Below are positions 1 through 64,000 of a stretch of 64,000 nt of DNA, in pieces. The notes beneath the pieces are model-generated. The model saw nothing but the letters and a program-made list of their open reading frames with translations. It was not told the DNA's origin and did no database searches. Both the position numbers and the translations under genes were made by a program. This stretch comes from Stigmatella aurantiaca (GTDB lineage Bacteria > Myxococcota > Myxococcia > Myxococcales > Myxococcaceae), in NCBI RefSeq assembly GCF_900109545.1, contig NZ_FOAP01000007.1, positions 1 through 64,000 of the forward strand, written 5' to 3'. The first letter of the stretch is position 1, and each line of letters starts with the position of its first letter.

Positions 1-159
1 ATCATCAACAACGCGGGCTTCGGGCAGACCATCCGCTCCATCAACGGGGCGCTGGAGTGCGACGGCAAGAACCCGGCCCAGGTCGACAGCCGCGTGAACA
101 ACTACAACCGCTTCCTGCAGATCCTGGGCGGCACCGCCGTCGGCAACAGCCGCTGCTAA
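1..159 (+). CDS. GH19-family chitinase, C-terminal fragment (truncated by window edge)
   Basis: Only the last 52 codons are present, entering in frame 1 and ending at TAA 157-159. The peptide contains GFGQTIRSINGALEC and QVDSRVNNYNRFLQILG, which match the C-terminal end of class I/GH19 chitinases (the INGGxEC segment followed by an SRVxxYxxF helix). GH19 enzymes hydrolyse beta-1,4 linkages of chitin and are usually secreted; the catalytic glutamates would lie upstream of this window. The two cysteines (in LEC and at the very C-terminus, SRC) fit the disulfide pattern of the family. The family call rests on this short tail only. A terminator-like hairpin follows at 181. Confidence 0.75.
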   Translation: MINNAGFGQTIRSINGALECDGKNPAQVDSRVNNYNRFLQILGGTAVGNSRC

Positions 160-180
160 AGCCCTCCGGCCTTGGCCAGG

Positions 181-207
181 GCCCCGGGCCGTTCTGCCGG
201 GGCTTTG
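181..207 (+). terminator. Rho-independent-like terminator after the chitinase gene
   Basis: A perfect 7-bp GC stem (GCCCCGG at 181-187, CCGGGGC at 197-203) with a 9-nt loop is followed by TTTGG. It lies 22 nt after the chitinase stop codon. The U tract is short, so termination strength is uncertain. Confidence 0.55.
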
Positions 208-307
208 GTGCCTGAAGCCTCCAGCCGCTCGCGCGCGTCCGTCACCGCCTCCTCGAAGAATCGAGTAGGTTCGCGGACCGCAGCATCAGGTCCGGAGAGC
301 CCTACAG

Positions 308-1414
308 ATGACACCCAGAAGAGCCGCCATTCCCCTGGAAGATCAGGCGTCCGCTGTCTATTCGTTCAACGTGCCGTGGGTCGAATCCCCGTTTTTCTAC
401 GGCATTCTCGCGCAGAAGAATCCCCCCGCTCCACTCGCGAAGCTCGCGACGGAGTACCACGAGAACGGCTACTGCATTCTCGAGGATCTCCTCCCCCCGG
501 ACCTTTGCGATCAAACCATCGAGGAGACGCAAGGGCTCTACAACCCTCAGCTCCCCGACGGCCCCCGGAGTTACTACCGCGCCCAGGACGCCTGGCACGA
601 GTCAGCGGCGGTCAAGAAGGTCGCGACCCTTCCTCGCGTGCTCGAGCTCCTCGAGTTCTTCTATGACCGGAAGCCCGTGCCGTTCCAGACCCTGAACTTC
701 CGGCACGGAACGCAACAGGCGGGTCACTCCGATTCGATCCATTTCAGCAGCCTGCCCGCGCGGTACATGTGTGGCGCCTGGGTGGCGTTGGAAGACGTGA
801 CCGTGGAGAACGGTCCGCTCTTCTATTACCCCGGCTCCCACAAGCTGCCCGAGCTGGACCTCTACCAACTCGGGATGACGCTCGAGACGGCGAATTACTC
901 GGAGTACGAGCGCGCCCTCGCCGCCCTCGTCAAGCAACTGAAGCTGGAGCCGAAGCAGCTCACCATCAAGAAGGGAAGCGGTCTGATCTGGGCCTCCAAC
1001 CTGATTCACGGGGGCTCCCACATCTCCAAGGCGGGCGCCACACGCTGGTCCCAGGTCTCGCACTACTACTTCCGCGACTGCATCTATTACACGCCGTTCT
1101 TCTCCAACCGCTCCTTCGGCGAGTACCTCCATCGGCCAGAGGTGGTGGACATCGGGACCGGTGAGCGGGTGAAGCAGACCTTCGATGGCACGCCCTTCGA
1201 GGTCCAGCCGGCAGAGGGGGGACGGGTCCGTTTCGTGACCCAGCGTGCGGCTGGTGCCGCCAGTGCGCCCGCGGCCCCCCCCGGTCAGGACGAGCTGAAC
1301 GCGCTCCGTCAGGAGATTCAGTCCATCAAGGGCTCGCGCAGCTACCGGGTGGGCCGGGCGCTGGGAACCCCAGTGCGGGTGGCGCGACAGGTGCTGTCGC
1401 AGATTCGCCGCTGA
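308..1414 (+). CDS. Phytanoyl-CoA dioxygenase (PhyH) family Fe(II)/2-oxoglutarate oxygenase
   Basis: 368 aa, predicted cytoplasmic. The double-stranded beta-helix iron site is visible: H140-x-D142 in GHSDSIHF and the distal H234 in NLIHGG, with R246 (ATRWSQ) placed to bind 2-oxoglutarate. PhyH proteins hydroxylate varied substrates, from fatty acyl chains to sugars and secondary metabolites, so the substrate cannot be read from sequence. The unusual part is the C-terminus (about residues 320-368): a Gln/Glu-rich helix, then GSRSYRVGRALGTPVR. This resembles the helix-plus-SYRxGR tail often found on polysaccharide-biosynthesis glycosyltransferases and suggests a role in modifying a cell-surface glycan. 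The gene stands alone, 148 nt after the chitinase. ATG 308 is the only start upstream of the conserved domain. Confidence 0.85.
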   Translation: MTPRRAAIPLEDQASAVYSFNVPWVESPFFYGILAQKNPPAPLAKLATEYHENGYCILEDLLPPDLCDQTIEETQGLYNPQLPDGPRSYYRAQDAWHESAAVKKVATLPRVLELLEFFYDRKPVPFQTLNFRHGTQQAGHSDSIHFSSLPARYMCGAWVALEDVTVENGPLFYYPGSHKLPELDLYQLGMTLETANYSEYERALAALVKQLKLEPKQLTIKKGSGLIWASNLIHGGSHISKAGATRWSQVSHYYFRDCIYYTPFFSNRSFGEYLHRPEVVDIGTGERVKQTFDGTPFEVQPAEGGRVRFVTQRAAGAASAPAAPPGQDELNALRQEIQSIKGSRSYRVGRALGTPVRVARQVLSQIRR

Positions 1415-1554
1415 GACGTCTTCCCGGCAGGGGAGGACATCCTGCGCAGGTGTAGGCGTGGCCCGCTCTGGCGCCTTTCGGAATTGACGCGACGCAACTC
1501 TCAGCCCCCGCGGGCGATAACCTCCTCACTGTCTCATTTCCTGAGGTTCTCGAA

Positions 1555-2685
1555 ATGCGTGTTTCCGCCGCCGCACGCAGCAATCTCTACGCTGCCAGCG
1601 CACCTTCGCAACCCACCCTGAAGCTCGGCTCGTCCGGCGCTTCGGTGAAGAACCTGCAGCAGGCACTGGCCAACGCGGGCTTTTCGCCGGGCGCGGCCGA
1701 CGGCCAGTTTGGTCCGAAGACGGCCGCGGCGGTGAAGGCCTTCCAGAGCGCGAGGGGCCTCGTCGCCGACGGCGTCGTCGGGCCGAAGACCTGGGCCAAG
1801 CTGACTGCGGCCCCCTCGGGCGGCGCGACCCCCACGCTCAAACAGGGGGCGACGGGCGCCTCCGTCACCAACCTGCAGAATCGCCTCGCCCAGCATGGCT
1901 TCAACCCGGGCGCGGCCGACGGCCAGTTCGGTCCGAAGACCACCGCGGCGGTGAAGGCCTTCCAGAGCGCGAAGGGCCTCGTCGCCGACGGCGTCGTCGG
2001 ACCGAAGACGTGGGCCAAGCTGAACGCCGCGGCAGCCCCTTCGGCGCCGGGCGGTAGCGGCCCCACGCTCAAGCAGGGCTACAGTGGCGCTCCGGTGACC
2101 GCGCTTCAGAACCGGCTCAACCAGCTCGGCTTCAATGCCGGTGCGGCGGATGGCCAGTTCGGTCCGAAGACCACCGCGGCGGTGAAGGCCTTCCAGAGCT
2201 CAAAGGGCCTCGTCGCCGACGGCGTCGTCGGGCCGAAGACCTGGAGCCAGCTCGGCATCACGGTGGGCGGTACGCCCACCGTCCCCTCCAACCCTGGTGG
2301 CGCGCACGGCAATTCCGCGCTCGCCAACAACGCCCGCAACGTGGCGTTGAGCATGGGTGGCTACTCGAGCCAGGGCCTTTGCGCCACGGGCGTGAGCCGC
2401 GCCATTCAGAACACCTACGGCATCAAGGTGTGGGGCAACGGCAACCAGATCGACGACAACCTGCCCAGGAACAAGTTCAAGCAGGTGAACCTGTCGCTCG
2501 CCGAAGCGCTGAAGATCCCCGGCCTCGTGCTTACCTGGGAGAAGACCTCCACCCGTCTCGGCAGCATCTACGGCCATACCGCGATCACCTCCGGCGACGG
2601 CCGCAGTTCCTACAGCGACTTCGTGGAGAGCAACACCCTGGCCGCGGGCGGCCGCAGCGGCTTCAAGGTCTTCATGCCGATCTAA
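1555..2685 (+). CDS. Three peptidoglycan-binding domains plus a CHAP-like Cys/His C-terminal domain
   Basis: 376 aa. Three PG_binding_1 domains (about residues 20-82, 93-155, 168-230) carry the motif GAADGQFGPKTxAAVKAFQ and VADGVVGPKTW. After a Gly/Pro linker, residues about 245-376 form a different domain with C276 (GLCATGVSRA) and H341 (IYGHTAI), an arrangement like CHAP/NlpC amidases that cleave peptidoglycan peptides. The protein should therefore bind and cut cell wall. No Sec signal peptide or lipobox is present (start MRVSAAARSNLYAAS), which is odd for a wall hydrolase and would fit a phage-type endolysin or a secretion-system effector. GAGG lies 9 nt before ATG. It converges on, and overlaps by 3 nt, the minus-strand gene ending at 2682. 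Confidence 0.8.
   Translation: MRVSAAARSNLYAASAPSQPTLKLGSSGASVKNLQQALANAGFSPGAADGQFGPKTAAAVKAFQSARGLVADGVVGPKTWAKLTAAPSGGATPTLKQGATGASVTNLQNRLAQHGFNPGAADGQFGPKTTAAVKAFQSAKGLVADGVVGPKTWAKLNAAAAPSAPGGSGPTLKQGYSGAPVTALQNRLNQLGFNAGAADGQFGPKTTAAVKAFQSSKGLVADGVVGPKTWSQLGITVGGTPTVPSNPGGAHGNSALANNARNVALSMGGYSSQGLCATGVSRAIQNTYGIKVWGNGNQIDDNLPRNKFKQVNLSLAEALKIPGLVLTWEKTSTRLGSIYGHTAITSGDGRSSYSDFVESNTLAAGGRSGFKVFMPI
1690..2247 (+). repeat. Three 108-bp intragenic repeats encoding the PG-binding motifs
   Basis: Near-identical 108-bp units occupy 1690-1797, 1909-2016 and 2140-2247, each starting GG(C/T)GCGGC and covering the GAADGQFGPKT-to-KTW part of the domain. The DNA is far more conserved than the sequence between the units, indicating recent duplication or gene conversion within the gene. 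Confidence 0.85.
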
Positions 2686-5600
2686 GGGGTTTGCCTCTGC
2701 CTTGGCTCAGCCGGGCGCAGGAGGGACGGCGGTGGCTCCACGGGGAGCACTCCGCTCGCACTGCTGCTCCTGGCCGGCTGGAGACTCGGAAGCGGGTCTG
2801 CACCGAGGGCCAGATAGATCTCGAACCACGCCAGATATGAACGCCAGGCAGGAGAACGCTGGCCGATGAGGGAGCGATGCGCCTGGCCCAGGCGCTTGGG
2901 CACGTCGAAAGGAAGCGGCGTGCTCCCCTCTGCATGCAACTGCGCCGCGAACCAGAGCACCCCCAGCTGACCGGCATCGACCGGCGCGTGGGTGCGTTCG
3001 ATCAGGGTGTCGGCATGGGCGAGCGCCTCGCCCAACCAGCGGGCCGCCTGCGCCATGTCCCGGCGATCCACGGCATTCTCGGCCAGCCGCAGCTCCGCCA
3101 ACGTCGCCGCGCCGACGTCCTGATCGCGATCCAGCTCGTCGAACTGCTCCAGGAACAGTGCACGCCGCTGCTTGAGCGCGCGGGCAGCAACGTCCAAGCG
3201 CCCGAGCCGGGTCTCCGCGTTGGCGCGCAGTCCCGCGGCGATGATGCGATAGGATCGCATGACATGCTCGGGTGTGGCGCGTCGCCAGCCCAACGTGGCC
3301 TGCACCGCAGGATCCGCCAAGTCTCGATCAACGATGGCCAGATCCTCCAAGGCCCGCTGGGGCTGCCCCGCCCCTAGCGCCGCGGCGCCACGGGCCAGCC
3401 GCACCACCAGCCGGTTGCGAAGCCCCTCCTTGCCGCGAGCCTCCGCCTCCAGGAGGGGCAGCTCACGATCATAGAGCGCCAACGCGCGCTCGAAGCGTCC
3501 CGCAGCGAGGTTGTAGAGCGCCGCGCGATCCAGTGCCAGGAGGGCGAATCCGGCCAGCTCCGGCGTGTCATCCAGCCGGGCCAGGGATTGATCCGCCGCC
3601 TTCGCTGCCTCCTCCTCCCGGCCGGTGTGCAAGAGCGCCCGGGCCCGGGCCAGGGACACCGCCAGCCCCGCTGCGTTGTCCACAGCGGGGAACTTGTCCC
3701 GTTGCTCCAAGTACTCCAGCGCGATGTGGAAGTTGCCCACCTGGGTGTTCAGCAGCCCCAACGCGCCGAGGATCATCGCCCGGTAGCGGACGTTGTTGCG
3801 CACCAGATCCAGGGCGATCAAGTAATGCCGGTTGGCCCGCTCCGCAGCGGCCGGATCCTGACGGCGGAGGAAGTCCTCGTGATGGATGGCGCCAGAGAGG
3901 GCCTGCACCGCGCGCTGGCCCTTGAGCTCCTTCCACGACATGCGCAGTTCCTTCACGGCCGCCGACACCGTCTGAGCGTGGGTCTCGTCATCCAGCTCAG
4001 GCAGCTGGCACGCCATGAGATAGGCTTTCACGAAGTGCGCGAGCGGCCCGGCCATCTTGGCGGCGGTGGTGGTGACCTCCTTCTCCACCACCTCGGGGCG
4101 CGTGCCAGCTCGCAGACGCAAGTTGATGGACTCGACAGCACTCTCCAGCGAGCCCGTCCGTTGTGTCACGAGATCAAAGTCGGCACGGGCATTGTCCAGG
4201 CGCTGCCTTCCCAACCGGCGGTAGGCGCGGCCCGTCAACGCACGGCGGAACAATCGCTCGGCCCGGCGGCGTTCCTCGGTGCCAGCCGGGGTGTCATCGA
4301 CGTAGACCGTCGCCAGCGCCTCCATCACTCCGTCTGCCCCGAGACTCGCCGCGCGCTCGACGGCGTCTTGCACCAGCGCACGGCGGCGAAGGGGGTCCTG
4401 CTGCTGCTCGTAGAACGCAATCAAGGCATCCCGGACAGGACGGGGGGGGCGCTCGTCGTGAACCGCGTTGACACGCCGGCCCATCTCCAAGGCGAACGCA
4501 TAGGCCGAGCCAGCAGGTGCCAACGCAAGTGCCTGGGCCATGGCGGCATCTGCCTGATCATAGGGACGTCCCCGGTACAGGGCGCGGACGGCAGCACGCG
4601 CGAAGTCGAGCTGATCGTCCTCATGGAAGACCTTGTTCAGGGAGAGCCGGCGGCCGGCTTCCACCAGGGCGTCCCGGTCATCGAGCTTGCGGTAGAGCGA
4701 GTCCGCCCGTTCGAACCAGGCCTCCAGCACCGCGCGCGGTGTGGTGTCGGTCAGCTGCGCCGCCTCCAGTTCCTGGCGCGCCCGCGTAAAGTCGCCAGCG
4801 TCCTCCGCCAGCTCGCTGCGCACCACGTGTTGAAAGACGGTGGAGGGCGGGCTCGGAGCGGCGGTGGGCTCTAACGCCTGCATTCGCTGCTGCCCGGCTT
4901 CGCTCAGCTCGTCCATCATCTGGCCGCGCTCGCGCTCCTTCATGGCGCGCCGGTGGCCGATGAGGATCTGCAGCGGCTCCGCCAGTCCCGCGGTGGCGGG
5001 ATCGTTCACCGAGAGCATGCCGCGGGCGTAGAACCCTGCCGCCTCGAAGTCCTCGAAGGCCAGGTGCAGATAGCTCAGGCGCATCATCAGCAGCCGGCGG
5101 GGTTTGGGCCGAGCCTCGAGCAACAGGCGCTGGCGATAGAGCAGGAGCTGATCAGCGCGCCGGCCGACCATTCTCAACTCTTCGTTGAGACGAGGAACGT
5201 CCCAGTGGCTGGGAACCTGGCCATCGAGCGGCAGCTGGTACACATCCAGCGTTCGATCGCGCGAGCAAGTGGCGATGAGTGACTCGGCCGCAGGGGCTGG
5301 ATACTCGCAGTTCCAGGCCACACTGGTGAGCTGGTCCGGACTGGAGGCTGCGGCCAGTTCGGGCGCATCCTCGCGCTCTGTGGCGAAAGGCACCCGGAAC
5401 AGCACCCCGCTGTCGCTGGCGTCGATCACCTCGTCCCCATTGGAATCGGTGAAGAACTGCACCACGTACAGGGAGCGCCCATCACGGGCGAACACCGGCT
5501 GCCCCGTCTGTCCTGGAAGATCGAGCGTCAGCGGGATGGGCGCAGCGCCCGGGCGATCCAGACGCAGTGCCTCCAAGTGGCGCGCGGCGCGCGCGGCGAA

Positions 5601-6212
5601 TCCGGGGCCCACCTGCGGCACGGCGCGCTTGATCGGGACATACACCAGCCAGCGCCCATCGGGAGAGAGGGTGGGACTGGTCAGGTTGCGCTCCAGCAGG
5701 GGCTTCGCGCTCAGCGTGTGCGCCACGTCAACCCGCGACAAGTGCAGACCTCCCTGGATGGCCGCCCGGCTCACCAGCGCGACGTGCGAGGCATCGATCC
5801 ATTCCGCCTGCACCGCGCTGATCTCCTCCTCGAGGCAGCGGCGATCGTCCGCGGCGGGCAGATTCCGCACACACAGTTGGCCGCCTGCCTGATCCCGGAA
5901 CGAGATGTAGAGCAGATGCTTGCCGTCGGGGCTGACCCGCGGCCAGGTCACGTCGGCGCCTTCATCGAAGAGACGGCGCTCGCGCCCTCCTTCCAGCTCC
6001 TGAGCATAGATCTCGGTCGCGATGTTGCGGTTGGACACGAAGATCAGCCGCTTCCCATCGGGCTCCAGCTGCCCCAGGAAGTGATCTCCCATGCCCACGG
6101 TGAGCCGCGTGGGTGTGCGCAAGCCCCCGTCATTCTCATCGTCCTGCGCCCAGGCGGCGCACGCGAAGAGAACGGCCAGGGCCAGGAAGAGCCCGCCACG
6201 AGGCGTCAGCAC
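2682..6212 (-). CDS. Secreted TolB-type beta-propeller / TPR-repeat protein (1176 aa)
   Basis: A signal peptide (LFLALAVLFACAAWAQ, cleaved after AWA) precedes WD40-like/PD40 blades at about residues 35-330, e.g. SPDGKHLLYISF, SPDGRWLVYV and ARDGRSLYVVQFF, with a calcium-loop-like DSNGDEVIDASD. The remaining ~800 residues are helical and read as degenerate TPR repeats (LEYLEQRDKFP, FERALALYDRELPLLE). It is probably periplasmic and a protein-protein scaffold; no catalytic motif is seen. GTG start 6212 has GGGGAGA just upstream. It overlaps the preceding lipoprotein gene by 7 nt and so is translationally coupled to the YdbH/YdbL-like pair, suggesting a shared envelope function. This linkage is inference. 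Confidence 0.7.
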   Translation of the reverse strand: MLTPRGGLFLALAVLFACAAWAQDDENDGGLRTPTRLTVGMGDHFLGQLEPDGKRLIFVSNRNIATEIYAQELEGGRERRLFDEGADVTWPRVSPDGKHLLYISFRDQAGGQLCVRNLPAADDRRCLEEEISAVQAEWIDASHVALVSRAAIQGGLHLSRVDVAHTLSAKPLLERNLTSPTLSPDGRWLVYVPIKRAVPQVGPGFAARAARHLEALRLDRPGAAPIPLTLDLPGQTGQPVFARDGRSLYVVQFFTDSNGDEVIDASDSGVLFRVPFATEREDAPELAAASSPDQLTSVAWNCEYPAPAAESLIATCSRDRTLDVYQLPLDGQVPSHWDVPRLNEELRMVGRRADQLLLYRQRLLLEARPKPRRLLMMRLSYLHLAFEDFEAAGFYARGMLSVNDPATAGLAEPLQILIGHRRAMKERERGQMMDELSEAGQQRMQALEPTAAPSPPSTVFQHVVRSELAEDAGDFTRARQELEAAQLTDTTPRAVLEAWFERADSLYRKLDDRDALVEAGRRLSLNKVFHEDDQLDFARAAVRALYRGRPYDQADAAMAQALALAPAGSAYAFALEMGRRVNAVHDERPPRPVRDALIAFYEQQQDPLRRRALVQDAVERAASLGADGVMEALATVYVDDTPAGTEERRRAERLFRRALTGRAYRRLGRQRLDNARADFDLVTQRTGSLESAVESINLRLRAGTRPEVVEKEVTTTAAKMAGPLAHFVKAYLMACQLPELDDETHAQTVSAAVKELRMSWKELKGQRAVQALSGAIHHEDFLRRQDPAAAERANRHYLIALDLVRNNVRYRAMILGALGLLNTQVGNFHIALEYLEQRDKFPAVDNAAGLAVSLARARALLHTGREEEAAKAADQSLARLDDTPELAGFALLALDRAALYNLAAGRFERALALYDRELPLLEAEARGKEGLRNRLVVRLARGAAALGAGQPQRALEDLAIVDRDLADPAVQATLGWRRATPEHVMRSYRIIAAGLRANAETRLGRLDVAARALKQRRALFLEQFDELDRDQDVGAATLAELRLAENAVDRRDMAQAARWLGEALAHADTLIERTHAPVDAGQLGVLWFAAQLHAEGSTPLPFDVPKRLGQAHRSLIGQRSPAWRSYLAWFEIYLALGADPLPSLQPARSSSASGVLPVEPPPSLLRPAEPRQRQTP

Positions 6213-6745
6213 TTCTTCTCTCCCCAGGTGCCATCATCGGACTCGACCCAGCCACCGCAGACCACCCCCTCCGCATGGAACTGCCGCCAACGCTGCCGCA
6301 GGGACTCTTCCGGCACGCCGGGGCGGACCGTCTGCATCCAATGCCAGAGCTGCAACCGGGCCCGGTTCACGCGCTCCACCAGGGCGACGTCATCCGCCGA
6401 CAGGCGTCCGGCCTGACAACTGCGCCGGGTGTCCACCAGCAGTCCGTCCCGCCCCTCGCCCACGCAGTGGCGCCGCAGCAGCTCGTCGACGCGGTCCGCC
6501 TGCGTCTTGCCCATGTTCTCGACCAACGGCGAGGGTTGGAGCCCCAGCTCCTCCAATTGGTTGGGCGTGAGCGGCACCGGCGCTGGGCTCATCCCCGAGC
6601 GAGCCAGCCGCCGCTCCACGTCCTGGAACGACCCCGAGGCCTGTTCCTCAAGCGCTGTCGCGCGATCCACCATGACGATCTCCGGAGCGCGGATGCACCC
6701 GGGAGCGGCGAGGGCGGCAAGCAGCAGCAACCCGCGGTGTTTCAT
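6206..6745 (-). CDS. DUF1318 (YdbL-like) lipoprotein, apparently a YnbE-YdbL fusion
   Basis: 179 aa. The N-terminus LLLLAALAAPGC has a clear lipobox (C17). The segment just after it (CIRAPEIVMVDRATALEEQ) resembles short YnbE-type lipoproteins. The C-terminal half (ADRVDELLRRHCVGEGRDG, LVERVNRARLQLW and VESDDGTW) follows the pattern of E. coli YdbL (DUF1318), where a GL(V)GE-DGYL block precedes LVxxxNxxR and a terminal G-W. In E. coli ydbH, ynbE and ydbL form one operon for an intermembrane lipid-transfer bridge. Here the lipoprotein overlaps the YdbH/AsmA-like gene by 4 nt (ATGA) and the downstream TPR gene by 7 nt. The fusion reading is inference from motif order. Confidence 0.72.
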   Translation of the reverse strand: MKHRGLLLLAALAAPGCIRAPEIVMVDRATALEEQASGSFQDVERRLARSGMSPAPVPLTPNQLEELGLQPSPLVENMGKTQADRVDELLRRHCVGEGRDGLLVDTRRSCQAGRLSADDVALVERVNRARLQLWHWMQTVRPGVPEESLRQRWRQFHAEGVVCGGWVESDDGTWGEKKC

Positions 6746-9700
6746 GGTGTGGCCTCCGCAAGCGGCAAGGAGTTGATGACGCGGTCGATCATGGGGCCGA
6801 TGGGGATGCCCCGGATCTCATCGATGCGGAGCAGACTGGCTGGCCCCCCCATGGTGATGGCCAGACGGCCAAAGCCGTGGTTGAAGCTCACCCGCACGTG
6901 CTTCGGGTAGCCCAGCCCCAATGCGTAGCGGACACGGTTGGTGGCGGGATCGGCATGGAGCGGGTCCTCGAGATCGAGCAGATCGAGCAGGTGGCGGTTG
7001 CCAATGCGCAGGATCTCCGCGCGCCCGTTGATGCTGCGATCCTTGCCGGAGATGACCACGGCGGCATTTCCGTCGAAGGGCTCGCCCCGGGACGACCTCA
7101 CGCCAGTCGCCCGCACGTGAGCCTCCAGGAGGGAGTGCCTCCCCTGCCAGTCCAGCACGCACTGTCCGGTGATACGCCCACCGCGGACGCCCATCTCCAG
7201 CTGGCTCATGGACACCACGTTCTGGTTGATGGACAGGTTTCCAGCCAGGGGCGCGATGGAGATGAACGGCGTGGTGATGCTGCTCGCGGACATGAAGCCG
7301 CTGCGCGTGAGCAAGGGATGCTGATCGGCGAAACGAAGCATCGAGTACGGGTTCGTATCGATATCGCTCAACAGCCGCACCCCACTCCCGGTCAGCTCCA
7401 CGTTCCCATTCACCGGCACGTTGCCATCGAGCGCTTCGATGGCGATCCCCGCCTCGGGCAGCCGCACATTCACGTTCTGGAGGAGAAGGTTGGAGAGGGT
7501 CCGGAAGACCACCAGGTCGGGCGAAGCCACCCGGAACTCGACCGTGGCCTTGCCGCTGCTCTCGAGGAGGCCGGGCTGCGCGAGCTTGGACAGGTCCTGC
7601 TCCAGCGCCCCCTGCACCGCCAGACGGCGCCGGTTGTCGCTGAGATCGAGCCGGCCTCTGGCTTTCAGCGAGGTCTGGGTCCCTGAATGGGACAGGTAAA
7701 GGTCGGGCACGTGAATGACGCCATGGGGCTTCCAGCGGACGGAGAACGATCCCTCCAGGTCCTGAACCGGATACGGCAGCGCGGGCCTCTGCTCGAGGGA
7801 GCGGACCTTCACCAGTTGCTTCAGTTCGATCTCGCCCGCTTCCCACTGGCCGGTGAACGTGGCGGAGGTGTCGCTCGTCAGGTCAGCGAAGATCAGCCGG
7901 CGATCGCTCAGGCCCAAGGAGAGTCTCTCCACCGTCAGGTGGCTGTGGACACTTCGCTGTAGCCCATCAGCGTCCGACTCGACCTGCCAGCGCAGCGTGG
8001 GAAGGCTGATCGACAAGCCCTCCTGCCTCCAGCGGATGCCGCGTGCGTCCACCACCGCCTTTCCCTCGAAGCTGGCCGTGCGCCGAAGGTCAGGAGCCAG
8101 ACTCAGGGTTCCATCCGCGGAGATGTCCGTGATCGCGCCAAGCAGCGTGCCCTGCAGCTCGATGTTCAGTGCGAGCCGCGAGGAATCCAACTCCGCGGGC
8201 AGCGGAGCCTTGGCCAGGAGCGGTGACAATGCACCGAGGGGTGGAAGCTCTCCCTTCACATCCAAGCGGAGCGCACGGGCCTTCCGGTCGAACGCCACCG
8301 CGGCATCGAGTGGCATCTTCAGCCCTGCATGGCTTTTGAGCCCCAGCCGCAACGATGGCCTGCGGCGATCGAGGTCCAACGTCAGGGTCTGGTGCTGAAA
8401 ACCCGCCTCGGTCTCACCGATGCGCAGGCCTTCGATCCGAAGGTCCAGTTCACCCTTGTGCCGCCAAGCATCTCCTTGCGAGTTCATCACGGCAGCGATG
8501 GTGTCGGCCGACACGTCGTCCCATCCCGGCCGCTGCAGGCGCAGCTCCGTCTGGTGCTCCAGCCGGGGCGAAGGAGAAAAGACCCCCGCCAGTCTGCCCG
8601 TGGAGGCCAGGTTCACGGCCAGGTGCTTCCAAGAGACCCGTGCAGCGACAGATTCGGGAATGAAGGGCCGGGCGGCCACGAGGTCTGGGGTCTGGAGGGC
8701 CAGGGTGTACGCCACATCATCGGCCCCTTTGGTGGCATCCAGTGACGCGTGCATCGTGCCCACGTCGAACTCCAGACGGGCGCGGGCCCGGCTCAGCCGT
8801 GGATCATCCATCCGAGGAAAGGCCTCCGACACGTCGAGCTTCACGTGCACGGGGCCCTTCAGCACCTCGCGTCCATCCGCCATGACCACCCGGAGCGCCC
8901 CGATGGGCACGTCCGCTTTCAGTGCGAAGGGCGGCTCGCCCGCCAGGGGCGCTTGGAGCTGGAAGCCCAGACGTTCAGCCGTCACGCGGATCCCTGCGGA
9001 ACGGACGTCCAATGCGTCCACCCTTCCGGACAGAACGGCATCCCCAGCGACCTGGATGGGCGATGAGGGGTCTGGCCTCAGCTGCTTCCCCTCCCATTGA
9101 CCGGAGGCCTTCGGAACGAAAAACGTGGTGGGCCCTCCGACCTCGAGCCCCTGAAGCGCGAATGCGAGCTGAGTGGACACCCCCTGCTGGGGATCAGGGG
9201 TTGCCACCCAGGAGATGCGTCCACTTTCGAGTCTCATCCGGGAATTGTTTCGAGCAAGCTGGAGCGCCGCGACTTCGACGTCCAGCCCAAGTCTGCCCTG
9301 GGCTCCCAGCTGCGGGATGGCGCCGAGGGTGAGCTCCTGAGCTTCCAAGTGCACCTTGCCGCGCTGGAGCGAGAACAACCGCCACTCGGTGGGGACCCAT
9401 TGCAACAGCCGTCCCAGATCCACATCCACCAAGGCCCGCGTCACGACGGGAGGAGCCTCCACCGCATCCGGAAGCACCAGGCGGGCCTGCACCTCGGCGC
9501 TGTCGGTAAGCTGCGTGCGGTCCAGCTCGATGGCGATGTGCCGCTTCTCGCCATCGAACTTCGCCGAGGCCGTGCCGTGCAGCAGCGAGCGGACCGTGAA
9601 CTGCGGATCGAACGTCTGCCGCGCGACGTCGAGATCTACCTGCACGCGGGCGGCCGACGCTCCGGCCTCCGCCGAGAAGCTCAGCTCCAACAAGGCCTGG

Positions 9701-10428
9701 GCCGGCGGAAGGGCTGAACCTTCACGGCTCAACTCCACGGGAAGCGGCGCACCGGGCTGGCCCGTGGTGGCAAGGATCTTCCATCCATCGTCCTGATGCT
9801 TCGCTTCGACCGTGACGGCGAGCCCACTCAAGGACCAGCGCTCAAGCACTTCACCGCTCCGGACGCGGGCGTAGCGCAACGACACGCCCGAGATCTCGGC
9901 CTTGCCGAAGGGCGGCGCGGAGGCCAGGAGTGCAGCCAGCTGCTGAGAGGCTCCGAGTGGCGGATGGAGGGGTGGCGGTTCAGGGGCTTCCGGCCTCATC
10001 ACCCCAGAGAGAGACGTACGCCCTGCCTCGTCGGCCACCAGGGCCAGGGTGACGTCTCGCGCCGCCACCCACTCCACCCGGGGCGAATTGCTCAGCAGGG
10101 TACCAAGCGACCACTGGACCTCCAGGCTGCCGACACGCAGCAGGTCGGGCGCGACGCCCTGAAATGGCGGAGGCGTCCGCACCACCAGCCCTTCCAGGCG
10201 CAGGCCCGAGAGCACGGCGATCCGGGCTGTCTGGTAGTCCAGCTGAAGCCCCGTGGCGGCTTCTACCTGGGAGACGATGCGCGGTTTCAACCAGCGGTGC
10301 TCGAGATGGTGAAGCGCGGCCACCGCTGCGGCCAGCACCAGCACCAGGGCCGCGACGAGACCCAAGAGCACGCCTGCGATGATTCGAGCCAACTGCCGGC
10401 GAGGACGTCCAACTCCGGAGGATTCCAT
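6742..10428 (-). CDS. AsmA/YdbH-like intermembrane bridge protein (1228 aa)
   Basis: A single N-terminal membrane anchor (ARIIAGVLLGLVAALVLVLA) is followed by about 1190 residues of beta-rich sequence typical of AsmA/TamB/YdbH proteins, which form hydrophobic grooves spanning the periplasm for phospholipid movement to the outer membrane. Recognisable pieces are the juxtamembrane LKPRIVSQVEAATGLQLDY and the late VPVNGNVELTGSG strands. It is the first gene of a three-gene operon with overlaps of 4 and 7 nt. The adjacent DUF1318 lipoprotein favours YdbH over TamB or YhdP among the AsmA-like families. E. coli YdbH is about 880 aa, so this version is longer. ATG 10428 immediately precedes the anchor. 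Confidence 0.75.
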   Translation of the reverse strand: MESSGVGRPRRQLARIIAGVLLGLVAALVLVLAAAVAALHHLEHRWLKPRIVSQVEAATGLQLDYQTARIAVLSGLRLEGLVVRTPPPFQGVAPDLLRVGSLEVQWSLGTLLSNSPRVEWVAARDVTLALVADEAGRTSLSGVMRPEAPEPPPLHPPLGASQQLAALLASAPPFGKAEISGVSLRYARVRSGEVLERWSLSGLAVTVEAKHQDDGWKILATTGQPGAPLPVELSREGSALPPAQALLELSFSAEAGASAARVQVDLDVARQTFDPQFTVRSLLHGTASAKFDGEKRHIAIELDRTQLTDSAEVQARLVLPDAVEAPPVVTRALVDVDLGRLLQWVPTEWRLFSLQRGKVHLEAQELTLGAIPQLGAQGRLGLDVEVAALQLARNNSRMRLESGRISWVATPDPQQGVSTQLAFALQGLEVGGPTTFFVPKASGQWEGKQLRPDPSSPIQVAGDAVLSGRVDALDVRSAGIRVTAERLGFQLQAPLAGEPPFALKADVPIGALRVVMADGREVLKGPVHVKLDVSEAFPRMDDPRLSRARARLEFDVGTMHASLDATKGADDVAYTLALQTPDLVAARPFIPESVAARVSWKHLAVNLASTGRLAGVFSPSPRLEHQTELRLQRPGWDDVSADTIAAVMNSQGDAWRHKGELDLRIEGLRIGETEAGFQHQTLTLDLDRRRPSLRLGLKSHAGLKMPLDAAVAFDRKARALRLDVKGELPPLGALSPLLAKAPLPAELDSSRLALNIELQGTLLGAITDISADGTLSLAPDLRRTASFEGKAVVDARGIRWRQEGLSISLPTLRWQVESDADGLQRSVHSHLTVERLSLGLSDRRLIFADLTSDTSATFTGQWEAGEIELKQLVKVRSLEQRPALPYPVQDLEGSFSVRWKPHGVIHVPDLYLSHSGTQTSLKARGRLDLSDNRRRLAVQGALEQDLSKLAQPGLLESSGKATVEFRVASPDLVVFRTLSNLLLQNVNVRLPEAGIAIEALDGNVPVNGNVELTGSGVRLLSDIDTNPYSMLRFADQHPLLTRSGFMSASSITTPFISIAPLAGNLSINQNVVSMSQLEMGVRGGRITGQCVLDWQGRHSLLEAHVRATGVRSSRGEPFDGNAAVVISGKDRSINGRAEILRIGNRHLLDLLDLEDPLHADPATNRVRYALGLGYPKHVRVSFNHGFGRLAITMGGPASLLRIDEIRGIPIGPMIDRVINSLPLAEATP

Positions 10429-10712
10429 GATGTCGGGTTGCGAGCGGCCGGCCTCCCTCGTCCTACCATGCGACGGAAGCGGGTTTCAATTGCAGAGCCC
10501 CGCCGGGAGCCCCCCCGGAGTTGCTGAACCTGCGGGCATTGGGCAGCAGGCTGACGGCCACTCGCTCCGTGGGTGTCCAGCTCGTTCCGAGTGTGCTTCC
10601 GCAGGCCCCTTGCGCCGTTCTCCACGCGTCACGGGGGCCTGACCTGAGGGGAGGTGTCTGTACGCTCCGCGCGAAGGAACTTTCCCCTATCGCTCAACAG
10701 AGAGGGGGTCTG

Positions 10713-12038
10713 ATGAGTTCCAAGACGCAGGTTTCGCAATGGGGTTGGAAGGGGCTGTTGCTGGGGCTGCTCGCGCAGGCCGCATGCGGTGCGGTGCCGG
10801 AGGCGCTGGAGGAGGCAGCGCGGGAAGACGCACAGGAAGACTCCGTCCCCACCTTGAATGCCCCTCCGAGCCCCGAGCCCACCTGGTCCACCCCCACTTT
10901 CGCCACTGGGACCGCAGTGGCCACGGATGGGCATCAGAGCCTGGTGGTTTGGCGGGATGTGCTCCGGCCGAGCGAGATGTTCGCCGCGCGCGTGTCGAAA
11001 AATGGCCGGCTGCTCGACCCCGAATCCATCCCGCTCAATCCGGAGTCCGCCTTCGAACCAGGCGCGCCCGCGGTCGCCTTCGACGGCGAGCAATTCATCG
11101 TCACTTGGCACGGACCGTCTACGCTGGCCGTGGCTCGCGTGAATCGCGATGGCACGCTGGATGGCCCCCCCATCGCCTTGGTGGAAACACCCGGCAGCGG
11201 CTCGTCCAGGTCTGGCATCGCCTGCACCTGGCGTAAGTGCTTGGTGGCCTGGGCAGAGTACCTGGTGCCCCAGGGCGTCCGGGGCATCATGGTGGAGTTC
11301 GAGGGCACGGGCATCCGCAGCCGGGAAATCCTCATCGCGTCTCCCACCCCGGCCAACACCTCGTTCGGCGTCCCAGTGGCTTTCTCCAACAACCGCTTCC
11401 TCGTCGCCTGGAGCAGTGATGCCCTGAGTCTCCCGAAGGTCTTCGCTGCCCGCGTGACGTACGATGGGACCGTGCTCGACCCGGGTGGCTTCCTCCTCTC
11501 GGACACACCAGGAGCGCAGACCTTCCTGGACGCTGTCGGGACAAGGCAGGGCTTCCTTGTCGCCTGGAGCGACTCGCGCACAGGGACCCTGGACATCTTC
11601 GGAACGTTCGTGAGACCCGATGGCTTCGTGCCCAACCGCGAGGGCTTTCCCATTTCCACCGGCCCGGATGAAGACTTCACTCCCGCCCTCGCCTACGACG
11701 GGCACCGGGTGCTCGCCACCTGGGCCCGGCAAAGCCCGGGACAAATCACCCTCCTGGGCAATTTCGTGAGTGCTGGCGGCACGCTGGATCCTGAGGACAG
11801 CTTCCTCTTATCGGATGGCGCGTTCGCCCGCGAGCTCGACCAGGATGTGGTCTCCCTGAACGGAAAGTTCTTCATGGCCTATGGCGCCGCGCCCATCGTC
11901 GACGAGCCACCCTTTCAGGTCATCCTCGGTACCCACGTGAAGAAGGACGGTACGCGTGTCGATGATCCAGCCATTCGTATCTCGCACTCGCCATCGGTCG
12001 AGGAGACTTTGCCGGCGTCCCAGCCCTTGGCGCGGTGA
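10713..12038 (+). CDS. Lipoprotein with repeated beta-propeller-like blades, function unknown
   Basis: 441 aa from ATG 10713, chosen because AGAGGGGG lies about 6 nt upstream and because a lipoprotein signal follows directly (GLLLGLLAQAACG, acylated Cys in AACG). The open frame extends 64 codons further upstream without signal-peptide features. The mature part contains at least six blade-like units with the pattern VAFDGEQFIVTW, FSNNRFLVAWSS, RQGFLVAWSDSR and YDGHRVLATW, each followed by a hydrophobic FxxxVxxDG strand. Such proteins are common as myxobacterial surface lipoproteins of unknown role. It is divergent from the YdbH-like operon across 284 nt and is followed by a strong hairpin. Confidence 0.75.
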   Translation: MSSKTQVSQWGWKGLLLGLLAQAACGAVPEALEEAAREDAQEDSVPTLNAPPSPEPTWSTPTFATGTAVATDGHQSLVVWRDVLRPSEMFAARVSKNGRLLDPESIPLNPESAFEPGAPAVAFDGEQFIVTWHGPSTLAVARVNRDGTLDGPPIALVETPGSGSSRSGIACTWRKCLVAWAEYLVPQGVRGIMVEFEGTGIRSREILIASPTPANTSFGVPVAFSNNRFLVAWSSDALSLPKVFAARVTYDGTVLDPGGFLLSDTPGAQTFLDAVGTRQGFLVAWSDSRTGTLDIFGTFVRPDGFVPNREGFPISTGPDEDFTPALAYDGHRVLATWARQSPGQITLLGNFVSAGGTLDPEDSFLLSDGAFARELDQDVVSLNGKFFMAYGAAPIVDEPPFQVILGTHVKKDGTRVDDPAIRISHSPSVEETLPASQPLAR

Positions 12039-12054
12039 GCCTGCCCAATTGGGT

Positions 12055-12082
12055 GGCTCTCCCGCTCTTCTGCGGGAGAGCC
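12055..12082 (+). terminator. Hairpin after the propeller lipoprotein gene
   Basis: A perfect 10-bp inverted repeat, GGCTCTCCCG (12055-12064) and CGGGAGAGCC (12073-12082), with loop CTCTTCTG starts 17 nt after the stop codon. There is no U tract downstream, so it may act as an mRNA 3' stabiliser or a factor-dependent terminator. Confidence 0.55.
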
Positions 12083-12143
12083 GAAGGGGCGGACACAGGA
12101 CTGAAGCCGCCCACGTCGCGATGCATGAGCCTCCCCGGGTTTT

Positions 12144-12235
12144 GTGGACACGGGATTCGAGTTCATCGAGGTGTTCTACAACCGCCAGCGGTGGCACTCC
12201 TCGGCTGGCTTAGAGCCAGTTTCGGTAGGTGGCCT
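12144..12235 (+). pseudogene. IS3-family transposase (OrfB) C-terminal remnant
   Basis: The translation FEFIEVFYNRQRWHSSAGL matches the conserved end of the IS3-family DDE integrase, whose consensus runs (D/E)YIExFYNRxRRHSxLGYLSP. Only about 25 codons of this domain survive, with no catalytic DDE region and no second end of the element visible. It marks the left edge of a scarred accessory region. Confidence 0.75.
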
Positions 12236-12470
12236 TGCCAGTTCCTCGCCCGAGGAGCAGCCTGCCAGGAATGACCCCTTCCGAAACAGTCTCTTAGCCC
12301 GGATATCCGCAATCGCTCGAAAGCCGATATCCGTTCGGGCGTCACGAAATCCGCTTTGCCGACTCAGTTGCTCTGAAGCGCTGGGTCCAAATTCGTCGAA
12401 ATCGTGCCTCTTCGAAAACGCGGTTCCTGTGGATCACGATTCGAAGCGCTGGAGGGGTGATCCTCGTCTG

Positions 12471-12835
12471 CTATTGCCCAGGCTCCATCAGCTGGCTCGC
12501 ATCGCCCGCACGACGATCTGGAGCACGGCGGGATGGAACGGGAACGCGAACCGACCGCGAGCATATGGAAAGACAAGAGCCCTCTTGGGCGTAGCGGACG
12601 GGAGCAGAGCAGGAGGTGAGGGACGCTGCCGGAGAGCCCATGCGCCGCACGCCGAGCCGGCGCAGAAGCCTTTCATCTCCAGCAGACCTACGCCTGCCCA
12701 GCCCAGCCGCTTTCCCAGGCCGGGCGCGGCAGGCGCCTGGCTCTCTTGGTTGGGGCTGCTTGAGCTTCAACACCCCGCGCTCTGGGGCGGCCCTCGCTCA
12801 GGGGCCAGATGCGCACTCGCCGTGGGCAATCCCAG
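12471..12835 (-). pseudogene. IS91-family (zinc-binding) transposase remnant, left copy
   Basis: Reading the minus strand in mixed frames gives KGFC(A/P)..CG..RR and then VLPSATPKRALVFPYARGRF and FHPAVLQIVVRAMRAS. This follows the N-terminal region of IS91-type transposases (SCKxRGFCPSC, RRMADTAAHLVDxVLPxxPVRQWVLSxPYxLRxxLAF). Several frameshifts break it. A closely related copy is at 17776-18242. The family is recognised from pattern memory. Confidence 0.6.
12562..12835. repeat. Dispersed repeat A, copy 1
   Basis: This 274-bp block is repeated in the same orientation at 17776-18052 with roughly 88-90% identity by eye, including an uninterrupted stretch around the central CCGGGCGCGGCAGGCGCC. 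Both copies lie in IS91-transposase debris. They flank the AAA fragment and the intact kelch gene. Confidence 0.85.
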
Positions 12836-13056
12836 CTGCTCCACAATCGCTCTCACAACTCCTGCTCCCTTCACGGACGCCAACACCCTTAAGCCTGCCT
12901 CCACTCCTCCAGTACGCCAACACTTCCAGGGCGAACGTCCTTTTCAGCAGCCCGGCCCAGTCCACACGGGGTATGCGCTCCTTCCTCGGCTCCTCCACCG
13001 TCGCGGCAAAGGCAGGGCTCTCCTCTTCCACCCCCGGCTCCGCCCCTCCTTGAGGG

Positions 13057-13357
13057 AACCCACGCGGTAGTAGCCGCTCCCGCCCGCGTTGAGCAGAATC
13101 CAGGAGGGGCAGCCCTGCACCGGCAGTTCCACTTCCGAGGCCGCCTCGGCCAGCAGCATACAGGTCCGGGAGGACGCCTTGCCCGTGCCCGCGCGCACGC
13201 ACACCGGCACGGTCCACGTCTGAGTGGCCGTCCCCGGAGACCCTGCGGGCAGGAAGCGCGCCTGGGAGAGCTTCAGCCGGGGGGCCGCCCTTTTCTGACA
13301 GCTCAGCTCCGCGAAGCTCCGGGGGATGCCAGGTTGATCCACATAGCTCCGGAACAC
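13057..13357 (-). pseudogene. M1-family aminopeptidase fragment (late domain)
   Basis: The minus-strand frame from 13357 reads FRSYVDQPGIP, then LKLSQARFLPAGS, TWTVPVCVRAGTGK and GCPSWILLNAGGSGYYRVG. This matches the segment of M1 zinc aminopeptidases after the catalytic domain, where FxxWxxQPGxPxVxV is followed by LxQxRF and NxxxxGYYR. The catalytic HExxH part is missing and reading frame is lost near 13057. Sequence from 12838 to 13050 shows no recognisable coding. Confidence 0.7.
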
Positions 13358-13368
13358 CTGGGCCGGAG

Positions 13369-13749
13369 CATGCGCGGTCCATCGCGAATCTGGGCAATGA
13401 CCATCGCGATGTGTTGTTCGACCGGTGTCCGGTGGACTTCATCGGATACCTGTTGGCCCACCAGGACCGCGACGCGTTCGACCTTGATGCGTGGCGCCCG
13501 CACGTCCGCAGCGCCCTCCAGAAGCTGGATCTGATTGTGCTGGTTGGGGCCGAACGACCGGACCGGATCGCGCGCAGGGCCTCGGACGATGAGGAACTGC
13601 GTCTGGCGGTTGACGAGAAGCTGAAGGAGTTCCTCCTTGATGATCCTTACGCCCTCGATGTGGAGGTACTTGAGGTCGAAGGGTCTCCGAGAGCGCGTGC
13701 AAGGCAGGTTCTCCAGCACTTTCCTGACCCATTTTCGCGAAGAGGATGA
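13369..13749 (+). pseudogene. AAA (AAA_28-like) ATPase, C-terminal fragment
   Basis: The frame gives IANLGNDHRDVLFDRCPVDF, then LDLIVLVGAERPDRI, LRLAVDEKLKEFLLDD and a terminal ARQVL helix. This is the second half of AAA_28-type P-loop proteins, whose hallmark is a (V/I)LFDRxPxDxxxY segment followed by a long helical lid. The Walker A half is absent and there is no credible start codon or ribosome-binding site, so it is a truncated relic abutting the oppositely oriented M1 fragment. Confidence 0.65.
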
Positions 13750-13957
13750 TTCGAAGGTTCGAATCCAAGGGTTGCAGGCAGAAAACCAGCGCAATCAGCA
13801 TTTCCACTGTTCGCGGCAATGCAAGCAATTGATTCCCGTTCCATCCGGCAATGGGAAAGAATTCGTGTACGGTCTTCTCGTCCCTCTGCTACCTTCGGCG
13901 TAAGGCTCCAGGTTGATGCAACACATGGCACGGAGCTTCTTGCATGAGGGGGGAAAC

Positions 13958-16900
13958 TTGAACCATCGTAAACAATTGTTCAGACTGTTCTCCATGATGC
14001 TGGGATTGCTGAGTCTCTACACTTCCGGCTGTGGCCATTCCACGGCTGAAGAGCCCAGCGGCCCTCCCGACACGGAAAACCCTGACCCCGGGCAACCCCA
14101 ACACCCGTTCGAGCCGGTAGGTACCAGCCTGTTTCTGCAGGTCGTGGACGAGGGGGGGGGGCCTGTTTCCGGGGCCGCCGTGTCCGCTCTGGACGCTGTC
14201 TTCCCCGTGGACAGTTCCGGCCACCTGCTCTTGGAAAACCTCTCGCCGGGCAGCTTCCTAGCCCGGGTGGATGCGCTGGGGTTCACCTCAGCCACAGCGG
14301 TAGTGGAATTACAGGCAGGGGCGCACCTGGGCACTCAAGTCAAGCTGCTGCGCCGTCCTCCTCCCATTCCCTTCCAGGTTGAGCAGGGTGGCGTCATCCA
14401 GACGGAGCAAGTTCGCGTCGTCATTCCCCCTGACGCCGTGGTGGATGCCTTGGGCCAACCGGTATCGGGCACGGTGAATGTCACCATCAACCCCATCGAT
14501 CCCACGGTTCAGCTCTCCAGCATGCCCGGTCCTCTGGAGGGCACTGCCGCGTCAGACAGTGCGCGCGTCTCCTTGGAAAGCTTCTTCATGGCCGAGGTGA
14601 GCCTGTGGAGCCATGATTCTCCGGTACAATTGGCCCCCGGGAAAACGGCGGACCTGGAGTTTGTCCTACCAGAGTCCCTCGCCAGCCAGTTCCAGGTGGG
14701 TGACAGCGTCCCCGCTTGGTGGTTCGATCTGGACGCGGGCCTCTGGCGCGAAGAGGGCACGGGCACCGTCCAACTCTCGCAAACTCAGCCAGGCAAACGC
14801 GTCTGGTCCGTCCAGGTGAACCACTTCACTTGGTGGAACTGCGACGCGCCCTGGACAGACAAGAGCTGTGTCAACGTCTTCGTCGTGGACAAGATGGGGA
14901 GGCCTCTCTCGGGTGCCGCAGTGACCGCCCAGGGGGTCAGCTATGCGGGTGCGAGCAGAACCTCCTATACCGGCGCCAATGGCCGCACCTGTATCGAGAT
15001 CAAGCGGGGAGCCACCGCTAACGTCTATGCCGGGTTGGTGAGCCAGTCCCCTAACGCCGTGGAGAAGGTGATTGGAACCCAGGCTGCCGCCCTCTGCGGC
15101 AGTAATGCCTGCACCGAGGTGGCTCTCACCATGGCGGAGATCATTTGCCAACCGGGAGCTTATGCATCATGTCCGTACTCAGGCCCCGCGGAAGCCGAGG
15201 GCAAGGGGGTGTGCCGGGCAGGCCGTCAGCAGTGCAACATCCTCGGCACTGCGTGGAGTGTGTGCCAGGGGGAAGTGCTACCTGCGGCCGAGAGTTGCCG
15301 GAGCCCCTTTGATGAAGATTGTGATGGAGAATTGAACGAAGGCTGCAATTGTTCCGACTTGCAGGGCTTGCCTTGTTATGGAGGCCCAAGCGAAACAAAA
15401 GACGTCGGCATCTGCCACGGGGGGACCCTTGCGTGTGATTTGTTTGGAAACACCGTCTGCCAAGAACAACAACTCCCCAGGCAGGAGGTCTGTTCGACCA
15501 TCGAGGATGAAGACTGCAATGGCACGAGCGAAAGCTGTGGGCCTTCATCGTGGGGGTGGCTTGCGACGGGCCCCATGGCTGATGAGGAGCGCCTGTGGCA
15601 CACGGCGACGTTGCTGCACAACGGCAAGGTGCTTGTCGCGGGGGGCATATTCACGACATCCTCTGAGGTATACGATCCGGCCACAGGCACGTGGAGCGGT
15701 GCCATTTCCATGGTCTCGCATCACCATTACCACACGGCGACACTGCTGCCCAACGGCCGCGTGCTTGTCGTAGGAGGATTGAGTAACCTCTCTGAGGTGT
15801 ACGACCCAGTCGCAGGCGTCTGGAGCGCGACCAGCCCTATGAGCACGGAGCGTTCCGACCATACGGCGACGCTGCTGCCCAACGGGCAAGTCCTCGTCGC
15901 AGGAGGAAGTGGATTCGGTGGTACCCGTTCCTCAGCGGAGGTGTATGATCCAGCCACAGACACGTGGAGCATGACGGGGACCATGAACTTTCCGCGCACC
16001 GAACACACAGCGACGCTGCTGCCAAACGGTGAGGTGCTCGTTACGGGAGGGCAAGGAGAGAATGGTTCAGGCTTCCCAACAGCAGAGATTTACAATCCAG
16101 TCACTGGCACCTGGAACATCACAAGCGCCATGGACTCAGGCCGCTATGAACATACAGCGACACTGCTGCCCAGTGGGGAGGTGCTCGTCACAGGGGGTAG
16201 CGCGGGGCGCGCGGAAGACGGATTCAGCAAAATAGGGCTCTCATCGGCGGAGGTGTACACCCCCTCTACAGGCACTTGGCGCGCGACCGGATCCATGAGC
16301 TCAGCGCACAGCGGCCATGAGGCGACGCTGCTGCCCAATGGTCAAGTGCTCGTCGTGGGACCGGTTGTTTATTACGAAGGTCAACCTTACGAGGTAGCGG
16401 AGATGTACGACCCCGCCTCATCCACCTGGCGACCCGCTGGCGGCGCCATGGAAGCCCCAGGCCGGAATGCGACGGCGACGCTGCTGCCCAGCGGCCAAGT
16501 GCTCATCGCGGGAGCAGGAACATTCAGCACGTACGAGACCACTGTGTCTGCGGAGGTTTACCGCCCCGCCATGGGTTTTTGGAGTCCTACAGGCTCCATG
16601 AAAACAGCTCGCACCCAACACACGGCGACACTCATGCAAAATGGACGAGTGCTGGTCGCCGGAGGCCGCGACACGCTCAGCAGTTTGTCATCCACGGAGG
16701 TGTACAACCCAGCCTCAGGCACTTGGAGTGATGCTGGCTCCATGGCGACCGCTCGCGCTCTACACACGGCGACAGTGCTGCCCAGCGGTGACGTGCTTGT
16801 CACCGGAGGCCGCGACACGCTCAGCGTCTTGTCGTCCACTGAAGTGTACAATCCCGTCACAGATACTTGGAGCGTTGTCAGTTCCATGGCCTTCCCTCGC

Positions 16901-17596
16901 GAAAATCACGTGGCGACACTGCTGTCCAATGGGAAGGTACTCGTCACAGGGGGAAGCGCGGGTGAAGACGCCTCTCTACCGTGGGCAGAAATATATGACC
17001 CAGCCACGGGCACTTGGAGCCGGACAGGTACAATGTTCACACCTCGCAGAAACCACACGGCGACGCTGCTGCCCAATGGCCGAGTGCTTGTCACTGGCGG
17101 GTATTCTTACAACAGGGATTCCTCCAGAGACTTGACGGAGGTGTACGACCCGGAGACAGGCACTTGGGCTCCTACCAACCCCATGATTGCACGCCGCGGT
17201 GACCACACGGCGACGCTGCTGCGCAACGGACAGGTGTTCGTTGCGGGAGGGGGAGACGACCGCTCTGGTTTCTTCCTCCCGTCTGAGGAGGTGTACGATC
17301 CAGGGACAGGTGTATGGAGCTCTCTTGGCCGCAAGCTCCCGTTTTATACCCAGAGCACGGCGACGCTGTTGCAAAGCGGCCAAGTGCTAATTTTGGGAGG
17401 AAGGGGCTCCTTTGGTTTACGTACGAATGCGGGGAGATATCTCCCTGACACAGGTATTTGGACGACTGCTGGCGACATGGCCAGGGCCACCCAGGATCAT
17501 CAAGCAACCCTGTTGCCCAGCGGCCGGGTGCTCGTTACGGGCGGAACACAAGAGGACGGGGGCCTGTCCACGGCGGCGCAGTTGTACACACCGTGA
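13958..17596 (+). CDS. Kelch-repeat lipoprotein with carboxypeptidase-like and MopE-type motifs
   Basis: About 1212 aa. TTG 13958 is preferred because GAGGGGGG ends 4 nt upstream and a compact lipoprotein signal follows (FSMMLGLLSLYTSGC); ATGs at 13916 and 13925 are alternatives in the same frame. The order is: carboxypeptidase regulatory-like beta domain (about 60-130), a ZU5-like beta region, a second Ig-like insertion (VFVVDKMGRPLSGAAVTA), two MopE-type motifs (DEDCDGELNEGC and DEDCNGTSESC), then at least 14 kelch blades of the form HTATLLPNGxVLVTGG with STEVYNPASGTW. It is presumably an outer-membrane or surface binding protein. Its DNA is visibly richer in A/T than the flanking genes, and it lies between two IS91-remnant repeats, suggesting acquisition by transfer. 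Confidence 0.85.
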   Translation: MNHRKQLFRLFSMMLGLLSLYTSGCGHSTAEEPSGPPDTENPDPGQPQHPFEPVGTSLFLQVVDEGGGPVSGAAVSALDAVFPVDSSGHLLLENLSPGSFLARVDALGFTSATAVVELQAGAHLGTQVKLLRRPPPIPFQVEQGGVIQTEQVRVVIPPDAVVDALGQPVSGTVNVTINPIDPTVQLSSMPGPLEGTAASDSARVSLESFFMAEVSLWSHDSPVQLAPGKTADLEFVLPESLASQFQVGDSVPAWWFDLDAGLWREEGTGTVQLSQTQPGKRVWSVQVNHFTWWNCDAPWTDKSCVNVFVVDKMGRPLSGAAVTAQGVSYAGASRTSYTGANGRTCIEIKRGATANVYAGLVSQSPNAVEKVIGTQAAALCGSNACTEVALTMAEIICQPGAYASCPYSGPAEAEGKGVCRAGRQQCNILGTAWSVCQGEVLPAAESCRSPFDEDCDGELNEGCNCSDLQGLPCYGGPSETKDVGICHGGTLACDLFGNTVCQEQQLPRQEVCSTIEDEDCNGTSESCGPSSWGWLATGPMADEERLWHTATLLHNGKVLVAGGIFTTSSEVYDPATGTWSGAISMVSHHHYHTATLLPNGRVLVVGGLSNLSEVYDPVAGVWSATSPMSTERSDHTATLLPNGQVLVAGGSGFGGTRSSAEVYDPATDTWSMTGTMNFPRTEHTATLLPNGEVLVTGGQGENGSGFPTAEIYNPVTGTWNITSAMDSGRYEHTATLLPSGEVLVTGGSAGRAEDGFSKIGLSSAEVYTPSTGTWRATGSMSSAHSGHEATLLPNGQVLVVGPVVYYEGQPYEVAEMYDPASSTWRPAGGAMEAPGRNATATLLPSGQVLIAGAGTFSTYETTVSAEVYRPAMGFWSPTGSMKTARTQHTATLMQNGRVLVAGGRDTLSSLSSTEVYNPASGTWSDAGSMATARALHTATVLPSGDVLVTGGRDTLSVLSSTEVYNPVTDTWSVVSSMAFPRENHVATLLSNGKVLVTGGSAGEDASLPWAEIYDPATGTWSRTGTMFTPRRNHTATLLPNGRVLVTGGYSYNRDSSRDLTEVYDPETGTWAPTNPMIARRGDHTATLLRNGQVFVAGGGDDRSGFFLPSEEVYDPGTGVWSSLGRKLPFYTQSTATLLQSGQVLILGGRGSFGLRTNAGRYLPDTGIWTTAGDMARATQDHQATLLPSGRVLVTGGTQEDGGLSTAAQLYTP

Positions 17597-17775
17597 AGCT
17601 TGACTGAAGAGGGATACCCCTCGGAGCCCTGTAGCATGAGCCCCATGCCGCAGGGATCCGAGGTTCATGTCGGGGGGGTTAACGGAGCATCACATACCGC
17701 GAAGCGCCCGGGCGGTGGCACTCGTGGCGGCTGTCGGCCGTGTAGGGCTCTGGGGAGAAGGCATCGGAGCATGAG

Positions 17776-18052
17776 CATAGGAAGGACAGGAGCCCTCTTG
17801 GACGTAGCGGGCGGGAGCAGAGCGGGAGGTGAGGGACGCTGACGGGGAGCCCGTGCGCCGCACGCCGAGCCGGCGCAGAAGCGTTTCATCCCCAGCAGAC
17901 ACACGCCTGCCCAGCCCAGCCGCTTTCCCAGGCCGGGCGCGGCAGGCGCCTGGCTCTCTTGGCTGGCTGTGGCGGCTGGAACTTCAACACCCCGCGCTCT
18001 GGGGCGGCGCTCGCACAGGGGCCAGGGGCGCACTCGCCGGGGGCAATCCCAG
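17776..18052. repeat. Dispersed repeat A, copy 2
   Basis: 277-bp direct copy of 12562-12835, differing by scattered substitutions and small indels (for example a short insertion near 17970). It lies directly downstream of the kelch gene. Confidence 0.85.
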
Positions 18053-18242
18053 GTGCCCGCTCGCTTCGCGTTGCAGGAGGGACACACCCCTCGTCCTCCA
18101 GCAGCGTGGCCAGGTTGTCCTTCACCGCCTCGTACAGCACCGTCCCCTCCGGCTGCCTCCGCCTGTACGCCCACCCGCGCGCCTCCACACACTCCTCCCC
18201 TGCCACACCTTGCCAGGGCACACGCTCCTGTCCGCCTCCCAT
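17776..18242 (-). pseudogene. IS91-family transposase remnant, right copy
   Basis: The minus-strand N-terminus reads [20 protein letters not shown] and [10 protein letters not shown] (18087-18167), matching the opening of IS91-type transposases (YRPRxPExTVLYxVVxENLETFL). It then collapses into repeat A (18052 to 17776), with frameshifted zinc-binding debris ([14 protein letters not shown]). No intact catalytic tyrosine domain remains. Sequence between 17597 and 17775 holds nothing recognisable. Confidence 0.65.
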
Positions 18243-18407
18243 GGGGTTCTCGTGAGCCCTGGGCGACCGGGGAACTCAGGCCGCTTGCCTCCAAGCAGAT
18301 TGCCCCTATTGGGCCGCATGTGCCCCCCCAGTGTGCCCCTCCAGCGGGGATCAGAACGGGACGAGACGGGACGAAACGGGATGGGGCGGCAGAGCGAACC
18401 GATGAGA
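18218..18407. repeat. Dispersed repeat B, copy 1
   Basis: This 190-bp block recurs in the same orientation at 23944-24131 with only a handful of differences. It contains a run of related pentamers, ACGGGACGAGACGGGACGAA. On the minus strand it sits immediately upstream of the IS91-type transposase remnant, so it is probably the untranslated end of that element. The two copies bracket 5.5 kb. Confidence 0.88.
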
Positions 18408-18465
18408 GCTCAAGGCATTAGCCGGTAACAGCGCGACCTGCTTGGGGTTTTGCTTCCGCCTTGCA

Positions 18466-18490
18466 GCGGGTTCGATTCCGGCCGCCGCCA
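18466..18490 (+). other. tRNA 3'-end-like sequence (T-arm and acceptor), possible attachment scar
   Basis: GCGGG-TTCGATT-CCGGC forms a T-arm with one mismatch, followed by CGCCGCCA. No D-arm or anticodon arm can be folded upstream, so it is not a tRNA gene. It occurs 58 nt after repeat B copy 1; a better T-arm follows copy 2 at 24134. Confidence 0.35.
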
Positions 18491-18500
18491 AGCCACCCGT

Positions 18501-19286
18501 TCACCCAGGGAGTACGGCGGCTTGGCGAGCAGCGCGTCCATGACCTGGTCGGCACGTTTCCTTATGTGTTTCAGGCGTGTAAGCAAACCATCGTCCCAGG
18601 GCCTCCTGGAGCAGATCCAACGCCCGCTGCTGGGTGAGGATGGCCTCCGGGCAGCGTCCGAGCCCCGCCAGGTTCACCGCATACGTGTCCAGCACGTAAG
18701 GAGTTCCACGGCGCCAGCGCCACGGCCCGCTGAGCCAGTGGCAGCGCCTCCTCGTAGCGCTTCTGCTTCACGTAGAACTACGCCAGGCTGTTCGCGGCGC
18801 TCTCTTTGCGCGGCGCCAGCTCCACCGCCTTCTTGTACGCCGCCTCCCGCTCGGCCTGCGCCGCCGCGTCGTCCTTGAGCGCCTGGGCCAGCACCAGCCA
18901 GGCCTCGCCCTCGTGAGGGTGCGCCTCCACCAGCGCGCGGGCCAGCGGCAGCCGCTCTCCATCGGCTGCCGCCGCGACTTTCTCCTTCAGCGCCAGCAGG
19001 CTCTTGGGGTTGCGAGCCGGGCCTGGAGCGTGGCGAACTGCTCCGCCCGGGTGTTGTAGAGCCAGTGCACCAGCAGCCAGCCCCCCGCGTACATGCTGCT
19101 CAGCTTCCAGTCCGGGGCGTCCTCGGGGACATCCTCCCAGGTGACGACGTGCTGCATGAGGAAGTCCTCTTGCTCCACCACGCCCCGGTTCACCCCATCC
19201 AACAGCGTCTTCATATAGGAGACGGCGTTCAGGTGCGGCTGGCCGAGCACCGCCGTCTTCCCGTCCCTATATGTGGCCAGCTTCAC
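18501..19286 (-). pseudogene. Broken TPR / peptidase-MA-like protein gene
   Basis: Three minus-strand frame segments join into one protein. The first (19286 to about 19020) reads TYRDGKTAVLGQPHLNAV and SSMYAGGWLLVHWLYN, the end of a metallopeptidase-like domain in which a conserved YxxxWxxVHxL helix follows the active site. After a frameshift come TPR helices NPKSLLALKEKVAAAADGER and YKKAVELAPRKESAANSLA. There is an in-frame TAG near 18779, then KRYEEALPLAQRAVALAP, another frameshift and LDTYAVNLAGLG. At least two frameshifts and one stop make it a pseudogene, and the N-terminal half is absent. Confidence 0.75.
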
Positions 19287-19377
19287 CGTCAGGTGCTCCT
19301 ATACTCCGTGAGTCTCCAAGAGGAGCACTTCGCCTTCGAGGGGTAGGTTGGTACGCGCCAGGAAAGAGCTTTTTCCC

Positions 19378-21321
19378 ATGCGGTACAGGTTCGTCGCGGC
19401 GGGCGCCTTGCTCCTGCTGCTGGCGCTGCTCCTGGCCCTGGTGTCTGGCGGCACGGAGGGGCGAAGGGCCTCCGCGAAGACGCGGGCCGCCGATACGGGC
19501 CCGGACGCCTCCGAGCCGGCCCTGGCGGCCCATGAGCGCGCCGCGTTGCGCGGCTGGGTCCAGGATGCCCGGGGCCTGCCCGTGGCGGCCCGGGTGCTTG
19601 CCTTCGAGGCCGGGCCCGCCCTGACGCGGGAGGGCCTGGGGCAGCACGTGGCCGCGGACGCCCTGGAGGCACCCGCGCGGGCCACCGTCACCACCGGCCC
19701 GGACGGAGCCTTCCTGCTGCGGGTCCCCGAGGGCCGCTACCACCTGCTAGCCGAGGTGGACGGACGTCCCGCCGCGCTCGCCCTGGAGGTAGAGGCGGGC
19801 GCTTCCGAGGTGCGCCTGGTGGTGACGGGCGGTGAGCGTCTGACGGGCCAGGTGGTGGACGTGGCGGGGGGCGTGGCCCGGGCCCACCTCACGGTGGTGA
19901 GCCTGGCGCCCGTGCGGCGCCTGCGGGAGGTGGAGAGCGACGAGACGGGCGCCTTCGAGGTGGAGGGGCTGCTCCCCCAGGCGCGCTATGGCGTGTGGGC
20001 CCGCGCGGCGGGCCATGGCTCGCGCGGAGTGCTCGTCGCCGCGTCCCGGCCCGCCACCGTGATGCTGCCCTGCGCGCTGCATGTGGAGGGCAGGGTGCTC
20101 GAGCGTGGCGTCGCGGCGCCAGGGGCCCGGGTCAGGCCGCGCGGAGGGGGGCCGGAGGCGAGGGCCGACGGCGAGGGCCGCTTCGTGCTGGAGGGGCTCG
20201 ACTGCAGCGGGCGCACCGAGCTGCTCGCCGAGAGCGCCACGGGCGTGGGTGAGCGGGCACTCGAGCCACTGAGCGAGGACACCTCGGGGTTCGACATCTC
20301 CCTGGAGACGGCAGGCGGGCTCCGCGTCCGGGTGGTGGAGGCGCGCTCGGGCCGGCTGCTCAAGGGTGCGAGCGTCCAGTCTCCGGACGTACCGGAGGTC
20401 GTCTGGCGCGAGGAGGACGTGGGACGCTTCCGGGCCGCGCCGCTGAGGCCGGGCCCCCATGCCCTCCTCGTCCGGGCACCGGGCCATGGGGCCGTGCAGC
20501 GGGTCCTCGAGGTGCGCGCGGGCGCCGAGACGGAAGTCGAGCTCGAGCTGCCGCCAGAGAGCGTGCTCTCGGGCCGCATCCTGGGACCCGAGGGGCTGGG
20601 GATGCAGGGCGCGCGGCTCCACCTCCTGGGGCCAGGGCTGAGCGGGGGGGAGGTGTTTGTCACGGGCGCAGAGGGACGCTTCGAGGTGCGGGGGCTCGCG
20701 GAGGACACGTATGAGCTGCGCGTCGAGCGCCCGGGCTACCTCTCCGTGACGCGAGAGCTCCGGCTGCCGCGGACCGAGCCGCTGGAGCTCTCCCTGGCGC
20801 CCGCGGCGGCGGTGGCCGTGAAGGTGCTCGGCGCGCGCGGGGAGCCCGTGGAGGACGCGTCTGTCTCCCTCACGTTGGTGGGCGAGGGGCGCGGGGAGAC
20901 GGTCCGGGAGGCGGTCACGGAGGCCTGGGGCGGCGTCCACTTCGGGGGGCTCGTTCCGGGCAGCTACCTCGCGAAGGCGCGTGCCCCGGGCTACCTCCCG
21001 TCCGAGCCCGTCCCGGTGGAGGCCTGGGACGAGGAGGCCGTGCCCATCTCACTGGTGCTGCGAGAGGGCCTCACGCTGTCCGGTCGCGTCCGGGACGCGC
21101 GGGGCCTGCCCGTGGCTGAGGCGGACGTGGTCCTCATGGGGGAAGGAACGAGCGTGGGCCGCGCCCGCACGGATGGCCAGGGCCGTTTCACCCTGTCGGG
21201 TCTCGGGCCGGGGCGCGTCCGGCTCCTGGTGGAGAAGTTCGGCCACCCGATGCGGGAGGTGGAGGTGCAGGTGCCCGCGTCGAACCTGGAGCTAATGCTG
21301 GAGGGCCCCGGTCTCGAGTGA
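19378..21321 (+). CDS. Membrane-anchored carboxypeptidase regulatory-like repeat protein
   Basis: 647 aa from ATG 19378, preceded by AGGAAAGAG and followed by a signal anchor (FVAAGALLLLLALLLALVSG); the frame is open 10 codons further upstream without a better site. The exported part is a string of about seven carboxypeptidase-D regulatory-like (transthyretin-fold) domains, each with the pattern LSGRVRDARGLPVAEADV, TDGQGRFTLSGLGPG and a closing hydrophobic strand. These are structural or adhesive modules; no enzyme domain is present. It is intact although neighbours on its left are broken, and it lies inside the 5.5-kb segment bracketed by repeat B. Confidence 0.82.
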   Translation: MRYRFVAAGALLLLLALLLALVSGGTEGRRASAKTRAADTGPDASEPALAAHERAALRGWVQDARGLPVAARVLAFEAGPALTREGLGQHVAADALEAPARATVTTGPDGAFLLRVPEGRYHLLAEVDGRPAALALEVEAGASEVRLVVTGGERLTGQVVDVAGGVARAHLTVVSLAPVRRLREVESDETGAFEVEGLLPQARYGVWARAAGHGSRGVLVAASRPATVMLPCALHVEGRVLERGVAAPGARVRPRGGGPEARADGEGRFVLEGLDCSGRTELLAESATGVGERALEPLSEDTSGFDISLETAGGLRVRVVEARSGRLLKGASVQSPDVPEVVWREEDVGRFRAAPLRPGPHALLVRAPGHGAVQRVLEVRAGAETEVELELPPESVLSGRILGPEGLGMQGARLHLLGPGLSGGEVFVTGAEGRFEVRGLAEDTYELRVERPGYLSVTRELRLPRTEPLELSLAPAAAVAVKVLGARGEPVEDASVSLTLVGEGRGETVREAVTEAWGGVHFGGLVPGSYLAKARAPGYLPSEPVPVEAWDEEAVPISLVLREGLTLSGRVRDARGLPVAEADVVLMGEGTSVGRARTDGQGRFTLSGLGPGRVRLLVEKFGHPMREVEVQVPASNLELMLEGPGLE

Positions 21322-21326
21322 GTCCC

Positions 21327-22619
21327 TCAGTTCTGCAACTGCGAGCGCTTCAGGGTCTTCGTGGTGACGGTGACGCCCGCTCCCGAGATGCTCGAGCGCT
21401 GCTCGGGGTTTTGGATGACCTTGAGGGTGATGGTGGGGTCCGCCAGCGCCGTGTTGAACTCCATGACGCCGAAGCTGTACTCGGCGGGCGTGCTGGGCGA
21501 ACCGATTCCGGAGGAGATCAGCTCATACAGGGGGTAGCCCCCCGTGGGGGTCCGATCGGTGATCAGACTCCGGTGGATGTCACCCGTCACGAAGAGCACG
21601 CCTCCAATCTTGTTGCCGGCGATGAAGTCGAAGAGCGCCTGCTTCTGGGCTCCCCAGCAGGTGTTGCCCAGGGTGGAGCCATTCACGATCACCTTGAAGG
21701 TGGCGTTGGAGGCCTGCAGCGCGCTCTTCAGCCAGCCGAACTGCGTGGCGCCGTACATCTTCGGCGAATACCCCGCGGGCATGGACCTGGGGCAGTCGCG
21801 GCCCCAGCGGTCATCCATCATGAAGAACTCCACGCGGCCCCAGTTGAACGAGTGGTAGATGCCGTCGCCGGCGAACGGGGGGTGGGGATAGAGGGCCGCG
21901 TACGCCTCGCGGGCCACGTCCTTCTGGGCGAAGGTGGCATCCTCGTCGTTCGGGCCATAGTCGTGGTCATCCCAGATGGCGAAGGTCGGGAAGGCGCGGA
22001 AGACGTTGGTGAACTGCGGCACGGCGCGCTGCTGGAAGTACTTGAACCAGTAGTGGTTCTTCGAGGGGGGATTCTCCGTCGTGTACATGTTGTCCCCCAC
22101 GAGCAACTGGATGTTGGGCTCTCCCGTGTTGAGCTGCTCGTGCATGATGTCCCACGAGGGCTGACTGGGCGCATTCGCGCCGTTCATGCAGGAGGCGACG
22201 CCGACCTTGAAGCGCGTGCCCCCAGTCGGCTCAGTCCTGAAATAGAAGCCACCGCGCTCGCCCGTGAAGCCCGAGGCGAAGATTCCATAGTGGTACCGGG
22301 TGTTGGGCTTCAGTCCTTCGAGGGCGCCCTTCCAGGAGCGGAAGCCACCTCCGGTGCCTGAATCCGTCATCTGCACCGTGACCACCCAGCAGGTCTCGCA
22401 GGCAGTCGCCTCGCGGGCGCTCAGGGTCAGCGTCTCACCGGCGGCGTCCCCGAAGGAATCCGCGGTGCCCACCCAGATGCTGGCGCCGGTCGTCCAGGCA
22501 CGGCCCACGAGGGGGACGCGCACCAGGGGCGCGGCGAAGGCCTGCGCGGCACTGGGAACCACGAGGCCGATGGCCACCAACAGCCCCAGCAACGCACCAG
22601 GTACGGAACTCCTTGTCAT
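21327..22619 (-). CDS. PhoD-like secreted alkaline phosphatase / phosphodiesterase
   Basis: 430 aa from ATG 22619, which has GAGGAGCAG at the right spacing; an upstream in-frame start at 22652 adds only charged residues. A Sec signal (LLGLLVAIGLVVPSAAQAFA) is followed by an N-terminal Ig-like domain and the metallophosphoesterase core with GVASCMNG, LLVGDNMY, FAIWDDHDYGPND and LFVTGDIHRSL, the binuclear metal ligands of the PhoD family (Fe/Ca-dependent phosphate-ester hydrolysis outside the cytoplasm). It is convergent with the gene ending at 21321, 5 nt away, and lies 51 nt downstream of the GH43-like gene on the same strand, so the two may be cotranscribed. Confidence 0.88.
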   Translation of the reverse strand: MTRSSVPGALLGLLVAIGLVVPSAAQAFAAPLVRVPLVGRAWTTGASIWVGTADSFGDAAGETLTLSAREATACETCWVVTVQMTDSGTGGGFRSWKGALEGLKPNTRYHYGIFASGFTGERGGFYFRTEPTGGTRFKVGVASCMNGANAPSQPSWDIMHEQLNTGEPNIQLLVGDNMYTTENPPSKNHYWFKYFQQRAVPQFTNVFRAFPTFAIWDDHDYGPNDEDATFAQKDVAREAYAALYPHPPFAGDGIYHSFNWGRVEFFMMDDRWGRDCPRSMPAGYSPKMYGATQFGWLKSALQASNATFKVIVNGSTLGNTCWGAQKQALFDFIAGNKIGGVLFVTGDIHRSLITDRTPTGGYPLYELISSGIGSPSTPAEYSFGVMEFNTALADPTITLKVIQNPEQRSSISGAGVTVTTKTLKRSQLQN

Positions 22620-22670
22620 TGTCTGCTCCTCTTCGAAAAAAAGGTCGTCCAAGAAAGGCCCGGTCCCGAC

Positions 22671-23744
22671 TCAGTCCCCTGGGTTGAGGAACAGGTTGAC
22701 GACGGGATCGTTGCTGGCGCTCCAGCCCAGCACGCCGACGTACATTCCCCGGCGGCCCCCGGTGTCGGACTGCGCGTCGAAGCCGGACGGGCAGGGGCTG
22801 CTGCCGCACAGCCAGCCGTGGAAGAAGAGGCGCTGCCCGCCGTCGAGCGCCGCCGCGATGTCCCCTCCGCCGGGGCCGCACACCCCCTCCGTGCTCGCGG
22901 GGGTGAGCAGCGTGTGCTGAGTGGCGGTGTTGAAGGCGTTGGCGGCCAGGCTGGAGGCCCGCATCCAGATGGTCTCGTAGCTGCACTTGTTATAGGGGCC
23001 GCGCGAGGCGAACAGGATGTACGCGCCGCCGCGCTTGACGAGGACGGGGTTCTCCACGATGCGGTCCGAGCGGCTCAGCTGGCGGCTGGTAGCGCCGCTG
23101 AGCACGTGGGTGCCGGCCGCGTTGAGCCGGACGATGCGCAGCGACGACGGCAGCTGCTGCGTCTTGTAGAGCAGGTAGCGCGTGCCGTCGCTGTCCTCGA
23201 AGCCGGAGGGATCGATGACACCGGCCGTCGCGATGGGGCGATTCGGGACGGTATCGTCCGCGGTGGGGGTGTCGGCCCCGCCCGGGCACACCAGCGGCCC
23301 GCCGGCGACAGGGGTGAACGGCCCCAGCGGCGTGCTAGCGGTGGCCGCACCGATGCAGCGCTGGCCGCTGTCCAGCCCGGCGACAGGGGCGGCGAAGTAG
23401 AGCACCCACTCGTTCGCGCTGATCCGCTCAAGGTCCGGTGCCCACATGCCGCCGCCCGTGGCCCACGCGGGCTTGGAGGTAAGCGCCGGGCCTTGGGCCG
23501 TCCAGGGCCCCGAGGCGATGGTGCCCTGGGCCGAGGGGACGAGGCTCCCGGTCGCCATGCCGTAGAACTGGCCGTTGTTGCTGAGCACGGAGGGATCGGG
23601 GAACCCGTTGGTGGGCGCGTAGACCGGCTGGGGGGTGGCGGCGCGGGCGGGGATGGCACTCCCCAGGCACGTGGCGAGGACGAGGGCCGCGCTGGAAACG
23701 CGGAGGCGGAGTGGCTTCAAGGGTTCTCCCCGGTGGCGGTGCAC
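22671..23744 (-). CDS. Secreted GH43-like glycoside hydrolase (five-bladed propeller)
   Basis: 357 aa. The signal peptide VSSAALVLATCLGSAIPARA is followed by a propeller of GH43/arabinanase type. The three expected carboxylates are visible: Asp in GFPDPSVL near the N-terminus, Asp in GVIDPSGF, and Glu in RIVENPVLVKR, with GGGMWAPDL as the usual blade-1 motif. Probable role is hydrolysis of arabinose- or xylose-containing polymers. The start is uncertain: GTG 23744 has AGGAG only 3 nt away, while TTG 23720 has GGGGAGA at good spacing and gives a more compact signal peptide. An unusual AT-rich inverted repeat lies just upstream. Confidence 0.75.
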   Translation of the reverse strand: MHRHRGEPLKPLRLRVSSAALVLATCLGSAIPARAATPQPVYAPTNGFPDPSVLSNNGQFYGMATGSLVPSAQGTIASGPWTAQGPALTSKPAWATGGGMWAPDLERISANEWVLYFAAPVAGLDSGQRCIGAATASTPLGPFTPVAGGPLVCPGGADTPTADDTVPNRPIATAGVIDPSGFEDSDGTRYLLYKTQQLPSSLRIVRLNAAGTHVLSGATSRQLSRSDRIVENPVLVKRGGAYILFASRGPYNKCSYETIWMRASSLAANAFNTATQHTLLTPASTEGVCGPGGGDIAAALDGGQRLFFHGWLCGSSPCPSGFDAQSDTGGRRGMYVGVLGWSASNDPVVNLFLNPGD

Positions 23745-23775
23745 TGTCTCCTGGATGAGGGAGGTTCCTCCCCGA

Positions 23776-23812
23776 AATCCCAGAAAATATCAAAATTATA
23801 TTTTTGGGGATT
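23776..23812. repeat. AT-rich imperfect inverted repeat upstream of the GH43-like gene
   Basis: AATCCCAGAAAATAT (23776-23790) and ATATTTTTGGGGATT (23798-23812) are imperfect inverted repeats (13 of 15 positions) around CAAAATT. It lies 32-68 nt before the GTG start of the minus-strand GH43-like gene, so it could be an operator, promoter element or 5'-UTR hairpin. Confidence 0.55.
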
Positions 23813-23867
23813 TTCCAGGAACCACGTCCGCTGGGGAGCATGTGGCTTGCGAGCCGCACTCCAGGTA

Positions 23868-23968
23868 CCGGGCTTACGTCCCGCTCTACGTACCGGGGCA
23901 GGCCACGCCCCACCTCGCTCGCCTCCTCCAGCAGCGTGGTAGAGCACACGCTCCTGTCCGCCTCCCAC
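23868..23968 (-). pseudogene. IS91-family transposase remnant, third fragment
   Basis: The minus-strand frame begins MGGGQERV, as in the remnant starting at 18242. In the frame continuing from repeat B, LLEEASEVGRGLPRYVERDV (about 23878-23937) matches the N-terminal IS91-type segment just after the one preserved in the right copy (LETLLxxxxxxGxGLPRYVExEF). An internal deletion joins the two parts, and nothing downstream is recognisable. Confidence 0.6.
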
Positions 23969-24131
23969 GGGGTTCTCGTGAGCCCTGGGCGACCGGAAAA
24001 CTCAGGCCGCTTGCGTCCAAGCAGATTGCCCCTGTTGGGCCGCATGTGCCCCCAGTGTGCCCCTCCAGCGGGGATCAGAACGGGACGAGACGGGACGAAA
24101 CGGGATGGGGCAGCAGAGCGAACCGATGAGA
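23944..24131. repeat. Dispersed repeat B, copy 2
   Basis: 188-bp direct copy of 18218-18407, differing at a few positions (for example CCCACGGGG for CCCATGGGG and a 2-nt shorter C run near 24050). It ends at GATGAGA, three bases before a tRNA T-arm-like sequence. Confidence 0.88.
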
Positions 24132-24133
24132 TT

Positions 24134-24158
24134 GTGGGTTCGAAACCCGCCGCCTCCA
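24134..24158 (+). other. tRNA 3'-end remnant (T-arm plus acceptor strand)
   Basis: GTGGG-TTCGAAA-CCCGC folds into a 5-bp T-stem (one G-U pair) with a canonical 7-nt loop, followed by CGCCTCCA in the position of the 3' acceptor strand. Upstream sequence is repeat B, not the rest of a tRNA. This is what a tRNA-integrated element leaves when the 3' end of the tRNA is carried as attachment sequence. Confidence 0.5.
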
Positions 24159-24269
24159 GCCCGAGAAGATTGGCAACCCGGTGAGGTTGCTGGGCTTGAC
24201 GAACTTCAGCACCCGGGCGGCCCGATTCGCACCCTTGACAACCCATAAGCACCAACTTACGCGTTGTGC

Positions 24270-24480
24270 ATGCAGAGCGAGGCCGTGGCCGAAAACAAGG
24301 TCTTCCTGGCGCTGGCGGACCCCAGCCGCCGGGCGATACGGCGCGCTTCGACATCTCGCAGCCGGCGGTCTCGCAGCACCTCGCCACCTTCACGCCGGAC
24401 CAGAAGCAGAACTTCGCCGACGCGCGCTACGGCTGGAAGATGATGGGCGGGAAGCGCGTTGACCTGCTCGCGAGGACTCC
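24270..24480 (+). pseudogene. ArsR-family regulator remnant fused to an unidentified C-terminal tail
   Basis: ATG 24270 opens MQSEAVAENKVFLALADPSR, an ArsR-type winged-helix N-terminus. A deletion shifts frame to RFDISQPAVSQHLA, the recognition helix of the same family, with about 15 residues lost between. A second junction leads to TFTPDQKQNFADARYGWKMM, which is not ArsR and probably is the end of a neighbouring gene. The debris stops against the ATG of the UvrA-like gene. Sequence from 24160 to 24265 holds nothing I recognise. Confidence 0.65.
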
Positions 24481-26871
<2,391 letters not shown>

Positions 26872-26874
26872 AAG

Positions 26875-26914
26875 GGAGGGCGGCGATAACGCCTTGAAGC
26901 GCACGCCGCCCTCC
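26875..26914. terminator. Bidirectional hairpin between convergent genes
   Basis: GGAGGGCGGCG (26875-26885) and CGCCGCCCTCC (26904-26914) form a perfect 11-bp stem with an 18-nt loop, placed between the UvrA-like stop codon and the astacin stop codon. No U tract is visible on either side. Confidence 0.6.
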
Positions 26915-26931
26915 GAGGGCCAGAGCCCCTG

Positions 26932-28083
26932 TTACTTCCGCGTGATGCGGAACGACGAGATGATGTCGTTGAAGTTGTAATTCGCCAGGTTCGGCACATC
27001 ACAGCCACACGCGATGGCACTTCCGGCGAAGTTGATGTCGTTGAACACCGTCCACTCGTAGCCGGGGGTCACCTTGATCGAGGAGATGCGGTCATTGAAC
27101 TGCGTCCCGACCCACGAGCTGTCGCTGGTGGCGCAGAAGCTCTCGCCCCGGTAGTCGGCGTCCGTGTAGAAGCAGACGCCGGTGTTCGAGCCACCACCGC
27201 CGTAGATGGCGCGAATGGCATCGAGGTCGCCCTGGGTGAAGGTGTTGAGGCGGTCGTTGCCAACCCGCTCCGGGGGGAAGCCGTTCTTGGGAACGTAATC
27301 CCAACGGCCATTCACGTAGTAGTTGCGGTAGTGCATCATCGACTCGAAGTCGTACGCCCCGATGGGCGTGCCCGCCGAGCCCCAGTCAATGGCGTTCTGG
27401 CTGCCACCCGCGTTGACGGTGACCCAGTTGTCGCGGTCTTGACGTACCTGCTCGTGCGCCAGGCCGACCGCGTGGCCGAGCTCGTGCCGGGCCGGGTTCA
27501 CCCCGCAGCCGTTGCCGATCGACAGGTCCTGCCGGCCGCCGATCTTGCCCACGTAGCTCCAACAGCCGTCGCTGGTGACGATCCGCACGTAGTCGGCCTG
27601 GTTGGTCCGGGGCACCCAGCGGATGGACGTCTTGGCGTCATAGTCCGCCTTGGCGCCCGCGAAGGCCGAGCGCGTCTCCGCCGACGCGGCGGGGTCGATC
27701 TCGTACGGGATGACACCGTTGGGCCACTTCTGCCCGGTGGCGTTGATGATGCCGGAGCCCATGGCTCCGACTTCCGTGTCGCCGTCCAGCCGCAGCATGA
27801 TCTGCTTGTCCGCGCTGATCACCTTCGTGCCAGAAACTTCACCGATCACCTGGTCGCCGACGAAGGCGTAGTTGCCCTTGAGCACCGCCGTGACGGGATC
27901 CTTGATACCGGCCAGCCGCACCTGGAAGGTCCGGCCTTTCGGGTACTGGGAGCTGTACACGGCGTCGCTTTCCACCGCGCGATCGTGCTCGCTGCTCACC
28001 GCGTCCAGCTCCTGCTCTCCACACGCAGTGCTCAGCAACCCCAAGGCCAGAAAAGCAGCGTGACGCATTCCACGGTTGAACAT
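26932..28083 (-). CDS. Astacin-like (M12A) zinc metalloprotease lipoprotein with crystallin-like C-terminus
   Basis: 383 aa. The lipobox LGLLSTACG gives an acylated N-terminal Cys. Residues about 115-290 are an astacin-type catalytic domain: zinc motif HELGHAVGLAHE (HExxHxxGxxHE), Met-turn SMMHYRNYY and an N-terminal WPNGVIPYEI that opens the domain. Residues about 300-383 form a beta/gamma-crystallin or I36-inhibitor-like Greek-key domain (VCFYTDADYRGESFC, and later FNDINFAGSAIACG). It is likely an outer-membrane-anchored protease acting outside the cell. The start codon is followed immediately by a signal peptide; the upstream 270 nt are AT-rich and probably hold its promoter. Confidence 0.9.
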   Translation of the reverse strand: MFNRGMRHAAFLALGLLSTACGEQELDAVSSEHDRAVESDAVYSSQYPKGRTFQVRLAGIKDPVTAVLKGNYAFVGDQVIGEVSGTKVISADKQIMLRLDGDTEVGAMGSGIINATGQKWPNGVIPYEIDPAASAETRSAFAGAKADYDAKTSIRWVPRTNQADYVRIVTSDGCWSYVGKIGGRQDLSIGNGCGVNPARHELGHAVGLAHEQVRQDRDNWVTVNAGGSQNAIDWGSAGTPIGAYDFESMMHYRNYYVNGRWDYVPKNGFPPERVGNDRLNTFTQGDLDAIRAIYGGGGSNTGVCFYTDADYRGESFCATSDSSWVGTQFNDRISSIKVTPGYEWTVFNDINFAGSAIACGCDVPNLANYNFNDIISSFRITRK

Positions 28084-28356
28084 GTCGCCTCCTTCAAGTT
28101 GTGCAACGCAGCCTGAGGTGCGGACCGCGCACCTCCTCGAAACCCGCGGCCACGATGAGCCATCAAATCATCTAAAACAAGTAAAAGGAGTCATAACCGC
28201 TTATGCAGCCATCACAGATTTAACTGCTTTTGTGAAAAATTCCGCGTCGAAACGTTTGTAGGTTTGGCGACGGAGAGAAGGGCCGACATAAAGGACCGAT
28301 GATTTCCGGAGGCCTGTGGCGTCAAAGAGGCACTGCACTTCTTTTTCGGAGGTCCC

Positions 28357-29235
28357 ATGCACCTGCCACACCGGAATTTCTCGCTTCTCGTCCTCTGCCT
28401 CGTCGCCCTGGGAACGCAGGCCTTCGCTCAACCCAAGCAGAAGGCGCCTGGCAGCTACGCGAAGATCAACGGGCTCGAGCTCTACTATGAGGTTCATGGC
28501 AAGGGCCGGCCCCTGGTGCTCCTCCACGGAGGGCTCGGGTCGACGTCCATGTTCGGCGACAACCTCAAGGCCCTCGCGAAGCACTACAAGGTCATCGCGG
28601 TGGATCTTCAGGGGCACGGGCGGACGGCCGACATCGACCGGCCGCTCAGCGTCGAGCTGATGGCCGATGACGTCGCGGCCCTCATCCAGCACCTCAAGCT
28701 GGGACGGGCGGACGTGTTCGGCTACTCCCTGGGCGGTGGCGTCGCGCTGCTGGTGGGCGTGCGCCACCCGGAGCTCGTGAACAAGCTCGTCATCGTCTCC
28801 ACGGCGTTCCGCCGCAATGCCTACTACCCGGAGATCCTCGCCCAGCAGGGGCAGGTCAACGAAGGGGCCGCCGAGATGATGAAGCAGACGCCCATGTACC
28901 AGGGCTACGTGGCCATCGCTCCCCGCCCCCAGGACTTCCCCAAGCTCCTGACGAAGATCGGCGAGGCGATGAAGCAGGACTTCGATTTCTCGAAGCAGAT
29001 CGCCTCGCTCCAGGCGCCCACGCTGGTCATGGCGGCCGACGCGGACCTGTTCCCCCCCTCGCACGCCGTGGAGTTCTTCGGACTGCTCGGCGGTGGCAAG
29101 CGGGACGGGGGCTGGGATGGCGCGGGGCGGCCGAAGTCGCGGCTCGCCATTCTGCCGGGGCTGACGCACTACAACGTCTTCGCCTCGCCGCTCATGGTCT
29201 CCGTTGCACTGCCGTTCCTGCAGGAAGGCACCTGA
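28357..29235 (+). CDS. Secreted alpha/beta-hydrolase
   Basis: 292 aa. GGAGG is placed 5 nt before ATG 28357. A Sec signal (LLVLCLVALGTQAFAQ) precedes an alpha/beta-hydrolase fold: oxyanion loop LLHGGLGS, nucleophile elbow GYSLGGG, acidic residue in MAADADLFPPS and catalytic His in LPGLTHYN. All three catalytic positions are present, so it should be active as an esterase, lipase or related hydrolase; the substrate is not predictable. It stands alone between divergent and same-strand neighbours. Confidence 0.85.
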   Translation: MHLPHRNFSLLVLCLVALGTQAFAQPKQKAPGSYAKINGLELYYEVHGKGRPLVLLHGGLGSTSMFGDNLKALAKHYKVIAVDLQGHGRTADIDRPLSVELMADDVAALIQHLKLGRADVFGYSLGGGVALLVGVRHPELVNKLVIVSTAFRRNAYYPEILAQQGQVNEGAAEMMKQTPMYQGYVAIAPRPQDFPKLLTKIGEAMKQDFDFSKQIASLQAPTLVMAADADLFPPSHAVEFFGLLGGGKRDGGWDGAGRPKSRLAILPGLTHYNVFASPLMVSVALPFLQEGT

Positions 29236-29291
29236 GGCCGCACGCCGGCACGGCGCTTGACTGAACGCACTTTCAGGCCCACCGTGAAGGC

Positions 29292-30320
29292 ATGAAGCCA
29301 CGTCCGGTCTCCAACCCACCCAACCCCTGGGCCAGCACCGAGGTGGAGTACCTCGAGGAGATTCCACCTTCCCGCCTGGAGGTGCTGGAGGACCACAGCC
29401 GCGAGGTGATGGCCCACAACAACAGCCCGGACGTCTGCTTCACCTGGAGCGTGAACCCTTACCGGGGGTGCATGCACGCCTGCGCTTACTGCTACGCCCG
29501 CCCCACGCACGAGTACCTGAGCCTGGGGGCGGGCACGGACTTCGAGACGCGCATCGTCGTGAAGCCCCACGCCGCGGAGCTGCTCCGGGAAGCCTTCGAG
29601 CGCCCCCGCTGGCAAGGCGAGACGGTGGCCTTCAGCGGTGTCACCGACTGCTACCAGCCCCTGGAGTCCTCGCTGCGCCTGACCCGCGCGTGCCTGGAGG
29701 TCTGCGCCGAGTACCGGAACCCCGTGGCCATCATCACCAAGGCCCCCCTCATCGAGCGGGATCTGGACGTGCTCCAGACCCTGGCCCGCGAGGCCCAGCT
29801 GTGGGTGAGCATCAGCCTGCCCTTCCACAATCCGGAGCTGGCACGGGCCATGGAGCCCTACGTGGCCACGCCGAAGCGGCGCCTGCTCACCATCGAGCGG
29901 CTGGCGGCGGCTGGCATCTCGGTGGCGGTGTCCGTGGCCCCCATCATCCCGGGCCTCAACGATGAGGACATCGCCAAGGTGCTCGCCTCGGCCCGGGAGG
30001 CCGGGGCCACGCGCGCCCACTACACCCTGCTGCGGCTGCCCGGCCCCGTGAAGGACGTCTTCGAGGAGCGGCTGCGGGCCAAGTTGCCCCTGCGCGCCGA
30101 GCGGGTCCTGCACCGCATCCGGGAGACGCGCGGCGGAGAGCTGTCCGACGCGCGCTTCCAGCACCGCATGCGTGGAGAGGGGCTCTACGCGGAGACCATC
30201 TCCCAGCTCTTCCACACCGCCGCGCGCAAAGTGGGCATGCGCATGTCCTCCGTGACGGAGGACGCGCCCACCTCGTTCCGGCGGCCCCCGCGGCCCAAGG
30301 CACAGCTCAGCCTCTTCTGA
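29292..30320 (+). CDS. PA0069-family radical SAM protein (SplB-like)
   Basis: 342 aa, cytoplasmic. NPYRGCMHACAYCYARPTHE holds the [4Fe-4S] CxxxCxxC motif of radical SAM enzymes in the context typical of the PA0069/Rv2578c group related to spore photoproduct lyase. SAM-binding and barrel motifs follow (VAFSGVTDCYQPLE, AIITKAPLIERD and ISVAVSVAPIIPGLND). The family is widespread, with unproven substrates, and DNA photoproduct repair has been proposed. The C-terminus ends in the usual basic/proline-rich tail KAQLSLF. It is convergent with the next gene, 8 nt away. Confidence 0.9.
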   Translation: MKPRPVSNPPNPWASTEVEYLEEIPPSRLEVLEDHSREVMAHNNSPDVCFTWSVNPYRGCMHACAYCYARPTHEYLSLGAGTDFETRIVVKPHAAELLREAFERPRWQGETVAFSGVTDCYQPLESSLRLTRACLEVCAEYRNPVAIITKAPLIERDLDVLQTLAREAQLWVSISLPFHNPELARAMEPYVATPKRRLLTIERLAAAGISVAVSVAPIIPGLNDEDIAKVLASAREAGATRAHYTLLRLPGPVKDVFEERLRAKLPLRAERVLHRIRETRGGELSDARFQHRMRGEGLYAETISQLFHTAARKVGMRMSSVTEDAPTSFRRPPRPKAQLSLF

Positions 30321-30328
30321 GCCGTCCC

Positions 30329-30895
30329 TCAGTCCTCCTTGCCGAGCATGCCGTCCTTGAGGCCCCCGTCCACGGGGCTCTTGCCCAGCCACACCCCGAA
30401 GAGCGCATCCGCGAAGTCCTTGCCCTCCACGGAGATCTCCTGGCCCGCCTTGCTCTGCACGCTCGTGCCCTTGCCCGGCACATAGGTGAGCACCAGCTCA
30501 TCGCCCTTCTTCAGGTCCGGGATGGCCGCCTTGAAGGTGTCCAGCCGCTGTTGCAGCGCGGGCATCTGCGCCTTGTTGTTCTTCTGGATGCCGTCGGAGA
30601 TGGCGTCGGTGATCTTCGACTTCTCCAGGTCGCGCAGCATCGTCATCCGCACGCGCTTGATCTGATCCGAGCTGAGGATCTGCGTGGCGTCCTGCGACGG
30701 CGTCTCCAGGTAGAGCCCCACCGTGTAGACCTTGAAGATGGCCTTGGTGCGCAGGCCCGCCCCGTTGAGCTTCAGCTCCTTGCCCTCCACCGCCAGGGTC
30801 GCGGGGAACTTCACCCCCGCCACCGTCTTCTCCTGGGCGAGGGCAGGCAGCGCGAGGGTCAGGCTCAGCACGAGGGCGGACAGCGTCGAGTTCAT
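30329..30895 (-). CDS. Chalcone isomerase-like (CHI-fold) secreted protein
   Basis: 188 aa. A signal peptide (LVLSLTLALPALAQ) precedes a chalcone-isomerase-like domain marked by FPATLAVEGKELKLNGAG, IFKVYTVGLYLE and a late ALFGVWLGKSPVD, the signature end of bacterial CHI-like proteins. In bacteria these are not flavonoid enzymes; they are thought to bind fatty-acid-like ligands in the periplasm. GGGAGAA stands 4 nt before the ATG. It is followed by the radical SAM gene in convergent orientation and preceded by serC on the same strand (35 nt). Confidence 0.85.
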   Translation of the reverse strand: MNSTLSALVLSLTLALPALAQEKTVAGVKFPATLAVEGKELKLNGAGLRTKAIFKVYTVGLYLETPSQDATQILSSDQIKRVRMTMLRDLEKSKITDAISDGIQKNNKAQMPALQQRLDTFKAAIPDLKKGDELVLTYVPGKGTSVQSKAGQEISVEGKDFADALFGVWLGKSPVDGGLKDGMLGKED

Positions 30896-30930
30896 GGACT
30901 TCTCCCGGTCAGCGGATGGACCCCCTGAGC

Positions 30931-32019
30931 CTAACCGCGTGTCCGGACGAATTCGTCCATGAAGGACACCAGCGCCCGGACATTGTCCACTGTCACCGCA
31001 TTGTAGAGCGACACGCGGATGCCCCCCGCGCTGCGGTGCCCCTTGAGCCCCACCATGCCCGCCTTCTTCGACTCGGCCACGAAGGCCTCGTCCAGCGCCT
31101 CGGTGGGCAGCCGGAACACCACGTTCATGTACGAGCGGGAGTCCTTCTCCACCGGCCCCCGGTAGAACTCCGGGTGGCGGTCAATGGCCGCATAGAGCAG
31201 GTCCCCCTTCTGGCGGTTCCAGGCCTCCAGCTGCTTCAGCCCGCCCACGTCCTGGATCCACGACAGCACGTTGCGGCACAGGTAGATCGCGAACGTGGGC
31301 GGCGTGTTGTAGAGCGAGTTGTTCTCCGCGTAGGTGCTGTAGCGGAAGATCTTCGGGATGTCCTGGCGTCCCCGGGCCATGAACTCCTTGGCCACCACCA
31401 CGATGACGATGCCCGAGGGGCCCACGTTCTTCTGCGCGCCCGCGTAGATGAGCGCGAACTGGCTCACGTCGATGGGCTTCCACAGCAGGTCCGAGCTCAT
31501 GTCCGCCACCAGCGGCACGGCGCCCACGTCCGGGAACGTGTGCCACTGCGTCCCGTAGATGGTGTTGTTGCTCGTCATGTGGACATACGCCGCCCGGGGG
31601 TCCACCTTCAGCTCGTCCTGCCGCGGCACGCGCGTGTAGCGCTTGTCCGCGTTCACGGTGGTGGCCGCGATGCGCGGCTTGCCGTAGTACTTCGCCTCGT
31701 CGAAGGCCTTCTCGCTCCACACCCCCGTCATCAGGAAGTCCGCGCTGGTCTCCGGCGTGAGGAAGTTCATCGGAATCTGCGCGAACTGCTGCGAGGCGCC
31801 GCCCTGCAGGAAGAGCACCTGGTGGGTGTCGGGGATGGCCAGCAGCTTCGTGAGCAGCGCGATGGCCTCCTCGTGGACGGCGTCGTACTCCTTGCCGCGG
31901 TGGCTGTGCTCCATGATGCTCATGCCCGAGCCCTGGAACTCGAGCAGCTCGTCGCGGGCTCGCTCCAGCGCCGGCAGCGGCAGCCCGGCAGGTCCAGCGT
32001 TGAAGTTGATGACGCGCAT
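30931..32019 (-). CDS. serC: Phosphoserine aminotransferase
   Basis: 362 aa, the usual length. The PLP-dependent class V aminotransferase converts 3-phosphohydroxypyruvate and glutamate to phosphoserine in serine synthesis, and also acts in pyridoxal phosphate synthesis. Visible signatures are the N-terminal [28 protein letters not shown] (phosphate binding), the PLP lysine in [12 protein letters not shown], and the C-terminal [18 protein letters not shown] with the substrate-binding His-Arg. AGGAC lies 6 nt before ATG. No other serine-pathway gene is adjacent. Confidence 0.97.
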
Positions 32020-32139
32020 GGCGGTGTCCTCGCGGAAAGGAATGCGGCGCCGCCCATTCTCTCCGAGCCGCCCCCAAGGGCCAGCACGAAGCGTGGGCCG
32101 TGTTGAGCGGCGGGCCGGAGGGCGGCCAGCAAGCCCCTC

Positions 32140-32853
32140 TCAGGGACTGAGGATGAACCCCTCGCGGACGCACCCCGCCACCGCCCGGTGGACGGTGTCC
32201 ACCAGCATGCCCGTGGCCGCCGCCACCGCCTCGGGCGACAGCCCCTCCAGGGCCATCTTCACCACCAGCAGCGCCCGGTCATGGGCGGGCATGAACCACG
32301 TCGTCAGCTGCTGGGGATGGCGCCACAGCAGCGCCATCTCCTCCCCTTCCTGAGGCGCGGGGGCCTGGCACTGGCCCCGCACCCAGGCGCAGAGCCGGAA
32401 CGGGTGCTGCAACATCGCGAGCGTGGGGTTCACCGTGAGCCGCTCCACCGGCCCCGGCAGCGGCTCCTCGGAGGCGTAGACCGTCCAGTCCGTCCACTCG
32501 AAGCGTGCCAGCGCGGGGATGAACGCCTTCAGCCCCAGGGCCTCGGCCTGGTCCGCCACGTAGGCCGGGAACCCCTCTCCCAGCTGGTTCATCTCGTAGT
32601 GCCGGGCAGGCCGTTGGACCTCAAACCCATCCAGCAAGGCGGTCCAGCACTCGGGGCCCACGCTCGCCTGGGTATACGGATAGAGCTTCGCCAGCGTCGC
32701 ACGGACGTGGTGGCTCACGAACTCGCCGTAGAGCGCCACGCGGGCGGGGGCTTCGTCCCAGCCGGGGTGGGAGGCCCGCAGGCGCTCCAGCCCGGAAGGG
32801 GCCGCCAGGAAGTCCGTCATCGAGTCGAAGAAGTGCCGCAAGCCGGGCTTCAT
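32140..32853 (-). CDS. DUF2063 protein, partner of the DUF692 oxygenase (BufC/MbnC-like)
   Basis: 237 aa. ATG 32853 overlaps the DUF692 stop codon (ATGA, 4 nt), so the longer open frame from 32991 is not used. The N-terminal helical domain (LRHFFDSMTDFLAAPSGLER, VSHHVRATLAKLYPYT) is the DUF2063 'putative DNA-binding' domain. In MNIO pathways this family is the partner protein that binds the precursor and supports catalysis by the DUF692 enzyme, rather than a transcription factor. FEWTDWTVYA and a C-terminal LWRHPQQLTTWF are also typical of the family. Its position directly after the oxygenase gene and the precursor supports this role. Confidence 0.85.
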   Translation of the reverse strand: MKPGLRHFFDSMTDFLAAPSGLERLRASHPGWDEAPARVALYGEFVSHHVRATLAKLYPYTQASVGPECWTALLDGFEVQRPARHYEMNQLGEGFPAYVADQAEALGLKAFIPALARFEWTDWTVYASEEPLPGPVERLTVNPTLAMLQHPFRLCAWVRGQCQAPAPQEGEEMALLWRHPQQLTTWFMPAHDRALLVVKMALEGLSPEAVAAATGMLVDTVHRAVAGCVREGFILSP

Positions 32854-33695
32854 CGCACGGCCTCCTTCAGGAGCTTCCGGGCCCCATCCGCCTCGTCCAG
32901 CACCGCCTCCAGCGAGGGGATGTCCTGGTCCCACTCGATGAGCGTGGACACGGGCCCGGTGCGCTCCAGCACGTAGCGGTAGAGCGACCACACGCCGTCA
33001 CATACGGGGCCGCCATGGGTGTCGATGAGCACGTCCGGCCGGCGCTCGTGCCCGGCCAGGTGAATCTGCACCACCCGCTCCAGCGGCAGCGCGTCCACGA
33101 ACGCCCGCGGCGCGTAGCCGTGGTTCTGGGCGTTCACATAGATGTTGTTCACATCCAGCAGCAGGCCACAGTCGGCCTCTTCGGCCACGCAGCGCAGGAA
33201 GGTGGCCTCGCTCAGCGTCCCTCCCGGCATGCGCGCGTAATAGCTCGGGTTCTCCAGCAGGAAGGGACGGCCCACCCGGTCCATCACCTCGCGGACCCGG
33301 GGAACCACGTGCTCCACCGCCTCCTCGTTGAAGGGCAGCGGCAGCAGGTCATGCAGGTACACCCCGCCCAGGCGCGAATAGCAGAGGTGATCCGAGAAGA
33401 AGGGCGACTCCAGCCGCCGTGTCAGCGCTGCCAGGCGGGTGATGTAGCCGTCGTCCAGCGGATCCGGCCCGCCGATGTTCAGCCCCACCCCGTGGGGGAG
33501 CAGCGGCCAGCGCTCGGCACAGGCGTCCAAGGCCTGTTGAGAGCGTCCGCCCAGGGTCAGAAAGTTCTCGGGGACGATCTCCACCCAGTCGAGCGCGCGC
33601 TCCGTGAGCGGCAACGTCTCGTAGAACCCGCGCCGCAGCCCGATCCCCGCGCCGAGGAACTTCAATCCATGCCTGTGGGCGTAGCCGTGGGACAC
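32850..33695 (-). CDS. DUF692 multinuclear non-heme iron oxygenase (MNIO; BufB-like)
   Basis: 281 aa from GTG 33695, chosen because GAGGAG lies 6 nt upstream and the family's N-terminus (GLKFLGAGIGLRRGFYE) follows; the frame is open to 33764 but that stretch encodes a hairpin and lacks family similarity. The TIM-barrel metal ligands are in place: LPHGVGLNIGG, FFSDHLCYS, LLENPSYY, LLLDVNNIYVNAQN, QIHLAGH, DTHGGPV and LIEWD. MNIOs use a di- or tri-iron site and O2 to modify cysteines of precursor peptides (thiooxazole or related groups). The precursor candidate is the gene just upstream; the partner DUF2063 gene is 4-nt overlapped downstream. Confidence 0.9.
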   Translation of the reverse strand: MSHGYAHRHGLKFLGAGIGLRRGFYETLPLTERALDWVEIVPENFLTLGGRSQQALDACAERWPLLPHGVGLNIGGPDPLDDGYITRLAALTRRLESPFFSDHLCYSRLGGVYLHDLLPLPFNEEAVEHVVPRVREVMDRVGRPFLLENPSYYARMPGGTLSEATFLRCVAEEADCGLLLDVNNIYVNAQNHGYAPRAFVDALPLERVVQIHLAGHERRPDVLIDTHGGPVCDGVWSLYRYVLERTGPVSTLIEWDQDIPSLEAVLDEADGARKLLKEAVR

Positions 33696-33721
33696 CGGAG
33701 GCTCCTCGGAAGGGGACAACA

Positions 33722-33753
33722 CCCTTGGCGGGAAGGCCTCTTCCCGCCAAGGG
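33722..33753 (-). promoter_or_regulatory. Perfect 14-bp hairpin between RiPP precursor and modifying-enzyme genes
   Basis: CCCTTGGCGGGAAG (33722-33735) and CTTCCCGCCAAGGG (33740-33753) are perfect complements around a 4-nt loop. It sits 30 nt downstream of the precursor stop and 27 nt before the GTG of the DUF692 gene. With no U tract it is better read as an attenuator or RNA-stabilising stem that would leave more precursor mRNA than enzyme mRNA, as in many RiPP operons. Confidence 0.65.
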
Positions 33754-33782
33754 GTCCTGCGCATGCTGCGTGAGGCGGGCGG

Positions 33783-34058
33783 TTACTCCTTCTTGCCGCC
33801 GCACTTCCCCTCGCCACACTTCCCCTCGCCGCACTTCCCCTCACCACACGTGCCCTCCTGGCCCTTCGGGGCGGAGGGGGCCGCCGTGGTGTCGCCCGCG
33901 GCGCCCTGCTCGGGAGCAGCCGCCTGGCTGCCGGGAGACGGGGCCGAGGTATCGCCGGAGGCAGGAGCGGCCTCCGCGGACTTGGAGGACGCACAACCGG
34001 TGGCCAGCGCGCTGAGCGAGAGGGTGCCAACAACCGCGGCCAGAGCCTTGACGTTCAT
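33783..34058 (-). CDS. Bufferin-like RiPP precursor lipoprotein with four EG(T/K)CG repeats
   Basis: 91 aa. The signal peptide ends in a lipobox (SLSALATGC, C22). An Ala/Pro/Ser/Gly-rich flexible linker (about 25-66) follows, then four tandem pentamers EGTCG, EGKCG, EGKCG, EGKCG (68-87) and GKKE. EGKCG is the cysteine motif described for bufferins, exported copper-binding peptides whose cysteines are converted by DUF692 enzymes. Next to the DUF692 and DUF2063 genes this is the obvious substrate. It differs from known bufferins in being a predicted lipoprotein; Ala at +2 favours outer-membrane sorting. ATG 34058 overlaps the upstream peptidase stop by 4 nt. Confidence 0.82.
   Translation of the reverse strand: MNVKALAAVVGTLSLSALATGCASSKSAEAAPASGDTSAPSPGSQAAAPEQGAAGDTTAAPSAPKGQEGTCGEGKCGEGKCGEGKCGGKKE
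33798..33857 (-). repeat. Four tandem 15-bp repeats encoding EG(T/K)CG
   Basis: Exactly 4 x 15 bp, with third-position drift between units (GCC/ACC and CGC/CAC variants on the plus strand) and one unit encoding Thr in place of Lys. The drift shows that the peptide repeat is maintained by selection rather than being a very recent slippage product. Confidence 0.85.
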
Positions 34059-35587
34059 GGATGCTTCCTTTCGAGACTGCGTGGAATGGACTGCGAGGAC
34101 GGGGGGACAGTGGCATACCGCCGTTCATCCGCTGCCACTGCGGGGAGGCTGCTGGCACTCCGGCTTTCCAGAGTTTCACGCAACAGGCTCTCCCGGGCGG
34201 GATGCAACCGGATGCCGCCCGGCGTGGGCGTCACCCCCAACGCTTCTAGCAAACCCCCCAACCCGGCAAAAGCAGGTTCACGCAGGTGCCGGGCCAGCAC
34301 TTCGTCGAAGACGGGCTTCCCCGCCACGGCGTCCACGGCCGCGCCATAGGCCGCTGGCGTCGAGGTGGGTCCCTCCCGGGCCAGGTGCTCCAGCACGTCC
34401 TCCAACCCCCGCTGGTGCTGGGTGACTCGCCGCAGCTCCACGTCGAGCATCAGGGAGAGGTACGCGCCCACCCAATAAATCCCCGGAGGTGCGTCCTCTT
34501 GAATCATCTCCTCCAGCGTCCGCCCCGCGGCCTGCGCCTTTCCTCGCTCGAAGCCCTCCAGCAGCCGCGTCCAGGCCTGCACGGGCGTCAGCCGTCCCGA
34601 GCGTGCCCGGGCCAGCTCCGTGAAGTAGGTGGCCAGCCCCTCGGAGATCCACGCCGTGCGCGGCTGGAAGGCGGGGTGGGTCAGGTGCAGCAACTCGTGG
34701 AGCGCGGCCCAATCCGCTTCCAGCGCGTCCAGGCGTGCCTCCTGTCCCACCAGCAGGGAGATGCTCGGTGGAGCGCTCCACATCAGCATGCCGAAGAGGT
34801 TGGGCCTGCTGGAGCCCTCCACCGGGACGACGTGCAGGGCCACCCGTGGGGAGGGGAACGTCCGCCGCACGGTGAGCAGCTGCCCCGCGGTCCGCTCCAG
34901 CCAGCCGCAGACCGCCGCCTCCTCCAGGTGGCGCATCGGCGCGACGAGGGCCACGTCCAGCACCATCCCCGGCAGCCGGGCCTGGCACCGTCTTCCCCCG
35001 AAGCTGTGAAAGCCCGAGTCCACCAGGTCCTCGGCGGTCAACCGGTAGTGCCCTGCCGCATCCGGCACCCAGGGCAGCAGGGCCTCCGCCCCGGTCAGCG
35101 AGAGCTCCACCCGCCGGGACGGCGAGGCCCCCCAGGGGCGCAGCAGCCAGGTCCTCCCCGCCAGGTGCCGGGCCTCCCCCTGCCCCATTCCGGTGAAGAA
35201 GCCCGGCCCCCGCTCGCGGATGAGTTCATCCAGGGGGTAGCGGTAGCGCAGCGAGCGCGTTCCCGCGGGCAGCCGCACCCGGCCTCCGGAGACGGGCAAC
35301 CCCTCCGCGGGCCCCCCTCCCCCGGAGAATGCCCAGACGGTCTTCACCCCACCCGGCTCGGTAAACAGGAACTCCTGCGCTCCTTCCTGATCGAGCACCA
35401 CCTCCACGTCCAGGGCGTGCCCGGGCTCGCGCACATAGGCCACGTGGTACCGCAAGGCCCTGGGGGCCTCCCGCGGCCCCGGAGGGGCCACGGGCTTCAC
35501 CGTCTGGCAGGCAGACAGCCCCAGCAGAAGCGCCAGGAGCCCCGGCCCCCCTCCAGTAAAAAAGTGCCTGCCTCCCCTCTTTTTCAT
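34055..35587 (-). CDS. M61-like gluzincin peptidase, lipoprotein
   Basis: 510 aa. Lipobox LLGLSAC (C27). An N-terminal beta domain (YHVAYVREPGHALDVEVVLD) resembles the peptidase M61 N-terminal domain. The catalytic part has HELLH at 297-301 and the third zinc ligand E316 in AWISEGLATYFTE, the HExxH-(14-18)-E spacing of gluzincins (M1/M61). Predicted to act at the envelope on peptides. It is the first gene of the operon and is coupled to the bufferin-like precursor by a 4-nt ATGA overlap. A processing or turnover role for the modified lipoprotein is possible but is inference. Confidence 0.78.
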   Translation of the reverse strand: MKKRGGRHFFTGGGPGLLALLLGLSACQTVKPVAPPGPREAPRALRYHVAYVREPGHALDVEVVLDQEGAQEFLFTEPGGVKTVWAFSGGGGPAEGLPVSGGRVRLPAGTRSLRYRYPLDELIRERGPGFFTGMGQGEARHLAGRTWLLRPWGASPSRRVELSLTGAEALLPWVPDAAGHYRLTAEDLVDSGFHSFGGRRCQARLPGMVLDVALVAPMRHLEEAAVCGWLERTAGQLLTVRRTFPSPRVALHVVPVEGSSRPNLFGMLMWSAPPSISLLVGQEARLDALEADWAALHELLHLTHPAFQPRTAWISEGLATYFTELARARSGRLTPVQAWTRLLEGFERGKAQAAGRTLEEMIQEDAPPGIYWVGAYLSLMLDVELRRVTQHQRGLEDVLEHLAREGPTSTPAAYGAAVDAVAGKPVFDEVLARHLREPAFAGLGGLLEALGVTPTPGGIRLHPARESLLRETLESRSASSLPAVAADERRYATVPPSSQSIPRSLERKHP

Positions 35588-35767
35588 GGCACACCGTGTT
35601 AGTAAAAGTTTGACAACGTCATGAAAAGGTTCGGCGCCCCCCTGGCCCTTGCCCGTCCCCCTGCGTCACAAGCTCCGGAAACGATTGCATTTTCTCCAGC
35701 CCGGGGACTGCTTGGGCGGAGCCGTTCGTTGGTCCTTCAACACGGGGGAACGCCTCCTGAAACGCTG

Positions 35768-35795
35768 GTTGCAAATCGGTAAATCGGTTTGCAAA
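35768..35795. promoter_or_regulatory. Paired TTTGCAAA-type boxes, candidate ScfR/RamB operator
   Basis: GTTGCAAA (35768-35775) and the perfect palindrome TTTGCAAA (35788-35795) are 20 nt apart, about two helical turns, and end 53 nt before the regulator's start codon. The second box reads TTTGCAAAGTTC, close to the motif I recall for corynebacterial RamB (AACTTTGCAAA on the other strand), a member of this regulator family. Autoregulation is the simplest inference. Confidence 0.65.
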
Positions 35796-35848
35796 GTTCC
35801 AGAGAGCAGAAGGCCCCGGCCAGGGGAGGCCTCTGTGTGGACCAGGGA

Positions 35849-37402
35849 ATGAACGAGAACGCACTCAACGCGAACGTGGGCCTCAAACTGCGGGGCTTGC
35901 GGCTCGCACGGAACATCAAGCAGACGGATGCCGCGAAGGACCTGGGGGTCTCCCCCGCGTACCTGAACCTCATCGAGAAGGGCAAGCGGGTGATGCCCTT
36001 CCCGCTGCTGTGGAAGGCGCTGCGCTACTTCGATCAGGACCCCGAGCAGTTCATGTCCACGCTGGGCGAAGGCCGCGTGGACGAGGCCCTGGCGAAGCTC
36101 CTGGACGAGCCGCTCCTGAAGAGCCTGGACATCGACTCCGAGTCCCTCCAGAGCCTGTCGGCGGAGCCGAAGCTCGCGGGCACCGTGGCCGCCCTCTTCA
36201 ACCTCTACAAGAACACGCGCACCCAGCTGGAGAACGTGCTGACGCAGCTGTCCGCCGAGGAGCGGACGCGCGCCCAGACGGGACAGACTGGCGGCACCGG
36301 CCCCGGGCTGCGCTTCGACTACTCGCCCTTCGACGAGGTGAGCGACTTCCTGGAGTCCCACCGCAACTACTTCCCGGAGCTGGAGGAGCAGGCGGAGGCG
36401 ATGCGCCGGGACTTCCAGCTGGAGCGGCTGCTCACCAGCGCCCAGCTCATCCGCTTGCTGGAGGAGCGCTTCGGGTTCCGGGTGCAGTTCGAGCATGCGC
36501 CCAGCGGCTCGTCCGTGGTGCGCCGGTTGGACCTGGAGGAGCAGACGCTCACGCTCTCGCCGGACCTCACCGAGCAGCCGCTGAAGTTCCAGGTGGCCAC
36601 CAGCCTCGGCCTGCTGCTGATGGACCGGGAGAAGCTGGTGGAGCGCATCGTGGGGCATGGCCGCACCCGCCACGCCGAGACGCAGCGGCTCATCAAGGTG
36701 AACCTGTCCAACTACTTCGCCGGCGCGCTGATGCTCCCTTACGGGGACTTCTTCAAGGAAGTGGAGCGCACGCGCTACGACGTGGAGCTCTTGTCCAACA
36801 TCTTCGGCACCACCTACGAGACGGTGGCCCACCGCTTCTGCAACCTCTCGGACCCGAAGCGCACGGGCATCCCCTTCCACTTCCTGCGCGCGGACATCGC
36901 CGGCAACATCTCCAAGCGCTACAGCGGCACGGGGCTCAAGTTCGCCACGGGCGGCGGCTCGTGCGGCAAGTGGGCCGTGCACCTGGCCTTCCTCAACCCC
37001 GGCCAGCTCACGCGCCAGTATTCGATGATGCCGGACGGGGCCACCTACTTCTGCTTCGCCAAGGTGCAGCTCCAGCCCATCGAGGGCTCCATCGTCAAGG
37101 GCACCGCCTACTCCATTGGCCTGGGCACCCACGCGGAGAACGCCAAGTACCTGGCCTATGGGCTGCCGACCAACGACTTGCGCAAGGACGCGGTGGCCAG
37201 CGGCATCACCTGCCGCTTCTGCGAGCGGACCGATTGCAACCAGCGCTCCGCGGCCAGCTACCGCTTCGCCTTCGCTTTTGACGAATACACCAAGAAGGAC
37301 TGCTTCTTCTCGCCCCTGCTCGTCCACGAGGGCGGCAAGGGCGAGCGGGGAGAGCCCCTGGACAAGGCGCCGCGGCGCCGGAACAAGGACGGCGAGGGCT
37401 GA
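35849..37402 (+). CDS. ScfR/RamB-type XRE regulator with IrrE-like and DUF2083 domains
   Basis: 517 aa from ATG 35849 (AGGG just upstream; the open frame from 35789 adds residues that overlap the operator boxes). An N-terminal HTH_3 domain (LRLARNIKQTDAAKDLGVSP and AYLNLIEKGKR) is followed by a coiled region, an ImmA/IrrE-like domain without a clear HExxH (ATSLGLLLMDREKLVERIVG), and a C-terminal DUF2083 domain with paired cysteines (ITCRFCERTDC). The architecture is that of short-chain fatty acyl regulators (RamB, MldR, ScfR), which sense acyl-CoA or propionate metabolism. It is divergent from the bufferin-like operon across 261 nt. Confidence 0.88.
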   Translation: MNENALNANVGLKLRGLRLARNIKQTDAAKDLGVSPAYLNLIEKGKRVMPFPLLWKALRYFDQDPEQFMSTLGEGRVDEALAKLLDEPLLKSLDIDSESLQSLSAEPKLAGTVAALFNLYKNTRTQLENVLTQLSAEERTRAQTGQTGGTGPGLRFDYSPFDEVSDFLESHRNYFPELEEQAEAMRRDFQLERLLTSAQLIRLLEERFGFRVQFEHAPSGSSVVRRLDLEEQTLTLSPDLTEQPLKFQVATSLGLLLMDREKLVERIVGHGRTRHAETQRLIKVNLSNYFAGALMLPYGDFFKEVERTRYDVELLSNIFGTTYETVAHRFCNLSDPKRTGIPFHFLRADIAGNISKRYSGTGLKFATGGGSCGKWAVHLAFLNPGQLTRQYSMMPDGATYFCFAKVQLQPIEGSIVKGTAYSIGLGTHAENAKYLAYGLPTNDLRKDAVASGITCRFCERTDCNQRSAASYRFAFAFDEYTKKDCFFSPLLVHEGGKGERGEPLDKAPRRRNKDGEG

Positions 37403-37437
37403 CACCCTCTCCGGGCCGGTATAAGAGCCCCCTCACG

Positions 37438-38307
37438 ATGAGCCTGACGGACAGCGAACGCGCCCACATTCAGAAAGCCCTCCAGACGCAGCGCGACGCG
37501 CTCGCGGCCCTGCGCTTCACCGGCAGCCCCACGGAGGTCGGCAACGGGCTGATCCAGCTTGCCGAGCTTCACGGCATGCTCGAGGACCATGCCGGCAGCC
37601 GCCAGAGCTACGAAGAGGCGCTCGGCTTCTTCAAGACCGCGGGCAACAAGGCGGGCCAGGCCCAGGCGCTCTATGGGCTGGGCATCGTGCGGGCGAACTT
37701 CGAGGACCACCCGGGCGCCATCGAGCGCCTGGCGCAGGCGGCGGCCCTCTACAACGAGCTGAAGGACCAGGAGGGCGAGGCGCTCTGCCGGGCCTGCGTC
37801 GGTGAGTCCCTGCGCGCGCTCGGGCACACGGACGGCGCCGAGGAGAAGTACCAGGAGGCGCTGATCCTCTTCCGCCAGCACCGGAACACCCAGCGCGTGG
37901 CCGCGCTGCTGCTGGACATCGGCGACATCCGCATGGAGGCCGGGGACTACAAGCGGGCCCGGGAGCGCTTCCTGGAGGCCCTCTCGCTGCTGGAGAAGGG
38001 CGAGGACCCCGAGCCGCTGGCGCTCTGCCAGCTGCTGCTCGGTGAGTCGGAGGGGCTGCTCGGCAACCACGAGGCGGCGCGCCCTCACCTGCTCCAGGCG
38101 GTGTCGCTGTACGGACAGCTGCACGAGCACGCCTTCGAAGCCCGGGCGCGGTGGGACCTGGCCCTGGCGTGCTACCACCAGCAGGACTGGCCGGCGGCGC
38201 GGGCCCAGCTCGAGGCGGTGCTGCCCCTCTACGAGGAGCAGGGCCGCGCGGACGAGGCCGCCAAGGTGCGCAACGTGCTGGCGCACTTCACCGCGCGCGG
38301 GGTGTGA
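37438..38307 (+). CDS. TPR-repeat protein
   Basis: 289 aa, no signal peptide, cytoplasmic. At least six tetratricopeptide units are visible (SRQSYEEALGFFKTAGNKAG, AEEKYQEALILFRQHRN, ARERFLEALSLLEKGED and ARAQLEAVLPLYEEQGRADE). Such proteins act as protein-interaction scaffolds; no other domain is present. It begins 36 nt after the ScfR-type regulator on the same strand and may be cotranscribed with it. The ribosome-binding site is weak. It is convergent with the DUF1634 gene, 1 nt away. Confidence 0.8.
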   Translation: MSLTDSERAHIQKALQTQRDALAALRFTGSPTEVGNGLIQLAELHGMLEDHAGSRQSYEEALGFFKTAGNKAGQAQALYGLGIVRANFEDHPGAIERLAQAAALYNELKDQEGEALCRACVGESLRALGHTDGAEEKYQEALILFRQHRNTQRVAALLLDIGDIRMEAGDYKRARERFLEALSLLEKGEDPEPLALCQLLLGESEGLLGNHEAARPHLLQAVSLYGQLHEHAFEARARWDLALACYHQQDWPAARAQLEAVLPLYEEQGRADEAAKVRNVLAHFTARGV

Positions 38308-38308
38308 C

Positions 38309-38743
38309 TCAGGCGTGCATGCCCGAGCTCACCGCGAACGCCAGCATCCCCAGGATGCCCACGGCGTAGAGCGCGTAGCGCCACTCCCCGCGCAGCCCCA
38401 GCATGGTGCCGGCCACCGCCAGCCGGGCCACCGGCGTCATCAGCAGCAGTGACGCCGCGCCCTTGCGCAGCGTGTCGATGGAGACGGCCACATCCTGGGA
38501 TTGCGGCAACACCTCCAGGACGAGCGACGCGAGGAACATCCCCCCGCTGATCAGCGCCCCGCCCTGGAGAATCCGGACGATCCACCGCTCTCCAGCGGCC
38601 GCGCGTCCGATCCGCTTCTGGGCCCGGGCGGCCGGCACCGCCACGGGTGCGCGAAGCGGCTCCGAGCCATCCAGCGCCGTACCTTCCCCCTGCGGCGGTG
38701 CCACCGGTACCGCCGCCTCCCTCACTTCAAGATGCTCGGCCAC
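38309..38743 (-). CDS. DUF1634 membrane protein
   Basis: 144 aa from GTG 38743, which has AGGGAGG about 8 nt upstream and overlaps the TauE/SafE gene end by 22 nt; the open frame continues to 38854 only as antisense-like sequence. After a Pro/Ala-rich cytoplasmic stretch there are three membrane segments (LQGGALISGGMFLASLVLEV, SLLLMTPVARLAVAGTMLG and ALYAVGILGMLAFAVSS) with the SIDTLRKG loop typical of DUF1634. DUF1634 genes regularly accompany TauE/SafE exporters, as here, so it is probably an accessory subunit. Confidence 0.82.
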   Translation of the reverse strand: MAEHLEVREAAVPVAPPQGEGTALDGSEPLRAPVAVPAARAQKRIGRAAAGERWIVRILQGGALISGGMFLASLVLEVLPQSQDVAVSIDTLRKGAASLLLMTPVARLAVAGTMLGLRGEWRYALYAVGILGMLAFAVSSGMHA

Positions 38744-39501
38744 AATCCCGCGCCTCCCTTCCACAACATCTGCACCGCCACCACCAGCAGCAGCCCCGCG
38801 AACAGCCTCTTGAGCACCGTGGTGGAGACGTATGGCATCAGCCGGCTGCCGCAATGGGCGCCCGCCAGCACGCCGACAATCAAGGGAGACACGAGCGCCA
38901 GCTTGAGGTGCCCGCGCCAGGCGTAGGAGGCCACGCTCGCGGCCCCCGTCACGCCAATCATCAGGCTGCTGGTGGCGCTGGCCACCTTGAAGGGCACGCC
39001 CATGCCATAGCTCATCAGCGGCACCTTGAGCGGCCCCCCACCCACGCCCAGCAGGGCTGACAACCCGCCCGCCACGAACGAGCCCGAGACGCCCAGGGGG
39101 TAGTTCTCCGGCGTGTAGCGCTCCTGCACCGCCTCCCCCTTCGGGGAGCGCACCAGCAGAATCTGAAGGCCGACGTAGAGGGCGAACAGGCCAAACACCA
39201 CCGCCACCATCGCCGGGGCGATGTAGACCGCCACCAGCCCGCCGATGATGGCGCCCATCACCGTGGCCAGCTCCAGGGTCAACCCCAGGCGGATGTCACT
39301 CAGGCGCTTGTCCACGTAGCTGGCCGCTGCCGCACACGAGCCGGCCACCACACACATGAGGCTCGCCGGCACCGCCTCTTCCACCGGCAGCTTGAAGCCC
39401 AGCACCAGCAGCGGCACCAGCACCACCCCGCCGCCCACCCCGAGCAGTGAGCCCGCCAGACCCGCAACCATCCCCGCGGCAATGAGCAGTAGAACCGTCA
39501 T
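38722..39501 (-). CDS. TauE/SafE-family sulfite/organosulfonate exporter
   Basis: 259 aa with eight predicted membrane helices. The duplicated family motif occurs at the start of each half: GLAGSLLGVGGGVVLVPLLV and GGLSALLGVGGGPLKVPLM. The family exports sulfite, sulfoacetate and related anions across the inner membrane. The downstream DUF1634 gene overlaps by 22 nt and is probably cotranscribed. No sulfur-oxidation gene lies nearby, so the substrate is open. Confidence 0.9.
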   Translation of the reverse strand: MTVLLLIAAGMVAGLAGSLLGVGGGVVLVPLLVLGFKLPVEEAVPASLMCVVAGSCAAAASYVDKRLSDIRLGLTLELATVMGAIIGGLVAVYIAPAMVAVVFGLFALYVGLQILLVRSPKGEAVQERYTPENYPLGVSGSFVAGGLSALLGVGGGPLKVPLMSYGMGVPFKVASATSSLMIGVTGAASVASYAWRGHLKLALVSPLIVGVLAGAHCGSRLMPYVSTTVLKRLFAGLLLVVAVQMLWKGGAGLWPSILK

Positions 39502-39598
39502 CTCGCCACTGAGAATAGGGGCCGGTCCTGGCTTCGGATAGCGGCATTCCCCCCCGCCCTCCGGGCTCGCCTGGACGGCCGCTTCCCTCGCGTGGACA

Positions 39599-39623
39599 GC
39601 TCACCCTGTCAGACAAGGTGAGC
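39599..39623 (-). terminator. Terminator-like hairpin downstream of the 39653 gene
   Basis: GCTCACC (39599-39605) and GGTGAGC (39617-39623) form a 7-bp stem 30 nt beyond the stop of the minus-strand gene ending at 39653. There is no U tract. Confidence 0.4.
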
Positions 39624-39652
39624 GTTGAGTACCCGGCTCCGCAAGCCCTGAA

Positions 39653-40546
39653 TCAGGCGACGCACGCGCCGATGACGCCTTCGGGAAACTCGTCCAGGAA
39701 GCGGGCACGCGTGCGCGGGGTGAAGGTGCCCCGGGCCATGTAGACCAACAGGCGCCGCAGCACGCCCCGGGCCTGCTCCAGCGACCCTTCCACCTCGGCG
39801 AAGAAGTCGAAGCCATCATGCCGGTACAGCTCGTGGAAGCTCAGCTGCGAGTACGCGGGCAGCCCGCGCAGACGGCCCAGCGGGCTGGAGAGGACGAGCC
39901 CCTTCACGTAGAGCCCCCGGACCCACCCATCCACCTGCGCCTTGGTGGGCGCCTGTCCGGCACGCTCCTGCGTGGCCAGCCGCACCAGTTCGTAGATGCC
40001 GCGCCCGATGCCCCGGTAGGGGAACCCCGAACGCTTGATGACCTGGAACCGCTCCCGCAGGGCGGCGGTGCCCAGCGGCTCCTTGCCGTCCAGCTCCCGG
40101 AGGTAGAACAGCGTCTGGACCCATTCGATCTGCTGGTGCGCCTCCAGCGCGCGCACCCCCCGGCGGCGGTGGGCCACCACCATCCGCTCCACCTCGCCGT
40201 GAAGCCGCCGGTCCAGGCACAGGTGCAGGAAGTAGCCCGCCAGCAACGCCAGGCCCGGCTCGGTGCCCACCAGCGCCCCCGTGGCCACCAGCTCCGCCAT
40301 CTTCAGCCCCAGCCCCACCGGGGCATGCTCATGGTAGAGCCGCGCGAAGGCCGAGAGGTCCTGCGCCGGCAGCAGCGCGGACATGCCGCCCCGGAGCCCC
40401 TCGTACAGCGGAAGCGCGGGAAGCGCGGCGCCGAAGCGCGCGTACGGCAGGTCCTCGGACAGGGCCCGGGCAATGTCCGCGGGCAGGTCGCCCGGCTGGG
40501 CGGCGAGCCGCTCGATGGCTGTCAGGTGCAACAACATCGTGGGCAT
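39653..40546 (-). CDS. Conserved His-rich protein, possibly zinc-dependent phospholipase C-like
   Basis: 297 aa, no signal peptide. Helical sequence with well spaced histidines: LLHLTAIERLA at the N-terminus, FARLYHEHAPVGLG, GYFLHLCLDRRLHGEVERMV and LSFHELYRHDGFDFF. The opening, with GAALPALPLYEG and the later GYFLHxxxD, resembles the pattern of zinc-dependent phospholipase C-like hypothetical proteins, but the match is partial and catalytic function is unproven. It stands alone, divergent from pepA across 129 nt. Confidence 0.6.
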   Translation of the reverse strand: MPTMLLHLTAIERLAAQPGDLPADIARALSEDLPYARFGAALPALPLYEGLRGGMSALLPAQDLSAFARLYHEHAPVGLGLKMAELVATGALVGTEPGLALLAGYFLHLCLDRRLHGEVERMVVAHRRRGVRALEAHQQIEWVQTLFYLRELDGKEPLGTAALRERFQVIKRSGFPYRGIGRGIYELVRLATQERAGQAPTKAQVDGWVRGLYVKGLVLSSPLGRLRGLPAYSQLSFHELYRHDGFDFFAEVEGSLEQARGVLRRLLVYMARGTFTPRTRARFLDEFPEGVIGACVA

Positions 40547-40675
40547 GCCGGGCCACTGCTACCCAGCGCGGCGCATCATTGCAATGGCCGAATGAATCCG
40601 GCGCTTTGCGTGTGACAGGGGCAGCGGTACAGTCCGCGCCGCTTTCTTCCCCCTCCTCTGGAGCCCATCCCCATC

Positions 40676-42280
40676 ATGAACTTCAGCTTCGCCTCCGGCG
40701 ACGCCGTGCGGGCCGGCGGTGCCCTGCTCGTCATCCCCCTGTTCGACGGCGACCTTGGAGACACCCCGCCCTCCGCGCTGGCCTCCGCCGAGAAGGCCCT
40801 GGAAGGCAAGCTGAGAGCCGCCGCCGCCCAGGAAGGCTTCAAGGCCAAGGCGGATCAAAGCGTGTCCATTCACACGCTGGGCCGGCTCGCCGCCGATCGC
40901 GTGCTGCTGCTGGGCCTGGGCTCGCGCGCGAAGTTCACCCCCGAGGTGCTGCGCCTGGCCGCGGGCCGCGCCGCCAAGGCCGCCCAGAAGCTCAAGCTGG
41001 CCGACCTCACCTTCACCCTGCCCGGCACCGAACAGCCCGAGGAGGCCGTGCGGGCCATCGTCGAGGGGCTGCTGCTCGGCGCCTACCGGTTCGACCACTA
41101 CAAGAGCAGCGCCAAGGAGGAGAAGCCCTCGCCCCGGGCCACCACCGTGCGGCTCGTGCTGCCGGAGGGGGTGCAGAAGTCCCCCGCGCTGGAGCAGGCG
41201 CTGGAGCTGGGTCGGCGCGTGGCCGAGGCCACCAACTGGGCGAGGGACCTGGTCAACGAGCCGCCCAACGTGGTGAACCCCGAGCGCCTCGCGCAGGCCG
41301 CCCAGGAGGCCGCCAAGGAGTCCGGCCTCAAGGCCACCATCGGGGGCCAGCGCGACATCGAGCGCCTGGACATGGGCATGTTCCTGGCCGTGGCCCGGGG
41401 CAGCATCAACGAGCCCCGGCTCATCCACGTGGTTTACACGCCGAAGAACCCCAAGGACGCCAAGCGGGCGCCCCTGGCGCTCGTGGGCAAGGCCATCACG
41501 TTCGACTCCGGAGGCCTGTCGCTCAAGCCCTCGGACTCGATGATCGACATGAAGACGGACATGGCCGGCTCGGCGGCGGTGCTGGGCGCCATGAAGGTGA
41601 TTGGCGCGCTCAAGCCCCCCTTCCCCGTGCACGCCTTCATCGGCGCGTGCGAGAACATGCCCTCGGGCAACGCGTACCGTCCGGGCGACATCCTCACCTC
41701 GCGCCTGGGCAAGACGGTGGAGATCACCAACACGGACGCCGAGGGGCGGCTCGTGCTGGGCGACATCCTCACCTGGGCCTGCGAGCACAAGCCCTCGGCG
41801 GTCATCGATCTGGCCACGCTGACGGGCGCCTGCGTGGTGGCCCTGGGCAACTACATCGTGGGCGCGTTCGGTGAGCACGACGCCACGGTGGCCGCGGTGC
41901 TGGAGGCGGCGCGCGCGGCGGGCGAGGAGTTCTGGCGGATGCCCGTCACGGATCTCCAGAAGGACGCGCTGCGCTCCGAGGTGGCGGACATGAAGAACTC
42001 GGGCGAGCGCTGGGGCGGCGCCATCAACGCGGCCCTGTTCCTGCGCGAGTTCGTGGGCGCCACGCCGTGGGTGCACCTGGACATCGCCGGCCCGTCGCAG
42101 AGCCCCAAGGAGCGCGGCTACTTCAACAAGGGCGCCACGGGCGTGGGTGTGCGCTCGCTGGTGGAGTACGTGCGGCAGCGCACCGCCGAGGTGGCCGCCC
42201 ACCCGGAGGAAGAAGCCGCCGCGCCAGTCAAGCCCGCCAAGGGCGCCAAGCCCGCCAAGGGCAAGGCCCCGCGCGCCTGA
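40676..42280 (+). CDS. pepA: Leucyl aminopeptidase (M17 cytosol aminopeptidase)
   Basis: 534 aa. The N-terminal macro-like domain is followed by the catalytic domain with NWARDLVNEPPNVVNP, the metal-site lysine and Asp in GKAITFDSGGLSLKPS, MIDMKTDMAGSAAV, and the family signature NTDAEGRLVL. It removes N-terminal residues from peptides with two metal ions, as a hexamer. An unusual Lys/Ala/Pro tail (about 515-534; KPAKGAKPAKGKAP) extends beyond the usual end (about 500 aa) and could bind nucleic acid or be disordered. E. coli PepA also binds DNA, so this is worth noting but unproven. A strong bidirectional hairpin follows. Confidence 0.95.
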   Translation: MNFSFASGDAVRAGGALLVIPLFDGDLGDTPPSALASAEKALEGKLRAAAAQEGFKAKADQSVSIHTLGRLAADRVLLLGLGSRAKFTPEVLRLAAGRAAKAAQKLKLADLTFTLPGTEQPEEAVRAIVEGLLLGAYRFDHYKSSAKEEKPSPRATTVRLVLPEGVQKSPALEQALELGRRVAEATNWARDLVNEPPNVVNPERLAQAAQEAAKESGLKATIGGQRDIERLDMGMFLAVARGSINEPRLIHVVYTPKNPKDAKRAPLALVGKAITFDSGGLSLKPSDSMIDMKTDMAGSAAVLGAMKVIGALKPPFPVHAFIGACENMPSGNAYRPGDILTSRLGKTVEITNTDAEGRLVLGDILTWACEHKPSAVIDLATLTGACVVALGNYIVGAFGEHDATVAAVLEAARAAGEEFWRMPVTDLQKDALRSEVADMKNSGERWGGAINAALFLREFVGATPWVHLDIAGPSQSPKERGYFNKGATGVGVRSLVEYVRQRTAEVAAHPEEEAAAPVKPAKGAKPAKGKAPRA

Positions 42281-42289
42281 GCCCGCTTG

Positions 42290-42316
42290 CCGGTGAGGGG
42301 TTCACCCCCTCACCGG
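42290..42316. terminator. Bidirectional hairpin between pepA and the convergent lipoprotein gene
   Basis: CCGGTGAGGGG (42290-42300) and CCCCTCACCGG (42306-42316) form a perfect 11-bp stem with loop TTCAC, 10 nt after the pepA stop and 12 nt beyond the opposite stop. No U tract. Confidence 0.65.
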
Positions 42317-42327
42317 GCGTCCGGCGG

Positions 42328-42900
42328 TCAGCCCTGATTAGGCAACGGCCGGACGGCACCGAAGAGGTCCTCCACGCTGCGCTCGCAGTCATCGCAAGCC
42401 TTCGCGGGCCACGTGGCCAGCAGCATGAAGAGGTGGCCTGGGCTGCCCTCCGTCACCGCGACGCGGCCGTGCACGCCCTGCCCCACCTGAAAGTCGAAGC
42501 CCACCGCGCTGTCGGACAGCGGGAGCGGCTCCAATTCCGAAGACACGAAGTCTGGCTGCTCGCTCAGGCCCCGGTTCAGCTGCTCGGCAATTTGAGTGGG
42601 TGAGCCCACGGCGGGGGCCACCTGGAGCACCACCTGGGCCCCGGTCATCCGGTGCCGGAGGATGACGGGAACCGCGGCGCCATCGGAGGGCTCCTGCGGG
42701 GTGGACTCGTCGAGCTGCCACTCCGCGGCGGGCCGGACGATCTCGAAGCCCAGCTGCGCATCCACATAGCGGCGTGCCGGGGCGGTGGACTCCGCCGGGG
42801 CAACGCTCTGCTCAGCAGGCTCCCGGATCGCGGGCTTCGAAGCCCCGCACGCCGTGCACAGCACCCACACCGCACACCCCAGCCACCCCATCCGCCCCAT
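42328..42900 (-). CDS. Putative lipoprotein of unknown function
   Basis: 190 aa from ATG 42900, preceded by GGGGAG and followed by a lipoprotein signal (GWLGCAVWVLCTACG); the frame is open another 109 codons upstream but only as antisense of pyrF. After a Pro/Ala/Glu linker the mature domain begins ARRYVDAQLGFEIVRPAAEW, then VILRHRMTGAQVVLQV and a late CDDCERSVEDLFGAVR. This layout resembles small lipoproteins of the DcrB/PsbP-like type, in which a GFxIxxPxxW opening is common. The function is unknown. It begins 92 nt after pyrF on the same strand. Confidence 0.7.
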   Translation of the reverse strand: MGRMGWLGCAVWVLCTACGASKPAIREPAEQSVAPAESTAPARRYVDAQLGFEIVRPAAEWQLDESTPQEPSDGAAVPVILRHRMTGAQVVLQVAPAVGSPTQIAEQLNRGLSEQPDFVSSELEPLPLSDSAVGFDFQVGQGVHGRVAVTEGSPGHLFMLLATWPAKACDDCERSVEDLFGAVRPLPNQG

Positions 42901-42992
42901 GTCCCCACTCCCCGCCAGAATGCCCTGAGGGCGAAGTTGGCCATGCACCAGAAGGGCCGCCAGGGGCCCCCGGGCTCGAAGCGGAGCAGGTG

Positions 42993-43715
42993 TCAGCCGG
43001 ATGAAACTTCCAGGGCGAGGGCACGCGCGGCGGCCACCGGATCCGGGGCGGTGTGGACCGGCCGGCCCACGACGAGCAGGTCCGCCCCCGCGCGCACCGC
43101 GAAGGCCGGCGTCTCCGCACGGGCCTGGTCTCCCCGCTCCGCGCCCGCAGGACGGATGCCCGGAGTGCAGAGAAAGGGCGAGGGGCCAAGCAAGCGGCGA
43201 AGCCCCTCGGCTTCCCGGGGTGAGCACACGAGCCCGTCCGCCCCGGCGCGGACCGCCAGCTGCGCCAGCCGCTGGGCCGCTGCCTCGGGGGCGCTGGAGA
43301 AGCCGATGTCCGTCACATCCGCGGCGGACAGGGAGGTCAGCACCGTCACCGCGAGCACCCGGGGCGGGGGGTGGCCCTGGCGCTGAGCCCCCTCGCGCGC
43401 CCCCTTCACGGCGGCCTTCACCATCGCCTCGCCGCCCGCGGCGTGAACCGTGAGCAACGCCACCCCCAGGGCCCCGGCGCGCGCGGCCGCCAGCTCCACG
43501 GTGTTGGGAATGTCGTGCAGCTTCAGGTCGAGGAACACCCGGCCGCCCAGTTTCTGGAAGGCGGTCACCGCCGCTGGCCCGTGCTCGACGAACAGCGAGA
43601 GCCCCACCTTGGCGTAGCCCATGAAGGGCGCCACGCTCGAATAGAGGGCGAGCCCCTGCGCCAAGGGCATGTCCACGGCGAGCGCTAGCCGCTCGCGGGC
43701 GGCGGAACCGTCCAT
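42993..43715 (-). CDS. pyrF: Orotidine 5'-phosphate decarboxylase
   Basis: 240 aa from ATG 43715, which has GGAGGG upstream and overlaps the preceding stop by one base (TGATG). It catalyses the last step of UMP synthesis. The TIM-barrel active-site signature is [12 protein letters not shown] (Asp-x-Lys-x-x-Asp), with LALAVDMP at the start, [20 protein letters not shown] and the phosphate-gripper end TPGIRPAG and VVGRPV. It is coupled to the DUF4388 gene. No other pyrimidine gene is present in the window. Confidence 0.95.
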
Positions 43716-44956
43716 CACGTCAATCCCTCCTGGAGGGCCCGGTAGGTGAGGGAGAGCTGGCCCGCGATGTCGGGCGGCAGCGCGTTCTGCGCGGTGAAGA
43801 GCGCATAGGAGACGAACGCATCGAGCGCCTCCAGCGTCAGCGCGCGCGAGAGCGCCTCGTCTCCGGAGGCCACGTTGTTGCGGATGAGCGCCACGTCCAC
43901 CCGCCCCTCCTCGTCCAGCGTCACCCCCGCATAGGCATCTTCCAGCCCGGCGGGAGGCGAATCGAGGAAGCTGCTGAGCATGTTCACATCGCGCCCCACC
44001 TCCTGGAGCGCGCGGTAGACCAGCGAGAGCAGCAGGTTGTAGCGGTCCTCGGGACCGAGCGTCTCTGGGGAGGGGCCCCAATCGAAGGAGCCCGCCGCAG
44101 CGGCGGCCTCCGGCAAGGGCTCAATCACCAGCTCCCCGGTGCCCAGCCGCTCCTCCACCCAGCTCAGGAAGGCATGGATGCTGCCTTCGTACGCGGGGCG
44201 AAGCTCCTTCAGCGTGACGCCCTGGCGGGCCCGGGCGAACAGCGCCTCTTCTCCCGGGGGAGCGGCCCGGGGGCCTGCCACCACCCGGGTGTCCTCCGGG
44301 TACAGGCGGCGCATGCGGTTGGTGGCCTCACCCCGCTTGATGCCCTGGATGACGAGATCCCTCGTGCGCTCGGGCAGCTTCACGACGTCCGAGACGGGCG
44401 GCTGCGTCTCCAGGAAGAGGAAGTTGCCCTCCATCATCTCGAAGAGGTTGAGCACCACCTCGCGCACCAGGAACGTCATGGCGTTGTAGAGGTTCGACTC
44501 GGAGACCATCCCCTCGGTGACGAGCACCTGGCCCAGCCGCCGCGAGGGCGTCACCAGGCTGACGGCGTGCAGGAGCTGCTCGGAGGTGATGAGCCCCAGC
44601 TGGACGATGACGGCCCCCAGGCGCTCGTAGCGCTCGGTGGACGTGGCGAAGACGACCTGCCCGTCCCGGAACGACACCGTGCGGCGCAGCGCGCCCTGCT
44701 GGATGACGAGCTGGCCGCTGCGGATGCCGGACAGGACGTGGGAGAACACGTCCTCCATGAACAGCGAGCCCAGATTCCCGGCGAAGTAGCCGATGAGATC
44801 CGGCGGCTCCCGGAGGAGGATCATCCCCTCCGGCGCATGGAAGTGCGCCGACAAGGGGCGCAGCGGGGACAAGCCCGCGGCGAGCGGCCGCTCGAGATCC
44901 AGAGCAACCGCTTCACCGGAGATACGAGGAGTGGCCTTGGGTCGTGGAGGCACCAC
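43715..44956 (-). CDS. DUF4388 (PatA-like N-terminal) domain protein
   Basis: 413 aa, cytoplasmic. The N-terminal DUF4388 domain (about 55-165) shows [20 protein letters not shown], then [20 protein letters not shown] and [16 protein letters not shown], with a second related unit ([20 protein letters not shown]). The rest is helical with no known catalytic motif. DUF4388 proteins are abundant in myxobacteria and often linked to signalling and polarity systems. The gene starts with consecutive GTG codons 9 nt after the DsbA-like gene and is coupled to pyrF, so the three are probably one transcript. Confidence 0.8.
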
Positions 44957-44965
44957 GGGGCCACT

Positions 44966-46048
44966 CTACTTCTTCTTCTTCAACTCCGCGTCGATGATGG
45001 TCTTGAACTCGGAGGCCGGCACCGCGCCCGACAGGGCGATGCCGTTGATGAAAAAGGCTGGGGTGCCGGTGACCCCCACCTTCTCGCCATCGGCCATGTC
45101 CTTCTTGACGAGCTCGGCCTTCTTGTTCGAGTCCAGGCACTCGTTGAAGCGGGCGGAGTCCAGGCCCAGCTCGGTGGCGTACTTCTTCAGGTCCTCCACC
45201 TTGAGGTTCTGCTGGCTGGCGAAGAGCTTGTCGTGGAACTCCCAGAACTTGTTCTGGTCCTGGGCGCAGGCGGAGGCCTCGGCGGCCTTGGGCGCCTCGG
45301 CGTGGAAGCTCAGCGGGAAGTGGCGGAAGACCAGCTTCACCTTGCCCTCATAAGCCTTCAGCACCTCGTCCACGTTCTGGTTGGCCTTGCTGCAGAACGG
45401 GCACTGGAAGTCGCTGAACTCCACGATGGTGATGGGGGCGTTGTCCGGGCCCTTGGAGGGGCCGGTGGCGGCCACTTCCGCGCGCTTCTCGGGCAGGTTG
45501 ATCTGCACCTCGGCCTTGTCCTTCAGCTGGGTGAACAGGGCCTGGGCGTGCTCGCGCTTGGCCTGCTCGCTCAGCATCTTGACGATCTCCGGCTTCACCT
45601 GCTCCAGGGTGACTTCCGGGGGCAGCTGGCCGCCGGCCTTCGCCTGGTCGTAGATCTTCTGGATCTCCGCGTCGGAGGGCGTGGCGACCTTCGACTCCAC
45701 CTCGGCCTTGATGAGCGCGTCCTCGTTCTCCAGGCCGCGCTTCTTGGCCTCGGACTGAACGAGCTTCTCGATGATGTAGCCATCGAGGCCGCGCTTGATG
45801 AGGTCCTGCTTGCGCTTCTCGAGGTCCGCCATGGGAGGACCGATGCGCGAGGTCAGCTCCCCGTACGTCACCTTCTGCTCGGCGCCGTCCAACTTGTAGG
45901 TCGCGACGACCGCGTCGGAGGCGGGCTCACACTGGCCCGCGGAGGCCGTGGGGGCAGAGGTGGCCGGCGACGTCTGCTTGTTGCAGCCGGAGAGGACAGA
46001 GGCCGCAATGAGGGCGGACAGGACAAGACGGAAGGGACGCTGGGACAT
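44966..46048 (-). CDS. SurA-N-like plus DsbA/thioredoxin-fold lipoprotein
   Basis: 360 aa. Lipobox ASVLSGC (C22). Residues about 45-185 resemble the SurA/PrsA N-terminal chaperone helices (LEKRKQDLIKRGLDGYIIEK, IQKIYDQAKAGGQLPPEVT). Residues about 205-360 are a DsbA-type thioredoxin fold: FSDFQCPFCSKANQ (CPFC active site), FRHFPLSFHAEA and the cis-Pro loop VGVTGTPAFFING. It is an envelope thiol-disulfide oxidoreductase fused to a chaperone-like domain, as seen in several deltaproteobacterial proteins. It lies 49 nt downstream of lpxC on the same strand. Confidence 0.88.
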   Translation of the reverse strand: MSQRPFRLVLSALIAASVLSGCNKQTSPATSAPTASAGQCEPASDAVVATYKLDGAEQKVTYGELTSRIGPPMADLEKRKQDLIKRGLDGYIIEKLVQSEAKKRGLENEDALIKAEVESKVATPSDAEIQKIYDQAKAGGQLPPEVTLEQVKPEIVKMLSEQAKREHAQALFTQLKDKAEVQINLPEKRAEVAATGPSKGPDNAPITIVEFSDFQCPFCSKANQNVDEVLKAYEGKVKLVFRHFPLSFHAEAPKAAEASACAQDQNKFWEFHDKLFASQQNLKVEDLKKYATELGLDSARFNECLDSNKKAELVKKDMADGEKVGVTGTPAFFINGIALSGAVPASEFKTIIDAELKKKK

Positions 46049-46097
46049 GGGCCCGGGGTCTTAATCGAGGAGTCCGGGCCTCGCAAAAGAAACTTGG

Positions 46098-47039
46098 CTA
46101 AGCGAGCAGCGGTTCCAGCTCCAGTCCCCCCGGCAACTCCGGAAGGCGAAGCTCCGAGCGCTCCACGTCCATGCGCCGCAGCGGCACCAATTCGTAGCAA
46201 CCCGGGTCCGACAGCACCTTCTGCACCAGCTTGTGGTTGAGGGCGTGGCCCGTCTTGAAGACCTTCAGGTGGCCGATGACGGGGCGCCCGAACAGGGACA
46301 CATCGCCGATGGCGTCGAGGATCTTGTGCCGCACGAACTCGTCCGAGAAGCGCAGGCCCTCGGGGTTGAGGATGGACGCCTCGTCCACGACGATGGCGTT
46401 CTCCAGCGAGCCGCCCCGGGCCAGCCCCAGCTTCTTGAGCATCTCCACATCCCGGAGGAAGCCAAAGGTGCGGGCGCGGGAGATTTCCCCGGAGAAGCTG
46501 CGCTCGGACAGCTCCACCTCGTAGTCCTGGCTGGAGACGAGCGGGTGCTTGAAGTCGATGGAGCAGGTAATACGGAAGCGGCGCGAGGGCACCAGCGTGG
46601 CCTCCTTGTCCCCTTCCGTCACGGTAACGGGCCGCTTGATGACCAGGTAGCTGCGCGGCTCCTCCAGCTCGCGGATGCCCGCGCTCGCCACCATCTGCAC
46701 GAAGTGCGCGGCGCTGCCGTCCATGACGGGCACCTCGGGGCCATCCAGCTCCACGCGCACGTTGTCGATGCCCAGCCCGGCCAGCGCCGAGAGCAGGTGC
46801 TCCACCGTGCCCACCTTCACCCCGTCCTTGCCCAGCGTGGTGGCCATCGCCGTGTCCACCACGTACTCGGACAGCGCGGGGATGAGCACCGGCCGGGGCG
46901 TGTCCGTGCGGACGAAGAGGATGCCATGGTGCGCCGGAGCGGGCCGAAGGGTGAGGTTCACCGTTGCGCCCGAGTGAAGCCCCACTCCCTGGCAGGAGAC
47001 GGAATGGCCGAGCGTGCGCTGGTTGTCGAAGGAAGGCAT
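46098..47039 (-). CDS. lpxC: UDP-3-O-acyl-N-acetylglucosamine deacetylase
   Basis: 313 aa from ATG 47039; an in-frame GTG at 47069 with AGGA nearby is an alternative. It catalyses the committed zinc-dependent step of lipid A synthesis. Conserved elements: QRTLGHSVSCQGVGLHSG, VGTVEHLLSALAGLGIDN (zinc His in EHLLSAL), VPVMDGSAAHFV, ARTFGF, DEFVRHKILDAIGD (zinc His and Asp) and the catalytic His in KTGHALNHKLV. Its presence confirms an LPS-bearing outer membrane. It stands first in a probable transcript with the DsbA-like, DUF4388 and pyrF genes. Confidence 0.97.
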   Translation of the reverse strand: MPSFDNQRTLGHSVSCQGVGLHSGATVNLTLRPAPAHHGILFVRTDTPRPVLIPALSEYVVDTAMATTLGKDGVKVGTVEHLLSALAGLGIDNVRVELDGPEVPVMDGSAAHFVQMVASAGIRELEEPRSYLVIKRPVTVTEGDKEATLVPSRRFRITCSIDFKHPLVSSQDYEVELSERSFSGEISRARTFGFLRDVEMLKKLGLARGGSLENAIVVDEASILNPEGLRFSDEFVRHKILDAIGDVSLFGRPVIGHLKVFKTGHALNHKLVQKVLSDPGCYELVPLRRMDVERSELRLPELPGGLELEPLLA

Positions 47040-47353
47040 TGCCGTGTCGCCTCTTTCACTGACGTTCACTGCGGTCCTGCTGCGATGCGCGAACAGAGCA
47101 AGCTACGTGCCATGTGCTGGAAGGGCCAGGGCCGCTCCGGAGAAGCCCCGGGGGCTTCTATGTCCCGGAAAACCTTGGGGTTTTTCCCTCCCTGCCGAAG
47201 GATTCCGTCCCCCTCGGGGACCGTCCTTCCTCCCGCCGCCACCTCCCTACGCCCTCGACCGTGACATTTCTGTCCGACATCCGTCACTTGGTTGCCCCGA
47301 GGAACGAGCAAGCTGCCCCTCGGCCGTGACGCGCCGGGGTCCATAACGCAAGG
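47040..47353. other. Intergenic region upstream of lpxC
   Basis: No gene is supported here. It contains a perfect 9-bp palindrome arm pair AGAAGCCCC / GGGGCTTCT (47141-47159, one base apart), a small stem GTCCCC-CTC-GGGGAC (47207-47221) and a TGTCCGACA element (47270-47280). These lie in the expected lpxC promoter and leader region on the minus strand. Confidence 0.5.
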
Positions 47354-47385
47354 AAGTGCCTGGAAGCAAACACTCCCAGGCACTT
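47354..47385 (-). terminator. Hairpin downstream of the 47395 gene
   Basis: AAGTGCCTGG (47354-47363) and CCAGGCACTT (47376-47385) form a perfect 10-bp stem with a 12-nt loop, 9 nt beyond the minus-strand stop at 47395. The tail reads CCTTGCGTT rather than a U run. Confidence 0.55.
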
Positions 47386-47394
47386 GGCGGATGT

Positions 47395-48885
47395 TCAGTG
47401 GGGGGCGGGGGCCAGGAAGCGGTCCCGGAGGGCCTCGGCTTCCAGACGATCAAAAGTACGGCCGCGCAGGAGCACCCGCCGGCTCACGGAGGCGAAGGTG
47501 CTCTCCAGCGTTTGCGAGAAGCGGCGCAGGTCCTCGATGAGGCGCTGGCGGATGCTGGGCCCCTCGGGCGGCCAGGGCAGCTCCATCAAGAGCGCGGTGA
47601 AGCGATCGAAGGGCTCGTAGTCCGAGTAGCGCAGGAGCTGATAGCTCACCTCCTGGAAGTAACCGAAGTAGGACTTGAGCGCGGAGAGCGCCGCCTCGGC
47701 GGCCGGCAGCGACTCGCCCGACAGGGCGTGCTCGGTGGCGCGGCACAATTGCCCGAAGACCCACAGGTCCTTGCGCAGCCGCAGGGCCATCTCCTCCGGG
47801 GCGGCAAGCCGCGCGAAGGTCCCTTCCCCGCCGTTGCTGCTCGGCTCGAGCGCCTCGGCCAAGGCCACCACCTGGCCCTGCAGGAGCGTGGTGAAGGCGG
47901 CGGCGGCCTGCATGGGCGCATCCGGCTCGCTGTCCAGCGACACCAGCACCTCGCGGGAGATGCGCTCCGTCTCCTTCATGATGTCCCGCGCGGAGCGAAG
48001 GCCCACGGCCTTGAGGCGCTTGGGCCCCACCCCGGTGGCGAACTCCTGGCGCAGGTACCCCACGAGGCTCACCGCCTCGCTGCGCACCAGCGCGAGCACC
48101 ACCCGCGCCCGCGGCGGAGGCGGATCCTCCCCATCCCGCCCCACATAAGAGAGGTAGTGCAGCAGGCGGAACAGGGCGAGGAACGCCGTGGTGAACAGGC
48201 GCCGGATGTCCTCCGGCTGCTGGGCGAGCAGATCCAGCACGTGGACCGAGTGAATGCGGTCATACTCGATGTGAAATTCGAGCGGCCGGAAGGGACGGAA
48301 GTAGCGGTTGAGGACGATCTCCCGGAGGGCCAGGTTGCCCACATCCGAGAAGAGGCCCAAGCCACAGGTGGGCAGCTTCAGCAGGTGGTCGATGAGGTTG
48401 CGCAGCGACTCGAACGACTCGCGCAACACGAAGAGGCTCTCCTGGGGCGTGTCCTGGTCCAGCTCCTCCTCCAGGAAGGCGCGGCGGACCCGGTCATCGG
48501 CCAGCTGCGTCTCCACATACTTGCGGAACACCAGCTTCGAGTCCGAGTCGGGATCCAACAGGCGGCGCGCGATGCGGATGGCGCGGTGGATGGCGTCGCG
48601 GACATCGCCCAGCTCGGAGCGGAAGTCGCGGGTGACCAGGGGGCGCGCCTGGGCATCCAGCACCCCGTTGTGGAGGTTGAAGTAGCGCTCCACGCCGCGC
48701 AGCAGCATCTCGAACTCGAAGAGCTGCTCCTCGCGGCCCTCCACGTTGACGCCGCGCAACCAGCGCTCGCGCTCGGCGAGGTAGCCAAAGCGCGAGGACT
48801 GCGTGGCGCGCATCAGGTCCGCGTAGAAATCCCGGGCCACGCGGGGGGGCGGCGGGACCGGCTGCTTGGCGCGTGCCTGGCTCAT
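47395..48885 (-). CDS. Large helical protein of unknown function next to ruvB
   Basis: 496 aa from ATG 48885 (GAGGGAA about 10 nt upstream; GTG 48894 is an alternative). No signal peptide, no membrane segment and no motif I recognise. The sequence is almost entirely helical, acidic/basic mixed, with a Pro-rich N-terminus (KQPVPPPPRVARDFYADLMR) and long amphipathic helices (ALHYL-type segments such as RLLHYLSYVGRDGEDPPPPR). It starts 17 nt after the ruvB stop on the same strand and is likely cotranscribed. Helical-repeat scaffolding is a guess. Confidence 0.7.
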   Translation of the reverse strand: MSQARAKQPVPPPPRVARDFYADLMRATQSSRFGYLAERERWLRGVNVEGREEQLFEFEMLLRGVERYFNLHNGVLDAQARPLVTRDFRSELGDVRDAIHRAIRIARRLLDPDSDSKLVFRKYVETQLADDRVRRAFLEEELDQDTPQESLFVLRESFESLRNLIDHLLKLPTCGLGLFSDVGNLALREIVLNRYFRPFRPLEFHIEYDRIHSVHVLDLLAQQPEDIRRLFTTAFLALFRLLHYLSYVGRDGEDPPPPRARVVLALVRSEAVSLVGYLRQEFATGVGPKRLKAVGLRSARDIMKETERISREVLVSLDSEPDAPMQAAAAFTTLLQGQVVALAEALEPSSNGGEGTFARLAAPEEMALRLRKDLWVFGQLCRATEHALSGESLPAAEAALSALKSYFGYFQEVSYQLLRYSDYEPFDRFTALLMELPWPPEGPSIRQRLIEDLRRFSQTLESTFASVSRRVLLRGRTFDRLEAEALRDRFLAPAPH

Positions 48886-48902
48886 CGGAAGCACTTCCCT
48901 CG

Positions 48903-49937
48903 TCAGAAGAGGCTCCCCTGCGGGGAGGCGGGCGGAGGAGCCCTCTTGAAATAACCGTAGGCCCGGTGGGTCGCCATGCGGCCACGGGGTGTGCGCTGGA
49001 GGAAACCCTCCTGGAGGAGGTAGGGCTCGTACACATCCTCGATGGAGTCGCGCTGCTCGCCCACACTGGCGGCGATGGTCTCCACCCCCACCGGGCCGCC
49101 CCCGAACTTGTCGATGATGGTCAGCAAAATCTTGCGATCCATGGAATCCAGGCCGCTGGCATCCACGCCCAGCCGGTCCAGGGAGTCGCTGGCCAGCGCC
49201 TGAGTGATGCGGCCCTCGCCCTCCACCTGGGCGAAGTCGCGCAACCGGCGCAGCAACCGGTTGGCGATGCGGGGCGTGCCGCGGGAGCGGGTGGAGACTT
49301 CCCTGCTGGCCTCGCGATCCAGGGGAACCCCGAGGATGCGCGCCGAGCGGTTGAGGATCATCTCCAGGTACTTGGGCTCGTAGTAGTCCAAGCGCTCCTG
49401 AATCTGGAACCGGTCCCGGAGGGGCGAGGTGAGCAGGCCCGTGCGGGTGGTGGCGCCGATGAGGGTGAAGGGCGGCAGGTCGATCTTCATCGCGCGCGCG
49501 GCAGGGCCCGTGTCGATGGTGATGTCCAGCCGGAAGTCCTCCATCGCCGGGTAGAGGTACTCCTCGACGGCGGCATTGAGCCGGTGGATCTCGTCGATGA
49601 AGAGCACGTCGCGCTCGTTGAGGTTGGTGAGCAGGCCGGCCAGGTCCCCCTTGCGCTCGAGCGCGGGACCGCTGGTGACATGGATGCCCACGCCCAGCTC
49701 GGAGGCGATGATGTGCGCCAGCGACGTCTTGCCCAGGCCCGGAGGCCCCGAGAAGAGACAGTGGTCGAGCGCATCCCGGCGCTGGCTGGAGGCCCGGACG
49801 TAGACCTTGAGCTTCTCGACAACGGTGCCCTGGCCCACGTACTCGTCGAAGGTCCGGGGGCGCAGGGAGGCCTCCAGACGGACATCGTCCCCCAGCACCT
49901 CTTCCGACAACGTATCGGACTTCCGCTTCGTGGCCAT
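48903..49937 (-). CDS. ruvB: Holliday junction branch-migration helicase RuvB
   Basis: 344 aa from ATG 49937, matching the normal RuvB length; the frame is open to 49982 without similarity. The AAA+ hexamer drives branch migration with RuvA. Signatures: [11 protein letters not shown], Walker [17 protein letters not shown], Walker [43 protein letters not shown] (sensor 1 and arginine finger) and the C-terminal winged helix ending [17 protein letters not shown]. ruvA and ruvC are not adjacent. Confidence 0.97.
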
Positions 49938-50038
49938 GTCAGTGCTCACCCTACCAAGAACGGCGCGCGTGTCGCCGTTCATCTCCCGGCGGTAGACTCG
50001 TGCGCCACGCCGGCCGGCTGTCCAGGGGGCACGAACCC

Positions 50039-51268
50039 GTGAAGGGCCTCGTCTTCGATTTGTCCTTGCCCAAGTACGTCCTCGCCAAGGGGCTGGGACG
50101 GCTGTACCCCAAGCTTCACTACGGCCTGGGAAGCTGTCTTTCCCTGAGAGAGCTGCCCTCCCCGGCCCTCCCGGGGCCCGGCTGGGTCCGCTTGAAGCCC
50201 CGGCTGGCGGGGCTCTGTGGCTCGGACCTGGCCACCCTCTTCTTCAAGGTCAGCCTCCAGCTGGAACCCTTCAATAGCTTCCCCGCCGTGCTGGGACACG
50301 AGATCCTCGCCACGACAGAAGAGGACGGTCCGGGACTGGAGGCCGGGCAGCGGGTGGCCGTGGATCCGCTGCTGCCCTGCCGCTTGAGAGGACTCGCCCC
50401 CCCGTGCAAGCCCTGTGCGGCCGGACAGGAGAACGGGTGCGAGCGCACCGCGGACGGCTGCCTCGCCGCGGGCCAGATGCTCGGCTACCAGCGAGACCTG
50501 CCCGGCGGCATGGGCACGGGGATGGTGGCCCACCCTTCCCAGCTCCACCCCTTGCCTCCGGGCGTCTCGGACAAGGCAGGGGTGCTGGTGGAGCCGCTGG
50601 CGGTGGGCCTCCACGCCGTCCTCAAGGTGCCCCTGAAACCCGAGGACCGGGTGCTCGTCATCGGCGGAGGCGCCGTGGCCTTCGCGGTGCTGTGGGCGAT
50701 TCGGGCATTGGGCTGCCGCAACCCGGTGACGCTGCTGGCGGCCGAGGAGTACCAGCGGAAGCTGGCCCTGCAGCTCGGCGCGGATGACACCGTGCTCGTG
50801 CAGGAGGACGCGGCGGAGGCCCGGGAAGTCGCCCGGCTGACCGGCGCCCGGCTGTACAAACCCATCCTCGGCCCCCCCACGCTCACCGGAGGCTTCGAGG
50901 TAACGATCGACTGTATCGGCAGCCCTGCCTCCGTCCAGGACTCGCTGCGCTACACCCGGGCGTTGGGGAAAGTGGTGCTGGTGGGGGCCGCAGGGCTCCT
51001 CAACGGGGTGGACTGGACCATGGTGTGGCGCCATGAGCTGACCGTGCTGGGCTCGTACGTGTATGGCACGGAGACCTTCCGGGGCGAGCGGAAGCACACC
51101 TTCGACTTGGTGCTGGAGCTGCTCTCCCGGCGCGAGGGGCCGGATCCCTCGGTGCTCGTCACCCACCTCTTTCCGCTCTCGCGGTACCAGGAGGCCATCG
51201 AGGCCAACCTGGCACGGGGGCGCTGGCAGTCCGTGAAAACCGCTTTCGACCTGACGGTGAACCCATGA
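50039..51268 (+). CDS. Zinc-dependent MDR alcohol dehydrogenase-like protein
   Basis: 409 aa from GTG 50039, with AGGGGG about 9 nt upstream. Medium-chain dehydrogenase features: catalytic zinc Cys in [14 protein letters not shown] for the following ligand, structural zinc cysteines in [16 protein letters not shown], and the Rossmann motif [11 protein letters not shown]. The C-terminal half ends in the usual [13 protein letters not shown] segment. Substrate is not predictable; the family includes threonine and sorbitol dehydrogenases. It overlaps the MBL-fold gene by 4 nt (ATGA), so the two work from one transcript. Confidence 0.85.
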
Positions 51269-52335
51269 CGTCGAGCTTCCGCCCCCTGCCCTCCCTGGCC
51301 GCTGCCCGCGCCGAGCCCATTGCCGGCCTTCGCCTCCAGCACCTCCGCCGCGCCGCGCAGGAGGCCCGGGAAACCTTCGTGGCCGAGGGCCCCGTGGCCG
51401 CGGTGGCCACCTGTGACTTGATCACCTTCCCCTACCCGGCCCAGTTCGCTTTCAGCGGGGCAGCCCTGTCCCCGGTGCCCTACGTGATGATGACCAACCG
51501 GATGCAGGTGGTGCAGTTCCGCGAGGGCGGGACGCTGCGCACGCTGCTCTTCAACCCCAGCGACTACGAGCGGGGCTACGCGGCGCCCTTCTACCGGAGC
51601 CTGCGCGAGCGCTACGGCGCCTTCGTCGCGGACAAGATGATGAGCACGCGGCACGGCACGGTGGAGGGCCACCTGGCGGCGCTGGGGCTGAAGCCCGAGG
51701 ACGTGGACTACCTCGCCTTCGACCACCTGCACGTCCAGGATGTCCGCCGCTGGCTGGGCGGCACGGGCGACCCGGCCTACTTCCCCCGGGCGAAGCTCCT
51801 GGTGCAGCGCGCCGAGTGGGAGGCCGTGAAGCACCTGCACCCGATGCAGACGGTCTGGTACGTGCCGGACGGCACGGCGGGAGTCCCCGAGGACCGCATC
51901 AAGCTGCTGGAGGGCGACGTGTGGCTGGGCCCGGGGGCCGCCATCCTGGCCACGCCCGGGCACACGCTGGGGAACATGTCCCTGGCCGTGGCCACGGGCA
52001 AGGAGGTCTTCGTGGTGAGTGAGAACGGCGTGGCCACGGAGAGCTACACGCCGCTGCAGTCCGCCATCCCGGGCATGCGCTCCTTCGCCGAGCACATGGG
52101 CCTGGAAGTGGTGCTCAACGGCAACACCCGCGAGCACTCCCTGGATCAGTACTCCTCCATGGTGGTGGAGAAGCTGTTCGCGGGGCCTTCGGCGGTGGAA
52201 GAAGCGTTCGTGAACTTCCACCCCTCCTCCCTGCTCACGGCCTCCCTGATGGCGCCAGGGGTGTCCCCCACGGTGGTCTTGCCCGCGCCCCACTTTGGAG
52301 AGATCCGCCCGGCGTCAGCGCGCCGGGCGGCGTGA
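51265..52335 (+). CDS. MBL-fold metallo-hydrolase
   Basis: 356 aa, cytoplasmic. The metallo-beta-lactamase fold is seen in YLAFDHLHVQDVRRW (a degenerate HxHxDH with HLHVQD), ILATPGHTLGNMSLAV (His ligand) and FVVSENGVATE. The first motif has D and H in altered positions compared with glyoxalase II or lactonases, so metal content may differ. Translationally coupled to the dehydrogenase upstream, which suggests sequential steps on one metabolite (oxidation then hydrolysis); this is inference. Its 3' end carries a terminator-like stem. Confidence 0.8.
   Translation: MTSSFRPLPSLAAARAEPIAGLRLQHLRRAAQEARETFVAEGPVAAVATCDLITFPYPAQFAFSGAALSPVPYVMMTNRMQVVQFREGGTLRTLLFNPSDYERGYAAPFYRSLRERYGAFVADKMMSTRHGTVEGHLAALGLKPEDVDYLAFDHLHVQDVRRWLGGTGDPAYFPRAKLLVQRAEWEAVKHLHPMQTVWYVPDGTAGVPEDRIKLLEGDVWLGPGAAILATPGHTLGNMSLAVATGKEVFVVSENGVATESYTPLQSAIPGMRSFAEHMGLEVVLNGNTREHSLDQYSSMVVEKLFAGPSAVEEAFVNFHPSSLLTASLMAPGVSPTVVLPAPHFGEIRPASARRAA
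52305..52330. terminator. Hairpin overlapping the MBL gene 3' end, between convergent genes
   Basis: CCGCCCGGCG (52305-52314) and CGCCGGGCGG (52321-52330) form a perfect 10-bp stem with loop TCAGCG, inside the last codons of the plus gene and 14 nt beyond the minus-strand stop at 52344. Confidence 0.5.
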
Positions 52336-52343
52336 ACCCGGCG

Positions 52344-53006
52344 TCAGTAGGAGTAGATCACAGGCGCCTGGGCGCTCGTGAAGAATCCAGGGAACACCGC
52401 AGTGTATTGGGTCGCGGTTCCATGCGCGCACCCCGTGGTGGAGTAGTTGTAACAAATGACATTCCCCCCTGCCTGTCCCTGAACCACCAGGGTCGCGTGG
52501 TTGTAGACGGAAAGCTGGGTCACGGACGCCGACCCTGGGCCGCCGCCGCCGCCGCCCGGCGGCTGGTAGCCTCCGCTCAGCGAGGCATGCCTCAGGACGC
52601 TGGTTGTATTCAGATCCGCCTGGACGACATGGGCCCGGGAGAAGAATCCCATGCCCCGGATGGTGTACCACTCGTTATACCCAACCACGAACCCGGCCTG
52701 CTCCACGTTGATGAAGATGTCCGGCTCGTACGTGGACGTTCCCACGAAGGTGGAGGCAGGCGCCGTCTGACAGGTGCCAGAGGGATCCGCCTCGATACGG
52801 GCGTAGATATTGAACGGCGGCGCGGGATAGCCGGTGATCTGATCCTGCTCGACCCGGACCTTGTACGTGCAGCCATTCCAAACCGCTTGAACTTCCTTGC
52901 TGAACCCGATCTGCGCCTTGCCGAACTCCCCCCCGGCGGCTGCGGCCCCCATGGGCGAAACCAGAGCAACGGCAACTCCCAAAGCAAACGTCCCCATCCA
53001 ACGCAT
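52344..53006 (-). CDS. Secreted protein of unknown function
   Basis: 220 aa from ATG 53006, with GGGAGGG 7 nt upstream and a Sec signal right after it ([20 protein letters not shown]). The mature protein is beta-rich and polar, with four Cys likely to pair ([30 protein letters not shown]), and a Gly run [10 protein letters not shown] at about 155-165 acting as a hinge. No family recognised. It is divergent from the next secreted-protein gene. Confidence 0.65.
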
Positions 53007-53188
53007 GGTTGACCCTCCCGTTGATGCCTGACTCAGTGAAGGGGCAAACCTTACAAGGCGGTGTCGAGAAAGACATGTCCATAACGTCACAAGCGCGCGT
53101 GTATGCGAATGAGAGATCTCATGACACAAGGTGTTCCCCAACAGCACTGAACCACTGTAAGATTCGCGCCCTTCCGCAAAGGGCTCAC

Positions 53189-53989
53189 ATGCACCGTACT
53201 TGGATCCCCGCTGTCATGCTGTTGGCGCTGCTCGTTGCCATGCCGGACAAGGCCCACGCCGATGGGCTCGGCCACATCCCCTATGGGGACAATTGCTGGG
53301 GGGGCACCCCGGACGCCGACCGGGACGGGCTCGCCGACGCGTGCGAGTACCAGCTCGCCTATGGTTTCATGCCGCTCTTCTGGTTCGACGGCGGCGAGAG
53401 TGGCCATGCCCGGCGGCCCTACTACGCCGTGAAGAGCACCAGCTTCGCCACCCGCACGGTGCAGATCCTCTACCTGGACACCTTCTTCGATGACACCGGC
53501 GTCACCACCGGGCACGACGGCGACCCCGAGTTTCAAATCTTCGAGGTCCATTACTCCGGCGGCCGGTGGTATCTCGATTGGGCCTACCTGTCCGCCCACC
53601 GCAAGAGCAGCTGCGACTCCTCGGCCTGGTACTCCTACAGCCAGCTCGAATACGACACGGCGAGCGACGCTCGCAATGGCTACCGGGGCTGGCCAGTCCT
53701 CTACGTCGCCGAGGACAAGCACGCCACCTACAACACCCTGAGCACCTGCGACCAGGGCTGCTTCCTCCAAGACTACTGCAGCCGCCATACCTCGCAGTTC
53801 CTCGACCCGGCGGACCGGCTCGTCTCAAGGAACGTGGGCTCGACGGCGGTCCAGCTCATCAACTCCGTCACCCTCAATGGCAAGACCGAGCGTCTGCTCG
53901 ATGATGCACCGTTCAAAGGATGGGATGACCAGTGGCACCGGCCCAACTCGGAAGGGTACGGCCGCCACCTGAAGGACTTCGGGTTCTAA
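53189..53989 (+). CDS. Secreted Cys-rich protein with a thrombospondin-3-like calcium loop
   Basis: 266 aa from ATG 53189 (AAAGGG 6 nt upstream; the frame is open to 53009 without features). Signal peptide [17 protein letters not shown]. The mature N-terminus has [20 protein letters not shown], a DxDxDG-type calcium loop enclosed by Cys as in thrombospondin type-3 repeats. The rest is a compact domain with [39 protein letters not shown] and [11 protein letters not shown]. The layout recalls Vps62-like/insecticidal-toxin-associated secreted domains, but I cannot name the family with confidence. Confidence 0.65.
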
Positions 53990-53995
53990 GGCCGG

Positions 53996-55261
53996 GTGAG
54001 CGCTCCCCCCTCCCATCCCTCTGGCCCTCGCAGCCCCTGGGCACGCCTCGCCTGGCTGGGGGGAGGAACCTTGGCGCTCGTGCTGGTCCTCCTCGCCGGA
54101 TGGCCCAGGCCGGACGGCGAGGCACCGGTCCCCGCCCCGGCGGAACGCAGCCCGCTGGCCCCGCAGCGGCCCTCCCCCACCCCCCCGGCGCCCTCGCGGT
54201 CTTCGGCCCTGCCCACCACGCCTGAAGACGCCCTCTCCCAAGCCCTCGGAGAGGAACGGGTGCTGCTGCCGTCCAGCGTCAGGGTCGATCGCATCGAGCA
54301 AGACCGGACGTGGGTCTGCGCGGGCGAGGTCATGGGCCTGTCCGCGCACCTCGGCGGCGTGCCCGAGCCCGGCGCGGTCTTTCGCTGGGTCTGGCCGGCG
54401 GCCGCAGGCCAGGCCGAGTTGCACCCTGGCCCTACCCTTCAGTGGAAGGCGCCCCCCATGGCGGGCAAGTACCCCGTGCGATTCCAGGTGTGCAGGGACC
54501 TGGGCGGACGGCGGGTCGGCGTGCTGGCCGAGCGCGCGCTCGAACTCGAGGTCCGCCCGTGCGGCGAGGACGCGGGACAGCAGCAAGAGCCCCTCCACAT
54601 CGGCGTCACGCAACGGGGGCCGGGGACCTTCACCTTCCAGGCGCGATACCGGGGGGACGAGCCCGTCTCCACGTACACCTGGGACTTCGGCGATGACGCC
54701 CGGTCCACCACGGCCGAGCCCAGCCTCACCCACACCTATGCGCTCTCGGGCCTGAGCGCGCAGGAGACCCGAAGCTTCACCGTCAAGCTCCAGGCCCGCC
54801 TGGAACGCGGCCTGACCCTGGAGGCCACCACGTTCGTGCTCACGCGCGGGCAACCCGCGCCCAGCGAGCTGCCTGCCGTCGAGCTCCAGGTCTCCCGCTG
54901 GAAGCCCCGCGCCGGCGGAGCCGGTTGGCAGAGCGACGTGGTGGTGCGCGCCCCGGACGGCACGGACCTGACCTGGGAGCGCCTCGAGCGCGTGTTCGTG
55001 CCCTGGCAAGGAGAGGCAACCCTGGACACACGGGCCTGGCGGGAGCGGGTCCATGTGGAAGAGGACCTCGGACACGGCGGCTTCCGGGGCCATGTGACGG
55101 TGAGCCCCTCCGAAGCCGGTCCGGAGCTCAAACAGATCCTCGACTTCCTGTACGGCCGCGACGCGGCGGGACAGGAGGTGGTGGTGTCCTGGAGCCCTTT
55201 CAAGCGCGAGCCTCCCGCGGACTCGCCCCAGGCCCCAGGGCCACCTCCTGTGAAACCCTGA
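53996..55261 (+). CDS. Membrane-anchored PKD-domain protein
   Basis: 421 aa from GTG 53996, 7 nt after the previous stop and probably cotranscribed. One N-terminal anchor (LAWLGGGTLALVLVLLAGW) and a Pro/Ala-rich periplasmic linker (about 40-80) precede beta domains. A PKD domain is at about 200-265 with the hallmark STYTWDFGDDARSTT and THTYALSG. The C-terminal 100 residues (GFRGHVTVSPSEAGPELKQI) are unassigned. PKD domains mediate protein or carbohydrate contacts at the surface. Confidence 0.75.
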   Translation: MSAPPSHPSGPRSPWARLAWLGGGTLALVLVLLAGWPRPDGEAPVPAPAERSPLAPQRPSPTPPAPSRSSALPTTPEDALSQALGEERVLLPSSVRVDRIEQDRTWVCAGEVMGLSAHLGGVPEPGAVFRWVWPAAAGQAELHPGPTLQWKAPPMAGKYPVRFQVCRDLGGRRVGVLAERALELEVRPCGEDAGQQQEPLHIGVTQRGPGTFTFQARYRGDEPVSTYTWDFGDDARSTTAEPSLTHTYALSGLSAQETRSFTVKLQARLERGLTLEATTFVLTRGQPAPSELPAVELQVSRWKPRAGGAGWQSDVVVRAPDGTDLTWERLERVFVPWQGEATLDTRAWRERVHVEEDLGHGGFRGHVTVSPSEAGPELKQILDFLYGRDAAGQEVVVSWSPFKREPPADSPQAPGPPPVKP

Positions 55262-55270
55262 CCCCGGTGA

Positions 55271-57415
55271 CTACCGGTGGCTCGTGGGGTGCTCGGCGGT
55301 CAGGGGGATCTGCCCCTTGAACAGCCGGTTGATGTCACCCGCCAGCCGCAAGTAGAAGTCCGCGGACACGGAGACGCCATCGGCGTCCAGGGTCAGGAAG
55401 TACTGGCTGGAGGGCGCCATCGAGCTGTTCTCCGCCGCCTTGGCGATGGCCGTGCCCTCGTCGTATTCGTCGAACATGGCCACGTAGCCGGTCGAGATGC
55501 CCACGCTCTTGAGGTCATACGCCTGGCGCCACATGAAGTCGCCATGCAGCCGGGGAATCTGGTTCTGGGGCCCGCCGTGCAGGTTGTACCAGGAGAACCC
55601 CGGCCACATGACCGCCTGATAAGCGATTCCGTTCTGCTGCGTGTAGGCGAAGTCCGGCTGCCACTGATTCCGCATGTAGTGGTCCGCGCCGTCGATTCCC
55701 CCGAAGCGGCCGACGAACCAGGGGGAGATCATGTCCAGGGACTTGTAGACATTCTCGAAGCCCGTCCGCGAATCATTCGTCCCCGTGCGCCAGTAAGTGG
55801 GCACGCCGCCAATGACATAGATTCCCTGGCCCTTGAACCAGTTGATGATGTCCGTGGCCTCGGCGGCCGTCCCAGGCCGATCGGTGAAGCCAATCCCCCA
55901 GATGCAGACGACGAGCTTGCCATTCTGACGGGCATACGCGGAGGAGGACGTCAGCTGCATGGCATTGACGATGTTGGCCGTCCAGTCGTACTTGACCGCG
56001 TTCACCCAGTTGCTGGGGTCCATGCCGGTGATGTCATACATGACATAGAACTTCCGGCCGTAGGCCTCCGCCGCGTTCTTCACCTTCACCGCGACGCTGT
56101 CGCGGTTGGTCCGCCAGCCGTCCGGGGTGGTGCTCGCGCTGGCCCCGAAGCGCTGCAGCGCGGCGCCGTCGATGTTGTAGGTCTGCATCCACTCAAAGTG
56201 CTTGTTGACGGTCTCCGGATCATACGAGGAGAAGAGCCGGGCGGGCTGCCCATTGCCCAGGTTCCCCAGGTTCGTCGAGTACAGCTTGGTGTACTCCCGG
56301 AGGTCCGGATAGAGATCGAAATTGACGTTGGAGTTGGGCGTGGGCGCGCTGCTGTTCTTCGACCAGTGAATCCAGCCATTGTTGGGAGACCCATCCCCGG
56401 CCGCGTTGAACCAGCCCTGATACCCGGCGAACAGCTTCCCGACGACGTCTCCGCCGCTGGCCGCCGCCGCCGAGAACTTGAACCAGCTCACGTTGAAGAG
56501 GCCGCCCGAGCCACTTCCCGTGAACCGCAGGTACAGGGTGTGCACCCCGCTCACGCTGTTGATGGCGCACGTCCGGGTGACCCAGGTCTGCCAGCCGCCC
56601 GTGGGCGGGATGGGACAGGTCCCCGCGAGCGTTCCCGTCGCCCCGTCGAGGCGCACTTCGATGTTGCCCCCGGCCCCGGCGCTGGCGGTGCGGGCCTCGA
56701 AGGTGGTGGCGCCACTGCCGAAGTCCACGTTGTTGAAGGCGATGAAGTCGCCGTTGTCGATGAAGGCGACATTCTGGCCTCCCTCGCTGGAGGCCTCCAG
56801 CTGCGTGCCCGACTGGCTGTCATGGCTTGAAGCCGCCGTCTGGTTGAACGCGGACCGGTTGACCGTGGGCGCGGAGCCATACACCTCGAACTCCGAGACC
56901 TGCCCCCCCGTGGCGCCCGAGTTGGCCGTGAAGTTCACCCTCACGTACCGGGCGCTGACCGCCGTGAAGTTCAGGGTGACCGTATTGGTGCCCGGGCTGA
57001 ACGTGTACGTGGCGGGGGCGAGCACCTGCGTGTAGGTGACGTCGTCGGTGCTCCTCTGCACGGACAGGGTCTGCGTGCGGGCGCCCCAGGACGGCGGCAG
57101 CTTGAGCACCACCTGGTTGACGCTGTTCGCGCTGCCCAGATCCACCCGGAGCCAGTTGGGATAGGCGTTGGCCGCGGCCTCCCAGTAGGTGGATGGGTTT
57201 CCGTCGTTCGCGTTCGCGGCGGTGTAGACCTGGGTGTAGCTGCCCGCAGTGATTCCCTGGGCATTGAGCCTCAGCGGGAGCGCGTGCACTCCCAGCTCCG
57301 GTGCCAGCGTCAGGCTGTCCTCGGGAGCACACGCCAGAGCGCCCACCAACAAGCCCCCGATTCCCAACATCACTCCCCAGCGGTGTCCCCGGCCCTTCGT
57401 GAAATTCAAGCTCAC
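55271..57415 (-). CDS. Discoidin + CBM6 + GH71/99-like catalytic lipoprotein
   Basis: 714 aa from GTG 57415, preferred over 57436 because AGGAG is 6 nt upstream. A lipobox (GLLVGALAC) anchors it. Domains in order: F5/8 type C discoidin (about 45-180; AANANDGNPSTYWEA, YVRVNFTANSGA), CBM6 (about 185-320; EGGQNVAFIDNGDFIAF, WVTRTCAINSVSGVHTLYLR), and a (beta/alpha)8 domain of about 385 residues beginning LFAGYQGWFNAAGD, with FSSYDPETVNKHFEWM, FYVMYDITGMD and FDEYDEGTAIAK. The last domain resembles GH99/GH71-like endo-acting enzymes. The substrate is likely an alpha-mannan or other alpha-glycan but is not proven. Confidence 0.82.
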   Translation of the reverse strand: MSLNFTKGRGHRWGVMLGIGGLLVGALACAPEDSLTLAPELGVHALPLRLNAQGITAGSYTQVYTAANANDGNPSTYWEAAANAYPNWLRVDLGSANSVNQVVLKLPPSWGARTQTLSVQRSTDDVTYTQVLAPATYTFSPGTNTVTLNFTAVSARYVRVNFTANSGATGGQVSEFEVYGSAPTVNRSAFNQTAASSHDSQSGTQLEASSEGGQNVAFIDNGDFIAFNNVDFGSGATTFEARTASAGAGGNIEVRLDGATGTLAGTCPIPPTGGWQTWVTRTCAINSVSGVHTLYLRFTGSGSGGLFNVSWFKFSAAAASGGDVVGKLFAGYQGWFNAAGDGSPNNGWIHWSKNSSAPTPNSNVNFDLYPDLREYTKLYSTNLGNLGNGQPARLFSSYDPETVNKHFEWMQTYNIDGAALQRFGASASTTPDGWRTNRDSVAVKVKNAAEAYGRKFYVMYDITGMDPSNWVNAVKYDWTANIVNAMQLTSSSAYARQNGKLVVCIWGIGFTDRPGTAAEATDIINWFKGQGIYVIGGVPTYWRTGTNDSRTGFENVYKSLDMISPWFVGRFGGIDGADHYMRNQWQPDFAYTQQNGIAYQAVMWPGFSWYNLHGGPQNQIPRLHGDFMWRQAYDLKSVGISTGYVAMFDEYDEGTAIAKAAENSSMAPSSQYFLTLDADGVSVSADFYLRLAGDINRLFKGQIPLTAEHPTSHR

Positions 57416-57567
57416 TCGCGTCTCCTGGTCTGGCACAAGCCAATAAAACCATTATTTCCATGATTTCATAGAATCACGCACTAACTGGATTCTGTTCACT
57501 GAATAACGCGATGCGAAGTCCGGCCAGGGCAAGGGCGACTATCCAGGCACCTTCCGGACTTCAGCCG

Positions 57568-57587
57568 ATTCTTGGCCAGCCAAGAAT
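57568..57587. repeat. Inverted repeat in the divergent intergenic region
   Basis: ATTCTTGG (57568-57575) and CCAAGAAT (57580-57587) are perfect complements around CCAG. It sits between the GH99-like gene (minus) and the GT1 gene (plus) in a 320-nt region that otherwise holds no gene. A related TTTGGCTGGCC lies about 35 nt downstream. Operator function is possible. Confidence 0.45.
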
Positions 57588-57735
57588 TCACGGAAAAAAC
57601 GCGTGCAATCCATGCTTTGGCTGGCCTAAGGATGCCGCCCCCTCTGCTTCCCGGCTGGCGCGCCCTGGAGCCCGCCCGCCCCGTGGAGTCCATCGCCCGG
57701 CACCCCTCCCTCACCGGCTGAGCCTTCAGGTCCCC

Positions 57736-59088
57736 ATGGCAACCCTGCTCTTCACGCCCTTTCCTGGCCGTGGCCACGTCCATCCCACGCTGAAGCTCGC
57801 CCGGGAATTGCGCGCCCGCGGCCATCGCGTGGTCTACGCGGGCCCGCTCGACTCACGGGAGCTGATCACGAGCGAGGGGGGAGAATTCGTCCCCGTGATG
57901 GAGGAACAGTTCCCCGCGGGCAGCTTCGCCCCCCTCGCCGCCCCCACGCTTCGGGAGCACCTCTCGCAGCTCCGCCTGTTCGTGCGCCGGGCGGAGCACG
58001 CCCTCCAGGCCATCGAGGCGGGCGCGTTGGACAGCCTCTTCGAGCGCGTGCGCCCGGACCTGCTGGTGTGCGATCCCCTGCTGCCCTACCCGGCCCTGGT
58101 GGCCCATGGCCTCCAGGTCCCCACCCTCTTCTTCAACACCAACCTTCCCCAGCCGCTGATCTTCCCCTTCCTGGATCCCACGCGTACCAGCCGCTTCCTG
58201 CGGATGCGCGTACGGGTCATCCGCGCGGGGTTCTCGCTGCTGGGGAGGCTGGGACTGGCGCTGCGGCTGGAGCCCTACAACGAGCGGATCGCGCGCCGGT
58301 ATGGCTACCCCGTGGAGTCACTGGCCCAGGAGCCTGAATACCTCGTCCGGGGCCTGCCGGAGATGATCCTCGCCCCCCGTGAGTTCGCCGAGCCTCCCGG
58401 CCCCGTGGATTCGCGCTACCTCTTCGTGGGACCGGGCATCGACCTGGAGCGCTCCGAGCCGGCTTTCCCCTGGGAGCGGCTCGCGGCGGACACGCCCCTC
58501 GTTCTCTTCTCCATGGGCAGCATGGGGGGCTACAGCCGCACGCTGGAGAAGCGGGTGCTGGACGCCGTGGCCGGCGCGGCGAAGGCGCGGCCTCAATGGC
58601 AGTTCATCCTGGCTGTGAACCCCACCCACGAGACCACGCGCTTCGACAACGTGGCCCCCAACGTGGTGGCGGTGAAGTACGCCCCTTTGCTCCAGCTGCT
58701 CCCACGCGCCGCCGTGAGCATCACGCATGGCGGCTTCAACACCGTGAAGGAGTGCATCTACTTCGGTGTGCCCATGGTGGTGGTGCCCCTGACCTATGAT
58801 CAACCCGCCGTGGGGCGGCTGGTCGAGCGCAAGGGCCTGGGCGTCGTCTGTCCTCCCAAGACGCTGACGTCCGAGAGCCTGCTGCGGCAATTGGACGTGC
58901 TCGTGGGAGCTCCGGCGCGGCACGGCGCCATGACCGCCATGCGCGACTGTTTCCACCAGCGGGAGCAGGACAGCTCCGCCGTGGATGCCATCGAGCACCT
59001 CCTCCAAACGGGGCCCTCCTCTTCAATGACACCCACAGCAACCAGCTCGTGCGGCAGGCGCTCGATGGGGGCTGGAAGCAGCAGGTGA
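57736..59088 (+). CDS. GT1-family glycosyltransferase (MGT/UGT-like)
   Basis: 450 aa from ATG 57736; upstream sequence in the same frame shows no similarity. GT-B fold: N-terminal ATLLFTPFPGRGHVHPTLK (acceptor side), and C-terminal nucleotide-sugar loop AAVSITHGGFNTVKECIYFG followed by VPMVVVPLTYDQPA, the UDPGT/macrolide-glycosyltransferase signature. It transfers a sugar from UDP- or dTDP-donors to small hydrophobic acceptors such as carotenoids, macrolides or lipids. No biosynthetic cluster surrounds it. Confidence 0.88.
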   Translation: MATLLFTPFPGRGHVHPTLKLARELRARGHRVVYAGPLDSRELITSEGGEFVPVMEEQFPAGSFAPLAAPTLREHLSQLRLFVRRAEHALQAIEAGALDSLFERVRPDLLVCDPLLPYPALVAHGLQVPTLFFNTNLPQPLIFPFLDPTRTSRFLRMRVRVIRAGFSLLGRLGLALRLEPYNERIARRYGYPVESLAQEPEYLVRGLPEMILAPREFAEPPGPVDSRYLFVGPGIDLERSEPAFPWERLAADTPLVLFSMGSMGGYSRTLEKRVLDAVAGAAKARPQWQFILAVNPTHETTRFDNVAPNVVAVKYAPLLQLLPRAAVSITHGGFNTVKECIYFGVPMVVVPLTYDQPAVGRLVERKGLGVVCPPKTLTSESLLRQLDVLVGAPARHGAMTAMRDCFHQREQDSSAVDAIEHLLQTGPSSSMTPTATSSCGRRSMGAGSSR

Positions 59089-59190
59089 GGAGCCCCCACA
59101 AGCACGCGTGTGTCTACGGCATCCACCCTGTGCCCGCCGGACGGCCCTATAGACGGGGACGGGTGGCTCCCGGAAGCAGCGGGGGTGGGG

Positions 59191-60636
59191 TCATCCCGTC
59201 CGCTTCTTCGGGCTCGCGTAGGGAGCCAGAAGTCCGGGCTGGTCCACCAGGCAGCGCAACGCCTTCCCGGCAAGCATCTCCAGCCGGTGGATGAAGCCGA
59301 AGTCGTGCTCGTCACCCACTTCGTGTGCCAGCTCATGCAGGAGGATGCCGAGCGTTTCTGGATCCAGCGGATCGTCCAGCCGCACCTGGCCCCGCACGTT
59401 CACCCGCAGCAGGTGCCGCTCGCGATCGTACTCCGCGTCTACCCGGGCGCTGGGGTCACGCACCTTGCGCTCGAAGAACTCCACGCCCACCTCCCGGCCG
59501 GTGAGCTCCCGCGACAGATGGCGCACCAGCTCCACGAAGCGCTGGGCCCGGGCGCCGGGGTGCACCCGGACGTCCCGCGGGGGGCCCTCCATCCGCTCCA
59601 CATACGCGTCCGCGGACTCCACCAGAGTCTCGAGCTGCTCCAGCGCGGAGAGCGGCATCCCCCGCAGGTCCACCACCTTCGCCCCGAGCTGGCGCGCCCG
59701 GTCATCCACCCGGGGCCCCACCGACAGCACCGCCCGGGCCGGCAGCACCTTCGCCACGTAGGCTTCGAGCGCCTCCTGGCCGAGGGAGAAGTGCGCCAGC
59801 ACCTCGGTCACCCACGCGCCCGACAGCTCCTGGCGGGTCAGCTCGGGCGCCATCGACTCGAGGAGGATGGCCGCCAGCGTGCGCTTGTAGGCATCCCTCG
59901 CCGCATCACGCTCGGCCGCCAGCGGAATGCGCTGCTGCACATCGACGTGCCAGGGCAGGTGGTGCGCCTCCACCGGCAGGCCCAGCTCGAAGAGGTGCGG
60001 CGTCTCCCCAGGGCGCGGATAGTAGAGGTCCACCCGGGTGGCCCGCTCGGCGTACCGCTCCACCCCATGGTGCAACTCCACCGTCTCCAGCGGGCAGTCC
60101 TGCAGCGAGTCCTTCGCACGCGGAGGCCGGACCACCCGCCCGTTGATGACCAGCTCCACGCCCGGCGGGGGGATGGTGAGGCGCAGCAACTGAACGGCCT
60201 CCTCCCGCTCGCGGGCGCTCGTGCGGCGGAAGAGCCGCAGGCACGTGCCCACCTGGCGCGTATTGGGCTTCACATGGCGTCCGGTGCTGTCGAAGACGAG
60301 CGTGCGCCCCACCGTCTCCACCTCGGCGTGGTCGCTCGCGGCGATCATCTCCTTCAGGCCACGGCCCTTGCGGCCCCGCCACGTGGGCGGCGTGTCCTTC
60401 TCCCCGAGGAAGACGGTGAAGGCGAACTCGTCGCGCGCCAGCCCCGTGGGGGCGTCGTCCTCGATGCGAACCTCGTCCTCCGCCAAGCGCACCTTCACCC
60501 GGCGGGCCCGCTGATCGAACGCGTTCTGCAGTGCCTCGCGGACGAGCTGACCGAGCGGCCGGGCGCGATTGGAGCGCCTCCAGCCCTCTTCCGACAACTC
60601 GAACCACTCCGAACGGCCATTCCGGCCCTGGCTCAT
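59191..60636 (-). CDS. GHKL ATPase fused to a C-terminal HExxH zincin
   Basis: 481 aa from ATG 60636, with GGGGAGA 7 nt upstream; the open frame to 60903 is antisense debris. The N-terminal half is an Hsp90/histidine-kinase/MutL-like ATPase: GQLVREALQNAFDQ (N-box), VRIEDDAPTGL (variant of the DxGxG loop) and GRKGRGLKEMI (G2 lid). The middle is unassigned. The C-terminus holds GILLHELAHEVGDEHDFGF at about 430-448, a HExxH zinc site with further His for coordination. A peptidase joined to a GHKL switch suggests ATP-controlled proteolysis; I know no characterised protein with exactly this layout. Confidence 0.78.
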   Translation of the reverse strand: MSQGRNGRSEWFELSEEGWRRSNRARPLGQLVREALQNAFDQRARRVKVRLAEDEVRIEDDAPTGLARDEFAFTVFLGEKDTPPTWRGRKGRGLKEMIAASDHAEVETVGRTLVFDSTGRHVKPNTRQVGTCLRLFRRTSAREREEAVQLLRLTIPPPGVELVINGRVVRPPRAKDSLQDCPLETVELHHGVERYAERATRVDLYYPRPGETPHLFELGLPVEAHHLPWHVDVQQRIPLAAERDAARDAYKRTLAAILLESMAPELTRQELSGAWVTEVLAHFSLGQEALEAYVAKVLPARAVLSVGPRVDDRARQLGAKVVDLRGMPLSALEQLETLVESADAYVERMEGPPRDVRVHPGARAQRFVELVRHLSRELTGREVGVEFFERKVRDPSARVDAEYDRERHLLRVNVRGQVRLDDPLDPETLGILLHELAHEVGDEHDFGFIHRLEMLAGKALRCLVDQPGLLAPYASPKKRTG

Positions 60637-60754
60637 CACGGCTCTCCCCGTCCCAGGCTCCCGCGAACACCTGCGCCGCCGCGGGGCAGCCGGACCTGGA
60701 AGAACACCAGGGGAGGAGGGACTCTTCCCGCCCCGCAGGAGACTCCGGCGGACC

Positions 60755-62152
60755 TCAGCCCCCGAGCGCCACCGGGACGGCTTCCGCCTCGGGTTCGACG
60801 AGCGACTTCTGCTCCCAGGCCCGGCTCTTCCACCGGTACCAGAAGATGAGGCCACGCATCCATTCGTCCGCCGCGATCGCGAGCCAGATGCCCGGCAGCC
60901 CAAGCTGGAACTTGAACACGAGCGTGTAGCCCAGCGGCAGGCTCATGCAGACCATGGAGAGCAGCGCCATGTAGACGGTGAACTGCGCGTCCCCGGCGGC
61001 GCGCAGGGCATTCACCAGGACGAGGTTGAAGGACCGTCCGGACTCCAGCACCAGGCTCAGCAGGATGAGCTTCGCGGTCAACAGGACGATGTCCCCGTTG
61101 TCCGTGAACAGGCTCACCAGCGGCTGGCGTATCAGGATGACGAGCACGTCCACCAGGAGGGTGATGGCCACCGCCCACTTCAGGCTCTGCAGGGCCCGCC
61201 GGAAGGCCTCGTCCGGCTGGCGCGCGCCCACCATCCGCCCCACCACGATGGCCGTCCCCATGCCAATGGCCAGGCTGCACAGGAAGACATACTGGGAAAT
61301 GGCCATCGCGTACTGCCGGGATGCCAGCGCCACGGGCCCCAGGAACGTGACGAAATACAGAAACACCGTCTGGCAGGAGTGGTAGGTGACCTGCTCGATG
61401 GCCGCGGGAACGCCCACCTTCAGGATCTTCCGGATGTACTCCCTGGGGAACGCCACGAAGTCCCGAGGAACGATCCGCACGTCCATCACCCGGTAGAGCA
61501 GCCACGCGAAGACCACGAGCGCGGCGGCCCGGCTGATCCCCGTGGACACCGCGGCCCCGGTGATGCCCATCTCCGGCATCCCGAAGTGTCCGAAGATCAA
61601 GGCGTAGTTGCACAGCACGTGCAGCAGGTTCATCCCCAGCGACACGAACATGGAGTACCGCGTGAAGCCATAGGTGCGGATGAGCCCGGCGAACACATTG
61701 ATGAGGGCTTGCAGGAAGATGAAGCCGCCGGCGATCCGCATGTAGGCCCGGGCGTGGACCAGCACCGTGCCCTCCAGGTTCATCCGGCCCAGGATGAAGT
61801 CACCCAGCGACAGCAGCGCCGCGCTCACCACGAGCCCGAGCATCAGGTTCATCATGATGGCCACGGCCGAGATGCGGGAGGCCTCGGCGCTCCTGCGCGC
61901 GCCGAGATACTGCGCCACGACGATGGAGGCGCCGTGGCTGATGACATTCATCATGAGAATGCACAGGATGATGTACTGATTGACCACACCCGCGGCGGAG
62001 ACGGCGTCGTCGGACACACCGCTGAGCATGAGCACGTCCGAGGTGCCCATCAGCATGAACAACAACAGCTCCAGGAAGATGGGCCAGGTCAGCCGGAACA
62101 GCCCCAGGGAGGGTTGCGGTACGTCCATGCCCTCGCGTGTCTCATGCTCCAC
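60755..62152 (-). CDS. MATE-family efflux transporter
   Basis: 465 aa with about 12 membrane helices in two homologous halves. Typical features: LTWPIFLELLLFMLMGTSDV at the start, NVISHGASIVVAQYLGAR, GFTRYSMFVSLGMNLLHV, and VGVPAAIEQVTYHSCQTVF at the start of the second half. MATE proteins export cationic drugs or metabolites using Na+ or H+. Start uncertain: GTG 62152 is the longest, ATG 62128 the alternative; neither has a well spaced ribosome-binding site. Confidence 0.9.
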   Translation of the reverse strand: MEHETREGMDVPQPSLGLFRLTWPIFLELLLFMLMGTSDVLMLSGVSDDAVSAAGVVNQYIILCILMMNVISHGASIVVAQYLGARRSAEASRISAVAIMMNLMLGLVVSAALLSLGDFILGRMNLEGTVLVHARAYMRIAGGFIFLQALINVFAGLIRTYGFTRYSMFVSLGMNLLHVLCNYALIFGHFGMPEMGITGAAVSTGISRAAALVVFAWLLYRVMDVRIVPRDFVAFPREYIRKILKVGVPAAIEQVTYHSCQTVFLYFVTFLGPVALASRQYAMAISQYVFLCSLAIGMGTAIVVGRMVGARQPDEAFRRALQSLKWAVAITLLVDVLVILIRQPLVSLFTDNGDIVLLTAKLILLSLVLESGRSFNLVLVNALRAAGDAQFTVYMALLSMVCMSLPLGYTLVFKFQLGLPGIWLAIAADEWMRGLIFWYRWKSRAWEQKSLVEPEAEAVPVALGG

Positions 62153-62259
62153 TCAGGCTGTCGAGCCCCACCTGGCCGCCTGGTTCACGGCCTGGAAAGT
62201 TGATGCTCGAACGGTCGCTCGGCGCCCGGACGCGGTGCGACCGCGCAGAGGGAACAGGC

Positions 62260-63222
62260 CTAGGGACGTGCCACGAGCAGCCACGCCGGGGCCCACCAAT
62301 AGGCGTACATCCGGTGGCGGTCAACCCGCGTGAAGCCCGCCTCGCGGAGCAGCGCTTCCCATTGGGCCAGCGGCAGCTCGAAGTTGGTGCGGGTGACGCT
62401 GCGATCCACGTAGCCGAACAGCACGGGCATCAGGAAGCCCTGCGCTACCGTCTCGAAGTCCGCTCCCGTGTATTCCGCCAGCCCCTCCTGGTAGCGGCCG
62501 AGCACATGCCTCACGGTCTCGGGCTTCAAGGGCTCGTCCATGGACGGAGGATCGAACTCGGCGATCAGCAGTGCATCGCAATGAGCGCGAAGCCAGCCTA
62601 GCAAGGCGGGCCGCTCCGCGGGCGCGAGCGATTGCAGGCTGAAGGTGGCCTGCGCCACCTCCCAGCGGCGCGGTTGGACGTGGGGCTGGGCCACGAATGC
62701 CTGCAAGCCCCCGGCAAAAGCCTCGAACACCACGCCCCGTGTGGCCAGGGCCTCGGTGGTGCGTTCCAGCAGGGGAACCGCGGGCTCCACCAGGGTCACC
62801 CGCCGGACCGCAGGGGTCAGCGCAGGCAGCAGCGCCCTCCCGTCTCCAACACCAATGTCGAGCAATTCAAAGGATGCGCCGGGGTAATGGCGGGACAGCG
62901 CCGCGCTCGTCTGCTCATACAGCGGCACATTGCCACCGCCCCGGATGAACGCGGCGAAACCTTCCGCCGAAACATAGACATCGCGCTTGCCTTCCCGGGC
63001 GACCCGCGCCAGGTAGGTTGCCGCCGAGCGGGGAAGCAGTGCGTGGGGAGCCGCCCGCGCCGCGTCCTCCGCGAAGGCAGTGGCCTCGCGGTAGCGCTCA
63101 TCCGCGAAGGCCAGCAACGCCAGGTACAGGAAGCTCTCCGGCGTGGCCGGTGCGGCGCGCGCGGCGGCCTCGAGCCCCTCGGCACGGTACTGGTCCCAGA
63201 TGGGCAGAAAACCATCACTCAT
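62260..63222 (-). CDS. Class I SAM-dependent methyltransferase
   Basis: 320 aa. SAM-binding motif I is FELLDIGVGDGRALLPAL, with VTLVEPAVPLLERT as motif II. An N-terminal helical extension (AFADERYREATAFAEDAARA) looks TPR-like. The C-terminus (MYAYWWAPAWLLVARP) closes the Rossmann fold. The substrate is unknown. It overlaps the small HhH gene by 4 nt (ATGA) and is therefore coupled to it. Confidence 0.82.
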   Translation of the reverse strand: MSDGFLPIWDQYRAEGLEAAARAAPATPESFLYLALLAFADERYREATAFAEDAARAAPHALLPRSAATYLARVAREGKRDVYVSAEGFAAFIRGGGNVPLYEQTSAALSRHYPGASFELLDIGVGDGRALLPALTPAVRRVTLVEPAVPLLERTTEALATRGVVFEAFAGGLQAFVAQPHVQPRRWEVAQATFSLQSLAPAERPALLGWLRAHCDALLIAEFDPPSMDEPLKPETVRHVLGRYQEGLAEYTGADFETVAQGFLMPVLFGYVDRSVTRTNFELPLAQWEALLREAGFTRVDRHRMYAYWWAPAWLLVARP

Positions 63223-63431
63223 GAGCCCTCCTCCTTGAATGACAAGCCTCGCTCCGCCAGTGCCTTCTCCAGGAGCCCAAGCGCTTTTGGCCCCACGCCG
63301 TGAAGCTGGCCAAGCTCTGCCTTGCTCCTCCGGCTGACCTGGCTCAGCCGTGTGATGCCCTCGCTGGAGAGGGCGCGGAGCGCTGGATTCCCAATTCTTG
63401 GGAGGCCGTCCTCACGTTCTGCATCTGGCAT
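63219..63431 (-). CDS. Small helix-hairpin-helix DNA-binding protein
   Basis: 70 aa from ATG 63431 (GAGGA 5 nt upstream; the frame is open to 63557). It reads LPRIGNPALRALSSEGITRL, then SQVSRRSKAELGQLHGVGP and KALGLLEKALAERG. This is the HhH motif (GVGPKAL) in the context of RNA polymerase alpha-CTD-like/DUF4332-type small proteins. Such proteins bind nucleic acid or act as adaptors. Coupled to the downstream methyltransferase, which is unusual and may indicate a shared partner. Confidence 0.78.
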   Translation of the reverse strand: MPDAEREDGLPRIGNPALRALSSEGITRLSQVSRRSKAELGQLHGVGPKALGLLEKALAERGLSFKEEGS

Positions 63432-63735
63432 TGCATTCCTCTTCCGAAAACCTGTCATGACCTCAACGATCCTAGCGCCGCTCCGCTCGGGTTCACAATG
63501 AAGTGTTGAACGAAGCTGTATCAACCGGGACGCCAGGAACATCCGTTCTCCGCACATCCGGAGTGGATCGTCGCCGGCCCAAGGGGCGGGTTCTCCGCAG
63601 GGTATGGGTTACCTAGACTGGGGGCCCATGCTCTTTGCCTTGCCCTGACGTTGGGGTTGGCCACCGCCGGTGGAAGATCGCTCACAGCGGGCGTTCGGGA
63701 AAAAACAGACAGCCTTCGCCAAGGTGGATTGCGCC

Positions 63736-64000
63736 ATGGTCATCATTTTTACATTGGTTGCCCTGGCCCTCGCCATTCTCGTGTCCTTGAAGGGGGCCTG
63801 TCAGTCGGATGACGCTTGTGCCGCCAACGCCGGGCTACTGGGCGAAGGGCTCGATGGGCGTGTGTTATCGGGGGAACTCGAGGGCATCCCCGTCTGGATG
63901 GGCATGGAGATGCACGAGGTCGCGGAAGAAGGGCTCATCCAGTTCTGCGTGGTGCGCGCGAAGGTGCCCGGTCCCCTGCCCCGGGGGTTCGTCGCCGCCC
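63736..64000 (+). CDS. N-terminal fragment of a membrane-anchored protein (truncated by window edge)
   Basis: The first 88 codons from ATG 63736 are present. A single hydrophobic segment at the very N-terminus (VIIFTLVALALAILVSLKG) is followed by a Cys-containing loop (ACQSDDACAANAG) and a soluble domain beginning VLSGELEGIPVWMG and FCVVRAKVPGPLPRG. No family recognised. An in-frame GTG at 63724 is an alternative start. Confidence 0.6.
   Translation, partial: MVIIFTLVALALAILVSLKGACQSDDACAANAGLLGEGLDGRVLSGELEGIPVWMGMEMHEVAEEGLIQFCVVRAKVPGPLPRGFVAA

Follow-up and report, generated by a model that had tools for sequence, protein, structure and literature searches.

What does a short run of four genes in the myxobacterium Stigmatella aurantiaca produce, and does the predicted zinc peptidase encoded at its head belong with the peptide-modifying enzymes encoded behind it? 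The run occupies positions 32140–35587 of the window, the stretch of 64,000 nucleotides analysed here (assembly GCF_900109545.1, contig NZ_FOAP01000007.1, positions 1–64,000). All four genes lie on the minus strand where the first-pass annotation had placed them, and their junctions, a 4-nt overlap, an 87-nt gap that holds a hairpin and another 4-nt overlap, are confirmed by the open reading frames and the sequence. The gene block is not a chance arrangement, because it recurs in tens of genomes. On balance, sequence and analogy with known systems point to an operon that makes and displays a lipid-anchored, metal-binding peptide modified by an MNIO, of the captophorin/bufferin thiooxazole type, with which an envelope peptidase is associated.

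The precursor and its predicted modification proteins

The precursor gene (33783–34058, minus strand) encodes a 91-residue protein with a signal sequence, a lipobox with Cys22, an Ala/Pro/Ser-rich tether and a C-terminus reading EGTCG-EGKCG-EGKCG-EGKCG-GKKE, which agrees with its earlier description as a 91-residue lipoprotein that ends in four Cys repeats. The signal was called from pattern and conservation, and the predicted signal peptidase II lipobox, found with a PS51257-like pattern, is the mark of RiPP-lipoproteins. Relatives were retrieved with a signal-sequence pattern that excludes the Cys and, with the truncated L114 left out, all 66 complete precursors carry the lipobox pattern with Cys at position 22 as well as a CxxxxC near the C-terminus. 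EGKCG itself is present in just six of the 66, the typical core being EGSCGAGSC, and the label 'EGKCG family' was consequently rejected in favour of a motif that is local. The window precursor barely passes the KCGExKCG_twice domain model (19.6 bits against a cut-off of 19.5), does not reach the HvfA equivalog model NF050188 (15.6 bits against 95) and has no DUF2282 match in Pfam. It is the only precursor match in its own genome; a second MNIO locus is present there.

The MNIO (DUF692) gene, at 32850–33695 on the minus strand, lies directly downstream of this predicted exported Cys-motif precursor and is read here from a GTG start preceded by GAGGAG, where the list of open reading frames has an ATG at 33764. 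Its product scores 340 bits against Pfam MbnB_TglH_ChrH (PF05114; cut-off 25) and is BufB-like, passing the NCBIfam BufB model with 316 bits (cut-off 310) and falling short of the HvfB model (279 bits against 360). The DUF2063 partner gene (32140–32853, minus strand) overlaps it by 4 nt and encodes a protein matching PF09836 with 47.8 bits (cut-off 27.2), so that both assignments hold above curated cut-offs. The earlier reading of the locus as a RiPP operon of the MNIO/DUF2063 kind, whose precursor is a predicted lipoprotein, is supported.

The MNIO aligns with 3bww (E 1.2e-58), keeping the LDVNNIYVN, HxAGH, DTHG and E-x-D motifs, and its Asp256 falls on the Asp of the 3bww ERDF. Through this alignment Asp256 is taken as the counterpart of the FonB catalytic base Asp249. 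Lys-Cys (EGKCG) MNIOs carry a conserved Phe directly behind the catalytic Asp (FonB Phe250; excerpts of PMC13097082); by the same alignment this mark is absent from the window enzyme, which has Gln257 instead, and Gln stands there in 60 of the 63 readable MNIOs (9 of 72 were not read by the pattern). According to the same excerpts FonBC accepts Ala, Arg or Thr before the Cys and favours Gly or Ala after it, a tolerance that fits the S/G/K-C-G cores of the precursors.

The hairpin between the precursor and MNIO genes

A 14-bp stem-loop occupies 33722–33753 (minus strand) and is conserved across relatives with paired changes. In the window it folds with -42 kcal/mol where shuffles give -31.5 (sd 3.4), for a z of -3.1, and a precursor just upstream of the MNIO gene with a stem-loop between them was found in 63 of 66 loci, a count made without a shuffled control. 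Seven of the 63 (L072, L074, L076, L077, L079, L081 and L087), in which another or a longer hairpin was picked, were left out of the alignment; in its 56 rows, which were chosen by a stem search that favours pairing, 94.6% of cells are paired against 44–66% in slid controls, and the covariation score is 0.226 against 0.164 for shuffles and at most 0.120 for slid controls. Under a one-column slide eight pairs also change on both sides, in 14 cells compared with 23. Among the loci listed, a few fold no better than shuffles (z -0.8 for L063, -0.9 for L085, 0.2 for L087 and 0.4 for L090), and the stem-loop of the window went unflagged in a terminator scan.

The M61-like peptidase and its neighbours

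The first gene of the run (34055–35587, minus strand) encodes a 510-residue predicted lipoprotein (Cys27) with a gluzincin-type HELLH at 297–301 and E316. It reaches 16 bits against Pfam Peptidase_M61, below the cut-off of 22, and is therefore called M61-like rather than filed as M61; one of four relatives scanned, L184, does pass with 24.5 bits. His297, Glu298, His301 and Glu316 show no variation in either of two alignments, of 26 and 55 rows, and the predicted fold matches 7xyo (Foldseek E 3.8e-21) and 4fgm (VIA Z 27.2, rmsd 3.2 over 409 residues). With an HExxH...E zinc site on a predicted M61/M1-type fold, it counts as a zinc peptidase of M61-like type, remote from the known members and of predicted activity. 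It has the fold and HExxH...E in common with the M61 aminopeptidases 7xyo (Myxococcus fulvus), 4fgm and 8j9c, but shares only 15–20% identity with them and differs in its Pfam score and in being a lipoprotein within a RiPP operon. M1/M61 enzymes grip the N-terminus of the substrate via an acidic residue; in that region the alignment with the window protein is too weak to show whether it has this residue. The lipoprotein pattern is found in 57 of the 60 peptidases of the main clade.

The block is widespread in myxobacterial genomes, in Myxococcus (a Myxococcus xanthus record with the locus is L151), Corallococcus, Archangium and relatives. Among 71 myxobacterial genomes with the peptidase, where at most ten candidates were scored per genome, an MNIO gene adjoins it in 62 and does not in four, the remaining five loci lying at contig ends and being left unjudged. 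On a tree of 89 peptidases, with 15 rows that have no link label left out, MNIO linkage needs five changes, at least four of them forced, and occurs in two gene orders. The linkage holds at 27–33% identity in the other order (L123, L124, L125, L127 and L129). This second linked clade is arranged MNIO-DUF2063-peptidase; its precursor and peptidase both look SPI-secreted, the precursors at L123, L124, L125, L127 and L203 not being lipoproteins. In L170, a Planctomycetota MAG, the peptidase, precursor, MNIO and DUF2063 genes follow the window's order, and precursor and peptidase are both predicted lipoproteins.

The claim that the zinc-peptidase lipoprotein is part of the operon stands by synteny, but not as an invariant component: the prior check, that orthologous operons should contain it, fails at five loci that share the upstream flank (L133–L136 and L138), and the peptidase is accordingly regarded as an accessory part. 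In named genomes, 30 of the 80 loci with the peptidase have an MNIO gene within the stretch examined, and 47 of 53 less similar loci (L170–L222) show none there, several being cut by contig ends; this broader search shares many contigs with that of the 71 genomes, and the counts are not independent. An ABC1-kinase gene is common to eight of the 47 unlinked loci (L171 on), adjoining or overlapping the peptidase open frame in seven. No neighbour shared by all the unlinked peptidases emerged, the largest cluster (20 loci) consisting of antisense open reading frames. Translational coupling of peptidase and precursor was rejected as a conserved trait, as the 4-nt overlap is confined, among the loci listed, to the window and a single genus-mate (L063), the peptidase frame stopping earlier in the others.

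Upstream, a divergent gene for a RamB/ScfR-like HTH regulator with an IrrE-like domain (35789–37402, plus strand) belongs to the conserved flank and is at most a candidate regulator of the operon. Pfam found no metal gene, known metal regulator or DoxX among the eight window proteins scanned; a DoxX gene is frequent, though not universal, in published MNIO-DUF2063 clusters. A YceI-like gene, recognised by pattern in 25 loci, is an optional neighbour, and two operon-type proteins scanned reach 75 and 77 bits in Pfam (cut-off 23.7). It also adjoins orphan precursors in three genus-mates (L227–L229), and the orphan precursors L227–L233 have no MNIO within about 8.5 kb. Relocation of the operon-type YceI elsewhere in the window's own genome was rejected, the three YceI matches there scoring 154–187 bits against 75–77 and the genome holding a single precursor match.

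A probable displayed thiooxazole lipoprotein and the alternatives

Novelty had been claimed for the lipoprotein precursor, and this is not upheld. Excerpts of PMC12636315 describe NedA of Neisseria dentiae, made in E. coli, as a tri-acylated RiPP with a change of -4 Da per EGKCG, and roughly 16% of the Buf2 bufferins have been predicted to be lipoproteins (PMC12452194, in part). NedABC shares with the window a lipoprotein signal, a repeated EGKCG core and an MNIO with a partner protein, but comes from another phylum, and neither a peptidase nor a YceI gene nor a hairpin between genes is mentioned for it in the excerpts; moreover, EGKCG is the core of NedA and merely local in the myxobacterial family. 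With the bufferins Buf1/Buf2 and Buf_EGKCG (PMC12452194) the window has the bufABC gene order and a passing BufB score in common, and differs in its precursor, which lacks DUF2282; the main text of that paper holds no word starting 'peptidase'. The captophorins (oxazolin HvfA, fontiphorin FonA and gonophorin; PMC13097082 and PMC13419390, excerpts) likewise combine an MNIO and a DUF2063 protein (PME1) with a Cys-repeat precursor bearing Lys-Cys repeats, whereas the window has a predicted lipoprotein precursor, a sub-threshold HvfA score and Gln instead of Phe after the catalytic Asp. A signal peptide or lipobox with a conserved CxxxxC also marks the CxxxxC cluster of PMC12452194 and the lipoprotein Cluster X of PMC12636315, both given as uncharacterised, with which the myxobacterial family may overlap in membership; Lactamase_B_2, carried by 54% of the clusters of the former group, was not seen in the myxobacterial loci here.

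By analogy with HvfBC/FonBC/BufBC and NedABC, the DUF2063 protein would hand the precursor to the MNIO in the cytoplasm, where each core Cys would be oxidised to a 5-thiooxazole with a loss of 4 Da. Sec export, lipidation at Cys22 and cleavage by signal peptidase II would follow, as the lipobox suggests, and the flexible tether would keep the modified array at the cell envelope, where it may bind copper or another soft metal. The stem-loop, lying 3' of the precursor gene, may raise precursor mRNA above enzyme mRNA. Least certain is the peptidase, which, in the same compartment, might release, trim or turn over the tethered precursor or fragments derived from it.

That the peptidase frees the modified core from its lipid tether as a diffusible metallophore, display being a staging step, is possible but doubtful. 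It would suit the predicted lipidation of both proteins in the main clade and in L170, the composition of the tether and the speculation in PMC12636315 (excerpts) that a prolyl oligopeptidase releases another RiPP-lipoprotein. However, in the MNIO-DUF2063-peptidase clade there would be nothing to release, which excludes release from the membrane as a general role of the peptidase. The solved structures closest to its predicted fold belong, moreover, to aminopeptidases, which an N-acylated terminus would block. Somewhat less likely is an ordinary captophorin/bufferin-type operon in Myxococcaceae/Archangiaceae with the peptidase as a bystander in the same transcription unit; the five loci without it, the 47 less similar loci without an MNIO and the ABC1-kinase neighbour at eight of these are consistent with this, but the linkage survives distant identity, a second gene order and at least four changes on the tree.

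The lack of a copper gene among the eight window proteins scanned, together with the YceI-like gene in operons and beside orphan precursors, could indicate a non-copper metal, or redox or envelope stress with a YceI-like partner; this is unlikely, given that characterised 5-thiooxazole peptides bind copper (PMC13097082, excerpts). It is most improbable that the precursor is an unmodified Cys-rich lipoprotein and that the MNIO acts on another target: the orphan precursors and the departure of Gln257 from the Lys-Cys subgroup would agree with it, but the precursor lies just upstream of the MNIO gene with the stem-loop between in nearly all loci, and the core Cys is followed by Gly at 174 and Ser at 52 of 243 positions.

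The preferred reading thus remains a displayed, MNIO-modified lipoprotein. More tentatively, envelope-tethered, metal-binding thiooxazole lipoproteins might form a group whose operons repeatedly gained an M61-like surface peptidase of their own for processing or recycling the modified peptide after lipidation, with the hairpin setting the ratio of precursor to enzyme mRNA and the YceI-like protein as an optional partner. The chemistry is probably of a known kind and the M61-like peptidase probably a partner without description in the literature searched, where no paper pairing an MNIO with M61 or with YceI was found. MNIOs number tens of thousands (PMC13097082, excerpts), and lipidated MNIO RiPPs have only recently been shown; the myxobacterial version is conserved, predicted to be located at the envelope and often found beside a peptidase. 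Two candidate partners can now be named, the M61-like peptidase and the YceI-like protein, and the Myxococcus xanthus locus offers a genetically tractable setting in which to study how lipidated thiooxazole peptides are displayed and processed and what they do.

The operon, its families and its distribution

The operon lies on the minus strand and forms the run of four genes that the first-pass annotation described, seen again in both the open reading frames and the sequence. An M61-like peptidase (34055–35587; 510 amino acids, HELLH and a downstream Glu) is followed by the precursor (33783–34058), a 91-residue protein with the C-terminal end EGTCG-EGKCG-EGKCG-EGKCG-GKKE, by a DUF692 (MNIO) protein with a likely GTG start (32850–33695) and, as the last gene, by a DUF2063 protein (32140–32853). 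The first and third junctions are 4-nt overlaps, and 87 nt separate the precursor stop from the likely GTG of the MNIO gene. In Pfam the MNIO scores 340 bits (cut-off 25), the DUF2063 protein 47.8 bits (cut-off 27.2) and the peptidase 16 bits against M61, below the cut-off of 22. Amongst NCBIfam models, the MNIO is narrowly above BufB (316 bits, cut-off 310) and below HvfB (279 of 360 bits), and the precursor narrowly passes the short KCGExKCG_twice model (19.6 bits, cut-off 19.5) and is short of HvfA (15.6 of 95 bits). A divergent RamB/ScfR-like regulator with an IrrE-like domain lies at 35789–37402, and such a regulator flanks most main-clade loci on the upstream side, peptidase-less ones included.

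Among the 145 genomes of this class, a peptidase match is present in 71, an MNIO match in 106 and a match to the precursor profile in 65. Neighbourhoods of up to about 15 kb were taken around every peptidase match, the window's own excepted, and around 10 further MNIO matches. The synteny comparison suggested by the first-pass annotation bears the block out, as MNIO adjoins the peptidase in 62 of the 71 genomes, the window counted. Four have a peptidase without an adjoining MNIO (L122, L126, L130 and L132, the last a 27-bit match; L-numbers denote loci) and five, at contig ends, were not judged (L102, L114, L121, L128, L131). The main-clade order is peptidase, in some loci a YceI-like gene, precursor, MNIO and DUF2063.

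Further copies were also seen. At L139–L142 there is a second, closely related MNIO–DUF2063 copy, and the stretch examined there contains no peptidase; the hairpin of this copy is weak or absent in L140–L142, and the L139 precursor, missed by the signal pattern, was found by profile (G113). The block also turns up, in a Myxococcus-like form, in a record labelled Comamonas sp. KCTC 72670 (L162), where mislabelling or contamination is probable. The window's own genome has a second MNIO of 558 amino acids on contig C2 (L223:3873-5549), near ABC-transporter-like and methyltransferase-like open frames named by eye, with a long C-terminal extension that is possibly a fused partner domain.

The peptidase as a partner

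The peptidase is M61-like. Its predicted model (mean pLDDT 88.6) best matches M61 enzymes, with an E of 3.8e-21 to 7xyo and a Z of 27.2 to 4fgm (rmsd 3.2 over 409 residues), and a PDB search with the family profile reaches M61 chains at 1.2e-9. The zinc-site residues do not vary in either alignment (26 of 26 rows and 55 of 55), and by them the enzyme is probably active. HExxHx14E is present in 70 of 71 open frames, the exception being the 27-bit match.

The first-pass annotation had the peptidase built into the operon. The adjoining MNIO in 62 of 71 genomes favours this, but the peptidase is absent from five orthologous loci (L133–L136 and L138, from four genomes of a single genus and a fifth genome), where regulator, precursor, MNIO and DUF2063 occupy the equivalent position; SerC and a chalcone-isomerase-like gene lie downstream in L133–L136. 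In a scan of named genomes, MNIO lies within the examined stretch for 30 of the best 80 of 222 peptidase relatives, a count not independent of that from the 71 genomes as many contigs are common to both. Among these 80, 53 loci are less similar, and 47 of them show no MNIO in the stretch examined. Eight unlinked Polyangia loci (L173, L174, L175, L180, L185, L190, L199, L200) have in common an ABC1-kinase gene (PF03109; L185 scores 235 bits) that adjoins or overlaps the peptidase open frame in seven of them; the wider peptidase family therefore has other settings.

A tree was made of 89 peptidases, of which 39 are linked (MNIO gene beside), 35 unlinked and 15 not judged; on it the linkage label needs five changes, at least four of them forced by well-supported branches. 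The linked main clade together with L170, a Planctomycetota MAG, comprises 36 rows (32 linked, one unlinked, L171, and three not judged). A second linked clade (n = 5) has another gene order, and further linked rows are L129 and a Sandaracinaceae MAG, L186. The order MNIO, DUF2063, peptidase is found at L123, L124, L125, L127 and L129, with peptidases 27–33% identical to the window's. The tree cannot separate gain from loss, and the pattern would be explained by repeated recruitment or by an ancient linkage with many losses. On the contig binned as Planctomycetota (L170:5001-8554), a peptidase 41% identical, a lipoprotein precursor that carries SCGGK four times, MNIO and DUF2063 follow in main-clade order, by either transfer or mis-binning.

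In the main clade, peptidase and precursor are both predicted lipoproteins (peptidase pattern in 57 of 60), as they are in L170. The signals of second-clade precursors (L123, L124, L125, L127, L203) are SPI-like and their cores include GGEKSCGADGKSC and GEKSCSGEKGCSG; the peptidases of this clade also appear SPI-secreted. The L186 precursor is lipobox-like and the start of its peptidase unclear; no precursor was seen at L129. This matching of compartments is suggestive, though the independent cases are few, and among unlinked Polyangia peptidases, too, many resemble lipoproteins. Overall, the peptidase counts as accessory to this system: often present as a partner, yet dispensable.

Precursor cores, MNIO active site and hairpin

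A search by signal-sequence pattern found 67 precursors, 66 of them complete. All 66 have a lipobox pattern (PS51257-like), a first Cys at position 22, followed by Ala in 64 and Val in two, and CxxxxC near the C-terminus. EGKCG, which the first-pass annotation took as the precursor motif, is local, occurring in six of the 66. Around the core Cys (n = 243) the preceding residue is Ser in 148, Gly in 45 and Lys in 20, and the following one Gly in 174 and Ser in 52; the window's Lys-rich repeat is therefore a local state, and the typical family core is like EGSCGAGSC. The family cores are plausible substrates, because FonBC tolerates Ala, Arg or Thr as the residue preceding Cys and favours Gly or Ala as the one following (PMC13097082).

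The window MNIO aligns to 3bww (E 1.2e-58) and keeps the LDVNNIYVN, HxAGH, DTHG and E-x-D motifs. Its Asp256 aligns to the Asp of ERDF in 3bww, a position taken through this alignment as the catalytic base of FonB. According to PMC13097082, the position after the catalytic Asp holds Phe in MNIOs of the Lys-Cys type and Asp in those of the Cys-Lys type. In place of the Lys-Cys Phe the window has Gln, as do 60 of the 63 MNIOs read by pattern, which left nine of 72 unread. The MNIOs with Gln are a separate subgroup and not simply oxazolin enzymes.

Of the 66 loci examined, 63 have a stem-loop in the interval from precursor to MNIO, a count made without a shuffled control; the exceptions are two second-copy loci without room and one with a weak hairpin. 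In an alignment of 56 of the 63, whose rows were chosen by stem search and so are biased towards pairing, 94.6% of cells pair against 44–66% in slid controls, and the covariation score is 0.226 against 0.164 in shuffles and at most 0.120 when slid. Both sides change in eight of 14 pairs (shuffles 3.4); an alignment slid by one column also reaches eight such pairs, though in 14 cells rather than 23. Many copies have a T-rich tail (GTGTTGTTT, GTGTCTTTT), suggesting leaky termination; a terminator scan did not flag the window's copy. We infer an RNA role with reserve, because a palindromic protein site would covary too. In L074, L076, L077, L079 and L081 a second strong hairpin (CGAGGGCCTGGTGAAGGCCGGGCCCTCG type) stands ahead of the conserved one, between precursor and MNIO.

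Orphan precursors and known systems

Pattern matching located a YceI-like gene in 25 loci, and the two proteins scanned pass PF04264 (75 and 77 bits, cut-off 23.7). The operons of the window and its nearest relatives (L063–L065) are without it, and the three genus-mates behind L063–L065 have it elsewhere in the genome with an orphan precursor directly after (L227:3505-4415, L228:3413-4367, L229:3540-4448). Since these pairs stand without MNIO, DUF2063 or peptidase within the 8.5 kb examined, YceI is tied to the precursor and not to the peptidase. More precursors without MNIO nearby occur at L230–L233.

Bufferins, Buf_EGKCG and CxxxxC precursors have been described, with lipoprotein signals in about 16% of Buf2 (PMC12452194, in part); its main text has no word starting 'peptidase' or 'Myxococc'. 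The portions of PMC12636315 consulted describe NedABC, whose lipidated EGKCG peptide loses 4 Da for each motif, together with a CxxxxC-bearing lipoprotein cluster, and name Myxococcota for ChrH-type clusters only. Sections of PMC13097082 and PMC13419390 assign 5-thiooxazole and copper binding. Searches for literature joining MNIO with M61 or with YceI found none, and one joining MNIO, myxobacteria and RiPPs gave four papers, none on this operon, going by titles and the beginnings of abstracts. The myxobacterial precursors may already be within published CxxxxC member lists. The operon is real and conserved, and most probably it makes a captophorin/bufferin-type product with a lipid anchor.
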